64,000 bases of DNA, from assembly GCF_014196915.1 (NCBI RefSeq), contig NZ_JACIEP010000013.1, forward strand, positions 1 to 64,000, read 5' to 3'. Positions within the stretch are counted from its first letter, which is position 1; each line of letters starts with the position of its first letter. Shown here piece by piece: positions 1-64,000 of the stretch. Below the pieces are notes generated by a model that saw nothing but the letters and a program-made list of their open reading frames with translations, had not been told where the DNA came from and ran no database searches. Origin of the DNA: Dysgonomonas hofstadii (GTDB lineage: Bacteria > Bacteroidota > Bacteroidia > Bacteroidales > Dysgonomonadaceae). Position numbers and translations under genes: made by a program.

Positions 1-285
1 CAAACCTGACACTTCGCTACGCTCTGTTCAATGAGCTAATTAGTAAATATGCCAATGTGCCAATGGTGGTAATCAACAAGGAACTCCGGCGACTCTTTTT
101 ACTCTGTGTTTCAAAAAAGTTACAATCAACGATCGCCGAAGCGCAGGCGAGGCAAATGTTACACTTTTGCAGCTTTTTCAACCAAAACCTGACACTTCTT
201 TTAGCTGTTGGCTATTAGCTAATAGCTATAGGCTTTTTAGTTAAAACCTGACACGCCTGACAGATTGTTCAGTTAACAGTTAAAA
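1..285. repeat. Flank-type repeat module (F1)
   Basis: Non-coding. Positions about 112-280 match, on this strand, the sequence left of the repeat core at 40.5 kb and, inverted, the sequence right of the core at 30.3 kb. Shared landmarks are GCCGAAGCG with GGCGAGGCAAA, TTACACTTTTGCA, TTTTTCAACCAAAACCTGACAC and CTGACAGATTGTTC. The word AAACCTGACAC occurs at 2, 185 and 244. A local palindrome (GCTATTAGCTAATAGC) lies near 207-228. No repeat core is seen here, so this may be a solo flank or the edge of a copy truncated by the window. Positions 286-587 hold nothing else I can name. Confidence 0.7.
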
Positions 286-587
286 AAATACTTATAATTT
301 CTCATCCCATCAAATCACAACCAATGGTCAACGGAGAGAAACGTAGTAAAATACAAAAAACGAAAAACTTGTTTACTTGTATCCCGTTTACTTGTCAACT
401 TTATCCATTTCAAAGATCATGCTTTCATTGGCATATCTACCAATTAGCATATTCGCATACTATAGATAATCTTCCCGGAAAAATATGATAACAATAATTC
501 CGCCACGAAGTTACTCATTTATTCCATAAGACCGGGTATTTTCAATTTTGTATTTGTATTTTTGTTAACACTAAAAATAAACCGGAA

Positions 588-1310
588 GTGCTCTATAAAA
601 CAAAAGGGTTAGTACTCAATACCATTAATTACAACGACAAGTATGTCCTTGTGCAGGTATTCACCGAATCGTTCGGGCGGGTTACCTATATGGTATCGAA
701 AGCTAAAGGAAGAAACTCAAAAGCACCCAGATCTTTGTTCTCACCTTTGGCCGTTCTCGACCTCGAAGTCGAGCATCAGGCATCGAGGGATATCCAGAGA
801 GTCAGAGAAGCCCGTTCTGAGTTTTACCTCTACGATATATCCGCTGATCTGAGTAAAACTTCCATGGCATTTTTCCTCTCGGAATTTCTGTCACGTGTTC
901 TCAGGGATACAAATGATAGCCAATTGCTTTTCAGTTTTCTGGAACAGTCTGTGCAAATACTGGAAATGACCGATAAAAGCATTGCCAACTACCATTTAAT
1001 ATTTATGCTTAAACTGAGTCATTTCCTGGGGTTCTACCCCAATCTGGAGGAATACCGTGAAAATGACCTGTTCGATATGATAAACGGGGAATTCGTTTCT
1101 TTTCAACCCCTGCACCGTCATTTCCTGAATCGCTACGATAGTAAAGCCCTATCTATGCTGGCTCGTATATCTTACGAGAACATGCATAAATTTGCATTCT
1201 CGCGGCATGACAGACTAAATATAATAAACCGTATGCTGGAATACTACCGCCTCCATTTATACGATTTTCCGGCATTAAAATCATTAGACATTTTACACGA
1301 ATTATTTTAA
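588..1310 (+). CDS. recO: DNA repair protein RecO
   Basis: RecO helps RecR load RecA on SSB-coated single-stranded DNA in the RecF pathway and anneals complementary strands. The 240-aa product has the family's normal length. The N-terminal OB-fold segment is clear (KGLVLNTINYNDKYVLVQVF, then GRVTYMVSKAKG), followed by the helical RecO C domain. The zinc-binding cysteines of some RecO proteins are absent. The only start that keeps the conserved N-terminus is GTG at 588. It stands alone between two repeat-bearing spacers, on the same strand as the next three genes but too far from them for an obvious operon. Assignment is from recognised family sequence. Confidence 0.93.
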   Translation: MLYKTKGLVLNTINYNDKYVLVQVFTESFGRVTYMVSKAKGRNSKAPRSLFSPLAVLDLEVEHQASRDIQRVREARSEFYLYDISADLSKTSMAFFLSEFLSRVLRDTNDSQLLFSFLEQSVQILEMTDKSIANYHLIFMLKLSHFLGFYPNLEEYRENDLFDMINGEFVSFQPLHRHFLNRYDSKALSMLARISYENMHKFAFSRHDRLNIINRMLEYYRLHLYDFPALKSLDILHELF

Positions 1311-1368
1311 ATCTATAGAGTATTATGCAAATAAATAGCCGTATTTTATGGTTCAATTAAAAGTTACA

Positions 1369-1625
1369 AGTTTGCCTCGCTTTCGCCTCACTCATGGCTT
1401 TGCCTGGTGGCATTGGTCCGCAGTGCGGGGTACCTGGTCAGGTGAAATGGGCGTGAAACCAAATACTGTTTGAGCCACAGGCGAGTTTATTTGGTTTAGC
1501 CCGTGAGCCTGTAACGGGTCGCACGAAGGACGAGCCACCAAAGCGTTTTTGGTTCCTTTTGGGGATTTGGCCAAAAAGGGACACAAGCAATCTTCGATTG
1601 CGCGTAGTATAGGAAAATTAAACAA
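1369..1625. repeat. Partial copy of the structured repeat (R1)
   Basis: Right-hand part of the repeat family, clearest over 1396-1607, ending in GATTGCGCGTAG. It keeps the GTTCCTTTTGG (1552-1562) / CCAAAAAGGGAC (1571-1582) hairpin. Between GTGAAA and TTTAGC it carries a 36-bp cassette (1459-1494, CCAAATA...TATTTGG) that in the full copies is found inverted in the left half. The left half and left terminus are missing; instead a piece like the F module (TTTGCCTCGCTTTCGCC) abuts it. Open frames across it (for example 1392-1625 minus) are low-complexity by-products of the repeat. Confidence 0.85.
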
Positions 1626-1715
1626 TTATTCTATCATAAATATCTTAACTATTTATTGGCATTAATAATAAATGATATACTTTTGGAAGTATGAAATTAC
1701 GAAATCTAACATATA

Positions 1716-3509
1716 ATGACATTTGAAGAAGTAAAAGACTCATATAAAAAACTGGCAGAAAAGGAAAAACTCAAACTATCCAAGGTAAAAAAGGCAATCT
1801 TTCAGATAGGGACTCTGCGCCTTATCATCGTAGTGACTTGCATTGTATTATCCTGGTTACTTTGGAGCAAACTTATATTCGTATTAGCTGTAATACTCAT
1901 ATCCATTATCATTTATCTGTTTCTGGTAAAATATCACAACAAGCTTTTCCTAAAAAAGAGATATTGCGAATTACTTATCGAAAATGCCGAAAACGAACTG
2001 AAAGGAATTAACTACGATTTTTCGGCTTTCGACGGAGCCTCCGAACTGGCGGATTCCGACCATAGTTACAGTGTCGATCTGGATATGTTCGGCAACCATT
2101 CTTTCTTCCAGTCCATCAACAGAAGTGTTACATGCTTTGGCAAAAACAGACTGGCCGACTCATTATTGAAGCCCTATGAAAAGAAAGAAGATATTGAAGC
2201 ACAACAACAGGCCATACAGGAATTAACTTCAAACCCCAGGCTACTGAATCATTTCAGGGCAATCGGCCAGATGACCGAAACCGATGATCTGGACATACAT
2301 TATTTCTCACAGCAATTTATGCAGACCAAATCGCTGGCAAAAAGCTTCTGGAGATATTTCATATATATTATTCCACTTGCCTTTGCTGCTGTTGCCGTGC
2401 TGTACACATCGGGGCTGATTCCTTTATCTGTAGTAGGACTATGCTGGTCACTTGCTTTTATGCTGAGCCTGGTTCCGCTAAAAGATATCAGGGAAAAGAT
2501 GAATCTGTTTGAAAAGCGTATAAAAGTGTTGGATACCTATTCCCAACTTCTAAAAATACTGGAAACAGAAGATTTTGACTCACCGTTATTAAAGAAACTA
2601 CAAGGTAAAATTAAAGATAAGGAATCAGCATCCCTTGCTATCCATCATCTAAAATCTTACAGCAACAATCTCGACCAGTCTTTCAATATCCTAGGCCTTA
2701 TCCTTCTAAATCCTATATTCTTCTGGAATATAATATATGCTATCAGAATCGAGAACTGGATATTTAAGCACAAGGACGATATCTCAATATGGTTTAAGGT
2801 ATTGGCCAAATTTGACAGCCTTGTATCTTTTTCCATATTCGCATACAATCATCCGGACTATACATACCCCGTGGTGTCAGATTCTTTCGTTCTCGAAGGA
2901 AAAGACCTCGGACATCCGATGCTAAACAGGGCAGTTTGCGTACGAAACGATGTCACTATAAGCAAACAACCATTTTTCCTCGTGGTTACAGGTGCTAATA
3001 TGGCCGGAAAAAGCACTTACCTGCGCACTATCGGCATTAATCTTACGTTGGCATGTACAGGTGCACCTGTATGCGCCACGCATCTTAAATTCTATCCATA
3101 TCATCTGGTTACCAATTTGCGCACTTCCGATTCACTGTCCGAAAACGAGTCTTATTTCTTCGCCGAACTGAAAAGGCTGAAAATGATCATAGACCGCTTG
3201 CAATCAGGCGAACCTTTGTTTATTATTCTCGACGAAATACTGAAAGGAACAAACTCGGAGGATAAGCAAAAAGGCTCGATTGCCCTGATGAAACAATTGG
3301 TTTCTCTTAATGGAAATGGGATTATCGCTACCCATGACCTGGTTTTGGGTAATCTGGAAAAAGAGTTTCCCGATGCCATCAAGAATTACCGTTTCGAAGC
3401 TGATATAAAGGACGATCATCTTTCGTTTACCTATAAAATAAGGGAGGGTGTTGCTCAAAACATGAACGCCAGCTTCCTGATGAAAAAAATGGGAATAACA
3501 GGACTGTGA
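1716..3509 (+). CDS. MutS-family ATPase with transmembrane segments
   Basis: The C-terminal third is a MutS-type ABC ATPase: Walker A GANMAGKST at residues 426-434, the conserved NLRTSDSLSENESYF block, Walker B ending in D506-E507 and the ATHD switch. The N-terminal part is not a mismatch-recognition domain. It has a charged helix (1-30), hydrophobic segments at about 31-72, a lever-like helical region, and a second hydrophobic pair at about 213-255. At 597 aa it is much shorter than MutS1 and lacks the Smr domain of MutS2. Membrane-linked MutS paralogues of this layout are common in Bacteroidetes with no settled role. It is probably not the main mismatch-repair protein. ATG start at 1716; the gene stands between repeats R1 and R2. 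Confidence 0.85.
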   Translation: MTFEEVKDSYKKLAEKEKLKLSKVKKAIFQIGTLRLIIVVTCIVLSWLLWSKLIFVLAVILISIIIYLFLVKYHNKLFLKKRYCELLIENAENELKGINYDFSAFDGASELADSDHSYSVDLDMFGNHSFFQSINRSVTCFGKNRLADSLLKPYEKKEDIEAQQQAIQELTSNPRLLNHFRAIGQMTETDDLDIHYFSQQFMQTKSLAKSFWRYFIYIIPLAFAAVAVLYTSGLIPLSVVGLCWSLAFMLSLVPLKDIREKMNLFEKRIKVLDTYSQLLKILETEDFDSPLLKKLQGKIKDKESASLAIHHLKSYSNNLDQSFNILGLILLNPIFFWNIIYAIRIENWIFKHKDDISIWFKVLAKFDSLVSFSIFAYNHPDYTYPVVSDSFVLEGKDLGHPMLNRAVCVRNDVTISKQPFFLVVTGANMAGKSTYLRTIGINLTLACTGAPVCATHLKFYPYHLVTNLRTSDSLSENESYFFAELKRLKMIIDRLQSGEPLFIILDEILKGTNSEDKQKGSIALMKQLVSLNGNGIIATHDLVLGNLEKEFPDAIKNYRFEADIKDDHLSFTYKIREGVAQNMNASFLMKKMGITGL

Positions 3510-3519
3510 TCTAATTATG

Positions 3520-4080
3520 AGTTATGAGTTATAAATTATGCCAATCAGTAGTTGAAATTATTATGATTGTAAAAAATAATCATTCTATTATACTAACGCG
3601 CCTATCGGCTTGTTTTCTCAACTTTTTTCTTGATAAAAAAGTTGCAAAAAATCAAGGCTGCAGCCCTCGCAGACCCACCATCTGCTCAGCGGCTAAACCA
3701 AATAAACTCGCCTTCGGCTCAAACAGAATTTGGTTTCACACCGCTTTCGCAGGGTGGGTACCCCTGCTGCGGACATGATGCCGGAGTCGCAATACGACGA
3801 CAAGGATTACCCTGCCTTGGGGTGGCTTCGCCCGGTGGCATTAAGCCGAAGTGCAGGGCACCTGTCAGGCGAAAGGGGCGTGAAATGGAAAGCGTCCGCA
3901 GGACAATCTTTCCATTTAGCCCGTGAGCCTGTAACGGGTCGCACGGAGGGTGAGCCACCAAAGAGTTTTTGGTTCCTTTTGGGGATTTGGCCAAAAGGGA
4001 CACAAGCAATCTCCGATTGCGCGTAGCACAAAAAATTGAACAATTAAATCTAACTGCTGATTCGCATGAATTATGATTTC
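3520..4080. repeat. Structured repeat, full copy (R2)
   Basis: Core 3578-4045 (468 bp) bounded by degenerate inverted termini AATCATTCTATT and AATTGAACAATT. Outer arms are A (left, TTATGCCAATCAGTAGTTG) and inverted F-type (right, AAATCTAACTGCTGATTCGC). Internal hairpins are CAACTTTTTT/AAAAAAGTTG near 3627-3652, TGGAAAG/CTTTCCA at 3886-3914 with inner GTCC/GGAC, and GTTCCTTTTGG/CCAAAAGGGAC at 3972-4001. It lies between the MutS-like gene and the DUF2851 gene. Several frames stay open for up to 98 codons on both strands, but they shift between copies and overlap, so I do not call them genes. Confidence 0.9.
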
Positions 4081-4125
4081 ACAATCTACTCTCTACTGAC
4101 TACAGTCTACTAACTACTAAATAAT

Positions 4126-5391
4126 ATGGAAGATATATTGCACTATATATGGAAGTTTCGCCTTTTTCAAAAGGATCTTAAAACAACAGACGGACTGGCC
4201 ATTGAGGTTATCGATGTTGGTTTACCCAATATCAACGAAGGTCCTGACTTCTTTAATGCAAAAATCAAAATAGGCGATAAAATCTGGGCGGGTAATATCG
4301 AGATACATAAGCGATCCGATGAATGGGTGAAACATAATCACCATACGAATAAAAATTACAATTCGGTAATACTTCATGTGGTGGAAAAAGCCAATTGCGA
4401 AGTATTTAATGAGAAAGGACAAGCCGTTTTGCAGTGTGAGATCGAATGTCCCGATAAGATTAAAGAGAATTACGATTTTCTGATTCATTCCAACACCGAT
4501 ATTCCATGTGCCAATTACATAGGATCTTTTTCTCATTTTCATCTGAATTCGTGGATGAACATATTGCTGATCGAACGATTGGAAAGGAAATCAGGTCATA
4601 TAAAGAGCCTGTTGGAGAATTACAGTAATTCGTGGGAAGAGGTGTTTTATATACTCTTATCCCGTAATTTCGGTTTTGGTCTTAACTCCGATTCCTTCGA
4701 ACGATTAGCCTTGAGCCTGCCATTAAGATACCTTCAAAAACAAGGCGACAACCTGATCCAGATAGAAGCCCTGCTTTTCGGACAGGCCGGCATGCTTGAT
4801 GAGGAGAAGACCGATGACGATTATTTTGCTCTTCTAAAAAAAGAATACAACTTTCTGAGAAATAAATACGGCCTGAATCCGTTAGAATCATATGTGTTCA
4901 AGAATTTAAGGATAAGGCCGACAGCCTTTCCTCAAATAAGGATAGCACAACTTGCTGCTCTTTTACATAGTTCGCACGGATTATTTTCAAAAATTATTTC
5001 CTGTGAAGATATAGGCCGTCTCAGATTGATGTTCCATGTAAACGCATCGGAATACTGGCAGACGCACTATACATTCGGGGCCGCATCGGAAAGGAAATCC
5101 AAATATCTGGGTGATGCTTCGCTGGATATTATCCTGATCAATACGGTAGTTCCCCTGCTGTTTTTATATGGGAAACACATCGATAGCGAAACGCATTGCG
5201 ACAGGGCTTTCCGGTTTCTGGAAACGATAAAACCCGAACAAAACAGTATAACAAAGCGTTTTTCTAAACTGAAAGTACCACTTAACAATGCCGCCGACTC
5301 ACAGGCTATGATACAATTGAAAAGGGAATACTGTGAACCCCGTAAATGTTTGTTTTGCAGAATAGGACATCAATTACTGACTGAAAAATAA
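4126..5391 (+). CDS. DUF2851 family protein
   Basis: Conserved Bacteroidetes protein of unknown function, 421 aa. The family signature is visible at the N-terminus (LHYIWKFRLF, NEGPDFFNAKIKIGDKIWAG, EIHKRSDEW) and the C-terminus (cysteine-containing CEPRKCLFCRIG). The N-terminal beta-rich part with NIEIH resembles a nuclease-like or ligand-binding fold, but no function is established and I assign none. No signal peptide or membrane helix, so it should be cytoplasmic. It starts at ATG 4126, 80 bp after the edge of repeat R2. The next gene follows within a few bases, suggesting co-transcription. Confidence 0.85.
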   Translation: MEDILHYIWKFRLFQKDLKTTDGLAIEVIDVGLPNINEGPDFFNAKIKIGDKIWAGNIEIHKRSDEWVKHNHHTNKNYNSVILHVVEKANCEVFNEKGQAVLQCEIECPDKIKENYDFLIHSNTDIPCANYIGSFSHFHLNSWMNILLIERLERKSGHIKSLLENYSNSWEEVFYILLSRNFGFGLNSDSFERLALSLPLRYLQKQGDNLIQIEALLFGQAGMLDEEKTDDDYFALLKKEYNFLRNKYGLNPLESYVFKNLRIRPTAFPQIRIAQLAALLHSSHGLFSKIISCEDIGRLRLMFHVNASEYWQTHYTFGAASERKSKYLGDASLDIILINTVVPLLFLYGKHIDSETHCDRAFRFLETIKPEQNSITKRFSKLKVPLNNAADSQAMIQLKREYCEPRKCLFCRIGHQLLTEK

Positions 5392-5398
5392 ATTGGAT

Positions 5399-6610
5399 AT
5401 GAAGTATATAGACCTTTATGATCATCTGAGAAAGATAGAAAATTATACAGATAACGAAATCGATATAGACGAAAATCTGGTTATCCGCAATTTTACGTTC
5501 GAGTCGAATTATCGCTTTATCCTTCCCGGAGGACTGGGTAATAACGATGATTATGAATATATACCCAGTTTCCCGAAAGATTACGAGCCCGATGTCATCC
5601 AGCAAATGCTGAACAAGAAAGATTCAGAGATAGCCGAGAATATAAAATTCCGTTATCACATCATGATGCCGAAAAATATTGAGAAAGCTAAAGGCATCAT
5701 ATTTCTGTTTCACGGTTTCAATGAAAAGACCTGGTATAAATACCTGCCCTGGGCAAAATATATAGTAGACAAAACAGGGAAATCAATCGTCATGTTCCCT
5801 ATCGCGTTCCACATGAACCGTGCTCCTGCCACATGGAGCAGTACCCGTGAAATGTACCGTGTAAGCGAACAAAGGAAACAACGTCACCCCGATGTCATCT
5901 GCTCCAGTCTGTCGAATGTTGCTATCAGCACACGTCTGCATAATAAACCGCAACGTTTTATCTGGTCGGGATTACAGACCTATTACGATGTGATCGATTT
6001 CGTTGAGAATTTTAAAGAAGGATTACACCCGGCTATAGATAAAGATGCGACCATCGACTTCTTCTCCTATTCTATCGGCACATTCCTTGGAGAAATATTG
6101 ATGATGAGTAACAAAGACGGTCATTTCTCAGATTCCAGATACGCTACGTTCTGTGGCGGAGCTGTATTTAACCGCCTGACTCCTGTTTCGAGATTCATCC
6201 TCGACAGCGAAGCCAATGTAAGTCTTTACTCTTTCGTCGTAGAACACCTCGAAAGTCATATGAAACGCGACGAAGTTTTACGGCATTATATGCATACCCA
6301 TCCAGAAGGGAATAATTTCCGCAGTATGCTCAATTATCGTTGCCTTACAGGAGAACGAGAACAACGATTTAAAGATATGAGTCAACAGTTTTACGCTGTT
6401 ACCCTAGCCAAAGACGAAGTTGTTCCAACCTACGAGGTAGTAAACACATTACAGGGTTCTCTACGGGATATTCCTATAAAAATAGAAGAACTGGACTATC
6501 CATACAAATATATCCATGAAGATCCATTCCCAGCAATTCCTAAAATAGCAGATATTGTGGATGAACAATACAGGATGACTTTTGAAAAAATAAGTGAATT
6601 CTTAAAATAA
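5399..6610 (+). CDS. DUF6051-like alpha/beta-hydrolase protein
   Basis: About 403 aa. The central part looks like an alpha/beta-hydrolase: an oxyanion-type strand (IIFLFHGFNEKTWYKYLPW) and a nucleophile-elbow-like SYSIG in place of GxSxG, with a late HEDPF segment that could supply the histidine. I recall this sequence type as DUF6051 in Bacteroidales; substrate and role are unknown. An in-frame TTG at 5393 is possible, but ATG 5399 is the better start. It follows DUF2851 by only seven bases. It is the last chromosomal gene before the integrated element. Confidence 0.65.
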   Translation: MKYIDLYDHLRKIENYTDNEIDIDENLVIRNFTFESNYRFILPGGLGNNDDYEYIPSFPKDYEPDVIQQMLNKKDSEIAENIKFRYHIMMPKNIEKAKGIIFLFHGFNEKTWYKYLPWAKYIVDKTGKSIVMFPIAFHMNRAPATWSSTREMYRVSEQRKQRHPDVICSSLSNVAISTRLHNKPQRFIWSGLQTYYDVIDFVENFKEGLHPAIDKDATIDFFSYSIGTFLGEILMMSNKDGHFSDSRYATFCGGAVFNRLTPVSRFILDSEANVSLYSFVVEHLESHMKRDEVLRHYMHTHPEGNNFRSMLNYRCLTGEREQRFKDMSQQFYAVTLAKDEVVPTYEVVNTLQGSLRDIPIKIEELDYPYKYIHEDPFPAIPKIADIVDEQYRMTFEKISEFLK

Positions 6611-6872
6611 AAGTTTGATAAAAAAGCAAGTTTCAGCCAAACGAGGACAACCGCCTGATAATGTGCGGGAAACGCTCTTTGTTTGGCTTTTCTTCTGGAC
6701 GGCAAAAGCCACCGATAGACAAAGGTAAGACAAAGTTGGGTTACCACATCATTACCAACGGTAAAAATGCAAATCAGCTATAAGTCGCTAATTGTCTGCT
6801 TCTTGCGTTAAGTCGCGTAACCTCTTGTAACTCAAAGTAAACTAATTTTGTAATCTGTAAACTTTGAGTAAG
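6611..6872 (+). promoter_or_regulatory. Left junction region and integrase promoter/operator
   Basis: Non-coding stretch between the chromosomal gene and the integrase. It has an inverted pair AGCCAAAC/GTTTGGCT (about 6638-6693). Just before the integrase, a perfect 9-bp inverted repeat, ACTCAAAGT (6830-6838) and ACTTTGAGT (6861-6869), brackets a -7-like TAATTTTG (6843-6850). The repeat could be an operator or a recombinase/excisionase arm site. AAGTCGC is repeated directly at 6782-6788 and about 6810-6816. The left att site must lie in this stretch, but I could not match it to the right end. Confidence 0.5.
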
Positions 6873-8105
6873 ATGAGAAGTACCTTTAAAATTTTGTTCT
6901 ATCTCAAAAAGAACAACCCTAAACCCAACGGAGCAGTTCCCGTAATGGGAAGAATCACGATTGACGGAACAATCAGCCAGTTCAGTTGTAAGATGAATGT
7001 ACCGCCCAACCTTTGGGATACCAAAGCCGGAAGGCTGACAGGTAAAAGTACATTAGCGGTAAAAACCAACCTCGCTTTGGATAAAATCCGTGTCGATATT
7101 AACCGCCACTATCAGGAAGTAATGCAAACGGACGGCTTTGTTACGGCTGATAAGGTAAAGAACGCCTATTTAGGGTTAGGAGTAAAGCAAGATACATTTT
7201 TAACCCTCTTTGCCAAACATAACCAAGAGTTTTCCCGAAAAGTCGGATACAACAGGGCGCAAGCGAGTTATTCTAAATATTGTACCCTATATAAACATAT
7301 AGAAAGCTATGTCAAACAGGAATATAACCGGAATGATATATTTCTGAAAAAACTGAATCTCGCTTTTGTCAATGGTTTTGAGCATTATTTACGAACAGTA
7401 CGGAAATGTTCTACCAATACGATATGGTGTTATATGATTGGTGTAAAGCATATAGTAGCTATAGCCAGAAATTCAGGACAATTAGCTATCAATCCGTTTG
7501 CAGGATACCTGATAAGCCCCGAAGTAAAAGACAGGGGATTCCTAAGCAAAGAGGAACTCAATTCGCTTGTAAACGCTAAGATGAAGAACGCCCAATATGA
7601 ATTAGTACGGGATTTGTTCGTGTTCTCCTGTTTTTGCGGGTTAAGCTACTCGGATGTAAAGAACCTGACTAAAGACAACCTTAAAACGTCTTTTGACGGT
7701 CATTTATGGATAATCACCCGCAGACAGAAAACAAATACCGATTCGAGTATCCGGCTGTTAGAAATTCCCAAACGGATAATAGAGAAGTACAAAGGCTACA
7801 CAAGGGATAACAGAATTTTCCCTGTACCGGGTAATGGTACTTGTAATGCCATATTAAAAAAGATAGGCAAGCAATGCGGGATTAAAACACGGCTGACCTA
7901 CCATGTCAGTAGGCATACTTTCGGAACTTTATTGACTATATCACAGGGAGTTCCGATTGAAACCGTCAGCCGAATGATGGGGCATACAAATATCAAAACC
8001 ACACAGATTTACGCCAAGATAACGAAAGAGAAAATCTCACAGGATATGGAAGCCCTATCCCATAAATTAAAAGGATTGGAAAAGCAGATAATTGAAAGAA
8101 TGTGA
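6873..8105 (+). CDS. Tyrosine recombinase (integrase)
   Basis: Integrates and excises the element by strand exchange through a phosphotyrosine. Of 410 aa, the first ~100 are the arm-binding domain typical of Bacteroides integrases (FKILFYLKKN, NVPPNLWDTKAGRLTGKS), about 105-205 the SAM-like core-binding domain, and the rest catalytic. Visible catalytic residues are H344-x-x-R347 (YHVSRHTF), H371 (MMGHTN) and nucleophile Y380 (QIYAKI). The usual first arginine is not seen: the block reads CGLSYSDVKNL, a replacement known in IntDOT-like enzymes. A TTG at 6864 is in frame, but ATG 6873 is preferred. It marks the left side of the element. Confidence 0.93.
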   Translation: MRSTFKILFYLKKNNPKPNGAVPVMGRITIDGTISQFSCKMNVPPNLWDTKAGRLTGKSTLAVKTNLALDKIRVDINRHYQEVMQTDGFVTADKVKNAYLGLGVKQDTFLTLFAKHNQEFSRKVGYNRAQASYSKYCTLYKHIESYVKQEYNRNDIFLKKLNLAFVNGFEHYLRTVRKCSTNTIWCYMIGVKHIVAIARNSGQLAINPFAGYLISPEVKDRGFLSKEELNSLVNAKMKNAQYELVRDLFVFSCFCGLSYSDVKNLTKDNLKTSFDGHLWIITRRQKTNTDSSIRLLEIPKRIIEKYKGYTRDNRIFPVPGNGTCNAILKKIGKQCGIKTRLTYHVSRHTFGTLLTISQGVPIETVSRMMGHTNIKTTQIYAKITKEKISQDMEALSHKLKGLEKQIIERM

Positions 8106-8201
8106 ATCAAACAAGAATTCTATTGATAAAATTGATTCATTTTTACACTCTTTGATTTGATATATGGAGTTACCTTTGCAAAGAACAATAAGTATATTAA
8201 A

Positions 8202-8698
8202 ATGATACGATTACAAAATATAAACCTAACTTCTCCTGAAGCAATACAGAGATTAGCTAATAATCACGCAATCGCTGTAAACCTACGGGATGCGTTTCCA
8301 CATCCTTATACGATTGAGGATGCAATTACATTTCTCGGTTTAGCCGAAAATGGTGTATTAGGGCATGTTTTCGGAATATATGAGGACAATACATTTGTCG
8401 GTTGTGGTGTTTAATACCACAACATGACGTATATCGTATTAATGCAGAGATAGGATATTGAATTGGAGAACCCTATTGGGGGAAAGGCTATGCTACTGAA
8501 ACAGTAAGGCTATTATTAAATTTTGCTTTTGAAGCACTTAACTTATTGAGGGTTTATACAAATATTTACGAGTATAATACAGGTTCAATGAAAGTGTTAG
8601 AAAAAGTGGGTTTTGAAAAAGAGGCTGTTATTAAATCCTCAGTAATAAAAGAGGGGAAAATAATTGATGAATATTTATACAGTATTAGAAAAACATGA
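8202..8698 (+). pseudogene. GNAT N-acetyltransferase, broken
   Basis: The N-terminal part (IRLQNINLTSPEAIQRLANNH, DAFPHPYTIEDAITFL) runs from ATG 8202 to a stop at 8412-8414. The rest continues in another frame as LIPQHDVYRINAEIGY, then a TGA where the family has tryptophan (GYWIGEPYWGKGYATE), then the acetyl-CoA-binding half and NTGSMKVLEKVGFEKEA to 8698. So there is one frameshift near 8405-8412 and one Trp-to-stop change. The intact protein would be a ~165-aa RimJ/RimL-like acetyltransferase. Its stop overlaps the next start (ATGA, 8695-8698), so it was once part of an operon with the next two genes. Confidence 0.85.
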
Positions 8699-9624
8699 AA
8701 AAAGATATAGGTGAACATATTATCAGCAAATTGGATTTACCGGATATAGTTAAGATACTATCCGATGAATTAAGTGGGTCGGAACTGAACACTATTTTAT
8801 TGGAGGTTTTTAACAGGCGCATCCAGCAAGAAACGCCCTCGTCTTTATTAAATAAATACGAGGGGAATAAACTTGTCAAACCTGCCAATATAGATGTTCT
8901 AAGGTACAAAGAACAAGAATTGACGTGCTATAAAGTATTAGCCAGCAGAGGATTTGAACCCATAGAACATTCTCCTGCCGCACAGTTGGGAACGAGTAGT
9001 GTTGTTGCTACCGTAGACCAAAAGAAAGTGTTGACGGCTTTAAGAAATACAGAAATGCAGGCAGACCCAACCAATGCAACAGCCTTGCATTATGCTTCAT
9101 TAAAGAAAAAAGGCGGATTAGATAGCCGAACCTACAACTACAGTAATATTTCACGGATTATTCGGACACAGGTATTTGATAATCCTAATTTCACTCCTCA
9201 TTTTTCAGTTATTTGCCTGATTTCCTGTGGTAAAGATACAGGAAGTTTTAATTTTGAAAAAGAGGAACTATTTAAACACCTGACAGCATCGTATGACGTT
9301 TTACGAAGTTACAGCTTTGAACATATATACTTCGAGATTATCCCATGCAAAGGGTATGACGGTCAAAGCCCATTAATTACAGAGTCAATATCATATGTTC
9401 AGAAAAACAGCGACCATATAAAAGTATCGGTTGTCGAACCCGACTATGAAAATAACTATTACTATGGTTTTCGGATAAAAGCAAAAATAGTAGTAGGCGA
9501 GAATGTGATTGAGATTGGCGACGGTGGGTTGCTCGACTGGACACAACAACTTCTAACCAACAGGAAAGAACGCATGATGACAATGGGTATTGGCTTTTCG
9601 GTACTACATATAATAACAAAATAA
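8695..9624 (+). CDS. Conserved hypothetical protein, possibly class II synthetase-like fold
   Basis: 309 aa, soluble, no signal peptide. I do not recognise a named family with certainty. Visible blocks are NKYEGNKLVKPANIDVLRY, SRGFEPIEHSPAAQLGTSS, VDQKKVLTALRNTEMQADPTN and a glycine-rich C-terminal block (EIGDGGLLDWTQQLL, then TMGIGFSVL). The late glycine-rich strand resembles motif 3 of class II aminoacyl-tRNA synthetase or HisZ-like folds; this is a resemblance by eye, not a demonstrated relation. It overlaps the broken GNAT gene by 4 bp and is followed after one base by an AraC-type regulator, so all three were probably one transcript. Carried as cargo of the mobile element. Confidence 0.6.
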   Translation: MKKDIGEHIISKLDLPDIVKILSDELSGSELNTILLEVFNRRIQQETPSSLLNKYEGNKLVKPANIDVLRYKEQELTCYKVLASRGFEPIEHSPAAQLGTSSVVATVDQKKVLTALRNTEMQADPTNATALHYASLKKKGGLDSRTYNYSNISRIIRTQVFDNPNFTPHFSVICLISCGKDTGSFNFEKEELFKHLTASYDVLRSYSFEHIYFEIIPCKGYDGQSPLITESISYVQKNSDHIKVSVVEPDYENNYYYGFRIKAKIVVGENVIEIGDGGLLDWTQQLLTNRKERMMTMGIGFSVLHIITK

Positions 9625-9625
9625 C

Positions 9626-10423
9626 ATGGTAAAGGGCAAAGTCATATTTGAAGATGAAGAAAAAATAGAGATTAAATATCCCTGTTTTGAACTAAAGGAT
9701 ATTGTCGAGTATTATTTCGAAATAAAAACTCCGGACAATTCTATAAATCCGTTCTCACTTATAGCTTTGCCCAATGCTAATGTTATAGTTTCAGTTTACT
9801 TGTCAGACAAGAGCCAAACATTCAAAGTTCATCGTGGACAGGGTATGTCTGATACATCAGGAGATAAAATCTCCGGCAGTTTGACAGACGCAATCGCCGT
9901 GATACACGCTCCCGGAACCCATGAATTTTCAATAAAATTCAAGCCGGGAGTTTTATACTCCTGTTTATCCGAAGATATTCCGACTTTCATAGATAATATC
10001 TTGCCATTGCAAAAATATCTAGATCAAAAAATAATAGACGAACTAAAATTGAAAACCTCTTTTGATGAGCGGGTTCTGTTTGTAGAGAATTGGCTTTTAA
10101 GTAATATGAAAATCTTTAGTTCTGACTTTAAGCTTAAAGCCGTAACAAAAGCAATTTACTACATTAATAATAGCCATGATTACAAGCTAAATGTTGTAAG
10201 CAAAGAGGTCGGAGTATCAAATCCTACTCTCAACAGATATTTCAAAGAAGTATTAGGAGTATCGCCTAAACAATGCTTTAAAGCCCTACGCTTCAAAACA
10301 GCATTGAAAAGCTATAGAGCCAAAGGTAGTTATGATTTATATGACGAATTGGGCTATACTGATTTTTCTCATTTTGTAAAAGAAGCTAAGAATTTAGCAA
10401 ACAAACCCCCATCAGAATTATAA
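9626..10423 (+). CDS. AraC-family regulator with DUF6597-type sensor domain
   Basis: 265 aa. The N-terminal half (residues about 10-140) resembles the DUF6597 cupin-like domain of Bacteroidetes regulators (CFELKDIVEYYFEIKTP, PGTHEFSIKFKPGVLYSCL). The C-terminal half is an AraC HTH_18 domain: VVSKEVGVSNPTLNRYFKEVLGVSPKQ and the second helix-turn-helix LYDELGYTDFSHFVKEAKN. Such proteins usually sense a small molecule and activate neighbouring genes. It starts two bases after the 309-aa gene, so it may regulate that operon. No target site can be read from the sequence. The gene appears intact, unlike the flanking GNAT and RteC-like genes. Confidence 0.88.
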   Translation: MVKGKVIFEDEEKIEIKYPCFELKDIVEYYFEIKTPDNSINPFSLIALPNANVIVSVYLSDKSQTFKVHRGQGMSDTSGDKISGSLTDAIAVIHAPGTHEFSIKFKPGVLYSCLSEDIPTFIDNILPLQKYLDQKIIDELKLKTSFDERVLFVENWLLSNMKIFSSDFKLKAVTKAIYYINNSHDYKLNVVSKEVGVSNPTLNRYFKEVLGVSPKQCFKALRFKTALKSYRAKGSYDLYDELGYTDFSHFVKEAKNLANKPPSEL

Positions 10424-10517
10424 AAAGTAGTAAGAACGATAAAACACATAAATAAAAAATCATTCAGCATAAAACAGGACTTCGGTCTGACAATCAATAT
10501 TAATCATCAAAAAAATT

Positions 10518-11148
10518 ATGCTTATGAATGAATTAGTAAAGACGGAGTTATTCAGCTTATTGTCTGAATCTTCACAGGAAAACACAAACGAAGAAATGCA
10601 AAGTGCCTATGGATGCTTTTTGGAACAGGTAAATAAAGTCAGTCAATCCGAAAACAAGTACTCCAAAATCTTTCGGATACTGAATATTACTCGTGTTGAG
10701 TTAGTATCCATAGAATCACTTTATCAGCACGGGCAGGGGGAAAAATGCGTTTAAATTTAACTATCTTCAAAAGGCATTATCTGTAATTGATTATGAACTT
10801 GAACTATTAAGGCTCAAAATCCAACACCCCGAACAATTCTACCAATCCAATCTAATAACATTTCAATCCGACCTTTATATTATCCCAAAGTCGAAAGATT
10901 TGGGGATTGTTGCTTTAGGGGAGATTATAGTTGCTCTTTTCTTTTCAAAGAAAGTATTTTAACGGAACGGAAAACCTGCACACCTGAACCAAATTGCACA
11001 AGTCTTTGAAAAGATGTTTAATTGCAGTTTCGGGAGTATTTACGACCAAGAAGTAATGGTTTTCAGACGAAAGCCATTCAACCGAACAAAAGCCCTTGAT
11101 TTCCTGCGAAATCTCATAATTCGTAAGGATAAAGAGAGTAAAGAATAA
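10518..11148 (+). pseudogene. RteC-like excision regulator, broken
   Basis: The first part reads from ATG 10518 to a stop at 10752-10754, after a run of five G and five A (10736-10745) where removing one base restores the frame (GQGKNAFKFNYLQKALSVIDY). That frame then runs to an in-frame TAA at 10960-10962 and continues as RNGKPAHLNQIAQVFEKMFNC and RRKPFNRTKALDFLRN to TAA at 11146-11148. The C-terminal half matches the RteC pattern (SKxxxVALxEIIxAL, NGxxxxLxxIAxxFE, RTKxLDxLR). RteC controls excision of CTnDOT-family elements. With a frameshift and a stop codon it should be inactive. Confidence 0.72.
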
Positions 11149-11211
11149 CAAGATGGGAAATAACCGTTTTGTAACATACTATATCCAAGCATATTACAAA
11201 AGACTTTAGGG

Positions 11212-11238
11212 GGAGTAGTTATCTACTCCTCTGTTTTT
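11212..11238 (+). terminator. Rho-independent terminator
   Basis: Stem GGAGTAG (11212-11218) / CTACTCC (11223-11229) with loop TTAT, followed by TCTGTTTTT. It sits 64 bp after the RteC-like remnant and before the HTH gene, separating the two transcripts. Confidence 0.75.
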
Positions 11239-11313
11239 GCTTCTCCGCTTTGCCGTCTTTTGCTTCATCAATGCATTGAGATAACGAATTATTAATCTCA
11301 AAAATGAAGCAAA

Positions 11314-11658
11314 ATGTATATTAATAACGAAGATTTTGAAAAATGGATGGACAAGCTATCCAAGAAGTTAAATGAGATTGGTCAGGATTTAATATCACTG
11401 ATTAATACCAACGAAGTATTTGACGAGGACGAGAAATTGCTCGACAATCAGGATTTAGCCTTTCTTTTAAAGGTTTCCTATCGTACCCTCCAACGTTACC
11501 GGGCAAGCGGTAAGCTCCCTTATTTTATGATTGCTCATAAGACCTATTACCGGACTGTTGACGTTCGGAACTTTGTCCGTGAACATATGGACTTTAAAAC
11601 CTATCAGGAGTTTGAAAAGAAGCACCTGAAAGATGATAAGGATAAAAAAGATGAATGA
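11314..11658 (+). CDS. Helix-turn-helix (excisionase-like) DNA-binding protein
   Basis: 114 aa. The centre is a MerR/excisionase-type winged HTH (residues about 48-90: LLDNQDLAFLLKVSYRTLQRYRASGKLPYFMIAHKTYYRTVDVRNFVRE), preceded by an acidic helical region and followed by a lysine/aspartate-rich tail. Small proteins of this kind are standard in Bacteroides mobilizable transposons, where they act as directionality factors or regulators of excision and mobilization. ATG at 11314. The stop codon runs directly into twin hairpins at 11658-11723. Whether it binds them or the integrase arm region is not visible. Confidence 0.85.
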   Translation: MYINNEDFEKWMDKLSKKLNEIGQDLISLINTNEVFDEDEKLLDNQDLAFLLKVSYRTLQRYRASGKLPYFMIAHKTYYRTVDVRNFVREHMDFKTYQEFEKKHLKDDKDKKDE

Positions 11659-11723
11659 TTCTGCTTTTTAGTCTATGCAGAATGGTGCAAATGAGTGAAG
11701 GCTATTTTTAGTTTATGCCTTCA
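11658..11723. other. Twin hairpins with shared loop
   Basis: Hairpin 1 is ATTCTGC (11658-11664) / GCAGAAT (11677-11683) around the loop TTTTTAGTCTAT. Hairpin 2 is TGAAGGC (11696-11702) / GCCTTCA (11717-11723) around TATTTTTAGTTTAT. The stems differ completely yet both pair perfectly, while the loops are almost the same. This suggests a repeated protein- or RNA-recognised structure, not a chance palindrome. It lies in the 301-bp gap between the HTH gene and the mobilization gene. Confidence 0.6.
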
Positions 11724-11789
11724 AGTAATAGCTCCGCATTTAGCAGAAACAACCTCGCCTTCCGGCTCTGTTCGTTTCGCTAAATTAAG

Positions 11790-11917
11790 CAAGAGGGAAC
11801 TGGACAAGTCCTGTTCTTCCCTCTTGCCCTGCGGGGCAAAGCCTTCGGCTTTAGCGGTTTAGTATAACCCGCTATAATTAGTCTAATAATTAGCCTTTAA
11901 TCCTTATGGCTAATTAT
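11790..11917. other. Hairpin cluster upstream of mob genes (oriT candidate)
   Basis: Consecutive inverted repeats: CAAGAGGGAA/TTCCCTCTTG (11790-11826) with inner GGAC/GTCC; GCCC/GGGC (11826-11837); AAAGCC/GGCTTT (11838-11852); AGCGG/CCGCT (11853-11873); ATAATTAGCC/GGCTAATTAT (11886-11917). They sit just upstream of the mobilization protein and relaxase genes, the usual place for an origin of transfer. The nick site cannot be told from the sequence. They could also be regulatory or terminator structures. Confidence 0.45.
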
Positions 11918-11959
11918 CAGCCATTTAATAGTATAAAATTCTATTAAAAAGTAATTATA

Positions 11960-12547
11960 ATGAAAAATGAAGCCCCCAAGATTATATATACTACCGTTTC
12001 CATAGATAAGGAAACAGGGCGTTTAGTTGAAAAGATATGCAAACGCTATTCGCTGAAAAAGAGCGAAGTTATAAAACTGGCTTTTCTGTATCTGGATAAA
12101 GCACATATAAACCCCGCCGATGCTCCCGAATCGGTAAAATCAGAGCTATCCAAAATCAACAAACGTCAGGACGATATTATCCGCTTCATTCGCCACTACG
12201 AGGAAGAAAAGTTAAATCCGATGATACGCACAAGCCATTCTATTGCCGTTCGCTTCGATACGGCTGTCAAAACCTTATCCGAAAATGTGGATTTAGAGAT
12301 AAAGAACTCAAAAGAGAATCTTATCAATGTACTGAAAAAACTGGATGAACAGTTTGGCAAAGTCGTACAGGTAGTAAACAATCAAGCCAAGCAGATTAAT
12401 GACCTTTCCCATGCACAGCAAAAGGATAACAAGAAACTCCTGCAATTGATTTCCCTTTATTCGGAATTGTCAGCCTGTGGAGTAATGGACGGCAAGCGGA
12501 AAGAGAATCTGAAAACCGAAATAAACGACCTGATAAACGAAAAGTAG
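11960..12547 (+). CDS. BfmA/BtgA-family mobilization protein
   Basis: 195 aa. The N-terminus is a short ribbon-helix-helix-like DNA-binding segment (TVSIDKETGRLVEKICKRYSLKKSEVIKLAFLYL), followed by a long helical region with coiled-coil character (KINKRQDDIIRFIRHYEEEKLNPMI, then residues 85-165). This matches the BfmA/BtgA accessory mobilization proteins of Bacteroides elements, which bind oriT and help the relaxase. The next gene, the relaxase, starts 12 bp downstream, so the two form one operon. ATG at 11960; hairpins lie directly upstream. Confidence 0.88.
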   Translation: MKNEAPKIIYTTVSIDKETGRLVEKICKRYSLKKSEVIKLAFLYLDKAHINPADAPESVKSELSKINKRQDDIIRFIRHYEEEKLNPMIRTSHSIAVRFDTAVKTLSENVDLEIKNSKENLINVLKKLDEQFGKVVQVVNNQAKQINDLSHAQQKDNKKLLQLISLYSELSACGVMDGKRKENLKTEINDLINEK

Positions 12548-12559
12548 GAGTATAACTCA

Positions 12560-13453
12560 ATGAACATAGATTTCCCGCCACCGTCCAAAGGCACATACAA
12601 CAACGCAGGCAGTAGCCGGAGATTAGCGGATTATTGCGAGCATGAAGATTTGGAACGCATGGAGCAGGGAATCTATACCGAAGGCTTTTTCAACCTGACG
12701 GATGATAATATCTATAAATCACAGGTCGTAAAAGATATAGACAGTAATATCGGTCAGCTACTAAAAACGGATGCCAAGTTTTACGCTATCCACGTCAGCC
12801 CATCGGAAAAGGAGCTTTGTGCAATGGGTAATACAGAACAGGAACAAGCCGAAGCCATGAAACGGTATATCCGTGAAGTGGTTATTCCCGAATATGCCAA
12901 GAACTTCAATAAAGGGCTATCGGCAGAGGATATAAAATTTTACGGCAAGATACATTTCAGCCGGGACAGGTCAAACAATGAGCTGAATATGCACTGTCAT
13001 TTAATAGTTAGCCGGAAAGACCAAACGAACAAAAAGAAGCTATCCCCGCTTACCAACCACAAGAATACCAAAAAAGGAACGGTTCAGGGTGGTTTTGACA
13101 GAAAGAATCTGTTCCAACAGATAGAACAAGGGTTTGACAGGTTATTCAGCTACCAACGGCAATTAACCGAATCCTTTGAATACTGCAACACGATGAAGAA
13201 CGGCAATATTTCTGACCAACTCAATATACTGGAAAAACAAATTGCCGATGAAAGGAAAAACACTAATATGCAAACAGGCTTGTATGCAGATAAGCAGGAA
13301 AATAAGACGAAGAATAAACAATCTTTCAATCTTCCTGATTTGGGCTTATCCTCTCCATTAGGTTTGCTTACTCCCGATACTAACGAGCAAGAGGAGCAAC
13401 AAATTCCCATGAAAAGAAAAAATAAAAAACCGAAGCGAGGATTAAAGAAATAG
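12560..13453 (+). CDS. Relaxase/mobilization protein, BtgB/DUF5712-like
   Basis: 297 aa. It resembles the DUF5712 (BfmB/BtgB) mobilization proteins that nick DNA at oriT. The histidine pair H145-x-H147 (MHCHLIVSRKDQ) after the strand KFYGKIHFSRDR fits the metal-binding motif of relaxases, and a further H78 lies in FYAIHVSPSE. The tail beyond about residue 215 is charged and probably disordered, ending KKPKRG. Together with the preceding gene it gives the element its mobilization function. No coupling protein follows, so the element needs a helper. The reading frame is intact. Confidence 0.85.
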   Translation: MNIDFPPPSKGTYNNAGSSRRLADYCEHEDLERMEQGIYTEGFFNLTDDNIYKSQVVKDIDSNIGQLLKTDAKFYAIHVSPSEKELCAMGNTEQEQAEAMKRYIREVVIPEYAKNFNKGLSAEDIKFYGKIHFSRDRSNNELNMHCHLIVSRKDQTNKKKLSPLTNHKNTKKGTVQGGFDRKNLFQQIEQGFDRLFSYQRQLTESFEYCNTMKNGNISDQLNILEKQIADERKNTNMQTGLYADKQENKTKNKQSFNLPDLGLSSPLGLLTPDTNEQEEQQIPMKRKNKKPKRGLKK

Positions 13454-13616
13454 TGACTATCTAAAGGATAACATACTTAAAATTTGATGATTATTATGTA
13501 AATTTGTACTTGATTACTTGCGAGAATAAATGTATTTATAATATATAGAGAAGGGGTTCAATATGTAGTCAGTAATCACCTATACGTCAACTAGTAATTT
13601 TTAATGTAAAACAGCA

Positions 13617-14618
13617 ATGGAAGATTTTTTGAAAGATCTAAATAAATCTGATTTATTAGTTATAGCGATTTCTTGTATCAGTTTATTTGTATCCGTAATT
13701 GTACTTCTATTCACTTATAAAACTTACATTTTAAAATATGGACATAAGGTTCGTGGTTGGACAGGAATTTCATATTCAATCACGTCATCCAGTAATTATT
13801 TTCATACTCTCATTTTAGAGAACTTGAAAGATAAGGATTTGATAGTTTTTGATATTTTTGTTCGCTTTGGACATAATATCTAGTTGGATATGCTTGACAA
13901 AGACAATTTAAATGAAAGCTATTTTCATATAATTCCTGCACTAAGTACAAAAGAATTTCGATTTGGACCAGCAATAGAATATACTTCTGGTACTGATTTA
14001 GTAAATTTATCCCAACTTTTTGCTAATGAAAAGATAAGTAAAAAGATTATTCTATCGACCAATCAAGGTAAAGTTGTTGTTAGCCCTTTCAAAAAAGGAT
14101 GGAGTCCTATTTCCGATTATTTTAATAATTATGGTACTGTGGTAATTAATCCTATTAGATACTATTCTGATAACTCAATCTATGGGAGAAAAGGTAAAGA
14201 AAAGGAGCAGACAAATCCTGCAATTGATTATAGCACTTATGGCAACCAGACATTATACTTAGTTGTTATCAAAAGAAAGCATTTTGGATTAGTAACATAC
14301 CCCATTTGGAAAGATGCTAAAGTGCAGTACTTTAGTGATATAGATTTTACGGAAGAATCTCTTGAAAACAAAGATTCTTTAAAAAAGTTTCTCCTCAAGG
14401 CAAAAGCCAATAATAAGATTGATTTTGAGACAATTGATACAATTGTGGATTTTCAATCATATGTTAACAGTATACGTGAAAAATATTCTACTTCTCCAAT
14501 CTTGTTAGAAGCTGAAAATTGGTATACATACCACATTACTGATAAAATTCAAACTTATTGGCATAAGTTTAAAGAGTACTATAAAGGAAAATGGCAAAAG
14601 AAAGGGAAAGTAGTATAA
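13617..14618 (+). pseudogene. Membrane-anchored cargo protein interrupted by an in-frame stop
   Basis: One frame runs from ATG 13617 to 14618 but is cut by TAG at 13881-13883 (FGHNI-stop-LDMLDKD). Without that stop it would be a ~333-aa protein: one N-terminal transmembrane helix (residues about 14-34), then a mixed soluble domain. Sequence on both sides of the stop reads like ordinary coding sequence, so I treat it as a nonsense mutation. A separate start at 13884 (TTG) or ATG 13890 is possible but has no support. I do not recognise the family. As the last gene of a mobile element with a membrane-anchor layout it could be a defence or exclusion protein; that is speculation. Confidence 0.6.
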
Positions 14619-15171
14619 TTCTTTATTTATTTGATTTACAAAAGTACATTCCGGCAATAGAACGTCAACACCAAGCCGCAAGCGGTTTTTAGAAATTTCT
14701 TCCTTTCCACATACGGAAAGAGTAAATTTCTAAAAAGTATTGCCTTATCTATTCCCTGCATGAATGAGATGTATATCAATTAAAAAAAGAAAAAAAATAT
14801 ATGTTGGTTTGTGAGAAATAATTCGTAGATTTGTAGTGAGTTATTTGAGGAAATGCAGCGCAAAACGCAGAAATACGCACGGTTGCCAAATCGTTACCTC
14901 TACCGCTGAAAAATCCCGCTTACAGCCTTTTATTCAAAAGGTTATCTCCCAAAGATAATTTTATAAAATAAACAAATCTACATAAAAAGAAAAAGCAGCG
15001 TTGCTAACGCTGCTTTTTCCTCTCATAGGACTTGTATTGTTAGTGAGTGTGAAGCCTTTCAACGAAAGACTCAGCTATCGGATTGCGAAGATAACGACTA
15101 ATAGCTTAAGAAGGTGATTGTTTGACATAAAAATCTCTATTATTCAATAGGTAAGATTTATTTACGCCAAC
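14619..15171. other. Right junction region of the element
   Basis: 553 bp without a long gene. It holds a large nested inverted repeat, TTTTTAGAAATTT (14686-14698) / AAATTTCTAAAAA (14724-14736), with inner CTTTCC/GGAAAG. A promoter-like pair TTGG (14804-14807) / TAGATTTG (14826-14833) points right, followed by an 18-codon frame from ATG 14853 (MQRKTQKYARLPNRYLYR). A strong terminator follows at 14990-15018. A weaker hairpin, CTATT/AATAG, near 15139-15152 may end the M64 gene on the minus strand. The right att site should lie here but was not identified. Confidence 0.5.
14990..15018. terminator. Bidirectional rho-independent terminator
   Basis: Perfect 13-bp stem AAAAAGCAGCGTT / AACGCTGCTTTTT with a 3-base loop, with T-runs in both directions. 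It can stop transcripts leaving the mobile element and those from the opposite strand. Whether it belongs to the element or the old chromosome is not clear. Confidence 0.85.
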
Positions 15172-16806
15172 CTATTCTATAAAAACCGGTGGCGCAAGTG
15201 GCGGCATATCCATTACTGCACCCTTCGTGCGTGCAACATTCAACCCATTCACATCTATAATATCGACATTCACAAAATCCGCAAGTGAGAATGGGATATT
15301 ATTTATCATCATTATCCGGTTTACTGCCGCCCAACGGCTGGGTGCATTATAATAAGGTATATTATTTATCATACAACTTCCTGCTTCGGGGCGCCATACT
15401 CCATGTCCATAATAATATGCACCTTCGTATGCCCCGACCATGGAATATTTAGAGTTACCGATAAAACCCTTCCATAATATCTGTGACAGGTCGCTGGTAA
15501 AGTCAACATTGAAATATGTATCTCCTCCTGCCTGGGTAGCCCGCACCTGGTCTATCTCGAACTGAGGGATTGTCATATTTGTGTTTATTGCATCCACATA
15601 TTCATCTGCCAGAAGGGCAAAGCCATGGCCTCCAGCCTCATGATTGACTACCCCTCTGAAGTCGTAGGGGCTGGCGCTTGTGCTCATTGGACACAAGGAT
15701 AACGTAAAACCATCGGCCCATCTGAGGCAGGTGCCTGCATATTTGGTACTGTTCAGGATAAGTACCGTTGTAAGGTCACCAAACTCTGTGACGGCTTCCC
15801 CCTTAAATTGAGTAACCAGTTCAACATATTCGCGGCATAAATGATAATTGCAATTTATGAGCGTTCCTCCCTCATAGGCTGATGAAAATTTATTATTTAC
15901 ATCACCTAATTCATTTTTCACTCCCTCTTCGGCAGACTCTGCTACTACCATATAAATATTAAAATAGCTCCGGTATGACAGATATGGCTCTATAGAAAAG
16001 AAATAATCGATAGCCTGCCTCATCGACTTTTCATATTTCCCCTCCTCTTTTTCCATATCTTTCCGGGTAAATCCGTCACCCATGAATATAAGATCGATAC
16101 CCACACCCTTTGTTGCCGCTTGTAGCTGCACGACATCTTTATCATTATATGATTCCAGATCGGCTTTATGTATTATCGTAAAGGATTCCGATGCTCCATC
16201 CGTGTTAATATAGGCTTCTACAGATATATCTGCTGCCGAATTATTTGTGGCCTTAGGTGTAAATGTGATGGTATGGTCGCCGGCCTCTCCCGAGGTTTTT
16301 GAAAAATCGCCCCACGATATCGATTCTGGTGATATTGTCCATTTATAGTCTACCGAAAATTTTATCTCACCGGTTTCTGTACCTTTTATAACGATTTCTT
16401 TTGTTTCCAGGCTGATGGTAGCTATACCATTTTGCTTTACTGTAACGGTTTTAGTCAGGTTTCCGGCCTTGATCTCAATAATGGCTGCACGTGCATTTTG
16501 ATTTTCATTCAGCCCCGATAGAAATATTTGTATATTAAACTTTCCGGCATACCCCGATTCCTGGGAAACAGACAACCAGTCAGAGATCGAATTATCATCT
16601 TTATTCCTTACCAATATCTCCCAATCAGTATTCACTTCCATACTAAAGCTTCTGGTATCAGCTTCAGCGCTCTTATAAAAAAAATTTGTATCGGACAACT
16701 CTATATCAGGTACTAAAGCAACTTCTCCATTGCCCGGGCACGAGCAGAATAAAATAATGGATGCTAACAAAAGATAGCATAAAGCATAAGAGCTATTTTT
16801 CCTCAT
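15172..16806 (-). CDS. BACON-domain M64 (IgA peptidase-like) lipoprotein
   Basis: 544 aa. A lipoprotein signal (hydrophobic to residue 21, cysteine at 23) predicts attachment to the outer membrane, probably surface-exposed. Two BACON-like beta-sandwich domains follow (about 31-125 and 128-215, ending in TVTVKQNG and SFTIIHK). From about 230 on it is a peptidase M64 domain (GIDLIFMGDGFTRKDM). The metal motif reads H389-E-A-G-G-H394, then FALLADEY; the spacing is HExxxH, not the textbook HExxH, and I believe Bacteroidales relatives share this. Likely role is cleaving host or environmental proteins. It converges on the mobile element. Confidence 0.87.
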   Translation of the reverse strand: MRKNSSYALCYLLLASIILFCSCPGNGEVALVPDIELSDTNFFYKSAEADTRSFSMEVNTDWEILVRNKDDNSISDWLSVSQESGYAGKFNIQIFLSGLNENQNARAAIIEIKAGNLTKTVTVKQNGIATISLETKEIVIKGTETGEIKFSVDYKWTISPESISWGDFSKTSGEAGDHTITFTPKATNNSAADISVEAYINTDGASESFTIIHKADLESYNDKDVVQLQAATKGVGIDLIFMGDGFTRKDMEKEEGKYEKSMRQAIDYFFSIEPYLSYRSYFNIYMVVAESAEEGVKNELGDVNNKFSSAYEGGTLINCNYHLCREYVELVTQFKGEAVTEFGDLTTVLILNSTKYAGTCLRWADGFTLSLCPMSTSASPYDFRGVVNHEAGGHGFALLADEYVDAINTNMTIPQFEIDQVRATQAGGDTYFNVDFTSDLSQILWKGFIGNSKYSMVGAYEGAYYYGHGVWRPEAGSCMINNIPYYNAPSRWAAVNRIMMINNIPFSLADFVNVDIIDVNGLNVARTKGAVMDMPPLAPPVFIE

Positions 16807-16905
16807 TAGATTATGGTTTTAAGGGAACCAATATATAAAGGTAGGCATAATAAAGCAAACAAATGCTCTCAAAAGAACTGTTTTTTAACAGTTTATAGGA
16901 TTCTG

Positions 16906-18045
16906 TTATTGTTTTTGCAGCTTGCGTACAATAATAGCGGCAGCACGTCCCGAAGCCCCTGGCGCACCCAGAATATCGATTATTTCGTCATAATCGGCAA
17001 GCATTGTGTCTTTGTACATATTATCATGGAGTAACTTGTCCGCCTCATATCTGATATTCTCAATTGTAAAAAACTTTGCAAACAATTCTTGTACAACTGT
17101 TTTATCAGCAATAAGGTTAACCAAAGAAATATACTTTGTATGTAAAATATTTTTAAAAGCCCAGTATACAACTGACGGAACGGGTGTTCTATAACAGACA
17201 ACCTGCGGTACGCGGAACAAGGCCGTTTCGAGCGTAGCAGTACCTGATGTCACCAGTGCCACCTGCGCATACTCCAGTAGGCGGTATGTCTGTCCGAAAA
17301 CAATCCTGCACGTATTATCTCCTATGTACTCCTTATAATATCCGGGGTCTATACCCGGAGCTCCCGCAATTACAGGCTGATAGTCGCTGAAATCTTTTAT
17401 TGATTCGAGCATCGCCGGAAGGTTATCCTTTATTTCCTGCTTGCGACTACCGGCCAGTAGTGCGATAACAGGCTTATTATCCAAGTCATTTTCTACGATA
17501 AATTTATCCAAAGAGTCATTTTTGTTCTCTTCTCTGAATTTTGCGACAGCATCTACTACAGGGTTTCCTACATAATCGATATGATAATTATGTTTTTTAT
17601 AGAAATCAACTTCAAAAGGAAGAATCGACAACATCTCATCCACATATTTTTTGAACGATTTCACCCTGTATTCTTTCCATGCCCACACTTTTGGCGAAAT
17701 ATAATAATATACAGGTATTTGCGTATGCGTTTTTATATATTTGGCTATTTTCAGATTAAACCCCGGATAATCTATGAGAATAACAACATCAGGCTGAAAT
17801 TTCACAATTTCTTCCTCACACATCTTCATGTTACGGAGTATTGTCCTGAGATTGAGCAAAACAGGTATAAATCCCATAAACGCCAGTTCTCTGTAATGCT
17901 TTATCAGTCTGCCTCCTTGTACCAACATAAGATCGCCTCCGAAAAAACAAAATTCGGCATTCGTATCCTGCTCTTTTAAAGCAGCCATCAGGTTCGACCC
18001 GTGCAGATCACCTGAAGCCTCTCCTGCAACAAGGAAGTATTTCAT
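16906..18045 (-). CDS. lpxB: Lipid-A-disaccharide synthase
   Basis: Joins UDP-2,3-diacylglucosamine and lipid X to form the lipid A disaccharide at the inner face of the cytoplasmic membrane (GT19). The 379-aa protein carries the family blocks GEASGDLHGSNLM at the N-terminus, YYISPKVWAWKE in the middle, LLAGSRKQEI, and the sugar-nucleotide site VTSGTATLETAL. Length is normal. It follows surE on the same strand with about 54 bp between them, so the two are probably co-transcribed. This pairing of surE and lpxB is usual in Bacteroidales. The product shows the organism makes lipid A. Confidence 0.96.
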   Translation of the reverse strand: MKYFLVAGEASGDLHGSNLMAALKEQDTNAEFCFFGGDLMLVQGGRLIKHYRELAFMGFIPVLLNLRTILRNMKMCEEEIVKFQPDVVILIDYPGFNLKIAKYIKTHTQIPVYYYISPKVWAWKEYRVKSFKKYVDEMLSILPFEVDFYKKHNYHIDYVGNPVVDAVAKFREENKNDSLDKFIVENDLDNKPVIALLAGSRKQEIKDNLPAMLESIKDFSDYQPVIAGAPGIDPGYYKEYIGDNTCRIVFGQTYRLLEYAQVALVTSGTATLETALFRVPQVVCYRTPVPSVVYWAFKNILHTKYISLVNLIADKTVVQELFAKFFTIENIRYEADKLLHDNMYKDTMLADYDEIIDILGAPGASGRAAAIIVRKLQKQ

Positions 18046-18099
18046 AGAATGGAAAAAATTGAAAATTAAAAATGATAACGCATTGTTAACTGATGATTG

Positions 18100-18879
18100 T
18101 TAACCAAGAAGGCTTTCCCAGGACCTGATTGATTCGATATGCCGGTGATTCGTCATATCTATCCGTATTGGCACCACTGATACATACCTGTTAGCCAAAG
18201 CCCATTCATCAGTCATTTCGTTATAAGGTTCATCGTTGACAAATTCACCTGTCAGCCAGTACACTCCCCTGCCCGACCCATCTTTGGAATGCATAAATTC
18301 ATTTTCCCATTTACCCGAAGTCTGGCGGCATATTTTTATGCCTTTTATATTATCCCCCTTGGGTATATTCACATTGAGACAGGTCCCCACAGGTAACCCT
18401 TCTTCAAGTACCTGCCTGGTTAATGCGGTAATATATTTTGTCGAGTAGGAAAAATCTGCGTTATGGCTATGATCCAACAAGGAGAAACCTATTGATGGGA
18501 TCTTGAAAACAGCGCCTTCGAGTGCCGCACCCATTGTTCCCGAATACAGAACAGCAACTGCTGCATTAGAGCCATGATTTATACCCGACAATACGATATC
18601 AGGTCTTCTGTCTGCCAATTCACTGACTCCCAGTTTTACACAATCCACGGGTGTGCCGCTGCAACTATATATTTTTAATCCCTCTTCTTCTTTTTCAAGA
18701 TGCGCCCGCAAGGGTTGTAAAGAAGTTATAGCACTCGACATTCCCGATCGTGGGCCATCAGGAGCTACTACCAGTACATCTCCAAGTTGCCTTACACTAT
18801 CAGTCAGCGCTTTTATTCCCTTAGCATGCAAGCCATCGTCGTTTGTAATCAGGATCAACGGTTTTCTGTTCATTTTCAT
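18100..18879 (-). CDS. surE: 5'/3'-nucleotidase SurE
   Basis: Metal-dependent nucleoside monophosphate phosphatase. From the chosen start the protein is 259 aa: MKMNRKPLILITNDDG carries the catalytic DD pair, followed by VVAPDGPRSGMSSAIT, SGTPVDCVKLG and the LSGINHGSNAAV block, all typical. The frame is open to 18942, but the added 21 residues do not fit the family. A -7-like element at 18920-18927 lies inside that extension, which would put the transcript start near 18913. ATG at 18873 is an equal alternative. It lies upstream of lpxB and divergent from the alkaline phosphatase gene. Confidence 0.94.
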   Translation of the reverse strand: MKMNRKPLILITNDDGLHAKGIKALTDSVRQLGDVLVVAPDGPRSGMSSAITSLQPLRAHLEKEEEGLKIYSCSGTPVDCVKLGVSELADRRPDIVLSGINHGSNAAVAVLYSGTMGAALEGAVFKIPSIGFSLLDHSHNADFSYSTKYITALTRQVLEEGLPVGTCLNVNIPKGDNIKGIKICRQTSGKWENEFMHSKDGSGRGVYWLTGEFVNDEPYNEMTDEWALANRYVSVVPIRIDMTNHRHIESIRSWESLLG

Positions 18880-18919
18880 TCTATATTTACCTATTATTCC
18901 TTTTCTGTTAAGAAACGTA

Positions 18920-18927
18920 CAAAGATA
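18920..18927 (-). promoter_or_regulatory. surE -7 element (TATCTTTG)
   Basis: CAAAGATA on the plus strand reads TATCTTTG on the minus strand, matching the Bacteroidetes -7 consensus TAnnTTTG. A clear -33 is not seen. Its position supports the shorter SurE start. Confidence 0.5.
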
Positions 18928-18958
18928 CGTCAATATTTTCAATTCAGTCTTATAGTCT

Positions 18959-18989
18959 TTTGTTTCTCAACGCTTATTTACTAACTTTG
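18959..18989 (+). promoter_or_regulatory. Promoter of the alkaline phosphatase gene
   Basis: TTTG (18959-18962), 19 bp, TAACTTTG (18982-18989): an ideal match to the Bacteroidetes sigma factor consensus. The transcript would start near 18996, giving a leader of about 24 bases before ATG 19020. No phosphate-box-like repeat was recognised. Confidence 0.75.
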
Positions 18990-19019
18990 GTTCAAGTATC
19001 TTAAAAATCACACAAAATC

Positions 19020-20669
19020 ATGAAAAAATTGAATTTGAGCATCTTGCTCATTCTTATTTTTGCGACTACTGCTATCGCCCAGCAGCAATATCGCACACCG
19101 GTAAGACCTACCAAAAACGTTATAGTAATGATTCCCGATGGGACTTCTATCGGAGTCGTTTCGGCTGCCCGCTGGTATCAGATTTATAATAAATTGGGTG
19201 GAGAGAATCTGGCTATAGACCCATATTTATGTGGTACAGTTAAAACATTTTCCTCAAATGCTCCTATTGGAGATTCGGCACCCACTACTTCCGCATATAT
19301 GACAGGTATGCCTCAGCAAACGGGCAATGTCTCTATTTATCCTGTAGCCGATCCGGCAAACGATTTGGTACCTGTTGATCCGGCCATGGCCTACCAGCCT
19401 CTGGCTACAATACTCGAAGCAGCCAAATATCAACAGAATAAGGCGACAGGGCTGGTGGTTACAGTGGAATTTCCGCACGCGACACCTGCCGATTGTTCAG
19501 CGCACTACTATAACAGAGGAAAATATAAATATATTGCTCCACAGATGGCCTATCAGAATCTTGATGTGATGTTTGGCGGAGGAAACGATCAAATCACAGA
19601 TGATATTAAACAGCACTTTAAGAACACGAATACTTTATTGATACAAGATGATGTAAAAGCTTTTCGCAATTTTAAAGGAAAGGAAAAAATATGGGCTTTA
19701 TTTGAAAAAGGCGCTCATCCTTACGATCTGGACAGGGACGATTCGCTAATACCATCATTATCGGAAATGACACAGAAGGCACTAGACCGGCTCTCTCAAA
19801 ATGAAAGCGGATTTTTCCTTATGGTGGAAGGCAGCAAAGTGGATTGGTCGGCTCATGGAAACGACGCAGTAGGATGCATCACTGAATATCTGGCTTTCGA
19901 CAAAGCCGTAGCAGTGGTTATGGACTTTGCTAAAAAGAACGGAGAAACAACAGTCATAGTACTTCCTGACCATGGAAACAGTGGATTTACCATCGGCCGT
20001 CGCGATCTACCTAAATATGACAAGGCTACCATAGATGATCTATTCAAAAATGTTTCTAAATACAAGAAAACAGGAGAAGGGTTAGAAAAAATACTACTGA
20101 AATCGAAACCGGAAGACTTTAAGCGTATCTTTAAAGAATATACTGATATTGATATAACGGACGACGAGCTGAAACTTCTGCTAAGTTCGAAAAATTATCA
20201 TGAAAGCGATTACATGAAAGTAAGCAATAGTGTAAATATGGGATCTACTATTGTCAATATCATGAATTCGCGTACTTATTTTGGTTTCACTACCGGAGGT
20301 CATACCGGAGAAGAAGTATTCCTTGCTGCCTATCATCCAAATGGAGACCTGCCTATCGGAATGAATACAAACATCGATATCAACCATTATTTATCTGATG
20401 TTCTAGGCATTAAAACACCATTGCCCGAAATGACAAAAGAGATATTCGCCAAGCACACTGATGTGTTTAAAGGCATGGAATATTCTATCGATAAGTCAAC
20501 AGATTTTCCTGTACTAAAGGTGAAGAAAGGTAATGTCACTTTAACTATACCAGCTTTTAAATCTGTAGTATACCTGAATGATCAACCGATATCTCTGAAT
20601 TCTGTCACAGTATATATAGATAAAAATGACACATTCTATTTACCCAAGAGTCTGGCCAATAAACTATAA
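19020..20669 (+). CDS. Alkaline phosphatase (PhoA family)
   Basis: Periplasmic or surface phosphomonoesterase. The 549-aa precursor has a Sec signal peptide (residues 1-20, cut before QQQ). Metal and catalytic features of the family are present: D40 in MIPDGTSIG, the nucleophile block with D85-S86-A87 (GDSAPTTSAYMTG), the WSAHGND segment, LPDHGNSG and TGGHTGEE. The length is near that of large Bacteroidetes phosphatases, with an extra C-terminal beta region (after about 480). It has its own promoter and a terminator just downstream, so it is monocistronic. Confidence 0.93.
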   Translation: MKKLNLSILLILIFATTAIAQQQYRTPVRPTKNVIVMIPDGTSIGVVSAARWYQIYNKLGGENLAIDPYLCGTVKTFSSNAPIGDSAPTTSAYMTGMPQQTGNVSIYPVADPANDLVPVDPAMAYQPLATILEAAKYQQNKATGLVVTVEFPHATPADCSAHYYNRGKYKYIAPQMAYQNLDVMFGGGNDQITDDIKQHFKNTNTLLIQDDVKAFRNFKGKEKIWALFEKGAHPYDLDRDDSLIPSLSEMTQKALDRLSQNESGFFLMVEGSKVDWSAHGNDAVGCITEYLAFDKAVAVVMDFAKKNGETTVIVLPDHGNSGFTIGRRDLPKYDKATIDDLFKNVSKYKKTGEGLEKILLKSKPEDFKRIFKEYTDIDITDDELKLLLSSKNYHESDYMKVSNSVNMGSTIVNIMNSRTYFGFTTGGHTGEEVFLAAYHPNGDLPIGMNTNIDINHYLSDVLGIKTPLPEMTKEIFAKHTDVFKGMEYSIDKSTDFPVLKVKKGNVTLTIPAFKSVVYLNDQPISLNSVTVYIDKNDTFYLPKSLANKL

Positions 20670-20686
20670 ATAAAATTGTATACAAA

Positions 20687-20733
20687 ATAATAAAGGTCTG
20701 GCAATATATTCATTGTCGGACCTTATTATTTTT
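20687..20733 (+). terminator. Terminator after the alkaline phosphatase gene
   Basis: Imperfect long stem: AATAA-AGGTC...CAAT pairs with ATTG...GACCTTATT, followed by ATTTTT. It lies 18 bp after the stop codon. The rest of the gap to 20926 holds nothing I recognise. Confidence 0.75.
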
Positions 20734-20926
20734 AGCTGATATAAAGCCTTTATTATTTATTTTAAGAAGTTCCTTTTGCCTGATATTATAGAGATCGTTC
20801 CTTTGCTAAGTAACCAAATAAGTAATTGATTAAAATCAATTTATATCCTTACTTATTATTAAACTCTAAGAAGAGAAAGTAAGGCTAAAATCTTTATCTC
20901 AACAGTATTAAAATCATTATAAAACA

Positions 20927-20954
20927 AAAGAGTGAGGAATAACCCTCACTCTTT
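20927..20954 (-). terminator. Terminator after the OmpA-family gene
   Basis: Stem AAAGAGTGAGG (20927-20937) / CCTCACTCTTT (20944-20954). It lies 27 bp past the OmpA stop on the minus strand and is followed there by TGTTTTA. Confidence 0.75.
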
Positions 20955-20980
20955 CATTTTTTAGTATTTCAATTGCTGGA

Positions 20981-22129
20981 TTATTCAGCGTAGAAAATTG
21001 CAACACGGTTCCATGCATTTTCTGCATATGGTTGTTCAGTATCGCCTTTCCATTCAACCTGTACGCGGTCGCTGCTGATGTTGTATTTATTGATCAACGC
21101 ATTAGCAACATTTTTCGCACGTTTTTCAGAAAGTTTCATGTTGATAGAAGCAGTACCTGTTTTCTTATCAGCAAAACCTACAACTTTAACCTTAGCGCTA
21201 GAATTATCTTGTAGATATTTAGCTGTGTTAAAGATGCTTACTTCCTGGTTTTTGTCGATGTGCGCACTACCGATACGGAAGAATACTACGTTAGATACGA
21301 AGTTTCCTTTAGCAGCAACTTCTTTAGTAACAACTTTTTCAACAACTTTTTCAACAACTTTTGGCTCTTGAGCTGCAAGTCTTGCATTATCCTGACGAAG
21401 CTTATTGATTTGGTTGTTCAGGTCGTCGATAAGACCCTGATCCATTAATAATGCTTCAGAGAAGTCATTTCTCTTACCAATTTTGAACACTAAGCTGGCA
21501 GAAGCTGCAACTAGGCCATCATAAGACTTATCACCATCCTGATTAAAAGCTTCCTTCAACAACATTGCAGACAAATCGATATCTAAAGATACTCTGTTTG
21601 AAAATCTGAATTTGTTGATGATACCACCATTAAGAGTAAAACTTCTGGATTTAGAAGCAATTTTAACTCCCTGATTTTTGTAATCCCAGCCATAAGCAAA
21701 ACCAAGACCTACATAAGGAATAAAGCTATAAAAACGAGTTTCGCTATATTTTCCCCAATAGTTCGACAGATTCCACATAAAATCAAATTCTCCGGCAACA
21801 TATTTGTTGTGAAGCATCGAAGCCGCATTCGGAGCAAAGTTGTGTAATGATCCGCCCTGGAATTTCAAACGTCCTCCGATAAAAGGATTGTACCATTTAC
21901 CAATCTGGATAGTAGGAGCTACAGTAATACGGTTCAGGAAATCAGCATCACTGTTGTTATCTCCTAGCATAACATTACCTCCGGCACCAATACCAAAGAA
22001 CCAATTGTCCCAAAAACCATTGTCAGCAAAAGTTGTTTTATAGCCTGCTTGAGTACTAAAACCACTTTCCTGAGCAGAAATAGTTAGAGTCGCAAAAACT
22101 AAAACTAAAAGTAAACTTACTTTTTTCAT
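20981..22129 (-). CDS. OmpA-family outer membrane protein
   Basis: About 382 aa from ATG 22129; an in-frame TTG two codons upstream is less likely. Signal peptide MKKVSLLLVLVFATLTISAQ, then a beta-barrel-like region (residues about 20-215) with alternating strands and aromatic residues. A short coiled coil with repeated VVEKVV follows (about 230-265), then a C-terminal OmpA domain (VVFFRIGSAHIDKNQEVSIF, NMKLSEKRAKNVANALI) that binds peptidoglycan. It would anchor the outer membrane to the cell wall. It has a strong terminator and lies downstream of gmd-fcl on the same strand. Confidence 0.93.
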   Translation of the reverse strand: MKKVSLLLVLVFATLTISAQESGFSTQAGYKTTFADNGFWDNWFFGIGAGGNVMLGDNNSDADFLNRITVAPTIQIGKWYNPFIGGRLKFQGGSLHNFAPNAASMLHNKYVAGEFDFMWNLSNYWGKYSETRFYSFIPYVGLGFAYGWDYKNQGVKIASKSRSFTLNGGIINKFRFSNRVSLDIDLSAMLLKEAFNQDGDKSYDGLVAASASLVFKIGKRNDFSEALLMDQGLIDDLNNQINKLRQDNARLAAQEPKVVEKVVEKVVTKEVAAKGNFVSNVVFFRIGSAHIDKNQEVSIFNTAKYLQDNSSAKVKVVGFADKKTGTASINMKLSEKRAKNVANALINKYNISSDRVQVEWKGDTEQPYAENAWNRVAIFYAE

Positions 22130-22174
22130 AATCAATCTTTTAAATTATAATTAAACACTATTCTATTTTCTAAC

Positions 22175-23275
22175 TTATAAAAGTATATATTTATTATACC
22201 ATTCATACATCCGGGTAACCCCTTCTTCTATATCTACTTTGTGTCGCCATCCTAAAGAATGTAATTTAGTTACATCCGAAAGCTTTCTCATTGTTCCATC
22301 AGGTTTCTCAATATTGAACCATAACTCTCCCGAAAAGCCAATGATTCTCTTTATTAATTCAGCTACATCTTTTATTGAAATTTCAACACCAGTACCAATA
22401 TTAATATGTGTGTTGCGAATTTCTTTACCTTTAATAACATCTGTTAAGTCTAAAAAGTTTACAGACTCCATTACAAAAACTGTAGCATCGCCCATTTCAT
22501 CACTCCAAAGGAATTCTCTCATAGGTTTGCCCGAACCCCATAGTTCAACATGTACTCTATCGTCTTCTTTGTTTACTCCATACTTGTTTAGCACACTAAG
22601 AACCTCTTTTTCAGACGAATTCCCGGAAACGCCCTCTATAGGACGCATATCCAGGTCTTTCTTTATGGTATTCCAATCATTCTCATCCAGGCATTTACCT
22701 AAATGTATCTTACGAATCATTGCCGGCAAAACATGTGATGTTTCCAAATTGAAATTATCATTCGGTCCATACAAATTAGTAGGCATTACTGCTATAAAAT
22801 TAGTTCCATACTGAAGATTATAGCTTTCACACATCTTTAACCCTGCTATTTTTGCTATGGCATACGGTTCATTAGTATATTCCAAAGGCCCTGTTAGCAA
22901 TGCATTTTCAGTCATTGGCTGAGGAGCCTCTTTGGGATAGATACAAGAACTCCCCAAAAATACTAATTTTTTAACATTATTCACATATGATTGATGAATA
23001 ACATTATTTTGTATCATCATATTTTCATATATGAACTGTCCGCGGTAAGTATTATTAGCTATAATACCTCCGACTTTAGCTGCTGCTAAAAAAACATATT
23101 CAGGCTTTTCTTTTTCAAAGAACTCCGCTACTGCAGGTTGATCTGTTAGATCGAGTTCTTTATGTGTCCGCAACACGAAATTTGTATATCCTTTTTCTTG
23201 CAAATTCCTAAGTATCGCCGATCCTACCAAGCCTCTATGCCCTGCAATATATATTTTCGCGTCTTTATTTATCAT
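22175..23275 (-). CDS. fcl: GDP-L-fucose synthase
   Basis: Converts GDP-4-keto-6-deoxymannose to GDP-L-fucose by epimerization and NADPH reduction in the cytoplasm. The 366-aa short-chain dehydrogenase-type protein has the nucleotide loop AGHRGLVGSAI at the N-terminus, the LGSSCIYPKEAPQPMTE block with the catalytic serine, and Y-x3-K (PYAIAKIAG). At 366 aa it is longer than the E. coli enzyme because of an insert around residues 200-225, as in other Bacteroidales. It follows gmd by 14 bp, forming a GDP-fucose operon that could feed the polysaccharide operon or protein O-fucosylation. Confidence 0.96.
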   Translation of the reverse strand: MINKDAKIYIAGHRGLVGSAILRNLQEKGYTNFVLRTHKELDLTDQPAVAEFFEKEKPEYVFLAAAKVGGIIANNTYRGQFIYENMMIQNNVIHQSYVNNVKKLVFLGSSCIYPKEAPQPMTENALLTGPLEYTNEPYAIAKIAGLKMCESYNLQYGTNFIAVMPTNLYGPNDNFNLETSHVLPAMIRKIHLGKCLDENDWNTIKKDLDMRPIEGVSGNSSEKEVLSVLNKYGVNKEDDRVHVELWGSGKPMREFLWSDEMGDATVFVMESVNFLDLTDVIKGKEIRNTHINIGTGVEISIKDVAELIKRIIGFSGELWFNIEKPDGTMRKLSDVTKLHSLGWRHKVDIEEGVTRMYEWYNKYILL

Positions 23276-23289
23276 TTAATTAGGTCTCC

Positions 23290-24444
23290 TCACTCAAAAT
23301 AATTTAAGATTCTGTATCCGGCATTTTTCAGATACTCTTCTTTTTTCATCAGTTCAAGGTCTTTTGTAACCATATCCTGGCAAAGAGCGCTTAGATCATA
23401 CTTAGGCTCCCATCCCAATTTGGTACGCGCCTTTGTATTATCTCCGATTAAAAGCTCTACTTCAGTAGGACGAAAATATGCAGGGTCAACCCCAACTATA
23501 GATTCTCCAATTCTCTTTTTAAATCCAGTTAACTGCTCTTCTCCTACTATCTTACTAAATTTCTCATCATTAACATCAACAATAAAACCTTCTTCTGCCT
23601 CTCCTTCACCTTTAAAATCAACAACGACACCAACCTCTGCAAAAGACATCTTTATGAAATCCCTGATAGTCGTAGTTACACCTGTCGATATTACATAATC
23701 ATCCGGTGTATCTTGTTGAAGAATCAGATACATAGCTTTTATATAATCCTTGGCATGCCCCCAGTCTCTTTTACTGGAAAGATTACCCATATAAACTTTC
23801 TTTTGCAATCCCAAGACTATGCGGGCTACTGCACGGGTTACTTTCCGTGTCACAAAAGTCTCTCCTCTCAGTGGAGATTCATGATTGAAAAGAATTCCAT
23901 TACTGGCATGCATACCATATGCTTCACGGTAATTCACTGTTATCCAATAGGCATATAATTTGGCTACAGCATACGGACTTCTCGGATAAAATGGAGTGGT
24001 TTCCCTCTGAGGAACCTCTTGTACTAAACCATACAGTTCGGATGTAGAGGCCTGATATATCCTTGTTTTATCAACCATATTCAACAAACGAACAGCTTCT
24101 AATACACGAAGCGTACCTATACCATCTGCGTTTGCTGTATACTCTGGTGTATCAAAACTGACCTTAACATGGCTCATAGCAGCCAGATTGTATATTTCGT
24201 CAGGCTGAACATCGCCAATAATACGGGTAAGATTCATACTATCAGTCATATCTCCATAATGAAGAATCATATTTCGATTTTCATCATGAGGATCTTGATA
24301 CAGGTGGTCAATACGATCTGTATTGAACAGAGAAGACCTCCGTTTAACCCCATGGACTGTATATCCTTTCTTGATTAAATACTCAGACAGATAAGCCCCG
24401 TCTTGTCCTGTAACGCCTGTGATCAATGCAACTTTATTGCCCAT
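23290..24444 (-). CDS. gmd: GDP-mannose 4,6-dehydratase
   Basis: First step of GDP-fucose synthesis: GDP-mannose to GDP-4-keto-6-deoxymannose. The 384-aa protein has [18 protein letters not shown] (NADP-binding loop), the VKRRSS block, SASTSELYG-like ASTSELYG, and Y-x3-K in [15 protein letters not shown]. Length and motifs fit the family well. It is the first gene of the pair gmd-fcl, with a minus-strand promoter-like element at 24535-24542. No anomaly is seen. Confidence 0.97.
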
Positions 24445-24534
24445 ATTAAAAACTTAATAAAACGCTATTAAGATCAATTTAATTTATATACAATTCTACT
24501 ACACCCTGTTTCCCAAAGGGAATAATACAAGGCA

Positions 24535-24564
24535 CAAAGATATGTTTTTTTTAACGAATACAAT
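24535..24564 (-). promoter_or_regulatory. Promoter-like element for gmd-fcl
   Basis: On the minus strand it reads ATTG, 18 bp, TATCTTTG. The -7 matches the Bacteroidetes consensus and the -33 is partial. It gives a leader of about 85 bases before gmd and separates this operon from the thioredoxin-like gene upstream. Confidence 0.5.
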
Positions 24565-24603
24565 AAAAAATATCTTTATTTTGGCCTTTTTTCAACAATT
24601 TCT

Positions 24604-25788
24604 TTACTGATTATTGTTAGAAAATTCAATATCAGACACTAAAGCATAACGTTTAATGACTTTTTGGTCATTGCCAATAAGATAAAACATTGGCGTGGCC
24701 ATTATCCCATAGTTTAAAAAGTTCGCCCCTGCAAACCCTTCGAAATCGCAAAGCTTATCGCTATCGGGCCATGGAAACCATTTTTTATCTTTTTCAAATG
24801 CATCTCTCTGATGATCCGATGATATTGAGACTACTCTAACCCCCATTTGGTTTAATTTTGGATAAATTTTAATTAATTCTTCTAATTCTTTATGGCAATT
24901 CTCACAATCAGGCTGATAAAAGACCAGTAAAGTTTCAGATGCTTCCGAATCTTTCAGGGATGGCGTCAAACCCTTTATTTCAGGTGCCGGCATCCCTTTT
25001 CTTACTTTGGCCATTGCGAAAGCTGCAAAGAGATTATCCCTGGGCACCTTTATACGCCCTGTTTCCTGTACATATGGTATTATAATATCAAATGCATCAT
25101 CCCACCCATATTGACCTGTTATGGTAACGAGATTTTCAGTTAAATGTTCAAACACTTCATCTGATTTTACACGGTTCAATACCCGAACCATATCCTCAGC
25201 CATAACTTGCTGATCACTACCCAATTTCACTAATCCATCTATAACATTATACCATACACTGCTTGTATATAGCTTATCCACATCCAAGTTATTAAATGCA
25301 TACAGACGTGCATTTGCCCTGTCATTGAGAGTAAAGCTGTTTCCGGCTCTTTCCAATTGCTGCATATAACGGATAAAGTTCACAAAGTGATAGGCATATA
25401 GAGTTGTATCTTCTGCAGGAGTTATCCGGTCCTGCATAATAGAATACAGATAATCATTATCAGGGGAATTTTTAAATCTGTACTTTTTATCGGCATCCTG
25501 CTCTACGCTAAAATCATTTTCGCCAACAATGATATTTAATACCGGGCTCCCTTCTATCTGCATTGTTCCCATCCCTACATATCCTTTATCTTTTGCAGGA
25601 ATCTCAATGGTTGTACCTCCCGAAAAAGAAATTTTCCCTTTTTGAATAACATCCTGATTAATTCCTTTATTCAGCATAAAAGTATATTCCTTATTTGCAT
25701 CGTCAGGCAATGTAAAACTTATCTTTTGGGCACTGATCACAAAAGATACAAGAAATGTAAGATTAAATAGTAATATTTTTTTTATCAT
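24604..25788 (-). CDS. TlpA-like thioredoxin-fold protein, exported
   Basis: 394 aa with an N-terminal signal peptide (FNLTFLVSFVISAQ), so periplasmic. The N-terminal two thirds are a Bacteroidetes-type beta-rich plus helical region. The C-terminal third is a thioredoxin fold with the redox motif C-E-N-C (LLVFYQPDCENCHKELEEL) and a cis-proline-like segment (IMATPMFYLI). Such proteins reduce disulfides or apocytochromes in the periplasm; the exact partner is unknown. It starts 15 bp after the cardiolipin synthase gene and is probably co-transcribed with it. Confidence 0.87.
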   Translation of the reverse strand: MIKKILLFNLTFLVSFVISAQKISFTLPDDANKEYTFMLNKGINQDVIQKGKISFSGGTTIEIPAKDKGYVGMGTMQIEGSPVLNIIVGENDFSVEQDADKKYRFKNSPDNDYLYSIMQDRITPAEDTTLYAYHFVNFIRYMQQLERAGNSFTLNDRANARLYAFNNLDVDKLYTSSVWYNVIDGLVKLGSDQQVMAEDMVRVLNRVKSDEVFEHLTENLVTITGQYGWDDAFDIIIPYVQETGRIKVPRDNLFAAFAMAKVRKGMPAPEIKGLTPSLKDSEASETLLVFYQPDCENCHKELEELIKIYPKLNQMGVRVVSISSDHQRDAFEKDKKWFPWPDSDKLCDFEGFAGANFLNYGIMATPMFYLIGNDQKVIKRYALVSDIEFSNNNQ

Positions 25789-25802
25789 CAGGAACTGTAG
25801 TT

Positions 25803-27227
25803 TTATAATAATGGAGAAAACAACCGCATCACCGATTCTTTGAACTTTTCGAACCGTCCTCTCTTATCCCATTCTTCAACAGATAAAAAGGTCGATTGTT
25901 CCATATCTTTCAAAAATACATTTTTAGCATGTGTACATGTAGTTTCATTATAGATAAAAGCATCTATTTCAAAGTTGTGTTCGAAACTTCGCACATCCAT
26001 ATTGGCTGAACCGGTTATGGTGAGTGAATTATCAATGATCATTAGTTTGGAATGCAAAAAACCCGCCTCAAAAAAATAAACACTCACTTTTGCATCCAAA
26101 ACATCTTTCAGATATGACATTGATGCAATATGCACGAATGTAGTATCGGAACTTCGTGGCAGCATCAGACGCACATCGACCCCACGCATAGAGGCCATCT
26201 GGAGAGCCAGAAGAAGGGAATCGGTCGGCACAAAATAAGGTGTCTGGATATAAATACATTCCTTCGCATTGGAAATAGCCTGCAAAATCCCCAGATGAAT
26301 ATCTTTATAAGGACCGACAGGACCACTTGTTGCCAGCTGCATCAGGTTATCTCCCTTATTTTCCAAAACAGGGTAATATGCATCAGACGCCAGAAACTCT
26401 TTACGGGAAGAATACCAGTCTATCAGAAACGAAGTTTGCAATCCGGCAACAGCCTTGCCCTCAATTTTAATATGGCTATCACGCCATACTCCGTTATTTA
26501 TTCCTTTTACATACCTGTCTGCAATATTCATGCCCCCCACAAATCCGACCTTTCCGTCTATAACTACTATCTTTCTGTGGTTACGGTAATTCACCCTGCT
26601 GGTAAGGAACTTAAACGCCACTTTCAAGAATGGCTGTACTTCAATACCCTGAGCCTGCATATCTTTGAAAAAGCTACGCTTAGCTTTCCATGACCCTACA
26701 TCATCATATATAAGACGAACTTCTACACCTTCCGCTGCTTTGCGCACCAAAATATTCCGGGTCTTACATCCGATTTCATCATCCAAAAAGATGTAATATT
26801 GAATATGTATGTGCTTTTTGGCTTTTTCCAGTTCTTCAAAAAGAGCTTCGAATTTTTTCTTTCCGTCCGAATAAAACTCAACACTGCTTCCTCCATATAA
26901 AGGCGATGATTTCAACCGGTTAAGTAAATTAACCAATCCTTTATGTTCTGCAGGGGGATTCAATGTTTCGAGAAGTTCTTTCCGTCCGATAGACCTCCGG
27001 TTGAGTTTTTTATACATCTTGTGGGAAATTAACCGCTGCTTACGACTGTCTTCCCCAAAAAAGTAATATATGATGAGCCCGACCAATGGCAACAACAGCA
27101 AAATCAATACCCATGAAATTGTTTTCAGGGGATTCCTGTTTTCTGAAATAACGATAATCATTGTACCCAATGCAGTCGCTACATACAAAATCTGGAATAT
27201 CAGGATTAGATTGCTAGCTGTTTCCAT
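25803..27227 (-). CDS. cls: Cardiolipin synthase
   Basis: Condenses two phosphatidylglycerols into cardiolipin and glycerol at the inner membrane. The 474-aa protein has two N-terminal transmembrane helices (residues about 7-27 and 35-56, with the typical PLKTISWVLILLLLPLVG) and two phospholipase D HKD motifs: NHRKIVVIDGKVGFVGG in the middle and HSKLMIIDNSLTITGSAN near the C-terminus. Length is normal for ClsA-type enzymes. It lies between the DUF2809 gene and the thioredoxin-like gene on the same strand. Confidence 0.95.
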   Translation of the reverse strand: METASNLILIFQILYVATALGTMIIVISENRNPLKTISWVLILLLLPLVGLIIYYFFGEDSRKQRLISHKMYKKLNRRSIGRKELLETLNPPAEHKGLVNLLNRLKSSPLYGGSSVEFYSDGKKKFEALFEELEKAKKHIHIQYYIFLDDEIGCKTRNILVRKAAEGVEVRLIYDDVGSWKAKRSFFKDMQAQGIEVQPFLKVAFKFLTSRVNYRNHRKIVVIDGKVGFVGGMNIADRYVKGINNGVWRDSHIKIEGKAVAGLQTSFLIDWYSSRKEFLASDAYYPVLENKGDNLMQLATSGPVGPYKDIHLGILQAISNAKECIYIQTPYFVPTDSLLLALQMASMRGVDVRLMLPRSSDTTFVHIASMSYLKDVLDAKVSVYFFEAGFLHSKLMIIDNSLTITGSANMDVRSFEHNFEIDAFIYNETTCTHAKNVFLKDMEQSTFLSVEEWDKRGRFEKFKESVMRLFSPLL

Positions 27228-27274
27228 AGACCGATTTAACTTTCCTTCATGTCAAAGGTATAAATAAAATTTCA

Positions 27275-27679
27275 CTACTGTAGTTTTGCTTCTGCATTAT
27301 CTTTATCACCTTGCTTTCTATCAATAAAATAGCAGATAGCACCACCTACAGTATAACAAACTATATCTCCCCAGCTAAACGAAGAGCCTATTACCGTACG
27401 CATTACCTTATTATTCTGCATATTCAACACTTCCACCAAATTAAAATACTGTCCTGTTTCGACAAACCACGCAAAAAGGACAACACCAGTGACAATATAT
27501 AACGGTTTAGTTTGCACAAAGGTTTTCACAAAGTAGTACATCAGTATCACCACCAATATATCGCCACCATAAGGGCGAACAAAACTGTCATTGACAAATT
27601 TGGCGATAATAATCTCTACAATAAAAATAATGAGGAATATTATGAAAGGCTTAAGATTGAATCTGAATTTAAAGGACAT
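27275..27679 (-). CDS. DUF2809-like small membrane protein
   Basis: 134 aa with four predicted transmembrane helices. The sequence FVRPYGGDILVVILMY and the C-terminal SSFSWGDIVCYTVGGAICYFID fit the DUF2809 family of unknown function. Polar residues in the conserved RPYGGD and SFSWGD blocks suggest a functional site in the membrane. It starts two bases after rsgA ends on the same strand, so it is expected to be co-transcribed with rsgA, though no functional link is known. Confidence 0.85.
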   Translation of the reverse strand: MSFKFRFNLKPFIIFLIIFIVEIIIAKFVNDSFVRPYGGDILVVILMYYFVKTFVQTKPLYIVTGVVLFAWFVETGQYFNLVEVLNMQNNKVMRTVIGSSFSWGDIVCYTVGGAICYFIDRKQGDKDNAEAKLQ

Positions 27680-27681
27680 AC

Positions 27682-28608
27682 TTATTTCCTGTATTTTTCT
27701 TCGGTTTCCTCCTCCATCATACTCAGGTACGATTTATACCGGCTTTCACTTATGTAGTGTTCCTCTACTGCTTTGCGTACAGCACACCCCGGCTCATTGA
27801 TATGTATACAATTATTGAACCGGCAGTCTTTCGAAAATCTGAATATCTCGGGGAAAAAGTGAAATATCTCATCTTTTTCCATGTGCACCACCCCAAACCC
27901 CTTAATTCCGGGAGTATCAATAATAAATCCACCTCCGGGCAACTCTATCATTTCCGAGAATGTAGTGGTATGCATCCCTTTACCATGATAACCGGATATA
28001 GCTCCTGTTTTTAAATCAACACTTGGTATCAGGGAATTTATCAGCGTGGATTTTCCTACCCCCGAATGGCCTGCAAACAACGTGACCTTATCTTTTATTT
28101 TTTCCTGTAAGGCGTCTAAACCATCCTTTTGCAGGGCAGATATCTTTACACATGGATAGCCTATATATTCATACAGGTTGATAAGAGCGTTCATGTATTC
28201 ATTATCATCCTCATCATAGATATCCGTCTTATTGAAAACCAGATTTACAGGAACTCTGTATGCTTCGGCCGAAGCCAGAAAACGATCTATAAAAACCGTG
28301 GATGTCACCGGCTGGTCAACTGTGACTACAAGGAAGCAAAGGTCGATATTAGCAGCAAGGATATGTGATTGTTTCGATAAGTTTGAGGAACGGCGTACGA
28401 TATAGTTTTTACGGTCTTCTATCTCTGTAATAAGTGCTGTACCCTCGTTGTTTTCCACAATAACTACCCTGTCTCCCACAGCTATAGGATTGGTACTTCT
28501 TATTTCTTTCAGGCGAAAGTTACCTTTCACTTTACACTCAATATCACGTCCGTCGTCAGTACGAACAAGATACCAGCTACCTGTATTTTTTATTACAAGA
28601 CCGTTCAT
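27682..28608 (-). CDS. rsgA: Ribosome small-subunit GTPase RsgA
   Basis: Circularly permuted GTPase that acts in late 30S assembly. The 308-aa protein shows the permuted order: OB-fold (1-70), G4 NKTD at 126-129, P-loop GHSGVGKS at 180-187, G3 DTPG at 231-234, and the zinc site with C262, C267, H269 and C275. All key residues are present. It is followed closely by the DUF2809 gene. Upstream, between it and frr, is a repeat-built hairpin (28612-28674). Confidence 0.97.
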
Positions 28609-28611
28609 TAA

Positions 28612-28674
28612 TTAGCAAATTTGAAAATTAGCAAATTTGAAAATTCAGGATCTTAGCTATTTGCTAATTTTCAA
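28612..28674. repeat. Tandem-and-inverted repeat hairpin between rsgA and frr
   Basis: The 16-bp unit TTAGCAAATTTGAAAA occurs twice in tandem (28612-28627 and 28628-28643). Its second phase, TTGAAAATTAGCAAAT (28621-28636), pairs perfectly with ATTTGCTAATTTTCAA (28659-28674). It could act as a terminator-like or mRNA-stabilising hairpin between two minus-strand genes. Confidence 0.8.
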
Positions 28675-28691
28675 ATTCTCGAATTGGCTAA

Positions 28692-29255
28692 TTATACTGT
28701 CAATATTTCTTTTTCTTTCAATGCGAAAACTTCATCTATCTTTTTGATGTATTTATCGTGAAGTTTCTGCATTTCGTTTTCTGCATCCTTGGCCACATCT
28801 TCAGCGACTCCGTCTTTCACCGACTTTTTATAAGCATCTATGGCGTCACGGCGGGCGTTACGCACACTCACCTTTGCGTCTTCAGCTTCCTGTTTGGCCT
28901 GTTTTACCAATTGTTTACGGCGCTCTTCTGTCAACGGAGGAATGGACAGGCGAATAACTTCTCCATTATTATCAGGTGTTATGCCTACATCCGAATTAAG
29001 GATAGCTTTTTCCACGTCTTTCAGCATTTGCTTTTCCCATGGCTGCACTATAATAGTACGTGCATCTGGCGTATTGATGGAAGCTACTCCGCTCAAAGGC
29101 GTCAATGTACCATAATAGTCCAGTTTAATACCATCAAGAATACGGGGATTCGCTTTTCCGGCACGGATATGGGCTAACGCTTCATCCAAGAATTCAACGG
29201 AATCCTGCATCTTCTTTTCTGCTTTCTGTTCGATCTGTTTCAGGTCTGTTGCCAT
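28692..29255 (-). CDS. frr: Ribosome recycling factor
   Basis: Splits the post-termination ribosome together with EF-G. The 187-aa protein has the normal length and family sequence: [40 protein letters not shown], and [32 protein letters not shown]. It lies downstream of pyrH on the same strand, the common pyrH-frr order, with a 108-bp gap that contains a repeat-built hairpin. No anomaly. Confidence 0.97.
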
Positions 29256-29271
29256 AATTATTATATTTTTA

Positions 29272-29353
29272 GTTTCAAGATTTCAAGATTTCAGGTTTCA
29301 AGATTATCTGGATTTATTCAATTTTGAAATCTTAAAACCTTAAATCTTGAAAC
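29272..29353. repeat. Repeat-built hairpin between pyrH and frr
   Basis: The unit TTTCAAGAT occurs three times (29273, 29281, 29295). GTTTCAAGATTT (29272-29283) pairs perfectly with AAATCTTGAAAC (29342-29353). It resembles the rsgA-frr hairpin in architecture but not in sequence. Confidence 0.75.
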
Positions 29354-29363
29354 TCCCTTATGT

Positions 29364-30074
29364 TTATGCGTGTACATAAGTACCGACTTTTTCCCCTTTT
29401 ATCAATTTTTCAAGGTTTCCGGGCGTATCCATATCAAATACCACAATCGGCAGATTATTCTCCTTACACATAATAGTCGCCGTCATATCCATCACCTTCA
29501 AACCACGTTCATATACTTCATCATACGATATCGTATCGAACTTAGTCGCAGTAGGATCTTTTTCCGGATCAGCTGTATATACGCCGTCCACACGTGTTCC
29601 TTTAAGCATCACATCAGCTTCTATCTCAATTCCACGAAGTGAGGAACCTGTATCAGTTGTAAAAAACGGATTACCCGTTCCACATGATAAGATAGCGACT
29701 TCGCCGTTTTCCATTGCTTCAATAGCTTTCCACTTACTGTAAACTTCACCTATGGGTTCCATACGGATAGCTGTCAGCACCCGCGATTTTTGTCCTACAG
29801 CAGTCAATGCCGAACTCAGCCCAAGACTATTGATCACTGTAGCCAACATGCCCATCTGGTCGCCTTTTACCCGGTCATAACCTTTCGAGGCTCCACTCAA
29901 TCCACGGAAAATATTTCCTCCTCCTATAACAATACTGATCTGCACTCCCATATCGGCTACAGCCTTTATCTGAGTAGCATATTCATTCAACCGGTTTACA
30001 TCTATGCCATATTGTTGTTCCCCCATCAGGGATTCTCCGCTTAGCTTGAGGAGTATTCTTCCGTATTTTACCAT
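29364..30074 (-). CDS. pyrH: Uridylate kinase
   Basis: Phosphorylates UMP to UDP; hexameric, cytoplasmic. The 236-aa protein has KYGRILLKLSGESLMG, the GGGNIFRG nucleotide loop, DRVKGDQMGMLATVINSL, and GTGNPFFTTDT, all hallmarks of bacterial PyrH in the amino acid kinase family. It is the first gene of the pyrH-frr unit on the minus strand. About 130 bp upstream lies repeat R3. No anomaly. Confidence 0.97.
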   Translation of the reverse strand: MVKYGRILLKLSGESLMGEQQYGIDVNRLNEYATQIKAVADMGVQISIVIGGGNIFRGLSGASKGYDRVKGDQMGMLATVINSLGLSSALTAVGQKSRVLTAIRMEPIGEVYSKWKAIEAMENGEVAILSCGTGNPFFTTDTGSSLRGIEIEADVMLKGTRVDGVYTADPEKDPTATKFDTISYDEVYERGLKVMDMTATIMCKENNLPIVVFDMDTPGNLEKLIKGEKVGTYVHA

Positions 30075-30204
30075 ATCTATTCTTTATAACTATGCAAATC
30101 TAGCATATTTTGCGAAATTATGAAAACCTGACACAGCGATATTAATATTTACACATAAATAATAGGGTTGGTCAGATATATTGAAAGCAATCCGGTTTTG
30201 TATT

Positions 30205-30795
30205 TTTTTTGAAGAACTTTATCTATGTATGGAAAGAGTTATGAATTATGCCAATCAGTAGTTGAAATTATTATGATTGTAAAAAATAATCGTTCTATTT
30301 TACTAACGCGCCCTTCGGGTTTGTTTTTCATTTTGGCATTGCCCAAAACGAAACAAAAGGCTAGTGCTTCGTTCCCCGCCGACCTGTCATCGGCTTGCCG
30401 GCTAAACCAAATAAACTCGCCTGCGGCTCAGACAGTATTTGGTTTCACGCTGTCTTCACCGGACAAGTGCCCGTCGTAGGAACCTATGCACGGAAAGCTG
30501 GCGCACGACAGGGAATTACCCTGCCTTGAGGTGGCTTTGCCCGGTGGCATTAAGCCGTAGTGCGGGGCACCCGTCAGGCGAGAGGGGCGTGAAATGGGAA
30601 GCGTCCGCAGGACAATCTTTCCATTTAGCTCCTGAGCCTGTAACGGGTCGCATGCAGGATGAGCCACCAAAGCATTTTTGGTTCCTTTTGCGGCTTTGGG
30701 CAAAAGGAACACAAGCAATCTTCGATTGCGCGTAGTAAAAAACAATAGAACGATTAAATCTAACTACTGATCCGCATGAGTTATAAGTTATGAAT
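30205..30795. repeat. Structured repeat, full copy (R3)
   Basis: Core 30288-30755 (468 bp) with perfect 12-bp inverted ends AATCGTTCTATT / AATAGAACGATT. Left arm A (TTATGCCAATCAGTAGTTG); right arm inverted F-type (AAATCTAACTACTGATCCGC). Inner ends CTAACGCGC and GCGCGTAG also pair. Cassettes are CCAAATA...TATTTGG (30407-30442) and TGGGAAG...CTTTCCA; the right-hand hairpin is GTTCCTTTTGC (30681-30691) / GCAAAAGGAAC (30700-30710). Open frames on both strands (for example 30428-30745 minus) are shadows of the repeat. Confidence 0.92.
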
Positions 30796-30817
30796 GGAGG
30801 GTATAAAATGTGCAGAT

Positions 30818-31000
30818 GTGTCAGGTTTTAACAAAACAAGTTTCTCGCAAAGACGCAGAGACGCAAAGAATGAAATTGTTAACTGTTCACTGAATGAAGT
30901 GTCAGGTTTTGGTTGAAAAAGATGCAAAAGTGTAACTTTTGTAACTTTTTGCCTCGCCTTCGCTTCGGCGATTGCTAATTGTCAGATTTTCTATTATCAA
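30818..31000. repeat. Flank-type repeat module (F2, inverted)
   Basis: Reverse complement of the module left of R4 and of part of 112-280. It contains GTGTCAGGTTT at 30818 and 30899, the GCAAAGACGCAGAGACGCAAAG block and GGTTGAAAAAGATGCAAAAG. The end reads TTTGCCTCGCCTTCGCTTCGG. It joins R3 to the cyclophilin gene region. Confidence 0.8.
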
Positions 31001-31060
31001 TTTTAATAAATCACAACAGATGAAAAAACCACAACAAATTTCTATAAAGAAAATAATAAC

Positions 31061-31068
31061 TACTTTTG
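31061..31068 (+). promoter_or_regulatory. -7 element for the cyclophilin gene
   Basis: TACTTTTG fits TAnnTTTG; a weak -33 TTTC lies 18 bp upstream. Transcription would begin near 31075, giving a very short leader before ATG 31088. Confidence 0.45.
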
Positions 31069-31087
31069 TTATTCTTAATAAAACTAT

Positions 31088-31909
31088 ATGAAGAAGCTAT
31101 TATATATAACAATCCTATTAATCTCCACAACAATGTGCAGTAGCAAGAAAGAGCCTATAGTTCTCATCCAAACCAATTACGGAAATATAAAAGTAAAATT
31201 ATATAACGAAACACCCAGACACAGGGACAACTTCCTAAAAAAAGCAGAAGAGGGATTTTTTAAGGATCTCACTTTTCATCGGGTTATCAAAGACTTTATG
31301 ATACAAGGCGGCGATCCGAAAAGCAAGAATGAAACAGATTCCATTTCTGCCGATTCTCCGGAAGAAAAGAGAATGAGGGATACAATTCCTGCTGAAATCA
31401 GGTTTCCTCAATTGTACCATAAGCGGGGATCGCTAGCAGCTGCACGCTGGGGTGATGCGGAAAACCCGACAAGAGCTTCGGATGCTTCACAATTCTACAT
31501 TGTTACGGGTGAACTCCGGTTCGATGAAAAACTGGACGAAATAGAGAAAAAACGTTTTGAAAATCTGAAGCAAGATATCTATAATAAACTGCAATCGGCC
31601 AACATGGACACCATAAAAGCTCTTTATAAAGAAGGAAATCGTATAGCGATTACCGAACTGAGAGAACAATGGAGATCCGAGGCAGAGATCGAAGCCAATG
31701 AAAGAAAAACAGAGACACTATATACTGAAGAGCAAAGAGAATTCTACAAGACCAGAGGTGGAACCCCTCATCTGGATGGGGCTTATACTGTCTTCGGCGA
31801 GGTGATAGAAGGTATGGATGTAGTGGATAAGATACAGAATGTAAAGACCAACGAAAAGGACAAACCTCTTTCCCCCGTTATAATGAATATAGTTGTACTG
31901 GAAAAATAA
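31088..31909 (+). CDS. Cyclophilin-type peptidyl-prolyl isomerase, likely lipoprotein
   Basis: 273 aa. A short hydrophobic leader ends in a cysteine (STTMCSS), suggesting a lipoprotein in the periplasm, although methionine before the cysteine is unusual. The cyclophilin core is split: the first part has TNYGNIKVKLYNETPRHRDNF, FHRVIKDFMIQGGDP and the SQFYIVTG block; a charged helical insert of about 75 residues follows (residues 145-220). The core then resumes with YTVFGEVIEGMDVVDKI. This insert is common in Bacteroidales cyclophilins. It assists folding of envelope proteins. The cupin gene follows by 8 bp. Confidence 0.92.
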   Translation: MKKLLYITILLISTTMCSSKKEPIVLIQTNYGNIKVKLYNETPRHRDNFLKKAEEGFFKDLTFHRVIKDFMIQGGDPKSKNETDSISADSPEEKRMRDTIPAEIRFPQLYHKRGSLAAARWGDAENPTRASDASQFYIVTGELRFDEKLDEIEKKRFENLKQDIYNKLQSANMDTIKALYKEGNRIAITELREQWRSEAEIEANERKTETLYTEEQREFYKTRGGTPHLDGAYTVFGEVIEGMDVVDKIQNVKTNEKDKPLSPVIMNIVVLEK

Positions 31910-31917
31910 TAAAGATT

Positions 31918-32259
31918 ATGGAACAAAGCAAGGAATTCATACTACACAACGAAATCCCGGTTGAAACAGTCGGCAAAGGTGTAACGCGCCAGATACTAGG
32001 CTATAATAATGATATAATGCTGGTAAAGATTGCCTTTGAAAAAGGTGCTATCGGCGATATACATAGCCATCCACATATTCAAACATCTTATATAGTAAAA
32101 GGGAAATTTGAAGTGACCATAAATAACAATAGACAGAATCTTGAAGAAGGAGACGGTTTTTTTGTTCCCGGAAATTGTCTTCATGGTGTATTATGCCTTG
32201 AAGAGGGTATCATCATCGATACATTCACTCCTGTAAGGGAAGATTTTCTGAAACATTAA
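31918..32259 (+). CDS. Small cupin-domain protein
   Basis: 113 aa, single cupin barrel. Metal-binding motif 1 is visible as GDIHSHPHIQTSYIVKGKFEVT (histidines and the later glutamate), and motif 2 as GDGFFVPGNCLHGV. Family members bind small molecules or metals; no substrate can be inferred. No signal peptide. It lies 8 bp after the cyclophilin gene and 24 bp before the Nudix gene, all on the plus strand, so the three may be one transcript. Confidence 0.9.
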   Translation: MEQSKEFILHNEIPVETVGKGVTRQILGYNNDIMLVKIAFEKGAIGDIHSHPHIQTSYIVKGKFEVTINNNRQNLEEGDGFFVPGNCLHGVLCLEEGIIIDTFTPVREDFLKH

Positions 32260-32283
32260 CATCTTTACAACAAATAATCGAAT

Positions 32284-32841
32284 ATGGGATCAAATGACAT
32301 GAAATGGAAAGTTCTGAAAAGTGAATATCTGGCACACGAGCCCTGGTTTACAGTCCGCCGCGAGCATGTAGAATTACCCAACGGCAACCAGATAAAAGAT
32401 TATTATATATATGAATACCCCGACTGGGTGAATGTGATAGCAATCACCAAAGACAATAAATTTGTTTTCGTACGTCAATACAGGCACGGGCTAAGCATCA
32501 CCGAGATGGAACTATGCGCAGGTGTATGCGAAAATGATGATCCGTCACCTTTAGTGTCCGCCCAACGTGAATTATTGGAAGAAACAGGCTACGGCAAAGG
32601 CGAGTGGAAAGAAATTATGCAGGTATCGCCAAATCCCAGCACCAACACGAATATCACTCATTGCTTCGTGGCGACGGATGTTGAAGTCGTTTCAGGGCAA
32701 CATCTCGAACCATCAGAAGATATTACGGTGCATTTACTGACTCTCGATGAGGTAAAAGAACTTCTTCGCAATAATAAGATGATGCAAGCAACACAGGTCG
32801 CTCCTCTTTGGAAATACATAGCGGAAAACCACCTGATGTAA
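32284..32841 (+). CDS. Nudix hydrolase, ADP-ribose pyrophosphatase-like
   Basis: 185 aa. Hydrolyses a nucleoside diphosphate linked to another moiety; the layout (WFTVRREHVELPNG, YEYPDWVNVIAIT, FVRQYRHGL) is that of ADP-ribose pyrophosphatases. The Nudix box shows RELLEETGYG, but the usual glutamate eight residues before the arginine is not there (proline; an aspartate lies one further), so the box is slightly divergent. ATG at 32284; ATG 32299 is an alternative. It ends two bases before the convergent PNPOx-like gene. Confidence 0.88.
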   Translation: MGSNDMKWKVLKSEYLAHEPWFTVRREHVELPNGNQIKDYYIYEYPDWVNVIAITKDNKFVFVRQYRHGLSITEMELCAGVCENDDPSPLVSAQRELLEETGYGKGEWKEIMQVSPNPSTNTNITHCFVATDVEVVSGQHLEPSEDITVHLLTLDEVKELLRNNKMMQATQVAPLWKYIAENHLM

Positions 32842-32843
32842 AA

Positions 32844-33347
32844 TTAAAATTCCAGTTTATCCTTATAGTTGCGGGAATTGGGGTGAGGTACGCCAAACAC
32901 TTTTGTAGAGATATCTTCTATCTCTATTTTCCACACACGTACATTGTGGACAGAGGGTTCCGAATAAGTAAAAGCACGTTCCGTATATTGTTTCATTATA
33001 ATATCAAGCGCTTTTATCTTTTCTTCATAATCTTCCTCAAAGACAACCTTGCCTCTGCAAATCACACTCGCTCCTTTCATCCGGTAACTGCAAGCCACAC
33101 TTTCATTCTGAAAGGTAAGTACCGGTTCAGTACAGAAAGTGATACATACCTCCGGGTTCTTCGCCAAAGCATTGATGCTGGATCCTTCCTGTGCAGAATG
33201 CAGGTAGATCACATCATCTTTATAGCCAAAATTCATGGGAATCACATAAGGAAAGCCATTCAGGTCTATCATACCAACATAGCAAACCGTATTCTTTGCA
33301 ATTATCTCTTCTATCAAATGCCGTTCTTCAACGGTAACAGTCATCAT
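32844..33347 (-). CDS. Pyridoxamine 5'-phosphate oxidase-like flavin protein
   Basis: 167 aa, split-barrel flavin-binding fold. The sequence (VCYVGMIDLNGFPYVIPMNFGY, IYLHSAQEGSSINALAKNPEVCITF, then VICRGKVVFEEDYEEKIKAL) fits the large PNPOx-like family that includes NimA-type nitroimidazole reductases. I do not claim a resistance role: the family is broad. The protein is probably a soluble flavin- or heme-binding reductase. It converges with the Nudix gene. A -7-like element for it lies at 33376-33383. Confidence 0.85.
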   Translation of the reverse strand: MMTVTVEERHLIEEIIAKNTVCYVGMIDLNGFPYVIPMNFGYKDDVIYLHSAQEGSSINALAKNPEVCITFCTEPVLTFQNESVACSYRMKGASVICRGKVVFEEDYEEKIKALDIIMKQYTERAFTYSEPSVHNVRVWKIEIEDISTKVFGVPHPNSRNYKDKLEF

Positions 33348-33375
33348 AATATTTTTGTTTTTTTGAGGTTCTGTG

Positions 33376-33383
33376 CAAAGATA
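33376..33383 (-). promoter_or_regulatory. -7 element for the PNPOx-like gene
   Basis: CAAAGATA, read as TATCTTTG on the minus strand. It gives a leader of about 20 bases before the start at 33347. The nrdJ terminator lies just upstream. Confidence 0.5.
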
Positions 33384-33391
33384 AAATAAAA

Positions 33392-33416
33392 GCGGGAACG
33401 GTAAAAACCGCCCCCG
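33392..33416 (-). terminator. Terminator after nrdJ
   Basis: Imperfect GC-rich stem, GCGGG-ACGGT against ACCG-CCCCCG around AAAA, followed on the minus strand by TTTTATTTTATC. It lies 35 bp after the nrdJ stop. Confidence 0.7.
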
Positions 33417-33450
33417 ACTAAACTAAACTCAATATAATCATTTACCTGTA

Positions 33451-35994
33451 TTATCCACATTTAGAAGCCCCGCAATTGGTACACTTCATACATCCTTCCT
33501 GATAGATCAACGACTCCAGTCCGCACACAGGACATTTCTGTCCTTTGGCTTCCGTATCATTCGGCAGGTATTTTTTCAAGGCGCGCTCAACCCCGTTTTT
33601 CCAGGTATTGATAGTCTCGCTATTGAGCTCAAGTCCCTGAACCAGTTTCACTACCTGATCGATAGGCATACCATAACGCAATACCCCTGAGATAAGCTTC
33701 GCATAGTTCCAGAATTCAGGATTAAACTTACCATTGAGGCCTTCGATAGTAGTCTTATACCCACGTTTATTCTTGAACTGGAAGTCATACGAACGCTGTC
33801 CTTCATCATTTATTGTCTTAATGATCACCCCATGATTTATATTTTTAGGCAATACCAATCCTTCATCATCGTCGGACAACCCTGTGAAAATTTCGTAAGG
33901 ACGTCCATCGAGCAGACCTATAAATGCAATCCATTTCTCTCTGTTATTCTGAAACTTGATAACATCTGCAACCAATTCGCGAGGACGATCCATTACAATC
34001 TGAGGACGCTCATAGCAGTCTGTGCAATCTTCTTCTTTCTTCTTATCATCGGCTGCAACAAGCACTCCTGCACGGGAACCGTCACGGTATACTGTACATC
34101 CCTTACATCCACTCTTCCATGCCTCAATATACAGATCGTTTACCAATTCTTCCGAAACATCGGCCGGCAAGTTTATAGTTACACTGATAGAGTGGTCTAC
34201 CCATTGCTGAATACGGCCTTGCATCTTCACTTTTTGCAACCAGTCCACATCGTTTGATGTCGCCTTATAATACGGTGATTCTGCTACTAATGCATCGATC
34301 TCTTCATTTGTGTATTTCTTTGCTGTAGGATACCCCTTACTCTCCATCCATGTTACAAACTTATGGTGGAATACAATATATTCTTCCCAAGAATCTCCAT
34401 TTTCATCCACAAAGTCTACGCGCACATCCTTATCATTAGGATTTACCTTACGACGGCGCTTGTAAACAGGAAGGAAGACAGGCTCTATTCCCGATGTCGA
34501 TTGGGTCATCAGACTGGTTGTCCCGGTAGGAGCAACAGTCAGACAGGCAATATTACGGCGTCCGTATTTCTTCATATCTTTCAGTAATTGAGGATCAACC
34601 TCTGCCAAACGATTGATAAACGGATTACCTTTTTCACGTTCAAAATCAAATATTTCAAATGCACCACGCTCCTTGGCCATCTCTACAGATGAACGATAAG
34701 CTGCAATAGCCAGTGTACGATGTACTTCTTCTGCAAATCCTGTGGCTTCTTCTGTTCCGTAACGAAGTCCCATAGCTGCGATCATATCACCTTCGGCTGT
34801 AATACCCACACCTGTACGACGTCCCTGCAATGTTTTTTTACGGATCTTTTCCCAAAGATGTCTTTCAGGTCCACGCACTTCATTTGTTTCCGGATCGTCA
34901 TCAATTTTCTCAAGGATCTTTTCTATCTTCTCTGTTTCAAGATCGATAATATCATCCATTATACGCTGAGCCAGCCCAACATGTTTTTTGAACAGTTCAA
35001 AATCAAAATAGGCATCTGCCCTGAATGGATTGACAACATACGAATATAGGTTTATTGCCAACAAACGGCAACTATCGTAAGGACAAAGAGGAATTTCGCC
35101 GCACGGATTGGTAGAAATGGTTTTGAAGCCAAGGTCTGCATAACAATCAGGAACCGACTCTTTAATTATAGTATCCCAGAACAAAACTCCCGGTTCGGCT
35201 GATTTCCATGCATTGTGAACTATCTTCTTCCATAATTCTCCTGCTTCTATTTCTTTCACATTAGTCGGGTTAGCCGAATCTATTGGATATTGTTGTCTGT
35301 ATTTTGTTCCATCGACAACCGACTGCATAAAAGCATCGTCAATCCTTACAGAAACATTCGCTCCTGTCACTTTCCCTTCTGTCATTTTTGCATCTATAAA
35401 AGACTCCGAATCGGGGTGCTTAATAGACACACTAAGCATCAGGGCGCCACGACGTCCATCTTGTGCCACTTCACGGGTAGAATTGGAATATCTTTCCATG
35501 AACGGTACCAATCCCGTAGATGTCAATGCAGAGTTTTTCACAGGAGAACCTTTAGGGCGGATATGAGACAAATCATGCCCTACCCCACCACGGCGCTTCA
35601 TCAGTTGTACCTGCTCTTCATCTATGCGGATAATCGCCCCATAAGAGTCGGACGGCCCATCAATTCCTATCACGAAGCAGTTGGAAAGCGAAGCTATCTG
35701 GAAATCATTACCGATTCCCGTCATCGGGCTTCCTTGAGGTACTATATACTTAAAGTGATCGAAAAGGTCAAACAACTCCTTGCTCGACAAGCCATTTTTA
35801 TACTTAGCCTCCATACGACCTATCTCATTAGCTAAACGCCAATGCATATCTTCGGGGGAATGTTCATAAATATTCCCCGCTGCATCTTTTAATGCATACT
35901 TGTTAACCCACACTTTAGCGGCCAGCTCATCACCGGAAAAATACTCCAATGCGGCGCTGTATGCCTCATCAAAAGTGTAAACCCTTTGTGCCAT
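33451..35994 (-). CDS. nrdJ: Adenosylcobalamin-dependent ribonucleotide reductase (class II)
   Basis: Reduces ribonucleotides to deoxyribonucleotides with adenosylcobalamin as radical source, independent of oxygen. The 847-aa protein has the fold's redox cysteine (LSNCFVIG), the finger-loop region NPCGEIPLCPYDSCRLL with the radical cysteine, and PTGTTSLMTQSTSGIEP. It ends with a zinc-ribbon-like tail holding C-x2-C pairs (CPVCG, CTNCG). Length is typical of the long class II enzymes. It is monocistronic, with a terminator downstream. A direct repeat lies upstream at 36123-36221; no cobalamin riboswitch was found. Confidence 0.95.
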   Translation of the reverse strand: MAQRVYTFDEAYSAALEYFSGDELAAKVWVNKYALKDAAGNIYEHSPEDMHWRLANEIGRMEAKYKNGLSSKELFDLFDHFKYIVPQGSPMTGIGNDFQIASLSNCFVIGIDGPSDSYGAIIRIDEEQVQLMKRRGGVGHDLSHIRPKGSPVKNSALTSTGLVPFMERYSNSTREVAQDGRRGALMLSVSIKHPDSESFIDAKMTEGKVTGANVSVRIDDAFMQSVVDGTKYRQQYPIDSANPTNVKEIEAGELWKKIVHNAWKSAEPGVLFWDTIIKESVPDCYADLGFKTISTNPCGEIPLCPYDSCRLLAINLYSYVVNPFRADAYFDFELFKKHVGLAQRIMDDIIDLETEKIEKILEKIDDDPETNEVRGPERHLWEKIRKKTLQGRRTGVGITAEGDMIAAMGLRYGTEEATGFAEEVHRTLAIAAYRSSVEMAKERGAFEIFDFEREKGNPFINRLAEVDPQLLKDMKKYGRRNIACLTVAPTGTTSLMTQSTSGIEPVFLPVYKRRRKVNPNDKDVRVDFVDENGDSWEEYIVFHHKFVTWMESKGYPTAKKYTNEEIDALVAESPYYKATSNDVDWLQKVKMQGRIQQWVDHSISVTINLPADVSEELVNDLYIEAWKSGCKGCTVYRDGSRAGVLVAADDKKKEEDCTDCYERPQIVMDRPRELVADVIKFQNNREKWIAFIGLLDGRPYEIFTGLSDDDEGLVLPKNINHGVIIKTINDEGQRSYDFQFKNKRGYKTTIEGLNGKFNPEFWNYAKLISGVLRYGMPIDQVVKLVQGLELNSETINTWKNGVERALKKYLPNDTEAKGQKCPVCGLESLIYQEGCMKCTNCGASKCG

Positions 35995-36122
35995 TTGTTT
36001 TATATTTTAATATTTTTTTGAAATCTTACCCCTGCAAAGAATGTGTCTTGCTTTCTCTATGCAATATTACTCAAAAGGAACAAACGACACAAATTTTCAA
36101 ACATTTTTTTTCCAACAAAAAC

Positions 36123-36221
36123 AAAAGTTTTCCATTTTATTTTTTAATACACTGATATATAGATATTTATTTTTTATAAATCTAAAAAAAGTTTTCCATT
36201 TTTTATTTTTATATATAGATA
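36123..36221. repeat. AT-rich direct repeat upstream of nrdJ
   Basis: GTTTTCCATTTT occurs at 36127 and 36191, each followed by an AT-rich stretch and TATATAGATA (36156-36165 and 36212-36221). The nrdJ start codon is 130-230 bp downstream on the minus strand. It could be a regulator site such as an NrdR box pair, but the match to the NrdR consensus is only partial. The remaining gap holds nothing else. Confidence 0.55.
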
Positions 36222-36265
36222 AACTTCCCCCTATAAGATAACAACAGAAAACTATAAACACAAAA

Positions 36266-36304
36266 AAACAGCCGGAAAATTATCAACAATTTCCCCGGCT
36301 GTTT
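36266..36304 (-). terminator. Terminator after the zinc-ribbon gene
   Basis: Perfect 10-bp stem AAACAGCCGG (36266-36275) / CCGGCTGTTT (36295-36304), continued on the minus strand by TTTT. It lies 27 bp past the stop of the zinc-ribbon gene. Confidence 0.85.
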
Positions 36305-36330
36305 AGTTATTAGTTATGAATATATAGATA

Positions 36331-37083
36331 CTACTCTACACCTATTAATTCAGGGTCAATCATTATACGTCCGCAGTATTCACAAACGATAATCTTTTTA
36401 CCGATTTTTATATCCATTTGTTTTTGTGGCGGGATTTTATTGAAGCATCCGCCACAAGCTCCACGTTCGATCATAACCACAGCCAGACCATTACGTGCAC
36501 TTTTACGGATACGTTTGAATGCAGTCAACAAACGGGGCTCAACATCAGCTTCTATTTCTTTAACTTCTTCCCTCAATTGTTCTTCCTGCTGTTTTGTTTC
36601 CGACACGATACTATCCAGCTCTTCTTTCTTTTGTGCAAGATCTGCCGAACGCTCAGTCAGAAAAGATTTACTTTTTTCAACCTGCTCACTCAGATTTTTA
36701 GAATCCTGAGTAAACTCACGCACACGCTTTTCGGACAGCTCTATTTCCAGCGATTCAAACTCTATTTCCTTGCTCAGGTGATCGAATTCACGGTTGTTAC
36801 GCACATTGTCCAACTGTTCTTTATACTTTTCTATTTTAAGAGTACTTTCCTGTGCTTTTTGCTTCTGATGCGAAACTCCAGTCTCAGCTTCTTTCAGCTC
36901 GGTTTCATATTTCTTAATACGGGTCTCAAGACCTATTATTTCATCTTCGAGGTCAGCCACTTCAAGAGGAAGCTCCCCCCTTAAGATCTTAATATTATCT
37001 ATTTCAGATAATTTCTGTTGCAGATGATAAAGCGTTTTTAGCTTTTCCTCTACAGTTACTTCTTTTTCCGATTTCTTAGCCAT
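36331..37083 (-). CDS. Coiled-coil zinc-ribbon protein (DUF164/CT398-like)
   Basis: 250 aa. Residues about 10-195 form a long charged coiled coil; the C-terminus is a C4 zinc ribbon (CGGCFNKIPPQKQMD...VCEYCG). This layout fits the CT398/DUF164 family, whose members contact sigma-54 or the secretion system in some bacteria; no role is settled in Bacteroidetes. It is soluble, cytoplasmic, with no signal peptide. It stands 140 bp downstream of the Nif3-like gene on the same strand, an association that recurs in Bacteroidales. Confidence 0.9.
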   Translation of the reverse strand: MAKKSEKEVTVEEKLKTLYHLQQKLSEIDNIKILRGELPLEVADLEDEIIGLETRIKKYETELKEAETGVSHQKQKAQESTLKIEKYKEQLDNVRNNREFDHLSKEIEFESLEIELSEKRVREFTQDSKNLSEQVEKSKSFLTERSADLAQKKEELDSIVSETKQQEEQLREEVKEIEADVEPRLLTAFKRIRKSARNGLAVVMIERGACGGCFNKIPPQKQMDIKIGKKIIVCEYCGRIMIDPELIGVE

Positions 37084-37223
37084 AAAATTGATTGTTCTTA
37101 GCCTTATAGTTAAATATTATGTGTACCTACAACACCTTACCCTATTTAATAAAAAAATGCAGTAATCAGATAAATTCTTCTTACTACATCATCTGTAATA
37201 AGCAGGAGTATATCACTGCCCGA

Positions 37224-38318
37224 TTACAAATAGTTCACAGGATTAACATCGAATCCCGACATATGAATCACAAAGTTAGGATATTTTTTTGAAATAATAT
37301 CGAAAAAAATATTCTTTGTGAATATTTCAGATTCATAATGCCCCACAGTGGCTAGTAATATCTTATCTTCCACATCGTAAAAATCGTTGTATTTTGCTTC
37401 ACCGGTAATAAACACATCCGCACTATATGAAATTGCCTTCGGGATGAGAAATGCTCCACTACCGCTACAAATAGCGACATCCCTGACCGGCTTACCCCGT
37501 AATGCCGAATGTTGTATTATATTCAGATGAAATGTATCTTTCAACAAATAAAGGAAATCATCCTCATCCATTTCTTCGGGCAAAGTGCCGACAATACCAC
37601 TACCGGCTTTTTCCCAGACATTGGTTAATGCATAAAAATCATAAGCCGGTTCCTCATAGGGATGGACAGATATAAGTGCCCGCAATACTTCCGATTGTTT
37701 ATAAACAGGCAATATTACCTCTATACGAGTTTCCTGCTCGTAGTGCAGTTCACCTCTTTCTCCAACATACGGATTTGTATCATCTCCCGCCCTGAAAGTA
37801 CCTTCTCCATGCACATTGAAGCTACAGGAATCATAACCGCCAATATTACCCGCCCCTACATTAAACAATGTATTGCGCACCAGTTCTGCATGCGAATGAG
37901 GTACAAAGGTTACCAGTTTCAACAGTTTATCCTTTTGCGGATCAAGAATCCTCACATGTTGCAAATTCAGCATATCTGCCAGGTATTGATTTATGCCCTG
38001 CCAGGCATTATCCAGATTTGTATGGGCAGCATAAACAACAATATCATGCTTACAGGCTTTTATCATACAACGTTCCACATAACTTTTCCCTGTCAACGAT
38101 TTGAAACTACGGAAAGCCAAGGGGTGATGCGATATTATCAGATTGCACCCTAAGGCTACAGCTTCGTCCACCACCGCTTCGGTAACATCGATACAAACAA
38201 GTGCGGCTCTGGCTTCCTGATTGACATCTCCGACCTGAACTCCGCTATTATCGAAACTTTCCTGCAAAGGGATAGGAGCTATCTGCTCTATGGCGTGTAG
38301 AATTTCTCTTATTTTCAT
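37224..38318 (-). CDS. Nif3-like dinuclear metal protein
   Basis: Hexameric NIF3/DUF34 family protein with a two-metal site; true function unresolved. The 364-aa product contains SFDNSGVQVGD at the N-terminus, the metal-binding NLIISHHPLAF and VVYAAHTNLDNAWQG, an inserted ACT-like middle domain (KLVTFVPHSHAELVRNTLF, YDFYAL) and TGEAKYNDFYD with GHYESE near the end. The frame is open 15 codons further upstream, but the family start is ATG 38318. A -7-like element at 38339-38346 fits that choice. The zinc-ribbon gene follows. Confidence 0.93.
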   Translation of the reverse strand: MKIREILHAIEQIAPIPLQESFDNSGVQVGDVNQEARAALVCIDVTEAVVDEAVALGCNLIISHHPLAFRSFKSLTGKSYVERCMIKACKHDIVVYAAHTNLDNAWQGINQYLADMLNLQHVRILDPQKDKLLKLVTFVPHSHAELVRNTLFNVGAGNIGGYDSCSFNVHGEGTFRAGDDTNPYVGERGELHYEQETRIEVILPVYKQSEVLRALISVHPYEEPAYDFYALTNVWEKAGSGIVGTLPEEMDEDDFLYLLKDTFHLNIIQHSALRGKPVRDVAICSGSGAFLIPKAISYSADVFITGEAKYNDFYDVEDKILLATVGHYESEIFTKNIFFDIISKKYPNFVIHMSGFDVNPVNYL

Positions 38319-38338
38319 AATTTTCCGCTTTTCTACAC

Positions 38339-38346
38339 CAAAGATA
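38339..38346 (-). promoter_or_regulatory. -7 element for the Nif3-like gene
   Basis: CAAAGATA, that is TATCTTTG on the minus strand. The transcript would start near 38332, inside the longer open frame, which supports the start at 38318. Confidence 0.5.
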
Positions 38347-38390
38347 AAGTTTTGGAAGAACAATTACTAATATTGGACTATAAAGATAAA

Positions 38391-38412
38391 AGAGCAACCG
38401 GATGGTTACTCT
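38391..38412 (-). terminator. Terminator after dnaJ
   Basis: Stem AGAGCAACC / GGTTACTCT with one mismatch and loop GGAT-like; on the minus strand followed by TTTTATCTTTATAG. It lies 15 bp past the dnaJ stop. Confidence 0.65.
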
Positions 38413-38426
38413 CTTATTTACATTAT

Positions 38427-39566
38427 CTAATCGAACATTTTCCTGAAATGGCTGAATATCTTTTCTTTCACGGACTTGCTGGGTTGAAAATTCGGAGAAT
38501 TTTCTAATCCTGTCAATGTCGCCTTTTCACCATCACTCAGATTTTCAGGTATATATACGCTTATATTGATCAGTAAATCTCCCGTTCCATAACGATTGAT
38601 ACTTGGCAAGCCTTTATTTTTCAGGCGAAGCACCTTACCCGGCTGAGTACCCGGCTCGATAGTCACCTTTACCTTCCCATCTATTGTAGGGACAACTACA
38701 TTACCTCCCAGGGCCGCAGTAGAAACGGTTAGCAGCAAATTATATACCACATCGTTATCATCCCTGAATAGTTCCGGGTGTTGCTCCTCTTCTACCAGGA
38801 TAAGCAAATCGCCGTTAACTCCGCCATGGCGGGCAGCATTACCTTTTCCGCTCATGGAAAGCTGCATACCCTCGGCTACTCCGGCTGGTATATTGATTGT
38901 TATTACTTCTTCTTCTTTTACAATTCCTTCACCTGCACAATGCGAACATTTCTTTGTAATGGTCTTTCCCTCACCATTACATGCCGGACAAGTAGATTGA
39001 GTCTGCATTTGTCCCAGTATTGTATTCATTACACGGGTTACAACACCAGAACCTTTACAGGTATTGCAGGTTTCATAAGCTGTGCCATTATCGGCACCTG
39101 TACCTTTACAATACGAGCAGGCAACAAACTTATTAACCTTGATTTTCTTTTCTACACCATTTGCAATATCCTTCAATGACAATTTTACCTTGACACGCAG
39201 ATCGGAGCCCCGGTTAGCCCGTGGGCCTCTTGAACTGCCGAATCCACCAAATCCGCCGCCAAAATGGCCTCCGAATATATCTCCGAACTGGGAAAAAATA
39301 TCGTCCATTGAAAAACCTCCGGCATGACTGCCAAAACCTCCGGGAGCTTCGTGTCCGTACCGGTCATATTTAGACCGCTTCTGTTCGTCACTTAGTATTT
39401 CATAAGCTTCGGCTGCTTCCTTAAATTTCTCTTCAGCAGCTTTATCTCCTGGATTTTTATCGGGATGATATTGAATAGCCTTCTTGCGATAAGCTTTCTT
39501 TATTTCCTCGAACGTTGCTGTTTTGGTGACTTCAAGCACCTCATAATAGTCTCGTTTAGTTGCCAT
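38427..39566 (-). CDS. dnaJ: Chaperone DnaJ
   Basis: Co-chaperone that delivers clients to DnaK and stimulates its ATPase. The 379-aa protein is complete: J domain with HPD at residues 34-36, a G/F-rich linker ([12 protein letters not shown]), four zinc-finger repeats of CxxCxGxG type ([34 protein letters not shown]) and the two C-terminal client-binding beta domains. It follows grpE by 15 bp on the same strand, forming a grpE-dnaJ operon; dnaK is not in the window. Confidence 0.98.
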
Positions 39567-39581
39567 CAGGTTTTTCCTTTT

Positions 39582-40124
39582 TTATTTTGCAACAATTACT
39601 TTCGGATAACGGATCACTTTATCATCAAGCATATAGCCTTTCTGCACACTATCCACTATCTTATCTTTATCTTCTTCTGTTTGTGCAGGGACTGTTGTTA
39701 ATGCCTCATGCTTATCGGTATCGAATGGCTGCCCTATAGTCTCTATTTCCTTTACTCCATGTTTTGTCAGGAAATTCACAAACTTACTATAGATCAGATC
39801 CACCCCTTCTTTCACTGCTTCCACATCTTCAGTCTTAGATATATTATCTAAAGCGCGCTCAAAATCGTCCACAACATTAATCACATCCAGCAAGACCCTC
39901 TCACTGCCTGATTTCAACAGTTCAGCTTTTTCTTTCAGTGTACGCTTCCGATAATTATCAAATTCTGCATTCAGGCGCAAATAAGAATCGTTCAGTTCAT
40001 TATACTTCGCCGCCCAATCAGTCACATTGTCATTTTCTTCTGTGTTTTCTACCACCTCCGACTGATTATTTGTCACGTTTTCTAACTCTTCCGGATTTTC
40101 CTTATCTGTCAGTTTTTCTTCCAT
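39582..40124 (-). CDS. grpE: Nucleotide exchange factor GrpE
   Basis: Releases ADP from DnaK. The 180-aa protein has an acidic, glutamate/asparagine-rich N-terminus, then the long dimerization helix with YLRLNAEFDNYRKRTLKEK and the beta-domain ending in GYMLDDKVIRYPKVIVAK. Length and order fit the family. It is the first gene of the grpE-dnaJ unit. No CIRCE-like inverted repeat was seen upstream; there the F-type repeat module and R4 begin. Confidence 0.97.
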   Translation of the reverse strand: MEEKLTDKENPEELENVTNNQSEVVENTEENDNVTDWAAKYNELNDSYLRLNAEFDNYRKRTLKEKAELLKSGSERVLLDVINVVDDFERALDNISKTEDVEAVKEGVDLIYSKFVNFLTKHGVKEIETIGQPFDTDKHEALTTVPAQTEEDKDKIVDSVQKGYMLDDKVIRYPKVIVAK

Positions 40125-40264
40125 ATCTTGTATTATTTTTATTTACAGCTTATTACAAAACAAATTCAACAAATTACCATTTGGGAATCTGCATCATTTA
40201 TTGTAGTTTATGTATATACAACAAAAGGCTTGCCAAAAGTCTTCTCTGGTTAGTAGTAGTAAAT

Positions 40265-40500
40265 AATAAAAACCTGACAGATTGTTCGGTTAACAGTCAA
40301 GAAAAAAGTTACAAAAGTTACACTTTTGCATCTTTTTCAACCAAAATCTGACACTTCATTCAGTGAACAGTCAACAGTGAACAGTTAACAATTTCATTCT
40401 TTGCGTCTCTGCGTCTTTGCGAGAAACTTGTTTTGTTAAAACCTGACACTTCTGACAGATTATCCCGCAAAAACGTTATCCCCCAAAATATTATTAGATA
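40265..40500. repeat. Flank-type repeat module (F3)
   Basis: Same module as F1 and the inverted F2. It includes AAAACCTGACAGATTGTTC (40268-), TTACACTTTTGCATC, the block TTTGCGTCTCTGCGTCTTTGCG and AAACCTGACAC at 40439-40449. It leads straight into the left arm of R4. Confidence 0.8.
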
Positions 40501-41085
40501 TTTCAATTTATAATTCATAACTCATGCGAATCAGTAGTTAGATTTAATCGTTCTATTGTACTAACGCACCCTTCGGGTTTGTTTTTCATTTTGGCATTGC
40601 CCAAAACGAAACAAAAGGCTAGTGCTTTGTTCCCCGCCGACCTGTCATCGGCTTGCCGGCTAAACCAAATAAACTCGCCTGCGGCTCAGACAGTATTTGG
40701 TTTCACGCCGTCTTCACCGGACAGGTGGCCCGTCGTAGGAACCTATGCACGGAAAGCTGGCGCACGACAGGAAATTACCCTGCCTTGAGGTGGCTTCGCC
40801 CGGTGGCATTTGTCCGTAGTGCTGGGCACCCGTCAGGTGAGAGGGGCGTGACATGGGAAGCGTCCACAGGACAATCTTTCCATTTAGCCCATGAGCCTGT
40901 AACGGGTAGCATGTAGGGTGAGCCACCAAAGACTTTTTGCATTCTTTTGGGGCTTTTGCCAAAAGAATGACAAGCAATCTTCGATTGCACGTAGTAAAAA
41001 ACAATAGAACGATTATTTTTTACAATCATAATAATTTCAAATACTGATTGGCATAATTCATAACTCTTTCCATACATAGATAAAG
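40501..41085. repeat. Structured repeat, full copy with flipped core (R4)
   Basis: Core 40546-41014 (469 bp) bounded by AATCGTTCTATT / AATAGAACGATT. The core runs in the same direction as in R2 and R3, but the arms are exchanged: F-type on the left, inverted A on the right (CAATCATAATAATTTCAA, then TTTCCATACATAGATAAAG). Right-hand hairpin CATTCTTTTGG (40940-40950) / CCAAAAGAATG (40959-40969). Open frames across it are repeat shadows. Confidence 0.92.
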
Positions 41086-41242
41086 TTTCTCAATTTTGAT
41101 CAACTATCATTTTGTTTTATCAAACCCTGCTGAAAGAATATTAAATAAACATGATATAAAACAAATGTAAAAATTTCCAAACAATTCTTATCTTTTTATC
41201 GTTCATATATAAAAATGTTTCGTCTTATAAAACAGTATTTTC

Positions 41243-41250
41243 TATCTTTG
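41243..41250 (+). promoter_or_regulatory. -7 element for the SLC13-type permease
   Basis: TATCTTTG, an ideal -7; a weak -33 (TTTC at 41218-41221) lies 21 bp upstream. Transcript start would be near 41257, giving a leader of about 40 bases. Confidence 0.6.
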
Positions 41251-41295
41251 CATAAACTCTGAAAATTGAAAGGAAACTAAACTAACGCTTCAATT

Positions 41296-43149
41296 ATGGA
41301 CTTATCATCATTATTTTCTCCGATAAATATCACACTGGCTATTCTAATAATATCCGCTGTTTTTTTTATGCGTGGCAAAGTCCGCTCCGATCTGGTAGCC
41401 ATGTGTTCATTGCTGGCATTGAGCTTATTCGGGATATTAAGTCCTGCTGAAGCTTTAGCTGGATTTTCCAATTCTGTTGTTATAATGATGATTGGACTGT
41501 TTGTTGTAGGAGCAGGTATTTTCCGTACAGGTCTTGCCAAAATGATAAGCAGTAAGATTCTGCAAATGGCCGGAGGCAATGAGAATATGCTATTTGTCGC
41601 CGTGATGCTTGTAACAGCTTCAATCGGTGCTTTCGTGAGCAATACCGGAACAGTAGCCGTAATGATGCCTATCATTATCAGTATGGCGGCAAGTGCTAAC
41701 CTCGATCCACGCAGGTATCTGATGCCTTTGGCTTTCGCCAGCAGTATGGGAATGTTTACCCTTATCAGTACGCCACCCAATCTGGTGATTAATAATGCGC
41801 TTATAGAGGCCGGACACGATGCGCTTTCTTTCTTCTCATTCGCACCGATCGGTTTTGTCGCCCTTTCTGTAGGTATTATTGTCCTATTTTTCCTGACAAG
41901 GTTTCTTATTACTAAAAAAGATACTTCTGCTAACAAAAAGGCTAAAGGGAAATCACTTGTTGAACTGGCGCAGGAGTATCAGCTCGAACAACAGTCATAT
42001 AGGATTGAAGTACGTAAAGACTCTCCTTTATTAAATAAAACATTAGCTGAACTCAGGATTGCGACTCATTATAATGTAAGTGTCAGTAAAATTATCAGAA
42101 AGGTAGGAAATTCCCGTTTTAGAAAAAATACTGTGGAAGAAGTTGCCGGACCCAGATCAATAATTCAGAAAGACGATATTTTATATTGCCATGGCGAATT
42201 ATCCGATATCGAACGTTTCGTATCCGAGAACAGCTTATTTATGGAGAAGAGTGATAAAGAGCCATTTTCCAGTTTTCAGGAGTCAGGTATTGCCGAGATA
42301 TTTATTATGCCTAATTCGAAGCTGATAAACCGTACCATATCGGAAATAAGATTCCGTGAAGAATATAATGTCAATGTGTTGGGTATCCAACGCCAAAAAG
42401 AGTATAAGATGCAGGACATAAAAGATACAAAACTGCATTCGGGCGACGCCCTGCTTATACAAGGAGCATGGAAAGACCTGGCTAATCTGGACGACAGGCA
42501 AGACGATCTGGTACTTGTGGGACAGCCTCTGAAAGAAGCCGCCAAGGTAACACTGGATCAGAAAGCCCCGGTAGCAGCTATAATAATGTTACTGATGATC
42601 ATTGCCATGGTATTTGAGATTATACCTTCTGTAATAGCTATTATGCTGGCTGCAGTAGCTATGGTCATTACCGGATGCCTGAGAAACATCGAAGAAGCCT
42701 ATGGCAGTATAAACTGGGAAAGTGTTGTACTGATCGCCGCGATGCTACCGATGGCTACCGCTTTTCAAAATACAGGTGTAGACACGTTAATATCTACAGG
42801 ATTAGTAGATAAATTAGGAAACATGGGACCATATGCCCTATTGGCCGGAATATATTTCTGTACTTCCTTGCTGACCATGTTCATCAGTAATACAGCTACG
42901 GCCGTACTGTTTACGCCGATAGCATTAAAGGCTGCGATCGTTATGGGGGTAAGCCCTTATCCGTTCCTTTTTGCTGTGGCTGTGGCAGCCAGTATGTGTT
43001 TCGCCTCTCCATTCTCAACTCCGCCAAATGCTTTGGTCATGAGTGCAGGACGGTACAGTTTTATGGATTATGTAAAAGTCGGATTGCCTCTACAGATAAT
43101 AATGGGTATAGTAATGATCTTTGTACTACCATTATTATTCCCATTCTAA
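41296..43149 (+). CDS. SLC13-type anion permease with TrkA-C domains
   Basis: 617 aa inner-membrane protein. An N-terminal set of transmembrane helices (residues about 1-210, with FVSNTGTVAVMMPI and MFTLISTPPNLVINNAL) and a C-terminal set (about 425-617, with FISNTATAVLFTPI and CFASPFSTPPNALVM) flank two RCK_C/TrkA-C domains (about 230-315 and 320-410). The two SNT and TPPN repeats are the signature sites of the DASS (SLC13) fold. Substrates are typically sulfate, phosphate or dicarboxylates; which one is not visible. It has its own promoter and converges with the fRMsr gene, 5 bp away. Confidence 0.93.
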   Translation: MDLSSLFSPINITLAILIISAVFFMRGKVRSDLVAMCSLLALSLFGILSPAEALAGFSNSVVIMMIGLFVVGAGIFRTGLAKMISSKILQMAGGNENMLFVAVMLVTASIGAFVSNTGTVAVMMPIIISMAASANLDPRRYLMPLAFASSMGMFTLISTPPNLVINNALIEAGHDALSFFSFAPIGFVALSVGIIVLFFLTRFLITKKDTSANKKAKGKSLVELAQEYQLEQQSYRIEVRKDSPLLNKTLAELRIATHYNVSVSKIIRKVGNSRFRKNTVEEVAGPRSIIQKDDILYCHGELSDIERFVSENSLFMEKSDKEPFSSFQESGIAEIFIMPNSKLINRTISEIRFREEYNVNVLGIQRQKEYKMQDIKDTKLHSGDALLIQGAWKDLANLDDRQDDLVLVGQPLKEAAKVTLDQKAPVAAIIMLLMIIAMVFEIIPSVIAIMLAAVAMVITGCLRNIEEAYGSINWESVVLIAAMLPMATAFQNTGVDTLISTGLVDKLGNMGPYALLAGIYFCTSLLTMFISNTATAVLFTPIALKAAIVMGVSPYPFLFAVAVAASMCFASPFSTPPNALVMSAGRYSFMDYVKVGLPLQIIMGIVMIFVLPLLFPF

Positions 43150-43154
43150 AGAGA

Positions 43155-43637
43155 TTATAACTGAGATTCCAGTAGTTTTACGATTTGTTGCAGATAGTGC
43201 GCATCGGTTTCATCAAAATGATTAAGATGTTCACTATCGATGTCAAGAACTGCTATTACTTCGTCATGATGAAATAAAGGCACGACTATTTCTGAACGAG
43301 ACGCAGCATCGCAGGCGATATGCCCCGGAAACTGGTCGACATCATCCACTATGACTGTTCGCTCCTCTTTCCATGCAGTTCCGCATACACCTTTACCATA
43401 TTTGATACGGGTACAGGCTATTGTTCCCTGAAAAGGGCCTAATACTAACTCTTCCCGTTTTACAATGTAAAAGCCTACCCAGAAGAATTCGAAGGTCATC
43501 TTCAAGGCTGCGGATATATTTGCCATGTTGGCAATGGTATCGGTTTCTCCCTCAAGTAAGGCTTTTAGTTGTGGGAGGAGGGTGAGGTATTTTTGCTCTT
43601 TAGTAGAATTTGGAATGGTAATTAAATATTCCATCAT
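43155..43637 (-). CDS. msrC: Free methionine-(R)-sulfoxide reductase (GAF domain)
   Basis: 160-aa single GAF-domain enzyme that reduces free methionine R-sulfoxide. The characteristic region is complete: GPFQGTIACTRIKYGKGVCGTAW and FPGHIACDAASRSEIVVPL, with the cysteines in TIAC, GVCG and IACD. It starts 3 bp after the last glycosyltransferase gene on the same strand, so it appears to be the tail of the polysaccharide operon, though it is an ordinary housekeeping function. ATG 43634 is an alternative start. Confidence 0.93.
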   Translation of the reverse strand: MMEYLITIPNSTKEQKYLTLLPQLKALLEGETDTIANMANISAALKMTFEFFWVGFYIVKREELVLGPFQGTIACTRIKYGKGVCGTAWKEERTVIVDDVDQFPGHIACDAASRSEIVVPLFHHDEVIAVLDIDSEHLNHFDETDAHYLQQIVKLLESQL

Positions 43638-43640
43638 TGT

Positions 43641-44864
43641 TTATTTCGAAATTACCTTATCTAAAAACCGAGATAATATTTTATCCTTATCTAGATAATT
43701 CTCTGCATAGTTCCGCGCATTTTTTCTTATATCTGATGTGTCGATAGACAATGCTTTATCTATAGCTTTTTTCAGTTCCTCTTTCGATTCAGGTTTGCAA
43801 AGGATACCCATGCTATAATTTTCTACATCTTGATACAATGAAGACCCGTGTACAGCTGTTACGATAGCACAGCCTCCCGTAGCCAATATCCCTGTCAGTT
43901 TACTTGGCATCACCAAATCCGAAGCTTCCTTTTTTTGCAGTACTAGATGGATATCGGCAGTAGCCAGTAAAGAAGGCAATTGATCATAAGGTTGGAGAGG
44001 ATAAAACTTCATATTTGTAAGTTTATTATCAGCTGCCTGTTTTTGAAGGTTATCCTTTTCAGCACCGGAGCCTACCATTATAAAATGTATATCTGGTCTG
44101 TCTTTATACTGAACTGCCACGTCTATTAACATTTCAAGGCCTTGCTTTTTCCCCATATTTCCAGAATACAAAATAACCTTATCATTTTCAGATATATTAA
44201 ATTTATCTCTTAAAGATTGTGCCTTAGACAAGGGTTTAATAAAATCTATATCCACCCAATTAGACAACAACACAATCTTATTTTCATCAATCCCCTTGTT
44301 AAGCACCCTGTCTTTCATCCCCTTAGTTAAGGTAGACACAAAACTGCTTTTTTTCAAAAGAAATCTCTCCAGCTTAAACATAGTGCCCAATACTTTTGGA
44401 TTAGAAAGCATGTCCAAATCTTTCGCCGCATCTATCTGCAGATCTTGAATATGAGTTACAAGAGTCGTTTTCCTAAAGATAGAATATATATATGAAGATA
44501 CTCCAATATGAAAGGGGGGGCAAATAGTTATTACCAAATCATATTGCTTCTTAAATAATGTAGCAAACCATCGAAAGGAACTACTCCATAAAAAAGAAAA
44601 TTCATGCAATATTCTCTTTTTTGAGTCAACTTTTTTAGGCACATAAAAAGGACAACGATATACTTTAACTCCATCAACTATTTCTTTATACCATAATTTC
44701 CCTTTATATCGTGTATGCACTTCCCATTCTGGATAGTATGGCATAGCTGTTATAACACTTACATCGTAGCCCTGCTGAGCCATCCATACAGCCATTTCTC
44801 CAGTATATTTACCTATTCCGGTAAGTTCTGGAGCATAGTTTATTCCATAAATAAGAATACGCAT
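43641..44864 (-). CDS. WcaI-like glycosyltransferase (GT4)
   Basis: 407 aa. It resembles the colanic-acid WcaI glycosyltransferases: GINYAPELTGIGKYTGEMAVW at the N-terminus, ICPPFHIGV, and the GT4 donor-site segment with ILYSGNMGKKQGLEMLIDVA and MPSKLTGILATGGCAIVTA. It would add a sugar to the lipid-linked repeat unit on the cytoplasmic side. It is the last polysaccharide gene in the operon, 5 bp after the epimerase gene. The donor sugar (fucose is usual for WcaI) cannot be proved from sequence. Confidence 0.9.
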   Translation of the reverse strand: MRILIYGINYAPELTGIGKYTGEMAVWMAQQGYDVSVITAMPYYPEWEVHTRYKGKLWYKEIVDGVKVYRCPFYVPKKVDSKKRILHEFSFLWSSSFRWFATLFKKQYDLVITICPPFHIGVSSYIYSIFRKTTLVTHIQDLQIDAAKDLDMLSNPKVLGTMFKLERFLLKKSSFVSTLTKGMKDRVLNKGIDENKIVLLSNWVDIDFIKPLSKAQSLRDKFNISENDKVILYSGNMGKKQGLEMLIDVAVQYKDRPDIHFIMVGSGAEKDNLQKQAADNKLTNMKFYPLQPYDQLPSLLATADIHLVLQKKEASDLVMPSKLTGILATGGCAIVTAVHGSSLYQDVENYSMGILCKPESKEELKKAIDKALSIDTSDIRKNARNYAENYLDKDKILSRFLDKVISK

Positions 44865-44869
44865 CTATA

Positions 44870-45826
44870 TCAATTATTTTTCAACCAATCTATAGTTTTC
44901 TTTACACCTTCAATTCTTTTAGTAGGTAAATCAGGGGCAATCTCTTGTATCAATGATAAATCATGGATATTATCTGTAGTCATATTTTTCAGTCGAAAAC
45001 TGGTCATCGGAAATTTTATTCTAAATATTTTAAGAAAATCGCCAAACCAGCCCCCTAATCTGAAAGCAAAGAAAGGAACATTAGGAATATTAAACCCCGC
45101 AGCCTTTGCTATTTCATCAGCCCATTCAGTTATATCATAAGGTTCATAATCACCTAAGTAGAAGACCTTTTTTGATATATAACTTTCAGGAGCACTTAAG
45201 AGCGAAACGATTTGATATACTGTATTATCAATATATCCATATGTTTTTTTACAGGCACGTCTTCCCATATGGAAATACTTTCGAGAAAGAACGATTTTAA
45301 AGAATAAATTGTACGGTTCTCCAAAGTATGGTCCCCAAATTGAAGTTGGACGTATTATACTCCATGTATATTGTGGATCAAATATTTTTATTATCCGTTC
45401 CGTTTCAACTTTACTTACACCATATATCGTATGAGGATGATAGTCTTCATCGCTATTTGGTTTGTAACCTGGCTCACAGACATACATAGACGAAGTAAAT
45501 ATAGCCCGTTTCAGGTTTGGAACCTCGGCCAATGCCTCTAAAAGATTCTTTACACCTTCGGTGTTTGTCGAATATTCATCCAATTCTTTACCATTCAAAT
45601 CGGTACGTGCAGCGAGGTGAATTACAATATCCGGTTGATAGGAAATTACCTCTTTTTTCAGTTGTTCACCCTCTCTAATATCAATATTTTTCCACAAGAC
45701 AGTATGCTCTGCTAAATTTGGTTTTTTATAATCAATATTCAATATTTCTCCGTCACTATTTTTAAGCAGAAAAGATATTAAGTTGGTTCCAATAAAGCCA
45801 GAGCCTCCTGTGATTAGATATTTCAT
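44870..45826 (-). CDS. NAD-dependent sugar epimerase/dehydratase
   Basis: 318-aa extended short-chain dehydrogenase. Nucleotide loop GGSGFIGTNLI at the N-terminus, then HLAARTDLNG, the TSSMYV segment and the catalytic Y-x3-K (TIYGVSKVETE). It likely changes a nucleotide sugar (epimerization, dehydration or reduction) used by the polysaccharide operon. The substrate is not determined. It sits 3 bp after the upstream glycosyltransferase gene, within the operon. Confidence 0.9.
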   Translation of the reverse strand: MKYLITGGSGFIGTNLISFLLKNSDGEILNIDYKKPNLAEHTVLWKNIDIREGEQLKKEVISYQPDIVIHLAARTDLNGKELDEYSTNTEGVKNLLEALAEVPNLKRAIFTSSMYVCEPGYKPNSDEDYHPHTIYGVSKVETERIIKIFDPQYTWSIIRPTSIWGPYFGEPYNLFFKIVLSRKYFHMGRRACKKTYGYIDNTVYQIVSLLSAPESYISKKVFYLGDYEPYDITEWADEIAKAAGFNIPNVPFFAFRLGGWFGDFLKIFRIKFPMTSFRLKNMTTDNIHDLSLIQEIAPDLPTKRIEGVKKTIDWLKNN

Positions 45827-45828
45827 AT

Positions 45829-46944
45829 TTATTGATTTAATACTTTTGAATATTCATACTGATATTGTTCAGACATGCGTTTAGCTGTATATTTTTCAAG
45901 AAATAAATGTTGGACACTTTGACATACCTTATCATGATCCAGTTCCCCGATAAAATCAATTCCTTTTTTAATACTTTCCACATTATGCTGATCAATTATC
46001 ATTCCAACTTCATTATGTTCAAAATTACGCAATATTTCGTGATGAGAAGGTATATCTGACAACAACATAGGCAACCCGACTGTCATGCTCTCAAGTAATG
46101 TGTTTGCCAGACCTTCAGTATCTGATGTTGAAATATAATAATCAGCTACTTTTAAGTAATCATATACTCTTGTAGTAAAACCGGGCATTATGATATTATC
46201 ACACTCTTCATTTTTTAAGTTATCCCACATAGGTCCATTACCTAACATAATTAAACCTATATCAGAGCGTAAATAATGCTTAAAAACATTGAATAAAATA
46301 TCTGGATTCTTTTCTTTCGAGAAGCGTCCGATAAAAATGAAATACTTTATATCTTGTTTAAGTCCTAGTTCCTTGCGTAAAACTTGTCTATATTCTAAGT
46401 CTTTTTTCCATAAGGGTAAGTCCGTTCCATTGGGGATATTCGTAATATTCCATCCTTGATTTATTTTGTACAATTCACTTACACTTTCTGCACAGCCAAT
46501 TGGAAGGTCTATTCTTTTTGTGAAGAAATTATTTAATCTTATAACTATGTTGCCCAGTAATTTCCCATATAATACAATTTGCTGTTGACCGGGATAAATA
46601 TGTATTGTATAGGTCTTTTTATATTCTGAGGATAAAAATTTCATCAGATAAAGGGAACGGGGACAATGAGAATGAAGTATGTCCGGATTAACTTCGCTCA
46701 CCTTATCTTTCAATAAATAAAAAAGCTTTAGTAAGTTCAATTTAAAATCTGCTGATAATTGGTGAATAACAACAGGTAATTTCTTAAATTCTTTAAACCG
46801 GCTATTTTCTTTTTCAGGAATAAGAGTAATTATTGACACATCAAATTTCTCAAGATTAATGTATTTTATAATATTATACATTACATTTACAGGCCCCTCG
46901 TTAGATAGTGAAGAAACAAGATAGCATATCTTTATCCTATTCAT
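45829..46944 (-). CDS. Glycosyltransferase family 4
   Basis: 371 aa, two-domain GT-B type. The N-terminal domain starts ICYLVSSLSNEGPVNVMYNI; the C-terminal domain has FIFIGRFSKEKNPDILFNVF and the donor site STSDTEGLANTLLESMTVGLPML, where the E-x7-E type glutamates are present. It should add one sugar in repeat-unit assembly; donor and acceptor are unknown. Its start overlaps the end of the upstream pyruvyltransferase gene by 4 bp (ATGA), indicating coupled translation. Confidence 0.93.
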   Translation of the reverse strand: MNRIKICYLVSSLSNEGPVNVMYNIIKYINLEKFDVSIITLIPEKENSRFKEFKKLPVVIHQLSADFKLNLLKLFYLLKDKVSEVNPDILHSHCPRSLYLMKFLSSEYKKTYTIHIYPGQQQIVLYGKLLGNIVIRLNNFFTKRIDLPIGCAESVSELYKINQGWNITNIPNGTDLPLWKKDLEYRQVLRKELGLKQDIKYFIFIGRFSKEKNPDILFNVFKHYLRSDIGLIMLGNGPMWDNLKNEECDNIIMPGFTTRVYDYLKVADYYISTSDTEGLANTLLESMTVGLPMLLSDIPSHHEILRNFEHNEVGMIIDQHNVESIKKGIDFIGELDHDKVCQSVQHLFLEKYTAKRMSEQYQYEYSKVLNQ

Positions 46945-48089
46945 AAAATAATCTTTTCCTTTATATGCATTAAAAGAGATTGAGCCTTATTACATAAAAA
47001 TTCATTTTTATCCAAGATTCTTTGTTTATCAAAAGAATCTAAGGAATCTATTACTTGAGCAATAGGGTTCAGATCACTATTATTATAAAGATTGAAATGA
47101 AATTCTTTCAGATCATAATCTTCTAGTAATTTCAAAGTTTTAGAATCTTTCGTCTCTGAAAACCGTTCTTGATCCCAATCTATAGCAATTACCGGTTTGC
47201 CATTTCGAAGACCAAATATCGTATCATGAAACCTTTCTGTTATAACAATATCACAATATTTGAATACTCCAGCCCACCCAAAAGCATCAACTGTAGCTAT
47301 CGGTATATCCACATAAGGATTATAAAAAGTAGAAATAAGAGTATACCCTTTATCTTTCAACAAAGTAGCGAGTTCTTTTCTATATGGAAAATTAATATTA
47401 AAATTATATAACGCTATTTTCTTCTTGTCTCTTAATTTATTTACATATCGCTTAGGCAATACGAATTCATTAATATTTTTGAGACAAAAAGTCGGATCCG
47501 GCTGTTTTAAGATCAACACAGGATTGAGCCCAATTCTCTCAGTAAATAGCCTCATCGTTAATTCATCCCTTAGTCCTATAAATGTAAAGTCTTCTAAGTT
47601 TAACTTCACTTCTTCTTTCAATGAACCTGTGATAGTAAAATTTGCCGGAGAAGCACTAGCCGAAAAGTATATCTTTTTTAAATTGATTTTATAGGATGGA
47701 TAATTTAAGCCAATCTTCCCATTTAGACACATCTGTTCCAATATTGTATCACTTCCTATAACCAGCAAATCAAACTTTTCTAATTGCTCTTTAATTCGAT
47801 TCTGATCGTAGTTAAACAGATCGTATTTCTCATTAGTTAGATTAAATATTTTCTTATATGATTTTCGATAATTGATGAGTCTTATAAAAGCGTATAACTT
47901 TTGAAAAAATAGGGTCTTTATCGAACGATCTGGCAATTTAGTAATTGCATTTTTTTTAAAGTCTATTATATCTAAAAACGTAATATTGGCATCAGGAAAG
48001 ATTTCCTTCAGTGCATACTGAACACTATATGCTTGCATAAATGTTCCCGGATTAATTCCCTTTGTAAAAGTAAGTATTGCTATTTTCAT
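46941..48089 (-). CDS. Polysaccharide pyruvyl transferase-family protein (first copy)
   Basis: 382 aa. The N-terminus (ILTFTKGINPGTFMQAYSVQYALKEIFP), the LVIGSDTILEQ segment and the late ERFHDTIFGLRNGKPVIAID block are those of the pyruvyltransferase (PssM/CsaB-like) family, which adds ketal pyruvate to sugars using phosphoenolpyruvate. Pyruvyl groups would add negative charge to the polymer. It overlaps the following glycosyltransferase start by 4 bp and follows a nitroreductase-like gene by 17 bp. Confidence 0.88.
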   Translation of the reverse strand: MKIAILTFTKGINPGTFMQAYSVQYALKEIFPDANITFLDIIDFKKNAITKLPDRSIKTLFFQKLYAFIRLINYRKSYKKIFNLTNEKYDLFNYDQNRIKEQLEKFDLLVIGSDTILEQMCLNGKIGLNYPSYKINLKKIYFSASASPANFTITGSLKEEVKLNLEDFTFIGLRDELTMRLFTERIGLNPVLILKQPDPTFCLKNINEFVLPKRYVNKLRDKKKIALYNFNINFPYRKELATLLKDKGYTLISTFYNPYVDIPIATVDAFGWAGVFKYCDIVITERFHDTIFGLRNGKPVIAIDWDQERFSETKDSKTLKLLEDYDLKEFHFNLYNNSDLNPIAQVIDSLDSFDKQRILDKNEFLCNKAQSLLMHIKEKIIL

Positions 48090-48106
48090 ATTTATATTAA
48101 CATTCT

Positions 48107-49090
48107 TTATAAAATTTGGACATAGTCAGTACTAGGTATCCGAGAGGAACATGCGACTTCAAAGCTTTCTTCCAACTGCCCTACTCCAATCATTAAAATA
48201 GGAATATGATTTTTAGGTATGTCTAAATATGAATGTAATAAATTCATCTTATTATTAAGCATACCTAATGTTAAAGGAATTGTTCCCAAGCCTTTTGAGT
48301 GAAAAGCCAATATTAGACTCATTCCATAAAGAGCTCCATCGACATATGGTTGATGCCTTTCATTAATAAAGTACATATTGATATCACTACACACAACGAT
48401 TACTGTATCAATCTCATCACTAAAACCTCTATTTCCACCTTGCCATTCTAAAATCTGTTTTTTCTTCTTTTTATCACGAACTACATATATTCGCCATGAT
48501 TGCCTATTACATGCGGATGGTGTTTTTTCAGCAATTTTAAAACATTTTTGTATTAATTCAAACGGAATACTTTCTGTAGAAAAATTTCGTATAGAATATC
48601 TGTTATTAAAAAAATCTTCGAAATTAAAGTTTACATTCTCTAGAATATCTTTTTTCCAAACGACTTTAGATCCGCCATCAAAAGGCAACTTGTTCGGTAT
48701 TTTACTATAAACATCTATAAAAAAATTATATAACTTTTCATTCTGATGTCCATTTTGTTTATTAAAATTAAAATAGGCATCTAAAATACTTTTATATTTA
48801 GCCAAATTTTCTATATATCCATACTTTTGAGTAATTTCTAGTATATTAATTAATAGTATCTGCACTTTTTCTTCACCAAAACCGATTCTTGGATTTTTTA
48901 ATGACAACCCTTTCTCTATAGCATGAAACCTTATAAGTATATCTGCCTCCCATTTTTCTTTTTTCTTTTTCTTCGATACTTCTCCTAAATGTTTTATTAT
49001 AGTAGAATATTCCAAGAGTATCTCTTTAAATAAACGAAGTATTATTATTCCGCTATTATAGCGAAGATTAGTCTTAATTTTTTTCAGCAT
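48107..49090 (-). CDS. Nitroreductase-family protein with N-terminal extension (first copy)
   Basis: 327 aa. The C-terminal two thirds are a nitroreductase FMN fold (FFNNRYSIRNFSTESIPFELIQ, AEKTPSACNRQSWRIYVVRD, DGALYGMSLILAFHSKGLGTIPL). The N-terminal third is an added helical region with HAIEKGLSLKNPRIGFGEEKV. In this operon a small-molecule reductase is unexpected. It could modify a sugar or lipid intermediate, but no reaction is known. Its start overlaps the previous glycosyltransferase end by 17 bp, and a pyruvyltransferase gene follows. Confidence 0.85.
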   Translation of the reverse strand: MLKKIKTNLRYNSGIIILRLFKEILLEYSTIIKHLGEVSKKKKKEKWEADILIRFHAIEKGLSLKNPRIGFGEEKVQILLINILEITQKYGYIENLAKYKSILDAYFNFNKQNGHQNEKLYNFFIDVYSKIPNKLPFDGGSKVVWKKDILENVNFNFEDFFNNRYSIRNFSTESIPFELIQKCFKIAEKTPSACNRQSWRIYVVRDKKKKKQILEWQGGNRGFSDEIDTVIVVCSDINMYFINERHQPYVDGALYGMSLILAFHSKGLGTIPLTLGMLNNKMNLLHSYLDIPKNHIPILMIGVGQLEESFEVACSSRIPSTDYVQIL

Positions 49091-50195
49091 TCAATACAAA
49101 ATTAAACGTTTCTATATATTTACTTAATATTATATCTCCTGAATATCTTTCATCTACTAATTGTTTCTGCCCCTTTCTTAGATTTTCATACTCATAAGAA
49201 TAATTATTTATTGCTTTAGCTAAAACGTCTGTTAAAGAGGATATATTATTACACTCAAACAAATAGCCGGAATAATCATTTTCTATTTCATATTTAAACT
49301 CATCCAAATCAGAAGCAATTACAGGTACATTATAATTAAAAGCAATTTTCAGAGGTCCACTCTGAGAAACCTGAGAATAAGGAAGTACCAAATAATCGAC
49401 ACTAGAAAATAATTCAGGTATCTCTTGATTAGATATTGCATTTATATTTAAATCAAATACCTGAGGGTACTTTATTAATTGAGAATACTCTTCCCAATTA
49501 TCACAATGTCCCACAATTTTTGTAGTAAAATTGCTATAGCCTTTCTCATATAGATTATTAGAGGCTAATATCAAACTTTTTATATTTTTATTCTTCAATA
49601 TCGTACCAAAGTTCAGAAAAACAATTTTATTTCGTAGATTAGTTTTAGGTTTTTCACCAAAACTCTTCAGACCAAGAGGGATAATAAATATATTTTTATT
49701 CGAATATTTTTCTCTGAAACTTTTAGCCTGGCTTTCTGAGTATAAATGAAAATAAGAGAACCATGAATATAGAAGTTTAAAATATATTGAAGTAAGTTTT
49801 TTATATTTCATTCCTCCATGCACTACACTTTGATGAACAGTAAAAATAGTTTTTCTTCTTTTCAAAAAAAATGATGCAATAAAAAATAGATACGGAAATC
49901 CTTGCATATTAATGTAAGTAACATCTGATCTTATCTTTTCAATACGTTTACAGAGACTATAATAAAATTTAATTTTTCTTATACTTCGAAAGCGACTAGC
50001 ATCATATATAAAATGTAAATTAACACTATTATTAATAACATTCTTAATCTGTGTTTCATTATAACGAGCATTATTACGAGGCAGAATAATAAACCAATCA
50101 ATATTATATCTATCTAATAAGCCATTAATAATATCAATATCACAATCAATAAAATAATCGGCTGTTACCCATGCTATTTTTGGTTTATTTTTCAT
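49074..50195 (-). CDS. Glycosyltransferase (GT-B type)
   Basis: 373 aa, markedly AT-rich coding sequence. GT4-like layout: N-terminal acceptor domain (IAWVTADYFIDCDIDIINGLL), then a donor domain with IVFLNFGTILKNKNIKSLILA and LPYSQVSQSGPLKIAFNYNVPVIASDL. Family-level assignment only; donor and acceptor are unknown. It overlaps the following nitroreductase-like gene by 17 bp and follows the second pyruvyltransferase-like gene by 86 bp, a gap that holds no recognisable signal. Confidence 0.85.
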   Translation of the reverse strand: MKNKPKIAWVTADYFIDCDIDIINGLLDRYNIDWFIILPRNNARYNETQIKNVINNSVNLHFIYDASRFRSIRKIKFYYSLCKRIEKIRSDVTYINMQGFPYLFFIASFFLKRRKTIFTVHQSVVHGGMKYKKLTSIYFKLLYSWFSYFHLYSESQAKSFREKYSNKNIFIIPLGLKSFGEKPKTNLRNKIVFLNFGTILKNKNIKSLILASNNLYEKGYSNFTTKIVGHCDNWEEYSQLIKYPQVFDLNINAISNQEIPELFSSVDYLVLPYSQVSQSGPLKIAFNYNVPVIASDLDEFKYEIENDYSGYLFECNNISSLTDVLAKAINNYSYEYENLRKGQKQLVDERYSGDIILSKYIETFNFVLNAEKN

Positions 50196-50281
50196 GTAAT
50201 TTATTTATATATAATCGTTGTCATCTAGTAAATAAATATTTTACGTCATATTGCCAGATACAATATCATTAATTAATTTAT

Positions 50282-51511
50282 TTAACTCCTTAAAGTGTTC
50301 TCTATATCTTTCATCATATTCACATAACAATTCAAATATCGATCCGAGAATTCTTTACACTTTTTCTTGTCGAAATTCAAAATACAATCAAGTACCATTT
50401 CAGGGGCAGGTTCTTTATAACTAAATCTTCCAAGTGCCGTACACCTGTTTTTTAATAATCCTGCTTCATTCAATATATGAAATATTTTACTTGATTTATA
50501 ATTAACAAAATATTTGAATCTTACAATTCCAAAATTATCAAAACTGAAAAATGGATTTGCATTATGAAGCGATATAACAATAGGATGCATTTTATGCCCA
50601 ATATAACCCTGCGAATATTTAATCAACGCATACCAATCGAAGGGAGCCAATGGTATATCTATTTTATATTTCAAATTATTTTTAAATTTAATTCCACTCT
50701 GCATACATAAAGCAACAGCAGAATAACCTGCCTTGTTCGCCAATTGTTCAAATGTATCGAACCAATCTTCCGATACAGAATATCCTCCGTTTTCATTAAA
50801 ACTTAATAGAATATATTTTTCAGGCAAATTAAATTTAGATAAAATTTCTTCTTTAGTGGGGATTGCCTTTTCTGCATTATAATTAAAACCGAAAACAGGG
50901 TCGGGAGTAATCATTGGTATACGTTTTCCTTGCGTCAAATATTTAACCATATTTTGAGCCCACTTATCACGTACTGTAATGAAATCGAAATTTAAAAGAC
51001 TTTCCTGCATCTTTTTACGCAAAGAGTTATGAATTTGAGTATAAGAAGAATTTTGAGCAGAAGCAGACATCATTACAATCGGTATCTTTTTATTTAATTT
51101 AGTTGCAAAACTACCCCAAAAAGGATTAGGGTAAGCTCTATTACTTTCTTTTTTGTCAAGTTTCAATCCTTTTTTAGTCAAGTTTATTCTCGATCTAAAA
51201 GTTTGATAATTAAGTATAGCATCACTTCCTATTATCACTCCCTCAATATTTTCTTCTTCTATCACAGATATAACATCTGCTTCTGTTCTGCAGAGCTGTG
51301 TTATTGGCATATTTTCCAGAATAAACTTCGAATGTTCATTCAATTGTTTTTGAGGAATTATTTTTTTATAAAAATTTTCCAAATCCTCTGGAAACCAGTT
51401 TATAATTACCGGATCATATCCATTGTTTCTCAAATATGATACAGTCGAAAAAGTTTGCAGTTGTGCTCCAAAATTAGCGACTGCGTGATAAGTAAGAAGA
51501 CCTATTTTCAT
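50282..51511 (-). CDS. Polysaccharide pyruvyl transferase-family protein (second copy)
   Basis: 409 aa. N-terminus IGLLTYHAVANFGAQLQTFSTV and the YIGHKMHPIVISLHNANPFFSFD block place it in the pyruvyltransferase family. It differs strongly in sequence from the first copy, so it is not a recent duplicate; the two may act on different sugars, or one may have another role. Its start lies 38 bp inside the end of the polymerase gene, an unusually long overlap for this operon. Confidence 0.88.
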   Translation of the reverse strand: MKIGLLTYHAVANFGAQLQTFSTVSYLRNNGYDPVIINWFPEDLENFYKKIIPQKQLNEHSKFILENMPITQLCRTEADVISVIEEENIEGVIIGSDAILNYQTFRSRINLTKKGLKLDKKESNRAYPNPFWGSFATKLNKKIPIVMMSASAQNSSYTQIHNSLRKKMQESLLNFDFITVRDKWAQNMVKYLTQGKRIPMITPDPVFGFNYNAEKAIPTKEEILSKFNLPEKYILLSFNENGGYSVSEDWFDTFEQLANKAGYSAVALCMQSGIKFKNNLKYKIDIPLAPFDWYALIKYSQGYIGHKMHPIVISLHNANPFFSFDNFGIVRFKYFVNYKSSKIFHILNEAGLLKNRCTALGRFSYKEPAPEMVLDCILNFDKKKCKEFSDRYLNCYVNMMKDIENTLRS

Positions 51512-52769
51512 AATATATTTTTTTAGCGTTTTTGTTTTTTAAATAAAACATAAGAAAAATTAATAGAATAATCGTAAAATTCCCTGTTGCATTTTGTAAA
51601 TTAAAGAAAAAGATACCGGAAGAAAACATATAACCCCATATTGAATAATATAAAATAATAGGTAAAGTTGTTGTTTTATTTTTTCTCAAAACCCAAGAAC
51701 TAATAATACAAAATATGATTGCAATTAAAAAAGTAATTATCTTTCCAAATTCCAGTAGAAATGCCCCAATAAATGTATAAAAGTAATGAGCATCGACACC
51801 CGTTATATTTTCTATATAGTTCCACTTTTCAATAACAGTTTTAAAAGCGTTATCCCGGTCAAATATGTTTGTTAATAATACAAAATAGGCATTACCATTG
51901 GTACTATCCTTCAATTCATAATATAATTTTCCATTAAAATTTATCATACTTTCACCTGCATAACGGTATGTTTCAAATGATACCGCATCTCCAAATCTGG
52001 ATTGTGAAACAGAGACAAAAAAAACAATGAATATTGCTATGGGTACAACAGATAGTTTTATAATTAATTTTCTTTTCCTTTCAGGTATTTTTTTGTAAAA
52101 TAATAAAAACACACTAAATATATATACTATAAACAACAAGAGGGAGCCTCGTCCAGCTACTACTATTTGGTTAAGTACAACAACTATTATTGTAGAATAA
52201 AAAAACCAACTTTGCCATTTATTCTTATATGTATCAATAAAATAAAAATAAAACGACAAAACAATGGAAATAGGTAATATTCCTGCTACCAAACCATAAA
52301 AACGGCTAACTATAGGAATACTGCTAAACCAGAATTTATATTCTAAATCATATTGAGAGTTTCTTAATTCACCCCAATTTGCACTAGTTATTATATCTGC
52401 CACATTGGGAAGTTGGATTAAAATAATAAACAATTGTAATATTGTCAATATCTTAATCAACAAAAGCATTTTTCTTTTATTGGGTGCTTCAATCTTTAAA
52501 ATTTCATTTGTCTTAAATTTCAAGAAAGGATAAAGAAACAACATTAATACTACATACAAGTATATAAATGGTTCCACTGTTATAGATGAATAACTGTAAG
52601 AGTAAATAAATAATTTATGATTATAGTACAGTACTGAACTCCACGCAGCAACAGAATAGAGCAATAACAAAAATACCCCGACATTAAATGATTTGCTCCT
52701 TATATAGTAAATCAATAATGTCAGCGTATAAACACTTGCATTAAGTATCAAAATCGTATTGCCTGTCAT
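51474..52769 (-). CDS. O-antigen polymerase-like membrane protein (Wzy candidate)
   Basis: 431 aa with about eleven hydrophobic segments and a larger hydrophilic loop near residues 260-320. The sequence is little conserved, as usual for Wzy, but the topology and its place beside flippase, Wza and Wzc make polymerase the best reading. It would join lipid-linked repeat units in the periplasm. It ends 38 bp inside the next gene and starts 7 bp after the nitroreductase-like gene. Low G+C, like the whole central operon. Confidence 0.8.
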   Translation of the reverse strand: MTGNTILILNASVYTLTLLIYYIRSKSFNVGVFLLLLYSVAAWSSVLYYNHKLFIYSYSYSSITVEPFIYLYVVLMLFLYPFLKFKTNEILKIEAPNKRKMLLLIKILTILQLFIILIQLPNVADIITSANWGELRNSQYDLEYKFWFSSIPIVSRFYGLVAGILPISIVLSFYFYFIDTYKNKWQSWFFYSTIIVVVLNQIVVAGRGSLLLFIVYIFSVFLLFYKKIPERKRKLIIKLSVVPIAIFIVFFVSVSQSRFGDAVSFETYRYAGESMINFNGKLYYELKDSTNGNAYFVLLTNIFDRDNAFKTVIEKWNYIENITGVDAHYFYTFIGAFLLEFGKIITFLIAIIFCIISSWVLRKNKTTTLPIILYYSIWGYMFSSGIFFFNLQNATGNFTIILLIFLMFYLKNKNAKKIYYENRSSYLSRSR

Positions 52770-52775
52770 AATTTC

Positions 52776-53636
52776 CTATCTCTTCCTTATCCAATTCACA
52801 TTTAGTCTTTTGGGCTTTTCTGGTATTGTATTGGAATATCCTGCTGTAACAAAAAGAATTATCTTTTCATAATCAGGAATATTTAAAATTTGTTTAACTG
52901 CTTTCTCCTCTTTTAGAGTTGCAAATTGCCAGTTTAACGGCACAGTATAAATATTATTTACAGTGCACGCAAGCAGAAAATTTTGAATACTTAAAGTCGC
53001 ATCAATCACTGGCATCAATTTCGCCTGTACCGGAAATGGCCGGGTATCAGCGGTAATACATATCAAATGCGGAACTTTTGAACTATAACCTGTTGTACCT
53101 GCTATATTTGGCAATAATTTAACAATATTTTTCTCCTCACTTTCAATATAGAAACGACTAGGTTGACGACAACAGCCACTTGGTGCATCATTAGCTATAT
53201 CAACAATTTCATTCCAAAGTTCATCTGGCACTTGTTTGTCTATATAATTACGGGTTGAAATTCGCGATTTTATTATTTTATAAAAAAATTCTTTATCCTG
53301 CTGTGAGTAATTATTAGCAACATCTTCATTTAGTTCTACAGATTTGCCATTTTGTAATCTTTCATATTTCTCTATCACAGCACAAGCCCAGAAATACGAA
53401 TCATCTGCAAGTATTTTCTCATCAGTCAGTTTATCGCGTAGTTCAATACATTGCCTGTAGGCTGCACCACTATGCCCCTTCTCAAAAGGAACAATATGTA
53501 TTCCCTTGTCTAATATATGGCACTTAACTCGCAAGTTTGTGAAGATAACTTCCTGATCATTACTGTAATCTTTAAAAAATGGAGAATATCTTTTTATGTA
53601 TCGAAAAACACTCATTATTCTATTTTTTACTTCCAT
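52776..53636 (-). CDS. Nitroreductase-family protein with N-terminal extension (second copy)
   Basis: 286 aa. The FMN-fold part reads IIKSRISTRNYIDKQVPDELW and ANDAPSGCCRQPSRFYIES, with PVIDATLSIQNFLLACTVNNIYTVPL near the end. Like the copy at 48107-49090 it carries an N-terminal helical domain with an H-x2-x-KG motif (CHILDKGIHIVPFEKGHSG), so both belong to the same subfamily. One in the middle and one near the top of the operon suggests a real role in polymer synthesis. It starts 6 bp after the acyltransferase gene. Confidence 0.83.
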   Translation of the reverse strand: MEVKNRIMSVFRYIKRYSPFFKDYSNDQEVIFTNLRVKCHILDKGIHIVPFEKGHSGAAYRQCIELRDKLTDEKILADDSYFWACAVIEKYERLQNGKSVELNEDVANNYSQQDKEFFYKIIKSRISTRNYIDKQVPDELWNEIVDIANDAPSGCCRQPSRFYIESEEKNIVKLLPNIAGTTGYSSKVPHLICITADTRPFPVQAKLMPVIDATLSIQNFLLACTVNNIYTVPLNWQFATLKEEKAVKQILNIPDYEKIILFVTAGYSNTIPEKPKRLNVNWIRKR

Positions 53637-53641
53637 ACACT

Positions 53642-54238
53642 TTAAACAATATGTTTTACATGGAAAGGACTATAATTAAATTCTTTAATTTTTCGTTCTC
53701 CTATAATCTTTGCGGGAACTCCTCCCACTATTGCATAATCAGGAACATTCTTAGTTACAATTGCACCAGAAGCGACTATGGCTCCCTTTCCAATTTTTAC
53801 ACCTGGTAAAATAACTACTCGAGAGCAAATCCACGCATAGTCACCAATCTCCACCTTTTCTCCCTCAGTTGCAAAATCAGGGTCATTATAATCGTGATGT
53901 AAAGTCCAAATAATAACTTGCGAAGCAATCGTTACACCTTCATTTATCACCAGTCCTTTCCGTGCATCTAAAACGACATTTTTCCCGATTGAATTATTTC
54001 CTTTAATCATTAGCCCTGCAGGGTTACGTATTTCCAACGAGCGATACATTGCAACATCTTTTCCGATTTTGGCCCCCAACAACCTATACATAATTTTTCT
54101 AACGTGACGAGATAGAATTATTGGAATTATTTCACAAATATATAATTCTTTGAGTGAATTAGCCCAATTAACCAGTCCTTGTTTAAACCACTTCGGTAAT
54201 ATATATTTTAACATCTTCTTAACTTTATCTTTCATCAA
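53642..54238 (-). CDS. Hexapeptide-repeat acyltransferase
   Basis: 198-aa left-handed beta-helix transferase. The hexapeptide repeats run from about residue 60 to 185 ([69 protein letters not shown]). The catalytic histidine is in WTLHHDYN. It would O-acetylate a sugar of the repeat unit using acetyl-CoA. It lies between flippase and nitroreductase-like genes with gaps of 2 and 5 bp. Assignment is to the fold; the acceptor is unknown. Confidence 0.9.
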
Positions 54239-54240
54239 AA

Positions 54241-55767
54241 TTATTTCTTTATTTTACATATAACATTTTGTAACATCCCATTAATCATCTTTTTTTCATC
54301 CTTACACAAGCCTATAAGAAAAATGCTTATAATAAAAATTGCAGCCGAAATAATTGCTGTAAAAATAAAACGATATTCAAATGAAAAGTTATTTGTTATT
54401 ATCCAACAAACCAAAATAATAACAAAAAAAGGTATCGTTATTCGCCATATTACATTATTAAAAAAAACCCTAACTGACATATTCGCAATCTTTTTTATAT
54501 ATACTATCCGAAAAATAGTTGCTAAAAATTCAATCAAGGCAAAACAAATCATAACAGAATTTATAGGGAATTTTGCTTTCAGCAAAACATATGCAATCGG
54601 CAAGTTAAACAAGTAAATACTACTGATAATAATCTGATAATATTTAACTTTACCAACAGCCTGAACAGCTGGTTGCAAACCGACTGTCAGCTGATTGAAT
54701 AAAAGTGCAACCAGAATCAAAGAACAAAATGAAACTGTATAATCAGGTACATTTTCTAGCCAAAACCTCAAAATTGCAGGCATTTCAAAAATACAGGGAA
54801 CAGCAATTATTGTAACAAGCAAAAAGCTAAATTTACATGCTTTCATTGAAAGACGTAACATCCGTTGTCTATTACCCATTCCTTCACTGGCTACTATTTG
54901 TGGGTTGAACGCCCGAAGCAATGCCTGCGATAGAAAACTTGCCTGAGCGAAAATTTGCTGTGCAATGCCAAACGCTGAATTAATAATTGTATTAAAGAAG
55001 ATATTAAAAATCACTGCAATACCTTGTGTTCTGACATTGTATGTTAATGCACCCCCCAAACTCCATCCTGCAAAACTGCCTATTTCTTTCATCAAAGACT
55101 TATCTATTTGATAATTGGTAACAATACATTCTTTATATTTTTTCAAACAATATATTCCATAAAGTAAGAAAGACACAAATGCTATAATAGCAGTAAAAAA
55201 TCCATAATAAATTAATCGTTCTGTCTGAATAAAATACGCCAAGGAAATAGCTATCAACAATTTAAAAATTGATTCTATGATTAATACAATAGATATCCAC
55301 AGCATATTTTCGTGTGCATTTAATGACGCAGTAAAGGGAACCGCAATAATCGTAAAAAAGACAGAAGCCGTCATAAATTGATAAACTGCTTTTGCCGCAG
55401 ATATTCTGTCAGGAGAAATATTCAAAAAACCATTAAACAAAAATGGGGCGATACCTTCCAATGCAATAACGACAATAATTCCAATTAGGATATGTAAAAT
55501 CCAACTGTTTGCAAAAACCTTCTTTTGCATTTCAAAATCACCTGTACCCTGATGAAAAGAGAGATACCGCTGAGTGGAGGTAGTCATTGCTGCGTTCAAA
55601 AAGGCAAGCATTGCTATTACACCAGCTATCAAATTGAACACGCCAAAATCAGACTCACCTAAATAGTTCAGGACAAGCCGTGTCGAGTACAATGAGATAC
55701 CTATTGTAATCAACATCTTAGCATACAAAATACCTGTATTTAATGCTACTTTATTTGCGGCATTCAT
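54241..55767 (-). CDS. Polysaccharide flippase (Wzx-like)
   Basis: 508 aa with about 14 transmembrane helices, MOP-superfamily layout. The N-terminus ([43 protein letters not shown]) is typical of oligosaccharide flippases in Bacteroidales. It moves the undecaprenyl-linked repeat unit across the inner membrane. It is the first of the tightly packed, AT-rich part of the operon, following wzc after a 172-bp gap in which no clear promoter is seen. Confidence 0.93.
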
Positions 55768-55939
55768 TAGTTCTGTATTGATATAAATATATATAGCCCA
55801 CTAGTTAAAAAACCGAATTACCTACATAGGTAAAATATCAAATATGGTTCGTTTTATAAAGAATATGTATATAAAGCCTTACTAAATTTGAACCAATAAA
55901 ACCGACTCACCTCACCATCAGGCAAGCTATTTTCAAATA

Positions 55940-58330
55940 CTATTTTTTATTTTCGCCATATCCATAAGTATACCCATACCCATAACGGCCATATCTTCCC
56001 CTATTCTTAGATGGCTCAACTCCATTTATGACCAAATACATATTTGGTAGCCTTTTATCATGATATACATCATTTACAAATGTTATCGCATTCCTAGGTG
56101 TTACATTTTCCCTAGTAACATATATTGTCGTATCAGCATATAGACTAAGCAAAAACGTATCGGAAACAACGCCTATTGGTGCGGAATCGATAACAATTAC
56201 ATCATAGAGTTCTCTTGCTTCATCTAGTAATTCTTTCAATGACGGTTTCATCAGTAGCTCATTCGGGTTTGGCGGAATAATTCCAGCCTGCAAGATATCC
56301 AAATTTGGAAATTCCGTAACAGAAGCTAACAATTGCTTCCAATCAGGTTCGCTTCCAGACAAATAAGCAGTCAGCCCGTCTCCTTTAGAAAAACCCATAT
56401 CCACAGCTAATTTTGGATTCCGGATATCCATACCTATCAAAAGAACTCTCTTTTCAGACAAAGCAAAGGATACGGCTGTGTTTACACTTACAAATGTTTT
56501 ACCTTCTCCTGGTATTGTCGATGTTACCAAAACGACTTTCTTGTCAGGATCATTTAATATAAACTGAATATTATTTCTTAATGTTCTGAATAATTCGACA
56601 ATAGGAGTTGTTTTATCTTTACCCATAACTATTACTCCATCCTCGTCTTTATTCATAATTTCACCAATAACAGTAACATCAGATAATTTTTCAAGTTCTT
56701 CTCTTCCCGTTATATTCAACTGCATCATATCACGGATATAAATAACAGCAACAGGAATTACAAGGCCAATTAAGAGTGATGCCAGTAATATTATATTCCT
56801 CTTAGGAGAAATAGGTTCATCTGGAACAACAGGATCTGTTATTACCTTAGCTTTATCTGCCGTAGAAGCCATGGTTATACTTGTCTCTTCGCGTACTTGC
56901 ATCAAATAAAGATACAACGCTTGTTTGATTTGCTGTTGACGAGTCACCTCTAACAGTCCTCTTTCCTGCATTGGCACAGTACGTATTCGAGCAGAAATCT
57001 GAGAGGCTTGATGGTCTGCATCTAGCTTTGCGATATTCAACCCCCGGCGAACAGTATTTACCGCACTTTGAATACTTTCTCGTGTGTTAGCTAACTCTGA
57101 TAACACAGCCTGTCGCGAAGGGCTACTTTCACTTGTACTTCGTTCTAATCTTTGAAACGCTAATAAAGACTCATTATATTGTGCGATAATTGCAGATAAT
57201 CCCGGATCTGTAATTCCTAGGTTTGGAATCAGTTTATAATTATTATCTGGCTTTTGTACAAAGTTCTCTACCCACTCTATAGTTTTCAATTGAGTTTCAA
57301 TATCAATTCGGCGTTGTTCTACAGTAGAGGTCTGTTCTACAAAAACTTTTGCTTCAGTGCTTAAGTCTGTGATTCCTTGCTCTTTTTTGTAATTAACAAC
57401 CTTATCTTCAATGCCGCTTAACTCTATTGAAATACTATCTAAACGCTCATTTATAAATTTAGACGTATTATACGCCATTTCATTATTATCCTTAATATTA
57501 TTTTCATTATAAATCTTAACTATTTCATTAAGGATATCTATGCCTTTATCAACATTAAGCAGATCGAGGCCAATGGTCAATACTGATGAGTTCTTAGTTG
57601 TTGAAGACACCTTTAGCTCACTAGCCAATCCATAAGCTACTTTTTGAACATTCTGTATAGTAACAATGTATTCTTCATCCAGTTGCTCTTCATCTATATT
57701 CGGTTTATCAGTAACATAAAGGCGTCCTAAATTCGAAGGTAATTCTATGAATCCGGGTAATTTATCCAAATTTCCATCTATTTCTGTTTCATCTTTCTTC
57801 AAATAATATTTACCCCGGACAGAAACAGATGGTCCATTTTTCTTTATGTGTAATTTTATAAAGCCATCTAATTCGTCAGGTTTTACATCTTCCAGTCTTA
57901 CATAGAAAGGACAATTTTGATAAATTTCAGTATCCCTAAAAAAACCACTTTCAAAATAAGAAGTCTGTAGTTCTAACGTAGATACAACCTGTCGCATTAA
58001 ATTAGGCGAAGAAAAAACAGCAATTTCATTATCAACATTATTGGTTGTACTCAATAAGCCCAAATCTTCCAATGCACCTAAAGGACTGTTTTTTTGAGCA
58101 CCTGTTCCTGTATTTTCTTTCAATAAGACAGATGTAGAAACACCATATTGTCGATCCATTCTCAAATATACAAAAACCCCTATTATAAGAAATACTATTG
58201 CTGATAATACAAACCACCTCCAATGGAGTATATATTTAAAAAGGATTTCTCTTAAATCAATTTCCTCTTCTTTATTTTCGAGATTACTATAACCAGATTC
58301 TGAAGAAAATTTATTCATACTTTTAGACAA
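55940..58330 (-). CDS. wzc: Polysaccharide co-polymerase and tyrosine autokinase (Wzc)
   Basis: 796 aa. An N-terminal Wzz domain with two transmembrane helices (about 32-52 and 510-530) surrounds a large periplasmic coiled-coil region. The C-terminal cytoplasmic part is a BY-kinase: Walker A TSTIPGEGKT, the A' site VLLIGMDIRNP and VIDSAPIG. The extreme C-terminus is tyrosine-rich (RYGRYGYGYTYGYG), the usual autophosphorylation cluster. It controls polymer length and export with Wza. It follows wza by 37 bp, so the two are co-transcribed. Confidence 0.96.
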   Translation of the reverse strand: MSKSMNKFSSESGYSNLENKEEEIDLREILFKYILHWRWFVLSAIVFLIIGVFVYLRMDRQYGVSTSVLLKENTGTGAQKNSPLGALEDLGLLSTTNNVDNEIAVFSSPNLMRQVVSTLELQTSYFESGFFRDTEIYQNCPFYVRLEDVKPDELDGFIKLHIKKNGPSVSVRGKYYLKKDETEIDGNLDKLPGFIELPSNLGRLYVTDKPNIDEEQLDEEYIVTIQNVQKVAYGLASELKVSSTTKNSSVLTIGLDLLNVDKGIDILNEIVKIYNENNIKDNNEMAYNTSKFINERLDSISIELSGIEDKVVNYKKEQGITDLSTEAKVFVEQTSTVEQRRIDIETQLKTIEWVENFVQKPDNNYKLIPNLGITDPGLSAIIAQYNESLLAFQRLERSTSESSPSRQAVLSELANTRESIQSAVNTVRRGLNIAKLDADHQASQISARIRTVPMQERGLLEVTRQQQIKQALYLYLMQVREETSITMASTADKAKVITDPVVPDEPISPKRNIILLASLLIGLVIPVAVIYIRDMMQLNITGREELEKLSDVTVIGEIMNKDEDGVIVMGKDKTTPIVELFRTLRNNIQFILNDPDKKVVLVTSTIPGEGKTFVSVNTAVSFALSEKRVLLIGMDIRNPKLAVDMGFSKGDGLTAYLSGSEPDWKQLLASVTEFPNLDILQAGIIPPNPNELLMKPSLKELLDEARELYDVIVIDSAPIGVVSDTFLLSLYADTTIYVTRENVTPRNAITFVNDVYHDKRLPNMYLVINGVEPSKNRGRYGRYGYGYTYGYGENKK

Positions 58331-58367
58331 TCTGTTTTTACATTAAAAATCAACCATTAATAGAGTT

Positions 58368-59192
58368 TCATCTAGTTATTATAGCAATAACAGAAATCAG
58401 TATAGACAAACCAGACAAAGCCAACGATTCGAATGTACCAAATGAAGAATTATTTCCTTTTGCCTTATTTGGTGAAACAATTATCTTATCATTTTGTTGC
58501 AAATAATAAATATCATTATTAAGCAATACATCTTTGTCTTGCAAATCTATCCGGCGAACACTACGTTCTCCATCTGCATTTTCTCTTACAAGGAGTACAT
58601 TTTTCCGATTTCCATATATAGTAAGATCTCCAGCTGATGCTAATGCATCAAAGAGAGTCATTTGTTCGTTCTCTGACGTATATAGGCCAGGCCTTGCAAC
58701 TTCACCTAATACAGCAACTTTATAATTCAAAAAACGAATATTAACAATAGGCTCTTCTTTTAGATATTTAGGATAAACCAATGAATAGATCTTCTTTTCC
58801 GCCTCTTTTTTTGTCAACCCTCCAATTTCAATCTTTCCTATTACAGGAAAATTTATGAAGCCACTATTGTCGACAATATAATTTTGAAGACTCCCTGAAA
58901 CACCTCCTGTACTAATGTTTGTTATTTGTGTTTGCAAAACATTATTAGATCCGGAAGGAAGTATAGGCAAATTAAAATCACTCGCAGCCTCCCGCGTTGG
59001 TGTATTAACCGTTATACTTAATACATCCTTAGGCATTATTTTTGCTTCATAGTTTTCTGCTGATTTAGCAAATTCCTCTGTCGATATTAACTCTGCGTCT
59101 GTTAAATAAGGGATTTTTTTATATGCCGTACAAGATCCTAACAACACAGGTATCAATAATACTAAACATATCCTTCTTAATAATAATTTCAT
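58368..59192 (-). CDS. wza: Polysaccharide export lipoprotein (Wza)
   Basis: 274-aa outer-membrane exporter. Lipoprotein signal (LVLLIPVLLGSCTAYKK, lipid-attached cysteine at 21), then the Poly_export domain (MPKDVLSITVNTPTREA, VDNSGFINFPVIGKIEIGGLT) and a SLBB domain (YKVAVLGEVARPGLY). A C-terminal hydrophobic helix (ALSGLSILISVIAII) would form the outer-membrane pore. It is the first gene of the polysaccharide operon; a promoter lies at about 59331-59338. Confidence 0.95.
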   Translation of the reverse strand: MKLLLRRICLVLLIPVLLGSCTAYKKIPYLTDAELISTEEFAKSAENYEAKIMPKDVLSITVNTPTREAASDFNLPILPSGSNNVLQTQITNISTGGVSGSLQNYIVDNSGFINFPVIGKIEIGGLTKKEAEKKIYSLVYPKYLKEEPIVNIRFLNYKVAVLGEVARPGLYTSENEQMTLFDALASAGDLTIYGNRKNVLLVRENADGERSVRRIDLQDKDVLLNNDIYYLQQNDKIIVSPNKAKGNNSSFGTFESLALSGLSILISVIAIITR

Positions 59193-59330
59193 TATCTCTA
59201 ATTTTGGATTAATAAGATCAATAAAACCAAGAGCTTATTGATCAAAATAAGTTTTCAATTACCACCCAAGAAAACAAGTATTTACGTCTCAGTGCAATAT
59301 CACAAAACCATCGATTTTATTTTTGCGCTA

Positions 59331-59338
59331 CAAATGTA
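59331..59338 (-). promoter_or_regulatory. -7 element of the polysaccharide operon promoter
   Basis: CAAATGTA, that is TACATTTG on the minus strand; a weak CTTG lies about 19 bp further upstream at 59358-59361. It gives a leader of about 130 bases before wza. No invertible-promoter repeats like those of Bacteroides capsule loci were seen around it. Confidence 0.55.
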
Positions 59339-59426
59339 GGGATTTTTTAACTGAAAGCAAGCTTTTTATTCCAACATTTTCAATAGATAACCAGCCAATC
59401 ACTTCTTACTAGAGTATAATAACAGC

Positions 59427-60017
59427 TTATCTATAATACCCAAACAACACATCTTCCACTATACAACATATTATATGTCCGATCAATATATGAGATTCCT
59501 GTATTCTTGGCGTTTCTTTTGATGGAACTTTTATACAAAGATCGCATAGAGTAGCAGCCTTACCTCCAGTCTCTCCACTCATCACAATAGATTTGATTCC
59601 TCTTTCTTTACACACATTTAAAGCCTGGATAATATTTTCCGAATTACCCGATGTTGTTATACCAATAAAAACATCTCCCGGAACCCCCTGAGCTTGAATC
59701 TGCCGGGCAAAAAGCTTTTCGAAGCCATAATCATTCCCGATTGCTGTTATTATTGAAGTATCTGTTGATAATGAAATGGACGGAATTCCTGGTCGATCAA
59801 AATAAAACCGGCTTACAAATTCCCCGGCAATATGTTGAGCATCGGCTGCGCTTCCTCCATTTCCGGCAAGCATCGTTTTTTTATTGTCCTGATAAGCAGA
59901 AATAACCATTTCAGCCGCAACTCTCACAGCCTTTAGCAAGTCTAAATCATCAAGCATTTTCTCTTTCACAGAGATGGAATCTTGTATCTGACGGATAACT
60001 ATATTATCTAAATTCAT
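59427..60017 (-). CDS. gmhA: Phosphoheptose isomerase (SIS domain)
   Basis: Converts sedoheptulose 7-phosphate to D-glycero-D-manno-heptose 7-phosphate, the first step of heptose synthesis. The 196-aa SIS-fold protein has MLAGNGGSAADAQHIAGEFVSRFYFDRPG, the ALSTDTSIITAIGND-like segment and GITTSGNSENIIQAL, all diagnostic. It lies upstream of wza on the same strand with a separate promoter between, so it is probably its own transcript. CAAATATA at 60036-60043 gives a -7-like TATATTTG for it. Confidence 0.93.
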   Translation of the reverse strand: MNLDNIVIRQIQDSISVKEKMLDDLDLLKAVRVAAEMVISAYQDNKKTMLAGNGGSAADAQHIAGEFVSRFYFDRPGIPSISLSTDTSIITAIGNDYGFEKLFARQIQAQGVPGDVFIGITTSGNSENIIQALNVCKERGIKSIVMSGETGGKAATLCDLCIKVPSKETPRIQESHILIGHIICCIVEDVLFGYYR

Positions 60018-60253
60018 ACGTAAATACCTTTTCTACAAATATAAATCTTGCAGTTTTGTATCGTTTGTGGTTAATTATTGCACAAAAGTAATGTTTTTAA
60101 ATGAAATAATTCTCAAAAGACTTTAATTTTATTACAGACAAAACATACATAAAAACCCACCACAACCAAGAATTTACAATTGATGAAAAAATGTTGATAA
60201 GTATTTACTCTCCTTAACTCGGGAATGATATATATTATATTTATATTTGTATT

Positions 60254-61180
60254 ATGAAAAGAGAACTCTTTAATTATTTAGATTTTTTATTACCCACACA
60301 TAACTGTGTCATCATCCAGAATCTAGGAGCTTTTATTATAAACCTGGATATTTCCACCATTTCAAAAAACGGAGAAGTTCAGGCCCCACGATATACAATC
60401 ACATTCAATCCTGAAATAACTCATAATGATGGCGTTCTACCTTCATACATAATGAAGATAGAGAACATTACTTACGATGCTGCCTGTAACAAGATAAAAG
60501 AATCTGTAAAAAGGATCAAATCAGACCTGAAGATCAACAGATATATCTCTTGTGGAAACATAGGCTCTATGAGTATGAATATTGATGAGAACATCATATT
60601 TACGCCGAACAGGGATTACACACATCCGGACTATATCGGGCTATACCATACTGGGATCAGACGTATAGAGGACATAAACGAATCCATTGATAAAGAGAAA
60701 AAATATATCTCATTCAAGTACATAGCTGGAAGCGTAGCAGCGGCCGCTGTTGCCATACTCTTATTTACAATCCCAAGTGTTAACATTAATAACAATCAGG
60801 AGGTGACTCAGAGTGCCAGTTTCCTTTCTTCTATAAGCACTTCTTTATCTCTGACAAACAAAGAAGTAACCACCATCACCTTTCCCAAAGTGGAGACGCC
60901 AACACAAAGATTGGAAAACAATCAGGTCTGGGAAAAGCCTGCACGTACCTATTATATTATAATAGGTGGTGAAGAGTCTAAAAGCAGAGCCGATATACTA
61001 CTAAGCAAGATACAAAACGAAGACTTTAAAGATGCTTCCATCATAGAATCCCCGGACAGATATAGAATCTATGTAGCATCATTCTTCGACAAGAAAGAAG
61101 CTGAATTATTTCTCGAAGGGTTCAGGAAAGACAACCCTAAATACGGGACAGCATGGTTACTTTCTAAAAGAAATCCCTGA
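60254..61180 (+). CDS. HU-CCDC81 and SPOR domain membrane protein
   Basis: 308 aa. Residues about 1-150 resemble the bacterial HU-CCDC81 tandem domains (HNCVIIQNLGAFIINLD, RYTITFNPEITHNDGVL). A transmembrane helix follows at about 152-172 (YIAGSVAAAAVAILLFTIPSV), then a serine/threonine-rich linker and a C-terminal SPOR domain (about 232-305, TYYIIIGGEESKSRADILLSKI) that binds denuded glycan at the septum. The layout is peculiar to Bacteroidetes and suggests a role in cell division. A -7-like TATATTTG ends only four bases before the ATG, so the message might be nearly leaderless. Confidence 0.87.
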   Translation: MKRELFNYLDFLLPTHNCVIIQNLGAFIINLDISTISKNGEVQAPRYTITFNPEITHNDGVLPSYIMKIENITYDAACNKIKESVKRIKSDLKINRYISCGNIGSMSMNIDENIIFTPNRDYTHPDYIGLYHTGIRRIEDINESIDKEKKYISFKYIAGSVAAAAVAILLFTIPSVNINNNQEVTQSASFLSSISTSLSLTNKEVTTITFPKVETPTQRLENNQVWEKPARTYYIIIGGEESKSRADILLSKIQNEDFKDASIIESPDRYRIYVASFFDKKEAELFLEGFRKDNPKYGTAWLLSKRNP

Positions 61181-61209
61181 TAATAAATTCATCTCCATAT
61201 AAAACACAT

Positions 61210-61229
61210 AAGGCCGGAATCCCGGCCTT
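61210..61229. terminator. Bidirectional terminator between SPOR gene and upp
   Basis: Stem AAGGCCGG (61210-61217) / CCGGCCTT (61222-61229). It lies 30 bp after the SPOR gene and 25 bp after upp on the other strand. T-runs on both sides are weak. Confidence 0.7.
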
Positions 61230-61254
61230 TATTCATTATATAATTTATTATCAA

Positions 61255-61914
61255 TCATCCTTCTTTTTCCCCATAAGCCAAATCACCGGCATCACCCAAT
61301 CCCGGAACAATATACGCAGACTCATTCAGTTCCGGATCAATAGCTGCGGCCCATATTGTAGTTTTGTCTTGCGGGAAGTTTCGTTCGCAATATTCAATAG
61401 CCTGCCTGCTTGCAATTATAGTAGCTATATGGATATGCTTAGGTTCACCCTTCGTGGTCAATGCCTGATATGAGAGGTCCATACTCCCCCCTGTTGCCAG
61501 CATCGGATCGGTCAGGATCAACACCTTGCCATCGATACGGGGTGAAGCAATATATTCGATATGAATATGAAAACTCTGATGATTCTCCCTGTATTTACGG
61601 TATGCCGAAACAAAAGCATTCTCTGCCTTATCGAAACAATTCAGGAAACCGTGATGATAAACAAGCCCTGCACGAAGAATAGTAGCAATAACAAGTGAGT
61701 CCACCGGGACATTCGTCGTTGATGTGCCTAATGGCGTTTGTGTTTCTAATGAAGAATAATCGAGCGTCTTACTAATTTCATAGGCCATTATCTCGCCTAT
61801 CCTTTCAATATTTCGCCTGAACCGCATACTGTCGCGCTGAACATCTACATCCCGTAGCTCGCTAACAAAACGATTCAAAATAGTGTTTTGTTCCGAAAGA
61901 TTTATTGTTTTCAT
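61255..61914 (-). CDS. upp: Uracil phosphoribosyltransferase
   Basis: Salvages uracil to UMP with PRPP. The 219-aa protein is of the family's usual length; the PRPP loop reads VLILTDPMLATGGSM and the uracil-binding C-terminus has AYIVPGLGDAGDLAYGE. The N-terminal part (FVSELRDVDVQRDSMRFRRNIERIGEIMAYEIS) fits. CAAAATTA at 61930-61937 offers a -7-like TAATTTTG just upstream. It is followed by a convergent SPOR gene. Confidence 0.96.
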   Translation of the reverse strand: MKTINLSEQNTILNRFVSELRDVDVQRDSMRFRRNIERIGEIMAYEISKTLDYSSLETQTPLGTSTTNVPVDSLVIATILRAGLVYHHGFLNCFDKAENAFVSAYRKYRENHQSFHIHIEYIASPRIDGKVLILTDPMLATGGSMDLSYQALTTKGEPKHIHIATIIASRQAIEYCERNFPQDKTTIWAAAIDPELNESAYIVPGLGDAGDLAYGEKEG

Positions 61915-61977
61915 ATAAAGATTTTACGCCAAAATTAGTAGTTTTCTTTCAAAATAACAGATCAGGAGCGTTAAATA

Positions 61978-62721
61978 TTATCTATTCCATATCTTCCAGG
62001 CAGCTACAGCCTGCAAAACAAGCATCTCTTCCCCGTTTTTTACAACAGCTCCGTTTTCCTTACCCAGCCTCATAAACTTTGTTTCTGAAGGATTATAAAC
62101 CAGATCGTACAGCAGATGTTTTGAAGATAGTAGCTCATATGGAATATCAGGTGCTTCTTCCGTTTTAGGATACATTCCTACCGGAGACGCATTAACTATC
62201 ACCTTAAACTCAGACATAATATTTCCATCCAGTTCGGCATAAGTAAGCATACCCGGCTGACTTGTCCTCGACACGAAAGTTACCTCCAGCCCCAGATTCT
62301 GCAAACCTTTAAGCACAGCCTTCGATGCGCCTCCTGTACCTAAAATCAGGGCTTTCTTATGATCCTCTTTATTAATCAGAGGCGAAATCGAATTCTGGAA
62401 ACCAATGATATCGGAATTATATCCCTTTAATTTCACATTGCCGCCGTCTCTGATTATCTTAATTACATTGATAGCTCCTATATCTTTTGCCTGCGGATCA
62501 AAATCATCCAGATACTGCATCACTTGCAGCTTATAAGGGAGAGTCACATTCATTCCTTTAAGGTTTTCATGTGACTTTATTATCTCCGGAAACAAACTGA
62601 TATCCGATATTTCAAACTTAACGTATTCTGCATCTATATTCTCTACCCGGAACTTCTCATTGAAGAATTTCGGCGAGAATGAGTGTGTAAGGGGATTCCC
62701 TATTATACCATACAAATCCAT
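61978..62721 (-). CDS. aroE: Shikimate dehydrogenase
   Basis: Reduces 3-dehydroshikimate to shikimate with NADPH in aromatic amino acid synthesis. From ATG 62721 the product is 247 aa: MDLYGIIGNPLTHSFSPKFFN with the shikimate-binding serines, MNVTLPYKL with the catalytic lysine, GTGGASKAVLKGL for NADP and NASPVGMYP. The frame is open nine codons further (62748), but the family starts here. It lies downstream of ompH with a terminator between them, on the same strand. Confidence 0.95.
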   Translation of the reverse strand: MDLYGIIGNPLTHSFSPKFFNEKFRVENIDAEYVKFEISDISLFPEIIKSHENLKGMNVTLPYKLQVMQYLDDFDPQAKDIGAINVIKIIRDGGNVKLKGYNSDIIGFQNSISPLINKEDHKKALILGTGGASKAVLKGLQNLGLEVTFVSRTSQPGMLTYAELDGNIMSEFKVIVNASPVGMYPKTEEAPDIPYELLSSKHLLYDLVYNPSETKFMRLGKENGAVVKNGEEMLVLQAVAAWKIWNR

Positions 62722-62753
62722 AAAGCTAGACTTAGGTGTTATATACAAAAAAA

Positions 62754-62782
62754 TAGGATAACCCCAGATTGTTGTTATCCTA
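62754..62782 (-). terminator. Terminator after the OmpH-like gene
   Basis: Perfect 9-bp stem TAGGATAAC (62754-62762) / GTTATCCTA (62774-62782), followed on the minus strand by TTTTTTT. It lies 20 bp past the stop and ends within the aroE leader. Confidence 0.88.
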
Positions 62783-62802
62783 ATTTCTATTTCATCAGCC
62801 TG

Positions 62803-63414
62803 TTACTTAGACGATTCTGACTTATAGCGGCTATTCATCAGTTTTATTATCTGGTCGGTAATATTATACTGGTCTTTTGCCAACAGGATGTTATCCATAC
62901 CTGTATTCGATAATATCATCTGATAATTGGCTGTCTTGTTATATTCTTCCAGATTTAAACGAACCGAATCGGCAATCTGGTTATTTACACGAATTTGTTC
63001 TTTTGCTATATCTTCCTGCAACTTCTGTGCCAATGCATGCAATTCATTTTCTTGTCTTTGGAGGCCGGCCTGTGCCTGACGGGCACGATCTTCGCTCAGG
63101 AAAGCGTTATTCTGAAGCTTTCTCTGAAAATCCTGCACATCATTTTCGAATTGTCTTTGTTTCGATTTCAGGGTAGCGTCTGCTTTTTTCGATTTTTCCA
63201 TCAACACTTCGCTGGCATCTTTATATAAATCATAATGACTTAACAGCGAATCCAAATTCACATATGCTATCGGCAATACACCTACGGAATCTCCTTCTAT
63301 AAATTTCACAGAAGAGCCACCGCCCTGGGAATTACTATTGTTACAAGATGAAAAAAAGAAAACAGACAAGGTTGCCCCTAACAGGACTTTCTTAATAACA
63401 GAGAGGTTCTTCAT
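62803..63414 (-). CDS. OmpH/Skp-like periplasmic chaperone, lipoprotein form
   Basis: 203 aa. A lipoprotein signal ends at FFFSSCNNS (cysteine at residue 24), followed by a glycine/serine linker. The rest is the OmpH fold: AYVNLDSLLSHYDLYKDASEVL, then a long coiled coil (about 70-165, with KLQNNAFLSEDRARQAQAGLQRQENELHALAQKL). Skp-like proteins hold unfolded outer-membrane proteins; in Bacteroidetes several are lipid-anchored. It has its own terminator. Confidence 0.9.
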   Translation of the reverse strand: MKNLSVIKKVLLGATLSVFFFSSCNNSNSQGGGSSVKFIEGDSVGVLPIAYVNLDSLLSHYDLYKDASEVLMEKSKKADATLKSKQRQFENDVQDFQRKLQNNAFLSEDRARQAQAGLQRQENELHALAQKLQEDIAKEQIRVNNQIADSVRLNLEEYNKTANYQMILSNTGMDNILLAKDQYNITDQIIKLMNSRYKSESSK

Positions 63415-63644
63415 TTATTTCATTCATTTAGTTAATCTAATTTAGACCCGTTGAAAGTTGTGCAAATATAACTAAATATATCTATTTCCAAGAACGGTCT
63501 GGCAAAGATATATCTTTATGTTAAAACAACACTACATCGAAACCTTTAAAAGATGTAAAAAAATTGCTTTTTATCTGTTAACTCCATAATTTTATAACTG
63601 GAATAAACATTTTTCTATATAGATAATTCAAATTAAAAAAGATT

Positions 63645-64000
63645 ATGACAATAAAAGATCTGAAACCTAGTGAAGTATGGCATTACTTCTACGAACTGAC
63701 TCAAATACCGCGTCCTTCCAAGAAAGAAGAAAAAGTGATAGCATACTTGCTTGATTTTGCACGCAAGCATAATCTCGAAGCTAAAAAAGACGAGGCTGGG
63801 AACGTTCTTATAGTAAAACCTGCAACCAAAGGCCTCGAAAACCTGCCTACCGTTATTCTGCAAGGACATGTGGACATGGTGGCTGAAAAAAACAGCGATA
63901 CTATACACGATTTCGACAAAGACCCGATAGAAACCTATGTAGACGGCGATTGGCTGAAGGCTAAAGGCACCACGCTTGGTGCTGATAATGGTGTAGGTGT
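63645..64000 (+). CDS. pepD: Aminoacyl-histidine dipeptidase PepD, 5' part
   Basis: First 118 codons of a gene running off the window. The start MTIKDLKPSEVWHYFYELTQIPRPSKKEEKVI and the metal-binding VILQGHVDMVAEKN and TTLGADNGVGV match the M20 family aminoacyl-histidine dipeptidase (PepD, carnosinase). H in GHVDMV and D in GADNG are metal ligands. ATG at 63645. Cytoplasmic exopeptidase. No promoter could be assigned in the 230-bp gap with ompH. Confidence 0.93.
   Translation, partial: MTIKDLKPSEVWHYFYELTQIPRPSKKEEKVIAYLLDFARKHNLEAKKDEAGNVLIVKPATKGLENLPTVILQGHVDMVAEKNSDTIHDFDKDPIETYVDGDWLKAKGTTLGADNGVG

Follow-up and report, generated by a model that had tools for sequence, protein, structure and literature searches.

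Intergenic repeats of Dysgonomonas hofstadii as an IS982-type MITE family whose mirrored cargo fold probably acts as DNA

A family of intergenic repeats in Dysgonomonas hofstadii is best described as MITEs with IS982-like ends, presumably mobilised by an IS982-type enzyme, whose cargo is a convergent pair of structured half-domains not derived from an insertion sequence (IS). We consider it probable that the fold of this cargo acts as DNA and that the half-domain is an older mobile or recombinogenic repeat, captured by the IS982-like elements of the genus. The analysis started from a stretch of 64,000 nucleotides (contig NZ_JACIEP010000013.1, positions 1 to 64,000), referred to as the window, and was extended to the remaining genome (5.04 Mb in 44 contigs), to relatives and to more distant bacteria and phages.

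Results

Organization of the repeats in the window

The window holds three full copies of the element, each consisting of a core between two arms. Copy 1 (530 bp, 3538..4067, plus strand) and copy 2 (530 bp, 30248..30777, plus strand) follow the order arm A, core, arm B, with the flanks AAATT/GAATT and GAATT/GAGTT, respectively. Copy 3 (531 bp, 40524..41054, minus strand) is flanked by AACTC/AATTC and has its arms reversed around a plus-strand core, meaning that the core is flipped relative to the arms. Each of the three flank pairs matches at four of five positions. The left terminal inverted repeat (TIR) of copy 2 (30248..30269, plus strand), recognised by pattern match, is the same TIR that occurs on IS982-like elements, and the right TIR (30756-30777, minus strand) is its counterpart. 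The first-pass annotation had reported three cores of 468, 468 and 469 bp between genes, and all three are present with these positions, lengths and intergenic placement. The AATCGTTCTATT-type inverted ends of 12 bp that it described exist as well, but they are internal, with the true termini lying 21-40 bp further out. Outside these 12-bp ends, two arm types, A and B, are found, both beginning with ATGCSAATCAGTAGTT.

Alignment of a core's two ends revealed that each core is composed of two mirrored half-domains. A covariance model of the half-domain, R1, detects seven of them in the window, one of which belonged to its training set. Copy 1 contains a left half-domain at 3586..3764 (plus strand, E 1.1e-25) and a mirrored right one at 3855..4036 (minus strand, E 2e-33). 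In copy 2, the left half-domain, with hp1, hp2, P4, P5 and hp3, occupies 30296..30473 (plus strand, E 8.5e-33) and the mirrored right one 30564..30745 (minus strand, E 6.7e-34). The corresponding halves of copy 3 lie at 40552..40731 (plus strand, E 6e-34) and 40823..41004 (minus strand, E 3.6e-31), the latter being one of the 57 training sequences of R1. A lone half-domain at 1427..1617 (minus strand, E 3.2e-33) precedes a degenerate TIR that ends near 1671; this region, previously recorded as a partial copy at 1396-1607, is indeed related to the repeats but represents one complete half-domain. By BLAST, the cores of copies 2 and 3 are 93% similar, and copy 1 is 77-82% similar to both. The parts described earlier as strongly differing correspond to hairpin modules swapped between copies.

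Together with adjoining stretches, copies 2 and 3 form long inverted repeats (30209-30990 and 40303-41093) around a 10-kb gene block, with pieces of 74-91 nt that are 97-99% complementary. This arrangement possibly marks an inversion site or a segmental duplication.

A MITE family with 5-bp target duplications

The repeat family lies far above chance in its own genome, where copy 2 with its arms (561 bp query) has at least 79 matching pieces, with 40 of 99 first-look candidates scored. Allowing up to three mismatches, the TIR pattern occurs 93 times, compared to two occurrences of a reversed control. Pairing of the ends yielded 38 pairs, two of them alternative pairings of the same elements, and thus 36 distinct elements. 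The near-constant length noted at first holds for the commonest form, with 21 of the 36 measuring 500-575 bp, but not for the family as a whole, which spans 56-1,048 bp. The elements tend to occupy AT-rich target duplications of 5 bp. Exact 5-bp flanking duplications accompany 12 of the 38 end pairs, where 1.35 are expected from mismatched pairs; the remaining 26 pairs lack an exact 5-bp duplication, and exact duplications of 6-10 bp are absent from all 38. No open reading frame of at least 100 amino acids spans the joined flanks in 35 of the 36 TIR-bounded elements.

Orthologous intergenic gaps are much shorter in relatives. Between the mutS-like gene and the DUF2851 gene, 616 bp are found here and 5-341 bp in the 20 genus relatives in which both genes could be placed. 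The gap from recO to the mutS-like gene measures 405 bp here and 4-65 bp in 19 of 20 relatives; one relative has a gap of 366 bp (locus L232, genome G018). The TIR pattern is present in 16 of 25 genomes of the genus, our own included, and occurs with matching flanks in relatives as well. In plasmid sequences, no match to the repeat was found. Two element starts lie within about 165 bases of contig ends (contigs C19 and C7), and the draft assembly may therefore undercount copies.

Several neighbouring structures were seen alongside the family. In one copy, a different element is apparently nested in arm A (L073, 1528-1871). Loci L128, L133 and L139 have similar but degenerate TIRs, with five mismatches at one end, and other cargo, namely TGACA-type repeats, GCAAAGACGC-type repeats and a CTCGCCTTCGCTTCGGCGAT module. 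At L168, in a relative, the TIR is adjoined by CGTCATTGCGAG...GAAGCAATCC, which we take to be a CGTC-tagged REP-like sequence.

IS982-like partner elements in relatives

An unpaired TIR in a relative (L164) led to an IS982-type transposase. The best NCBIfam match of this protein is transpos_IS982, at 83.8 bits against a cut-off of 130, and it reaches 25 bits against Pfam DDE_Tnp_1_3, whose cut-off is 27. Some match to the transposase exists in 30 of 101 genomes of the family. Six loci in relatives carry both TIRs and measure 1,040-1,068 bp; the transposase frame is open in L173-L176 and contains stops in L178 and L179. Three of the six (L173, L174 and L178) are flanked by exact 5-bp duplications, L175 matches at four of five positions, and L176 and L179 match at fewer.

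As the same TIRs bound these IS982-like elements of about 1,065 bp, the classification of the repeats as an IS982-type MITE family is well supported by sequence comparison. The 36 distinct TIR-bounded elements are short, non-coding and multicopy, they share ATGCSAATCAGTAGTT with the IS982-like IS of relatives, and the duplication length is 5 bp in both. An IS982-type DDE transposase would accordingly be the candidate that moved the MITEs. The best match to the transposase in the own genome is only 31% identical, so no close transposase for the MITEs was found in their own assembly. A survey of open reading frames inward of unpaired TIRs at 26 loci led us to reject an autonomous copy in the own genome. 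Ten open reading frames beside unpaired TIRs (two own, eight from relatives) resembled host genes when compared to Pfam, with the exception of the L164 transposase.

The cargo does not follow from these partners. R1 found no half-domain in any of 11 IS982-like IS loci, and the cargo is for this reason taken not to be IS-derived. Core variants at L017, L021, L024 and L027 have GGTC-type termini and no IS982-like arms, showing that the cargo can be bounded by different ends. Deletion derivatives are frequent among published MITEs, and the ends of the present elements clearly come from an IS982-like IS, as would be expected if the core were the decayed interior of such an element. Given the blank IS loci, the core paralogues that lack these TIRs and the core relatives that a phylum-wide scan places far outside this family, we hold such an ordinary internal-deletion origin to be highly improbable.

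A conserved fold of the half-domain

The half-domain comprises about 180-220 nt. Its parts are two hairpins, the small hp1 and the long pyrimidine/purine hp2, together with a bulged stem, P4/P5, that encloses a further hairpin (hp3), whose cap reads AACTCGC...GCTCARACAG in many copies. In the loci of relatives, all 37 pairs of neighbouring half-domains with a spacing below 400 bp are convergent. At one locus (L270, 1501-2443), a small gene separates a half-domain from a mirrored match that is weak (E 0.009), so that the two are not side by side.

For the alignment, 138 distinct half-domains were reduced by removing two with N, keeping 60 below 90% identity and discarding three with long insertions, which left 57. 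In these, 83.1% of the cells of a named 53-pair structure are paired, compared to 68.0% after shuffling and 34-52% for slid versions, over which the structure has an advantage from having been drawn on one sequence of the alignment. Doubly changed cells number 436 against 143.9 in shuffled alignments, and none of 500 shuffles reached this value. RNAalifold, run without a given structure, predicts 26 pairs, 22 of them with double changes, and recovers hp2, P4, P5 and hp3. A conserved fold with massive Watson-Crick compensation is thus strongly supported. Correction of palindromes during replication could also explain Watson-Crick pairs without selection.

Furthermore, the loop of hp2 is often complementary to the tail directly after the hairpin, which corresponds to an H-type pseudoknot. 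The loop/tail pairs include CTTGAC/GTCAAG, CTTGAT/ATCAAG, CTTGAA/TTCAAG, TTCGCC/GGCGA, GTCGCC/GGCGAC, GTGTG/CACAC and GTGCG/CGCAC. Among the matches listed for the hp3 motif, hp2 was recognised in 62 of 129 occurrences with enough upstream sequence, giving 48 distinct hairpins that were picked blind to loop-tail pairing. Within this set, 41 of the 48 have a loop-tail match of at least 4 bp (swapped mean 24.0, maximum 33) and 26 one of at least 5 bp (swapped mean 11.2, maximum 19). Two earlier counts, both on sets with wrong hairpins mixed in, gave a mean longest match of 4.49 against 3.33 shuffled (maximum 3.70) in the genus alignment and of 4.33 against 3.55 swapped (maximum 3.92). Where the loop is of CATTGC type, as it is in the left half of both copy 2 and copy 3, the pseudoknot is weak, with 3-4 contiguous bp. 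Judged from these predicted pairings, the pseudoknot appears to be kept through changes of its letters. Ahead of the pseudoknot strand, the A-rich linker is often a partial repeat of the 3' arm of hp2, for example with CCAAAAAAGG present twice; the 5' arm could possibly pair with either repeat copy, in the manner of a strand switch.

Action as DNA or as RNA

In an RNA fold, G-U pairs should be tolerated well above A-C. Across all helices of the genus alignment, 82 G-T pairs are found against 93 A-C mismatches, and in hp3 stems from many phyla, among the matches listed, 12 against 23. A-C exceeds G-T in hp2 (25 vs 4), outer hp3 (19 vs 7), P5 (6 vs 1) and P4 (28 vs 25), whereas G-T exceeds A-C in hp1 (27 vs 8) and inner hp3 (18 vs 7). 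Because G-T does not exceed A-C overall, action as DNA is favoured, and the half-domain probably works as a single-stranded or cruciform DNA hairpin. The excess of G-T in hp1 and inner hp3 is a reservation that slightly lowered our confidence.

Known RNA families were rejected as the identity of the repeat. No Rfam 15 family reaches its gathering threshold in the window, where a permissive mode gives two miRNA matches, both below threshold (E 0.017 and 4.5), and over 18 further loci only a TPP riboswitch and a tRNA were found. The first-pass annotation had called for a covariance model and an Rfam search, and it is the outcome of both, R1 from 57 half-domains and no matching Rfam 15 family, that is used here. 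A regulatory or trans-acting structured RNA that rides on the MITE, with its fold selected as RNA, would fit the extensive compensatory changes, the pseudoknot, whose A-rich linker resembles that of functional RNAs, the apical loop conserved across phyla and the G-T excess of hp1 and inner hp3. We nevertheless regard it as unlikely, in view of the overall G-T balance, the mirrored duplication that places the fold on both strands and the lack of an Rfam match. The initial suggestion was a MITE-like passenger, a structured RNA or both. TIRs, 5-bp duplications, the IS982-like partner and the much shorter orthologous gaps bear out its MITE part, and the conserved fold its structured part; the attribution to RNA is disfavoured on the same three grounds as above. 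The true termini, the inversions of the core, the build of the half-domain and its wide occurrence had escaped the first-pass annotation.

Core orientation and module exchange

Thirty elements were classified by core orientation, one of them an alternative pairing of another: 12 are A-core-B, eight B-core-A, five B-core-B and five undecided. On a tree of 11 near-full cores, at least three switches of orientation fall on well-supported branches. With both orientations present and interspersed on the tree, a phase-variable switch could be envisaged, in which a site-specific recombinase acting at AATCGTTCTATT flips the core and changes the expression of neighbours. The five B-core-B mosaics suggest general recombination instead, and we consider such a switch very unlikely. 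Recombination of hairpins at the DNA level would fit both the core inversions and the swaps of hairpin modules.

Distribution beyond the genus

R1 matched 25 of 392 genomes of the phylum, our own included and other orders and classes among them, under strict filters and with six candidates scored per genome. One of these genomes carries two convergent halves, 517 bp across. The exact hp3 motif was found in at least 114 stretches of genome_contigs, where we estimate about 0.5 by chance. Among the matches listed, 116 distinct flanked occurrences comprise 51 from Pseudomonadota, 33 from Bacteroidota, 17 from Bacillota and 15 from others or unassigned. An hp3 stem of at least 6 bp is formed in 102 of these 116 (swapped-flank mean 16.3, maximum 26), a P5 of at least 7 bp in 68 (mean 9.1, maximum 16) and both in 62 (mean 2.9, maximum 10). 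The 62 occurrences with both stems among the matches listed stem from Pseudomonadota (42), Bacteroidota (13), Bacillota (5), Myxococcota (1) and Thermodesulfobacteriota (1), and 50 of them share a 3'-side bulge of 4-5 nt. Named isolates in this set of matches listed include Polaromonas glacialis and species of Undibacterium and Noviherbaspirillum. Among 80 matches listed, the Bacillota titles are metagenome bins, as are many matches outside Bacteroidota. R1 itself is weak outside Bacteroidota, with a best E of 0.002 (38 of at least 114 loci scored).

Close pairs of hp3 motifs among the matches listed, not all of them independent as some loci share one genome or genus, are convergent in 16 cases, direct in 11 and divergent in none. 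Where two close motifs are opposed in orientation, they are always convergent. Neighbourhoods of half-domains across genera share only common house-keeping gene types and spurious frames. Gene-context classes based on open reading frames were discarded as unreliable, since spurious wrong-strand frames had been counted.

The convergent arrangement recalls REPINs, which likewise are inverted pairs of hairpin units, and Y1 genes are available, with two in the own genome and Y1 found in 9 of 14 tested genomes. A REP/REPIN-like repeat moved on single-stranded DNA by a Y1 (RAYT) transposase is still quite unlikely in our estimation. Of 28 Y1 loci found, 26 were scanned and none carries a half-domain, which led us to reject a Y1/RAYT origin; no half-domain lies within the 12-kb regions surrounding the two Y1 genes of our own genome either, and a DDE enzyme is indicated here by the TIRs and the 5-bp duplications. 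Neither these Y1 loci nor the gene neighbourhoods yielded a mover of the half-domain.

The exact hp2 type-1 module was found in two of 295 genomes evenly sampled from the order, both being the sampled members of the genus. In 50,697 phage records, five Microviridae were found to carry a hairpin of the hp2 type whose loop and tail are the same. In four of them the hairpin lies clear of annotated genes, and in the fifth it sits at the margin of a hypothetical one. In these phages (L202 1-110, MT135430; L255-L258), the loop GCATTGC is followed by CAAAAGGCTAG or a close variant. The hp2 of copies 2 and 3 has, in their left halves, this same loop with a CAAAAGGCTAG-type tail. Three patterns of the Microviridae hairpin retrieved a single contig from viral_contigs; over 3,032 compared bases it is identical to L218, a copy from our own genome.

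Discussion

In the explanation that we prefer, IS982-like ends would let an IS982-type DDE transposase mobilise a non-autonomous element, whose insertion into an AT-rich target would generate a 5-bp duplication. The half-domain, probably an older mobile or recombinogenic repeat, would fold as single-stranded or cruciform DNA hairpin. The IS982-like elements of the genus may have captured a convergent pair and then amplified it, and hairpin recombination would swap hairpin modules as well as flip the core inside its 12-bp inverted ends.

Our view of the half-domain's function and of its original mover is inferential. We tentatively propose, as a possibility that we ourselves hold to be rather doubtful, that the half-domain belongs to an unclassified, bacteria-wide class of selfish DNA acting as folded single strands. 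By analogy with IS608, the hp2 loop might serve as a guide that pairs with the tail and sets the site of cleavage or strand transfer, the convergent partner might be the other end, and an unknown host or phage factor might move it; in this genus, IS982-like elements would have captured the pair as a MITE. The ends of IS200/IS605 elements such as IS608 are recognised as single-stranded DNA through hairpins and base-pairing of neighbouring single-stranded segments. The half-domain differs in that no HUH enzyme was found beside it and in the target duplications seen in this genus.

Related repeats have been described in Bacteroidota. MITECca01 of Cardinium, about 240 bp and derived from the IS982-family element ISCca4 (PMC9769881), is likewise non-autonomous, non-coding and multicopy, with IS982-family inverted ends. 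In contrast to this derivative of a parental IS, the present elements are about 530 bp long and carry an unrelated, structured cargo of two-fold symmetry, and the genome yielded no close parental IS. BrickBuilt, MITE239 and MITE464/PgRS of Porphyromonas gingivalis are MITEs of Bacteroidales too, and BrickBuilt is also intergenic with a trapped foreign repeat, but they are described with IS5-type TIRs and a tandem minisatellite cargo, and the accessible part of that account mentions no conserved fold (PMC4596501). As far as the accessible parts of these two reports go, IS982-derived MITEs in Bacteroidota (PMC9769881) and a MITE with a trapped foreign repeat (PMC4596501) are thus already in print. 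REP, BIME and REPIN sequences are palindromic repeats of several phyla, often in opposite orientation, with hairpins of 20-40 bp and GTAG or CGTC tags, those with CGTC lacking a known transposase in the portion of the source available (PMC3733652); here, the units are of 180-220 nt, with several helices and a loop-tail pseudoknot. The half-domain module was not found in the literature searched, which covers few subscription papers, and sequence-string matches returned one unrelated primer paper only.

If our explanation is right, MITEs can carry an unrelated, wider-spread module, and one unannotated sequence class would link intergenic repeats of distant phyla. It would be unusual for a complex pseudoknotted fold to be kept at the DNA level, mostly with no tolerance of G-U, while nearly the whole sequence turned over. 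A concrete model and testable loci would also be at hand for the question of how such repeats are moved. On the local scale, four puzzling intergenic blocks of the D. hofstadii genome would be explained.
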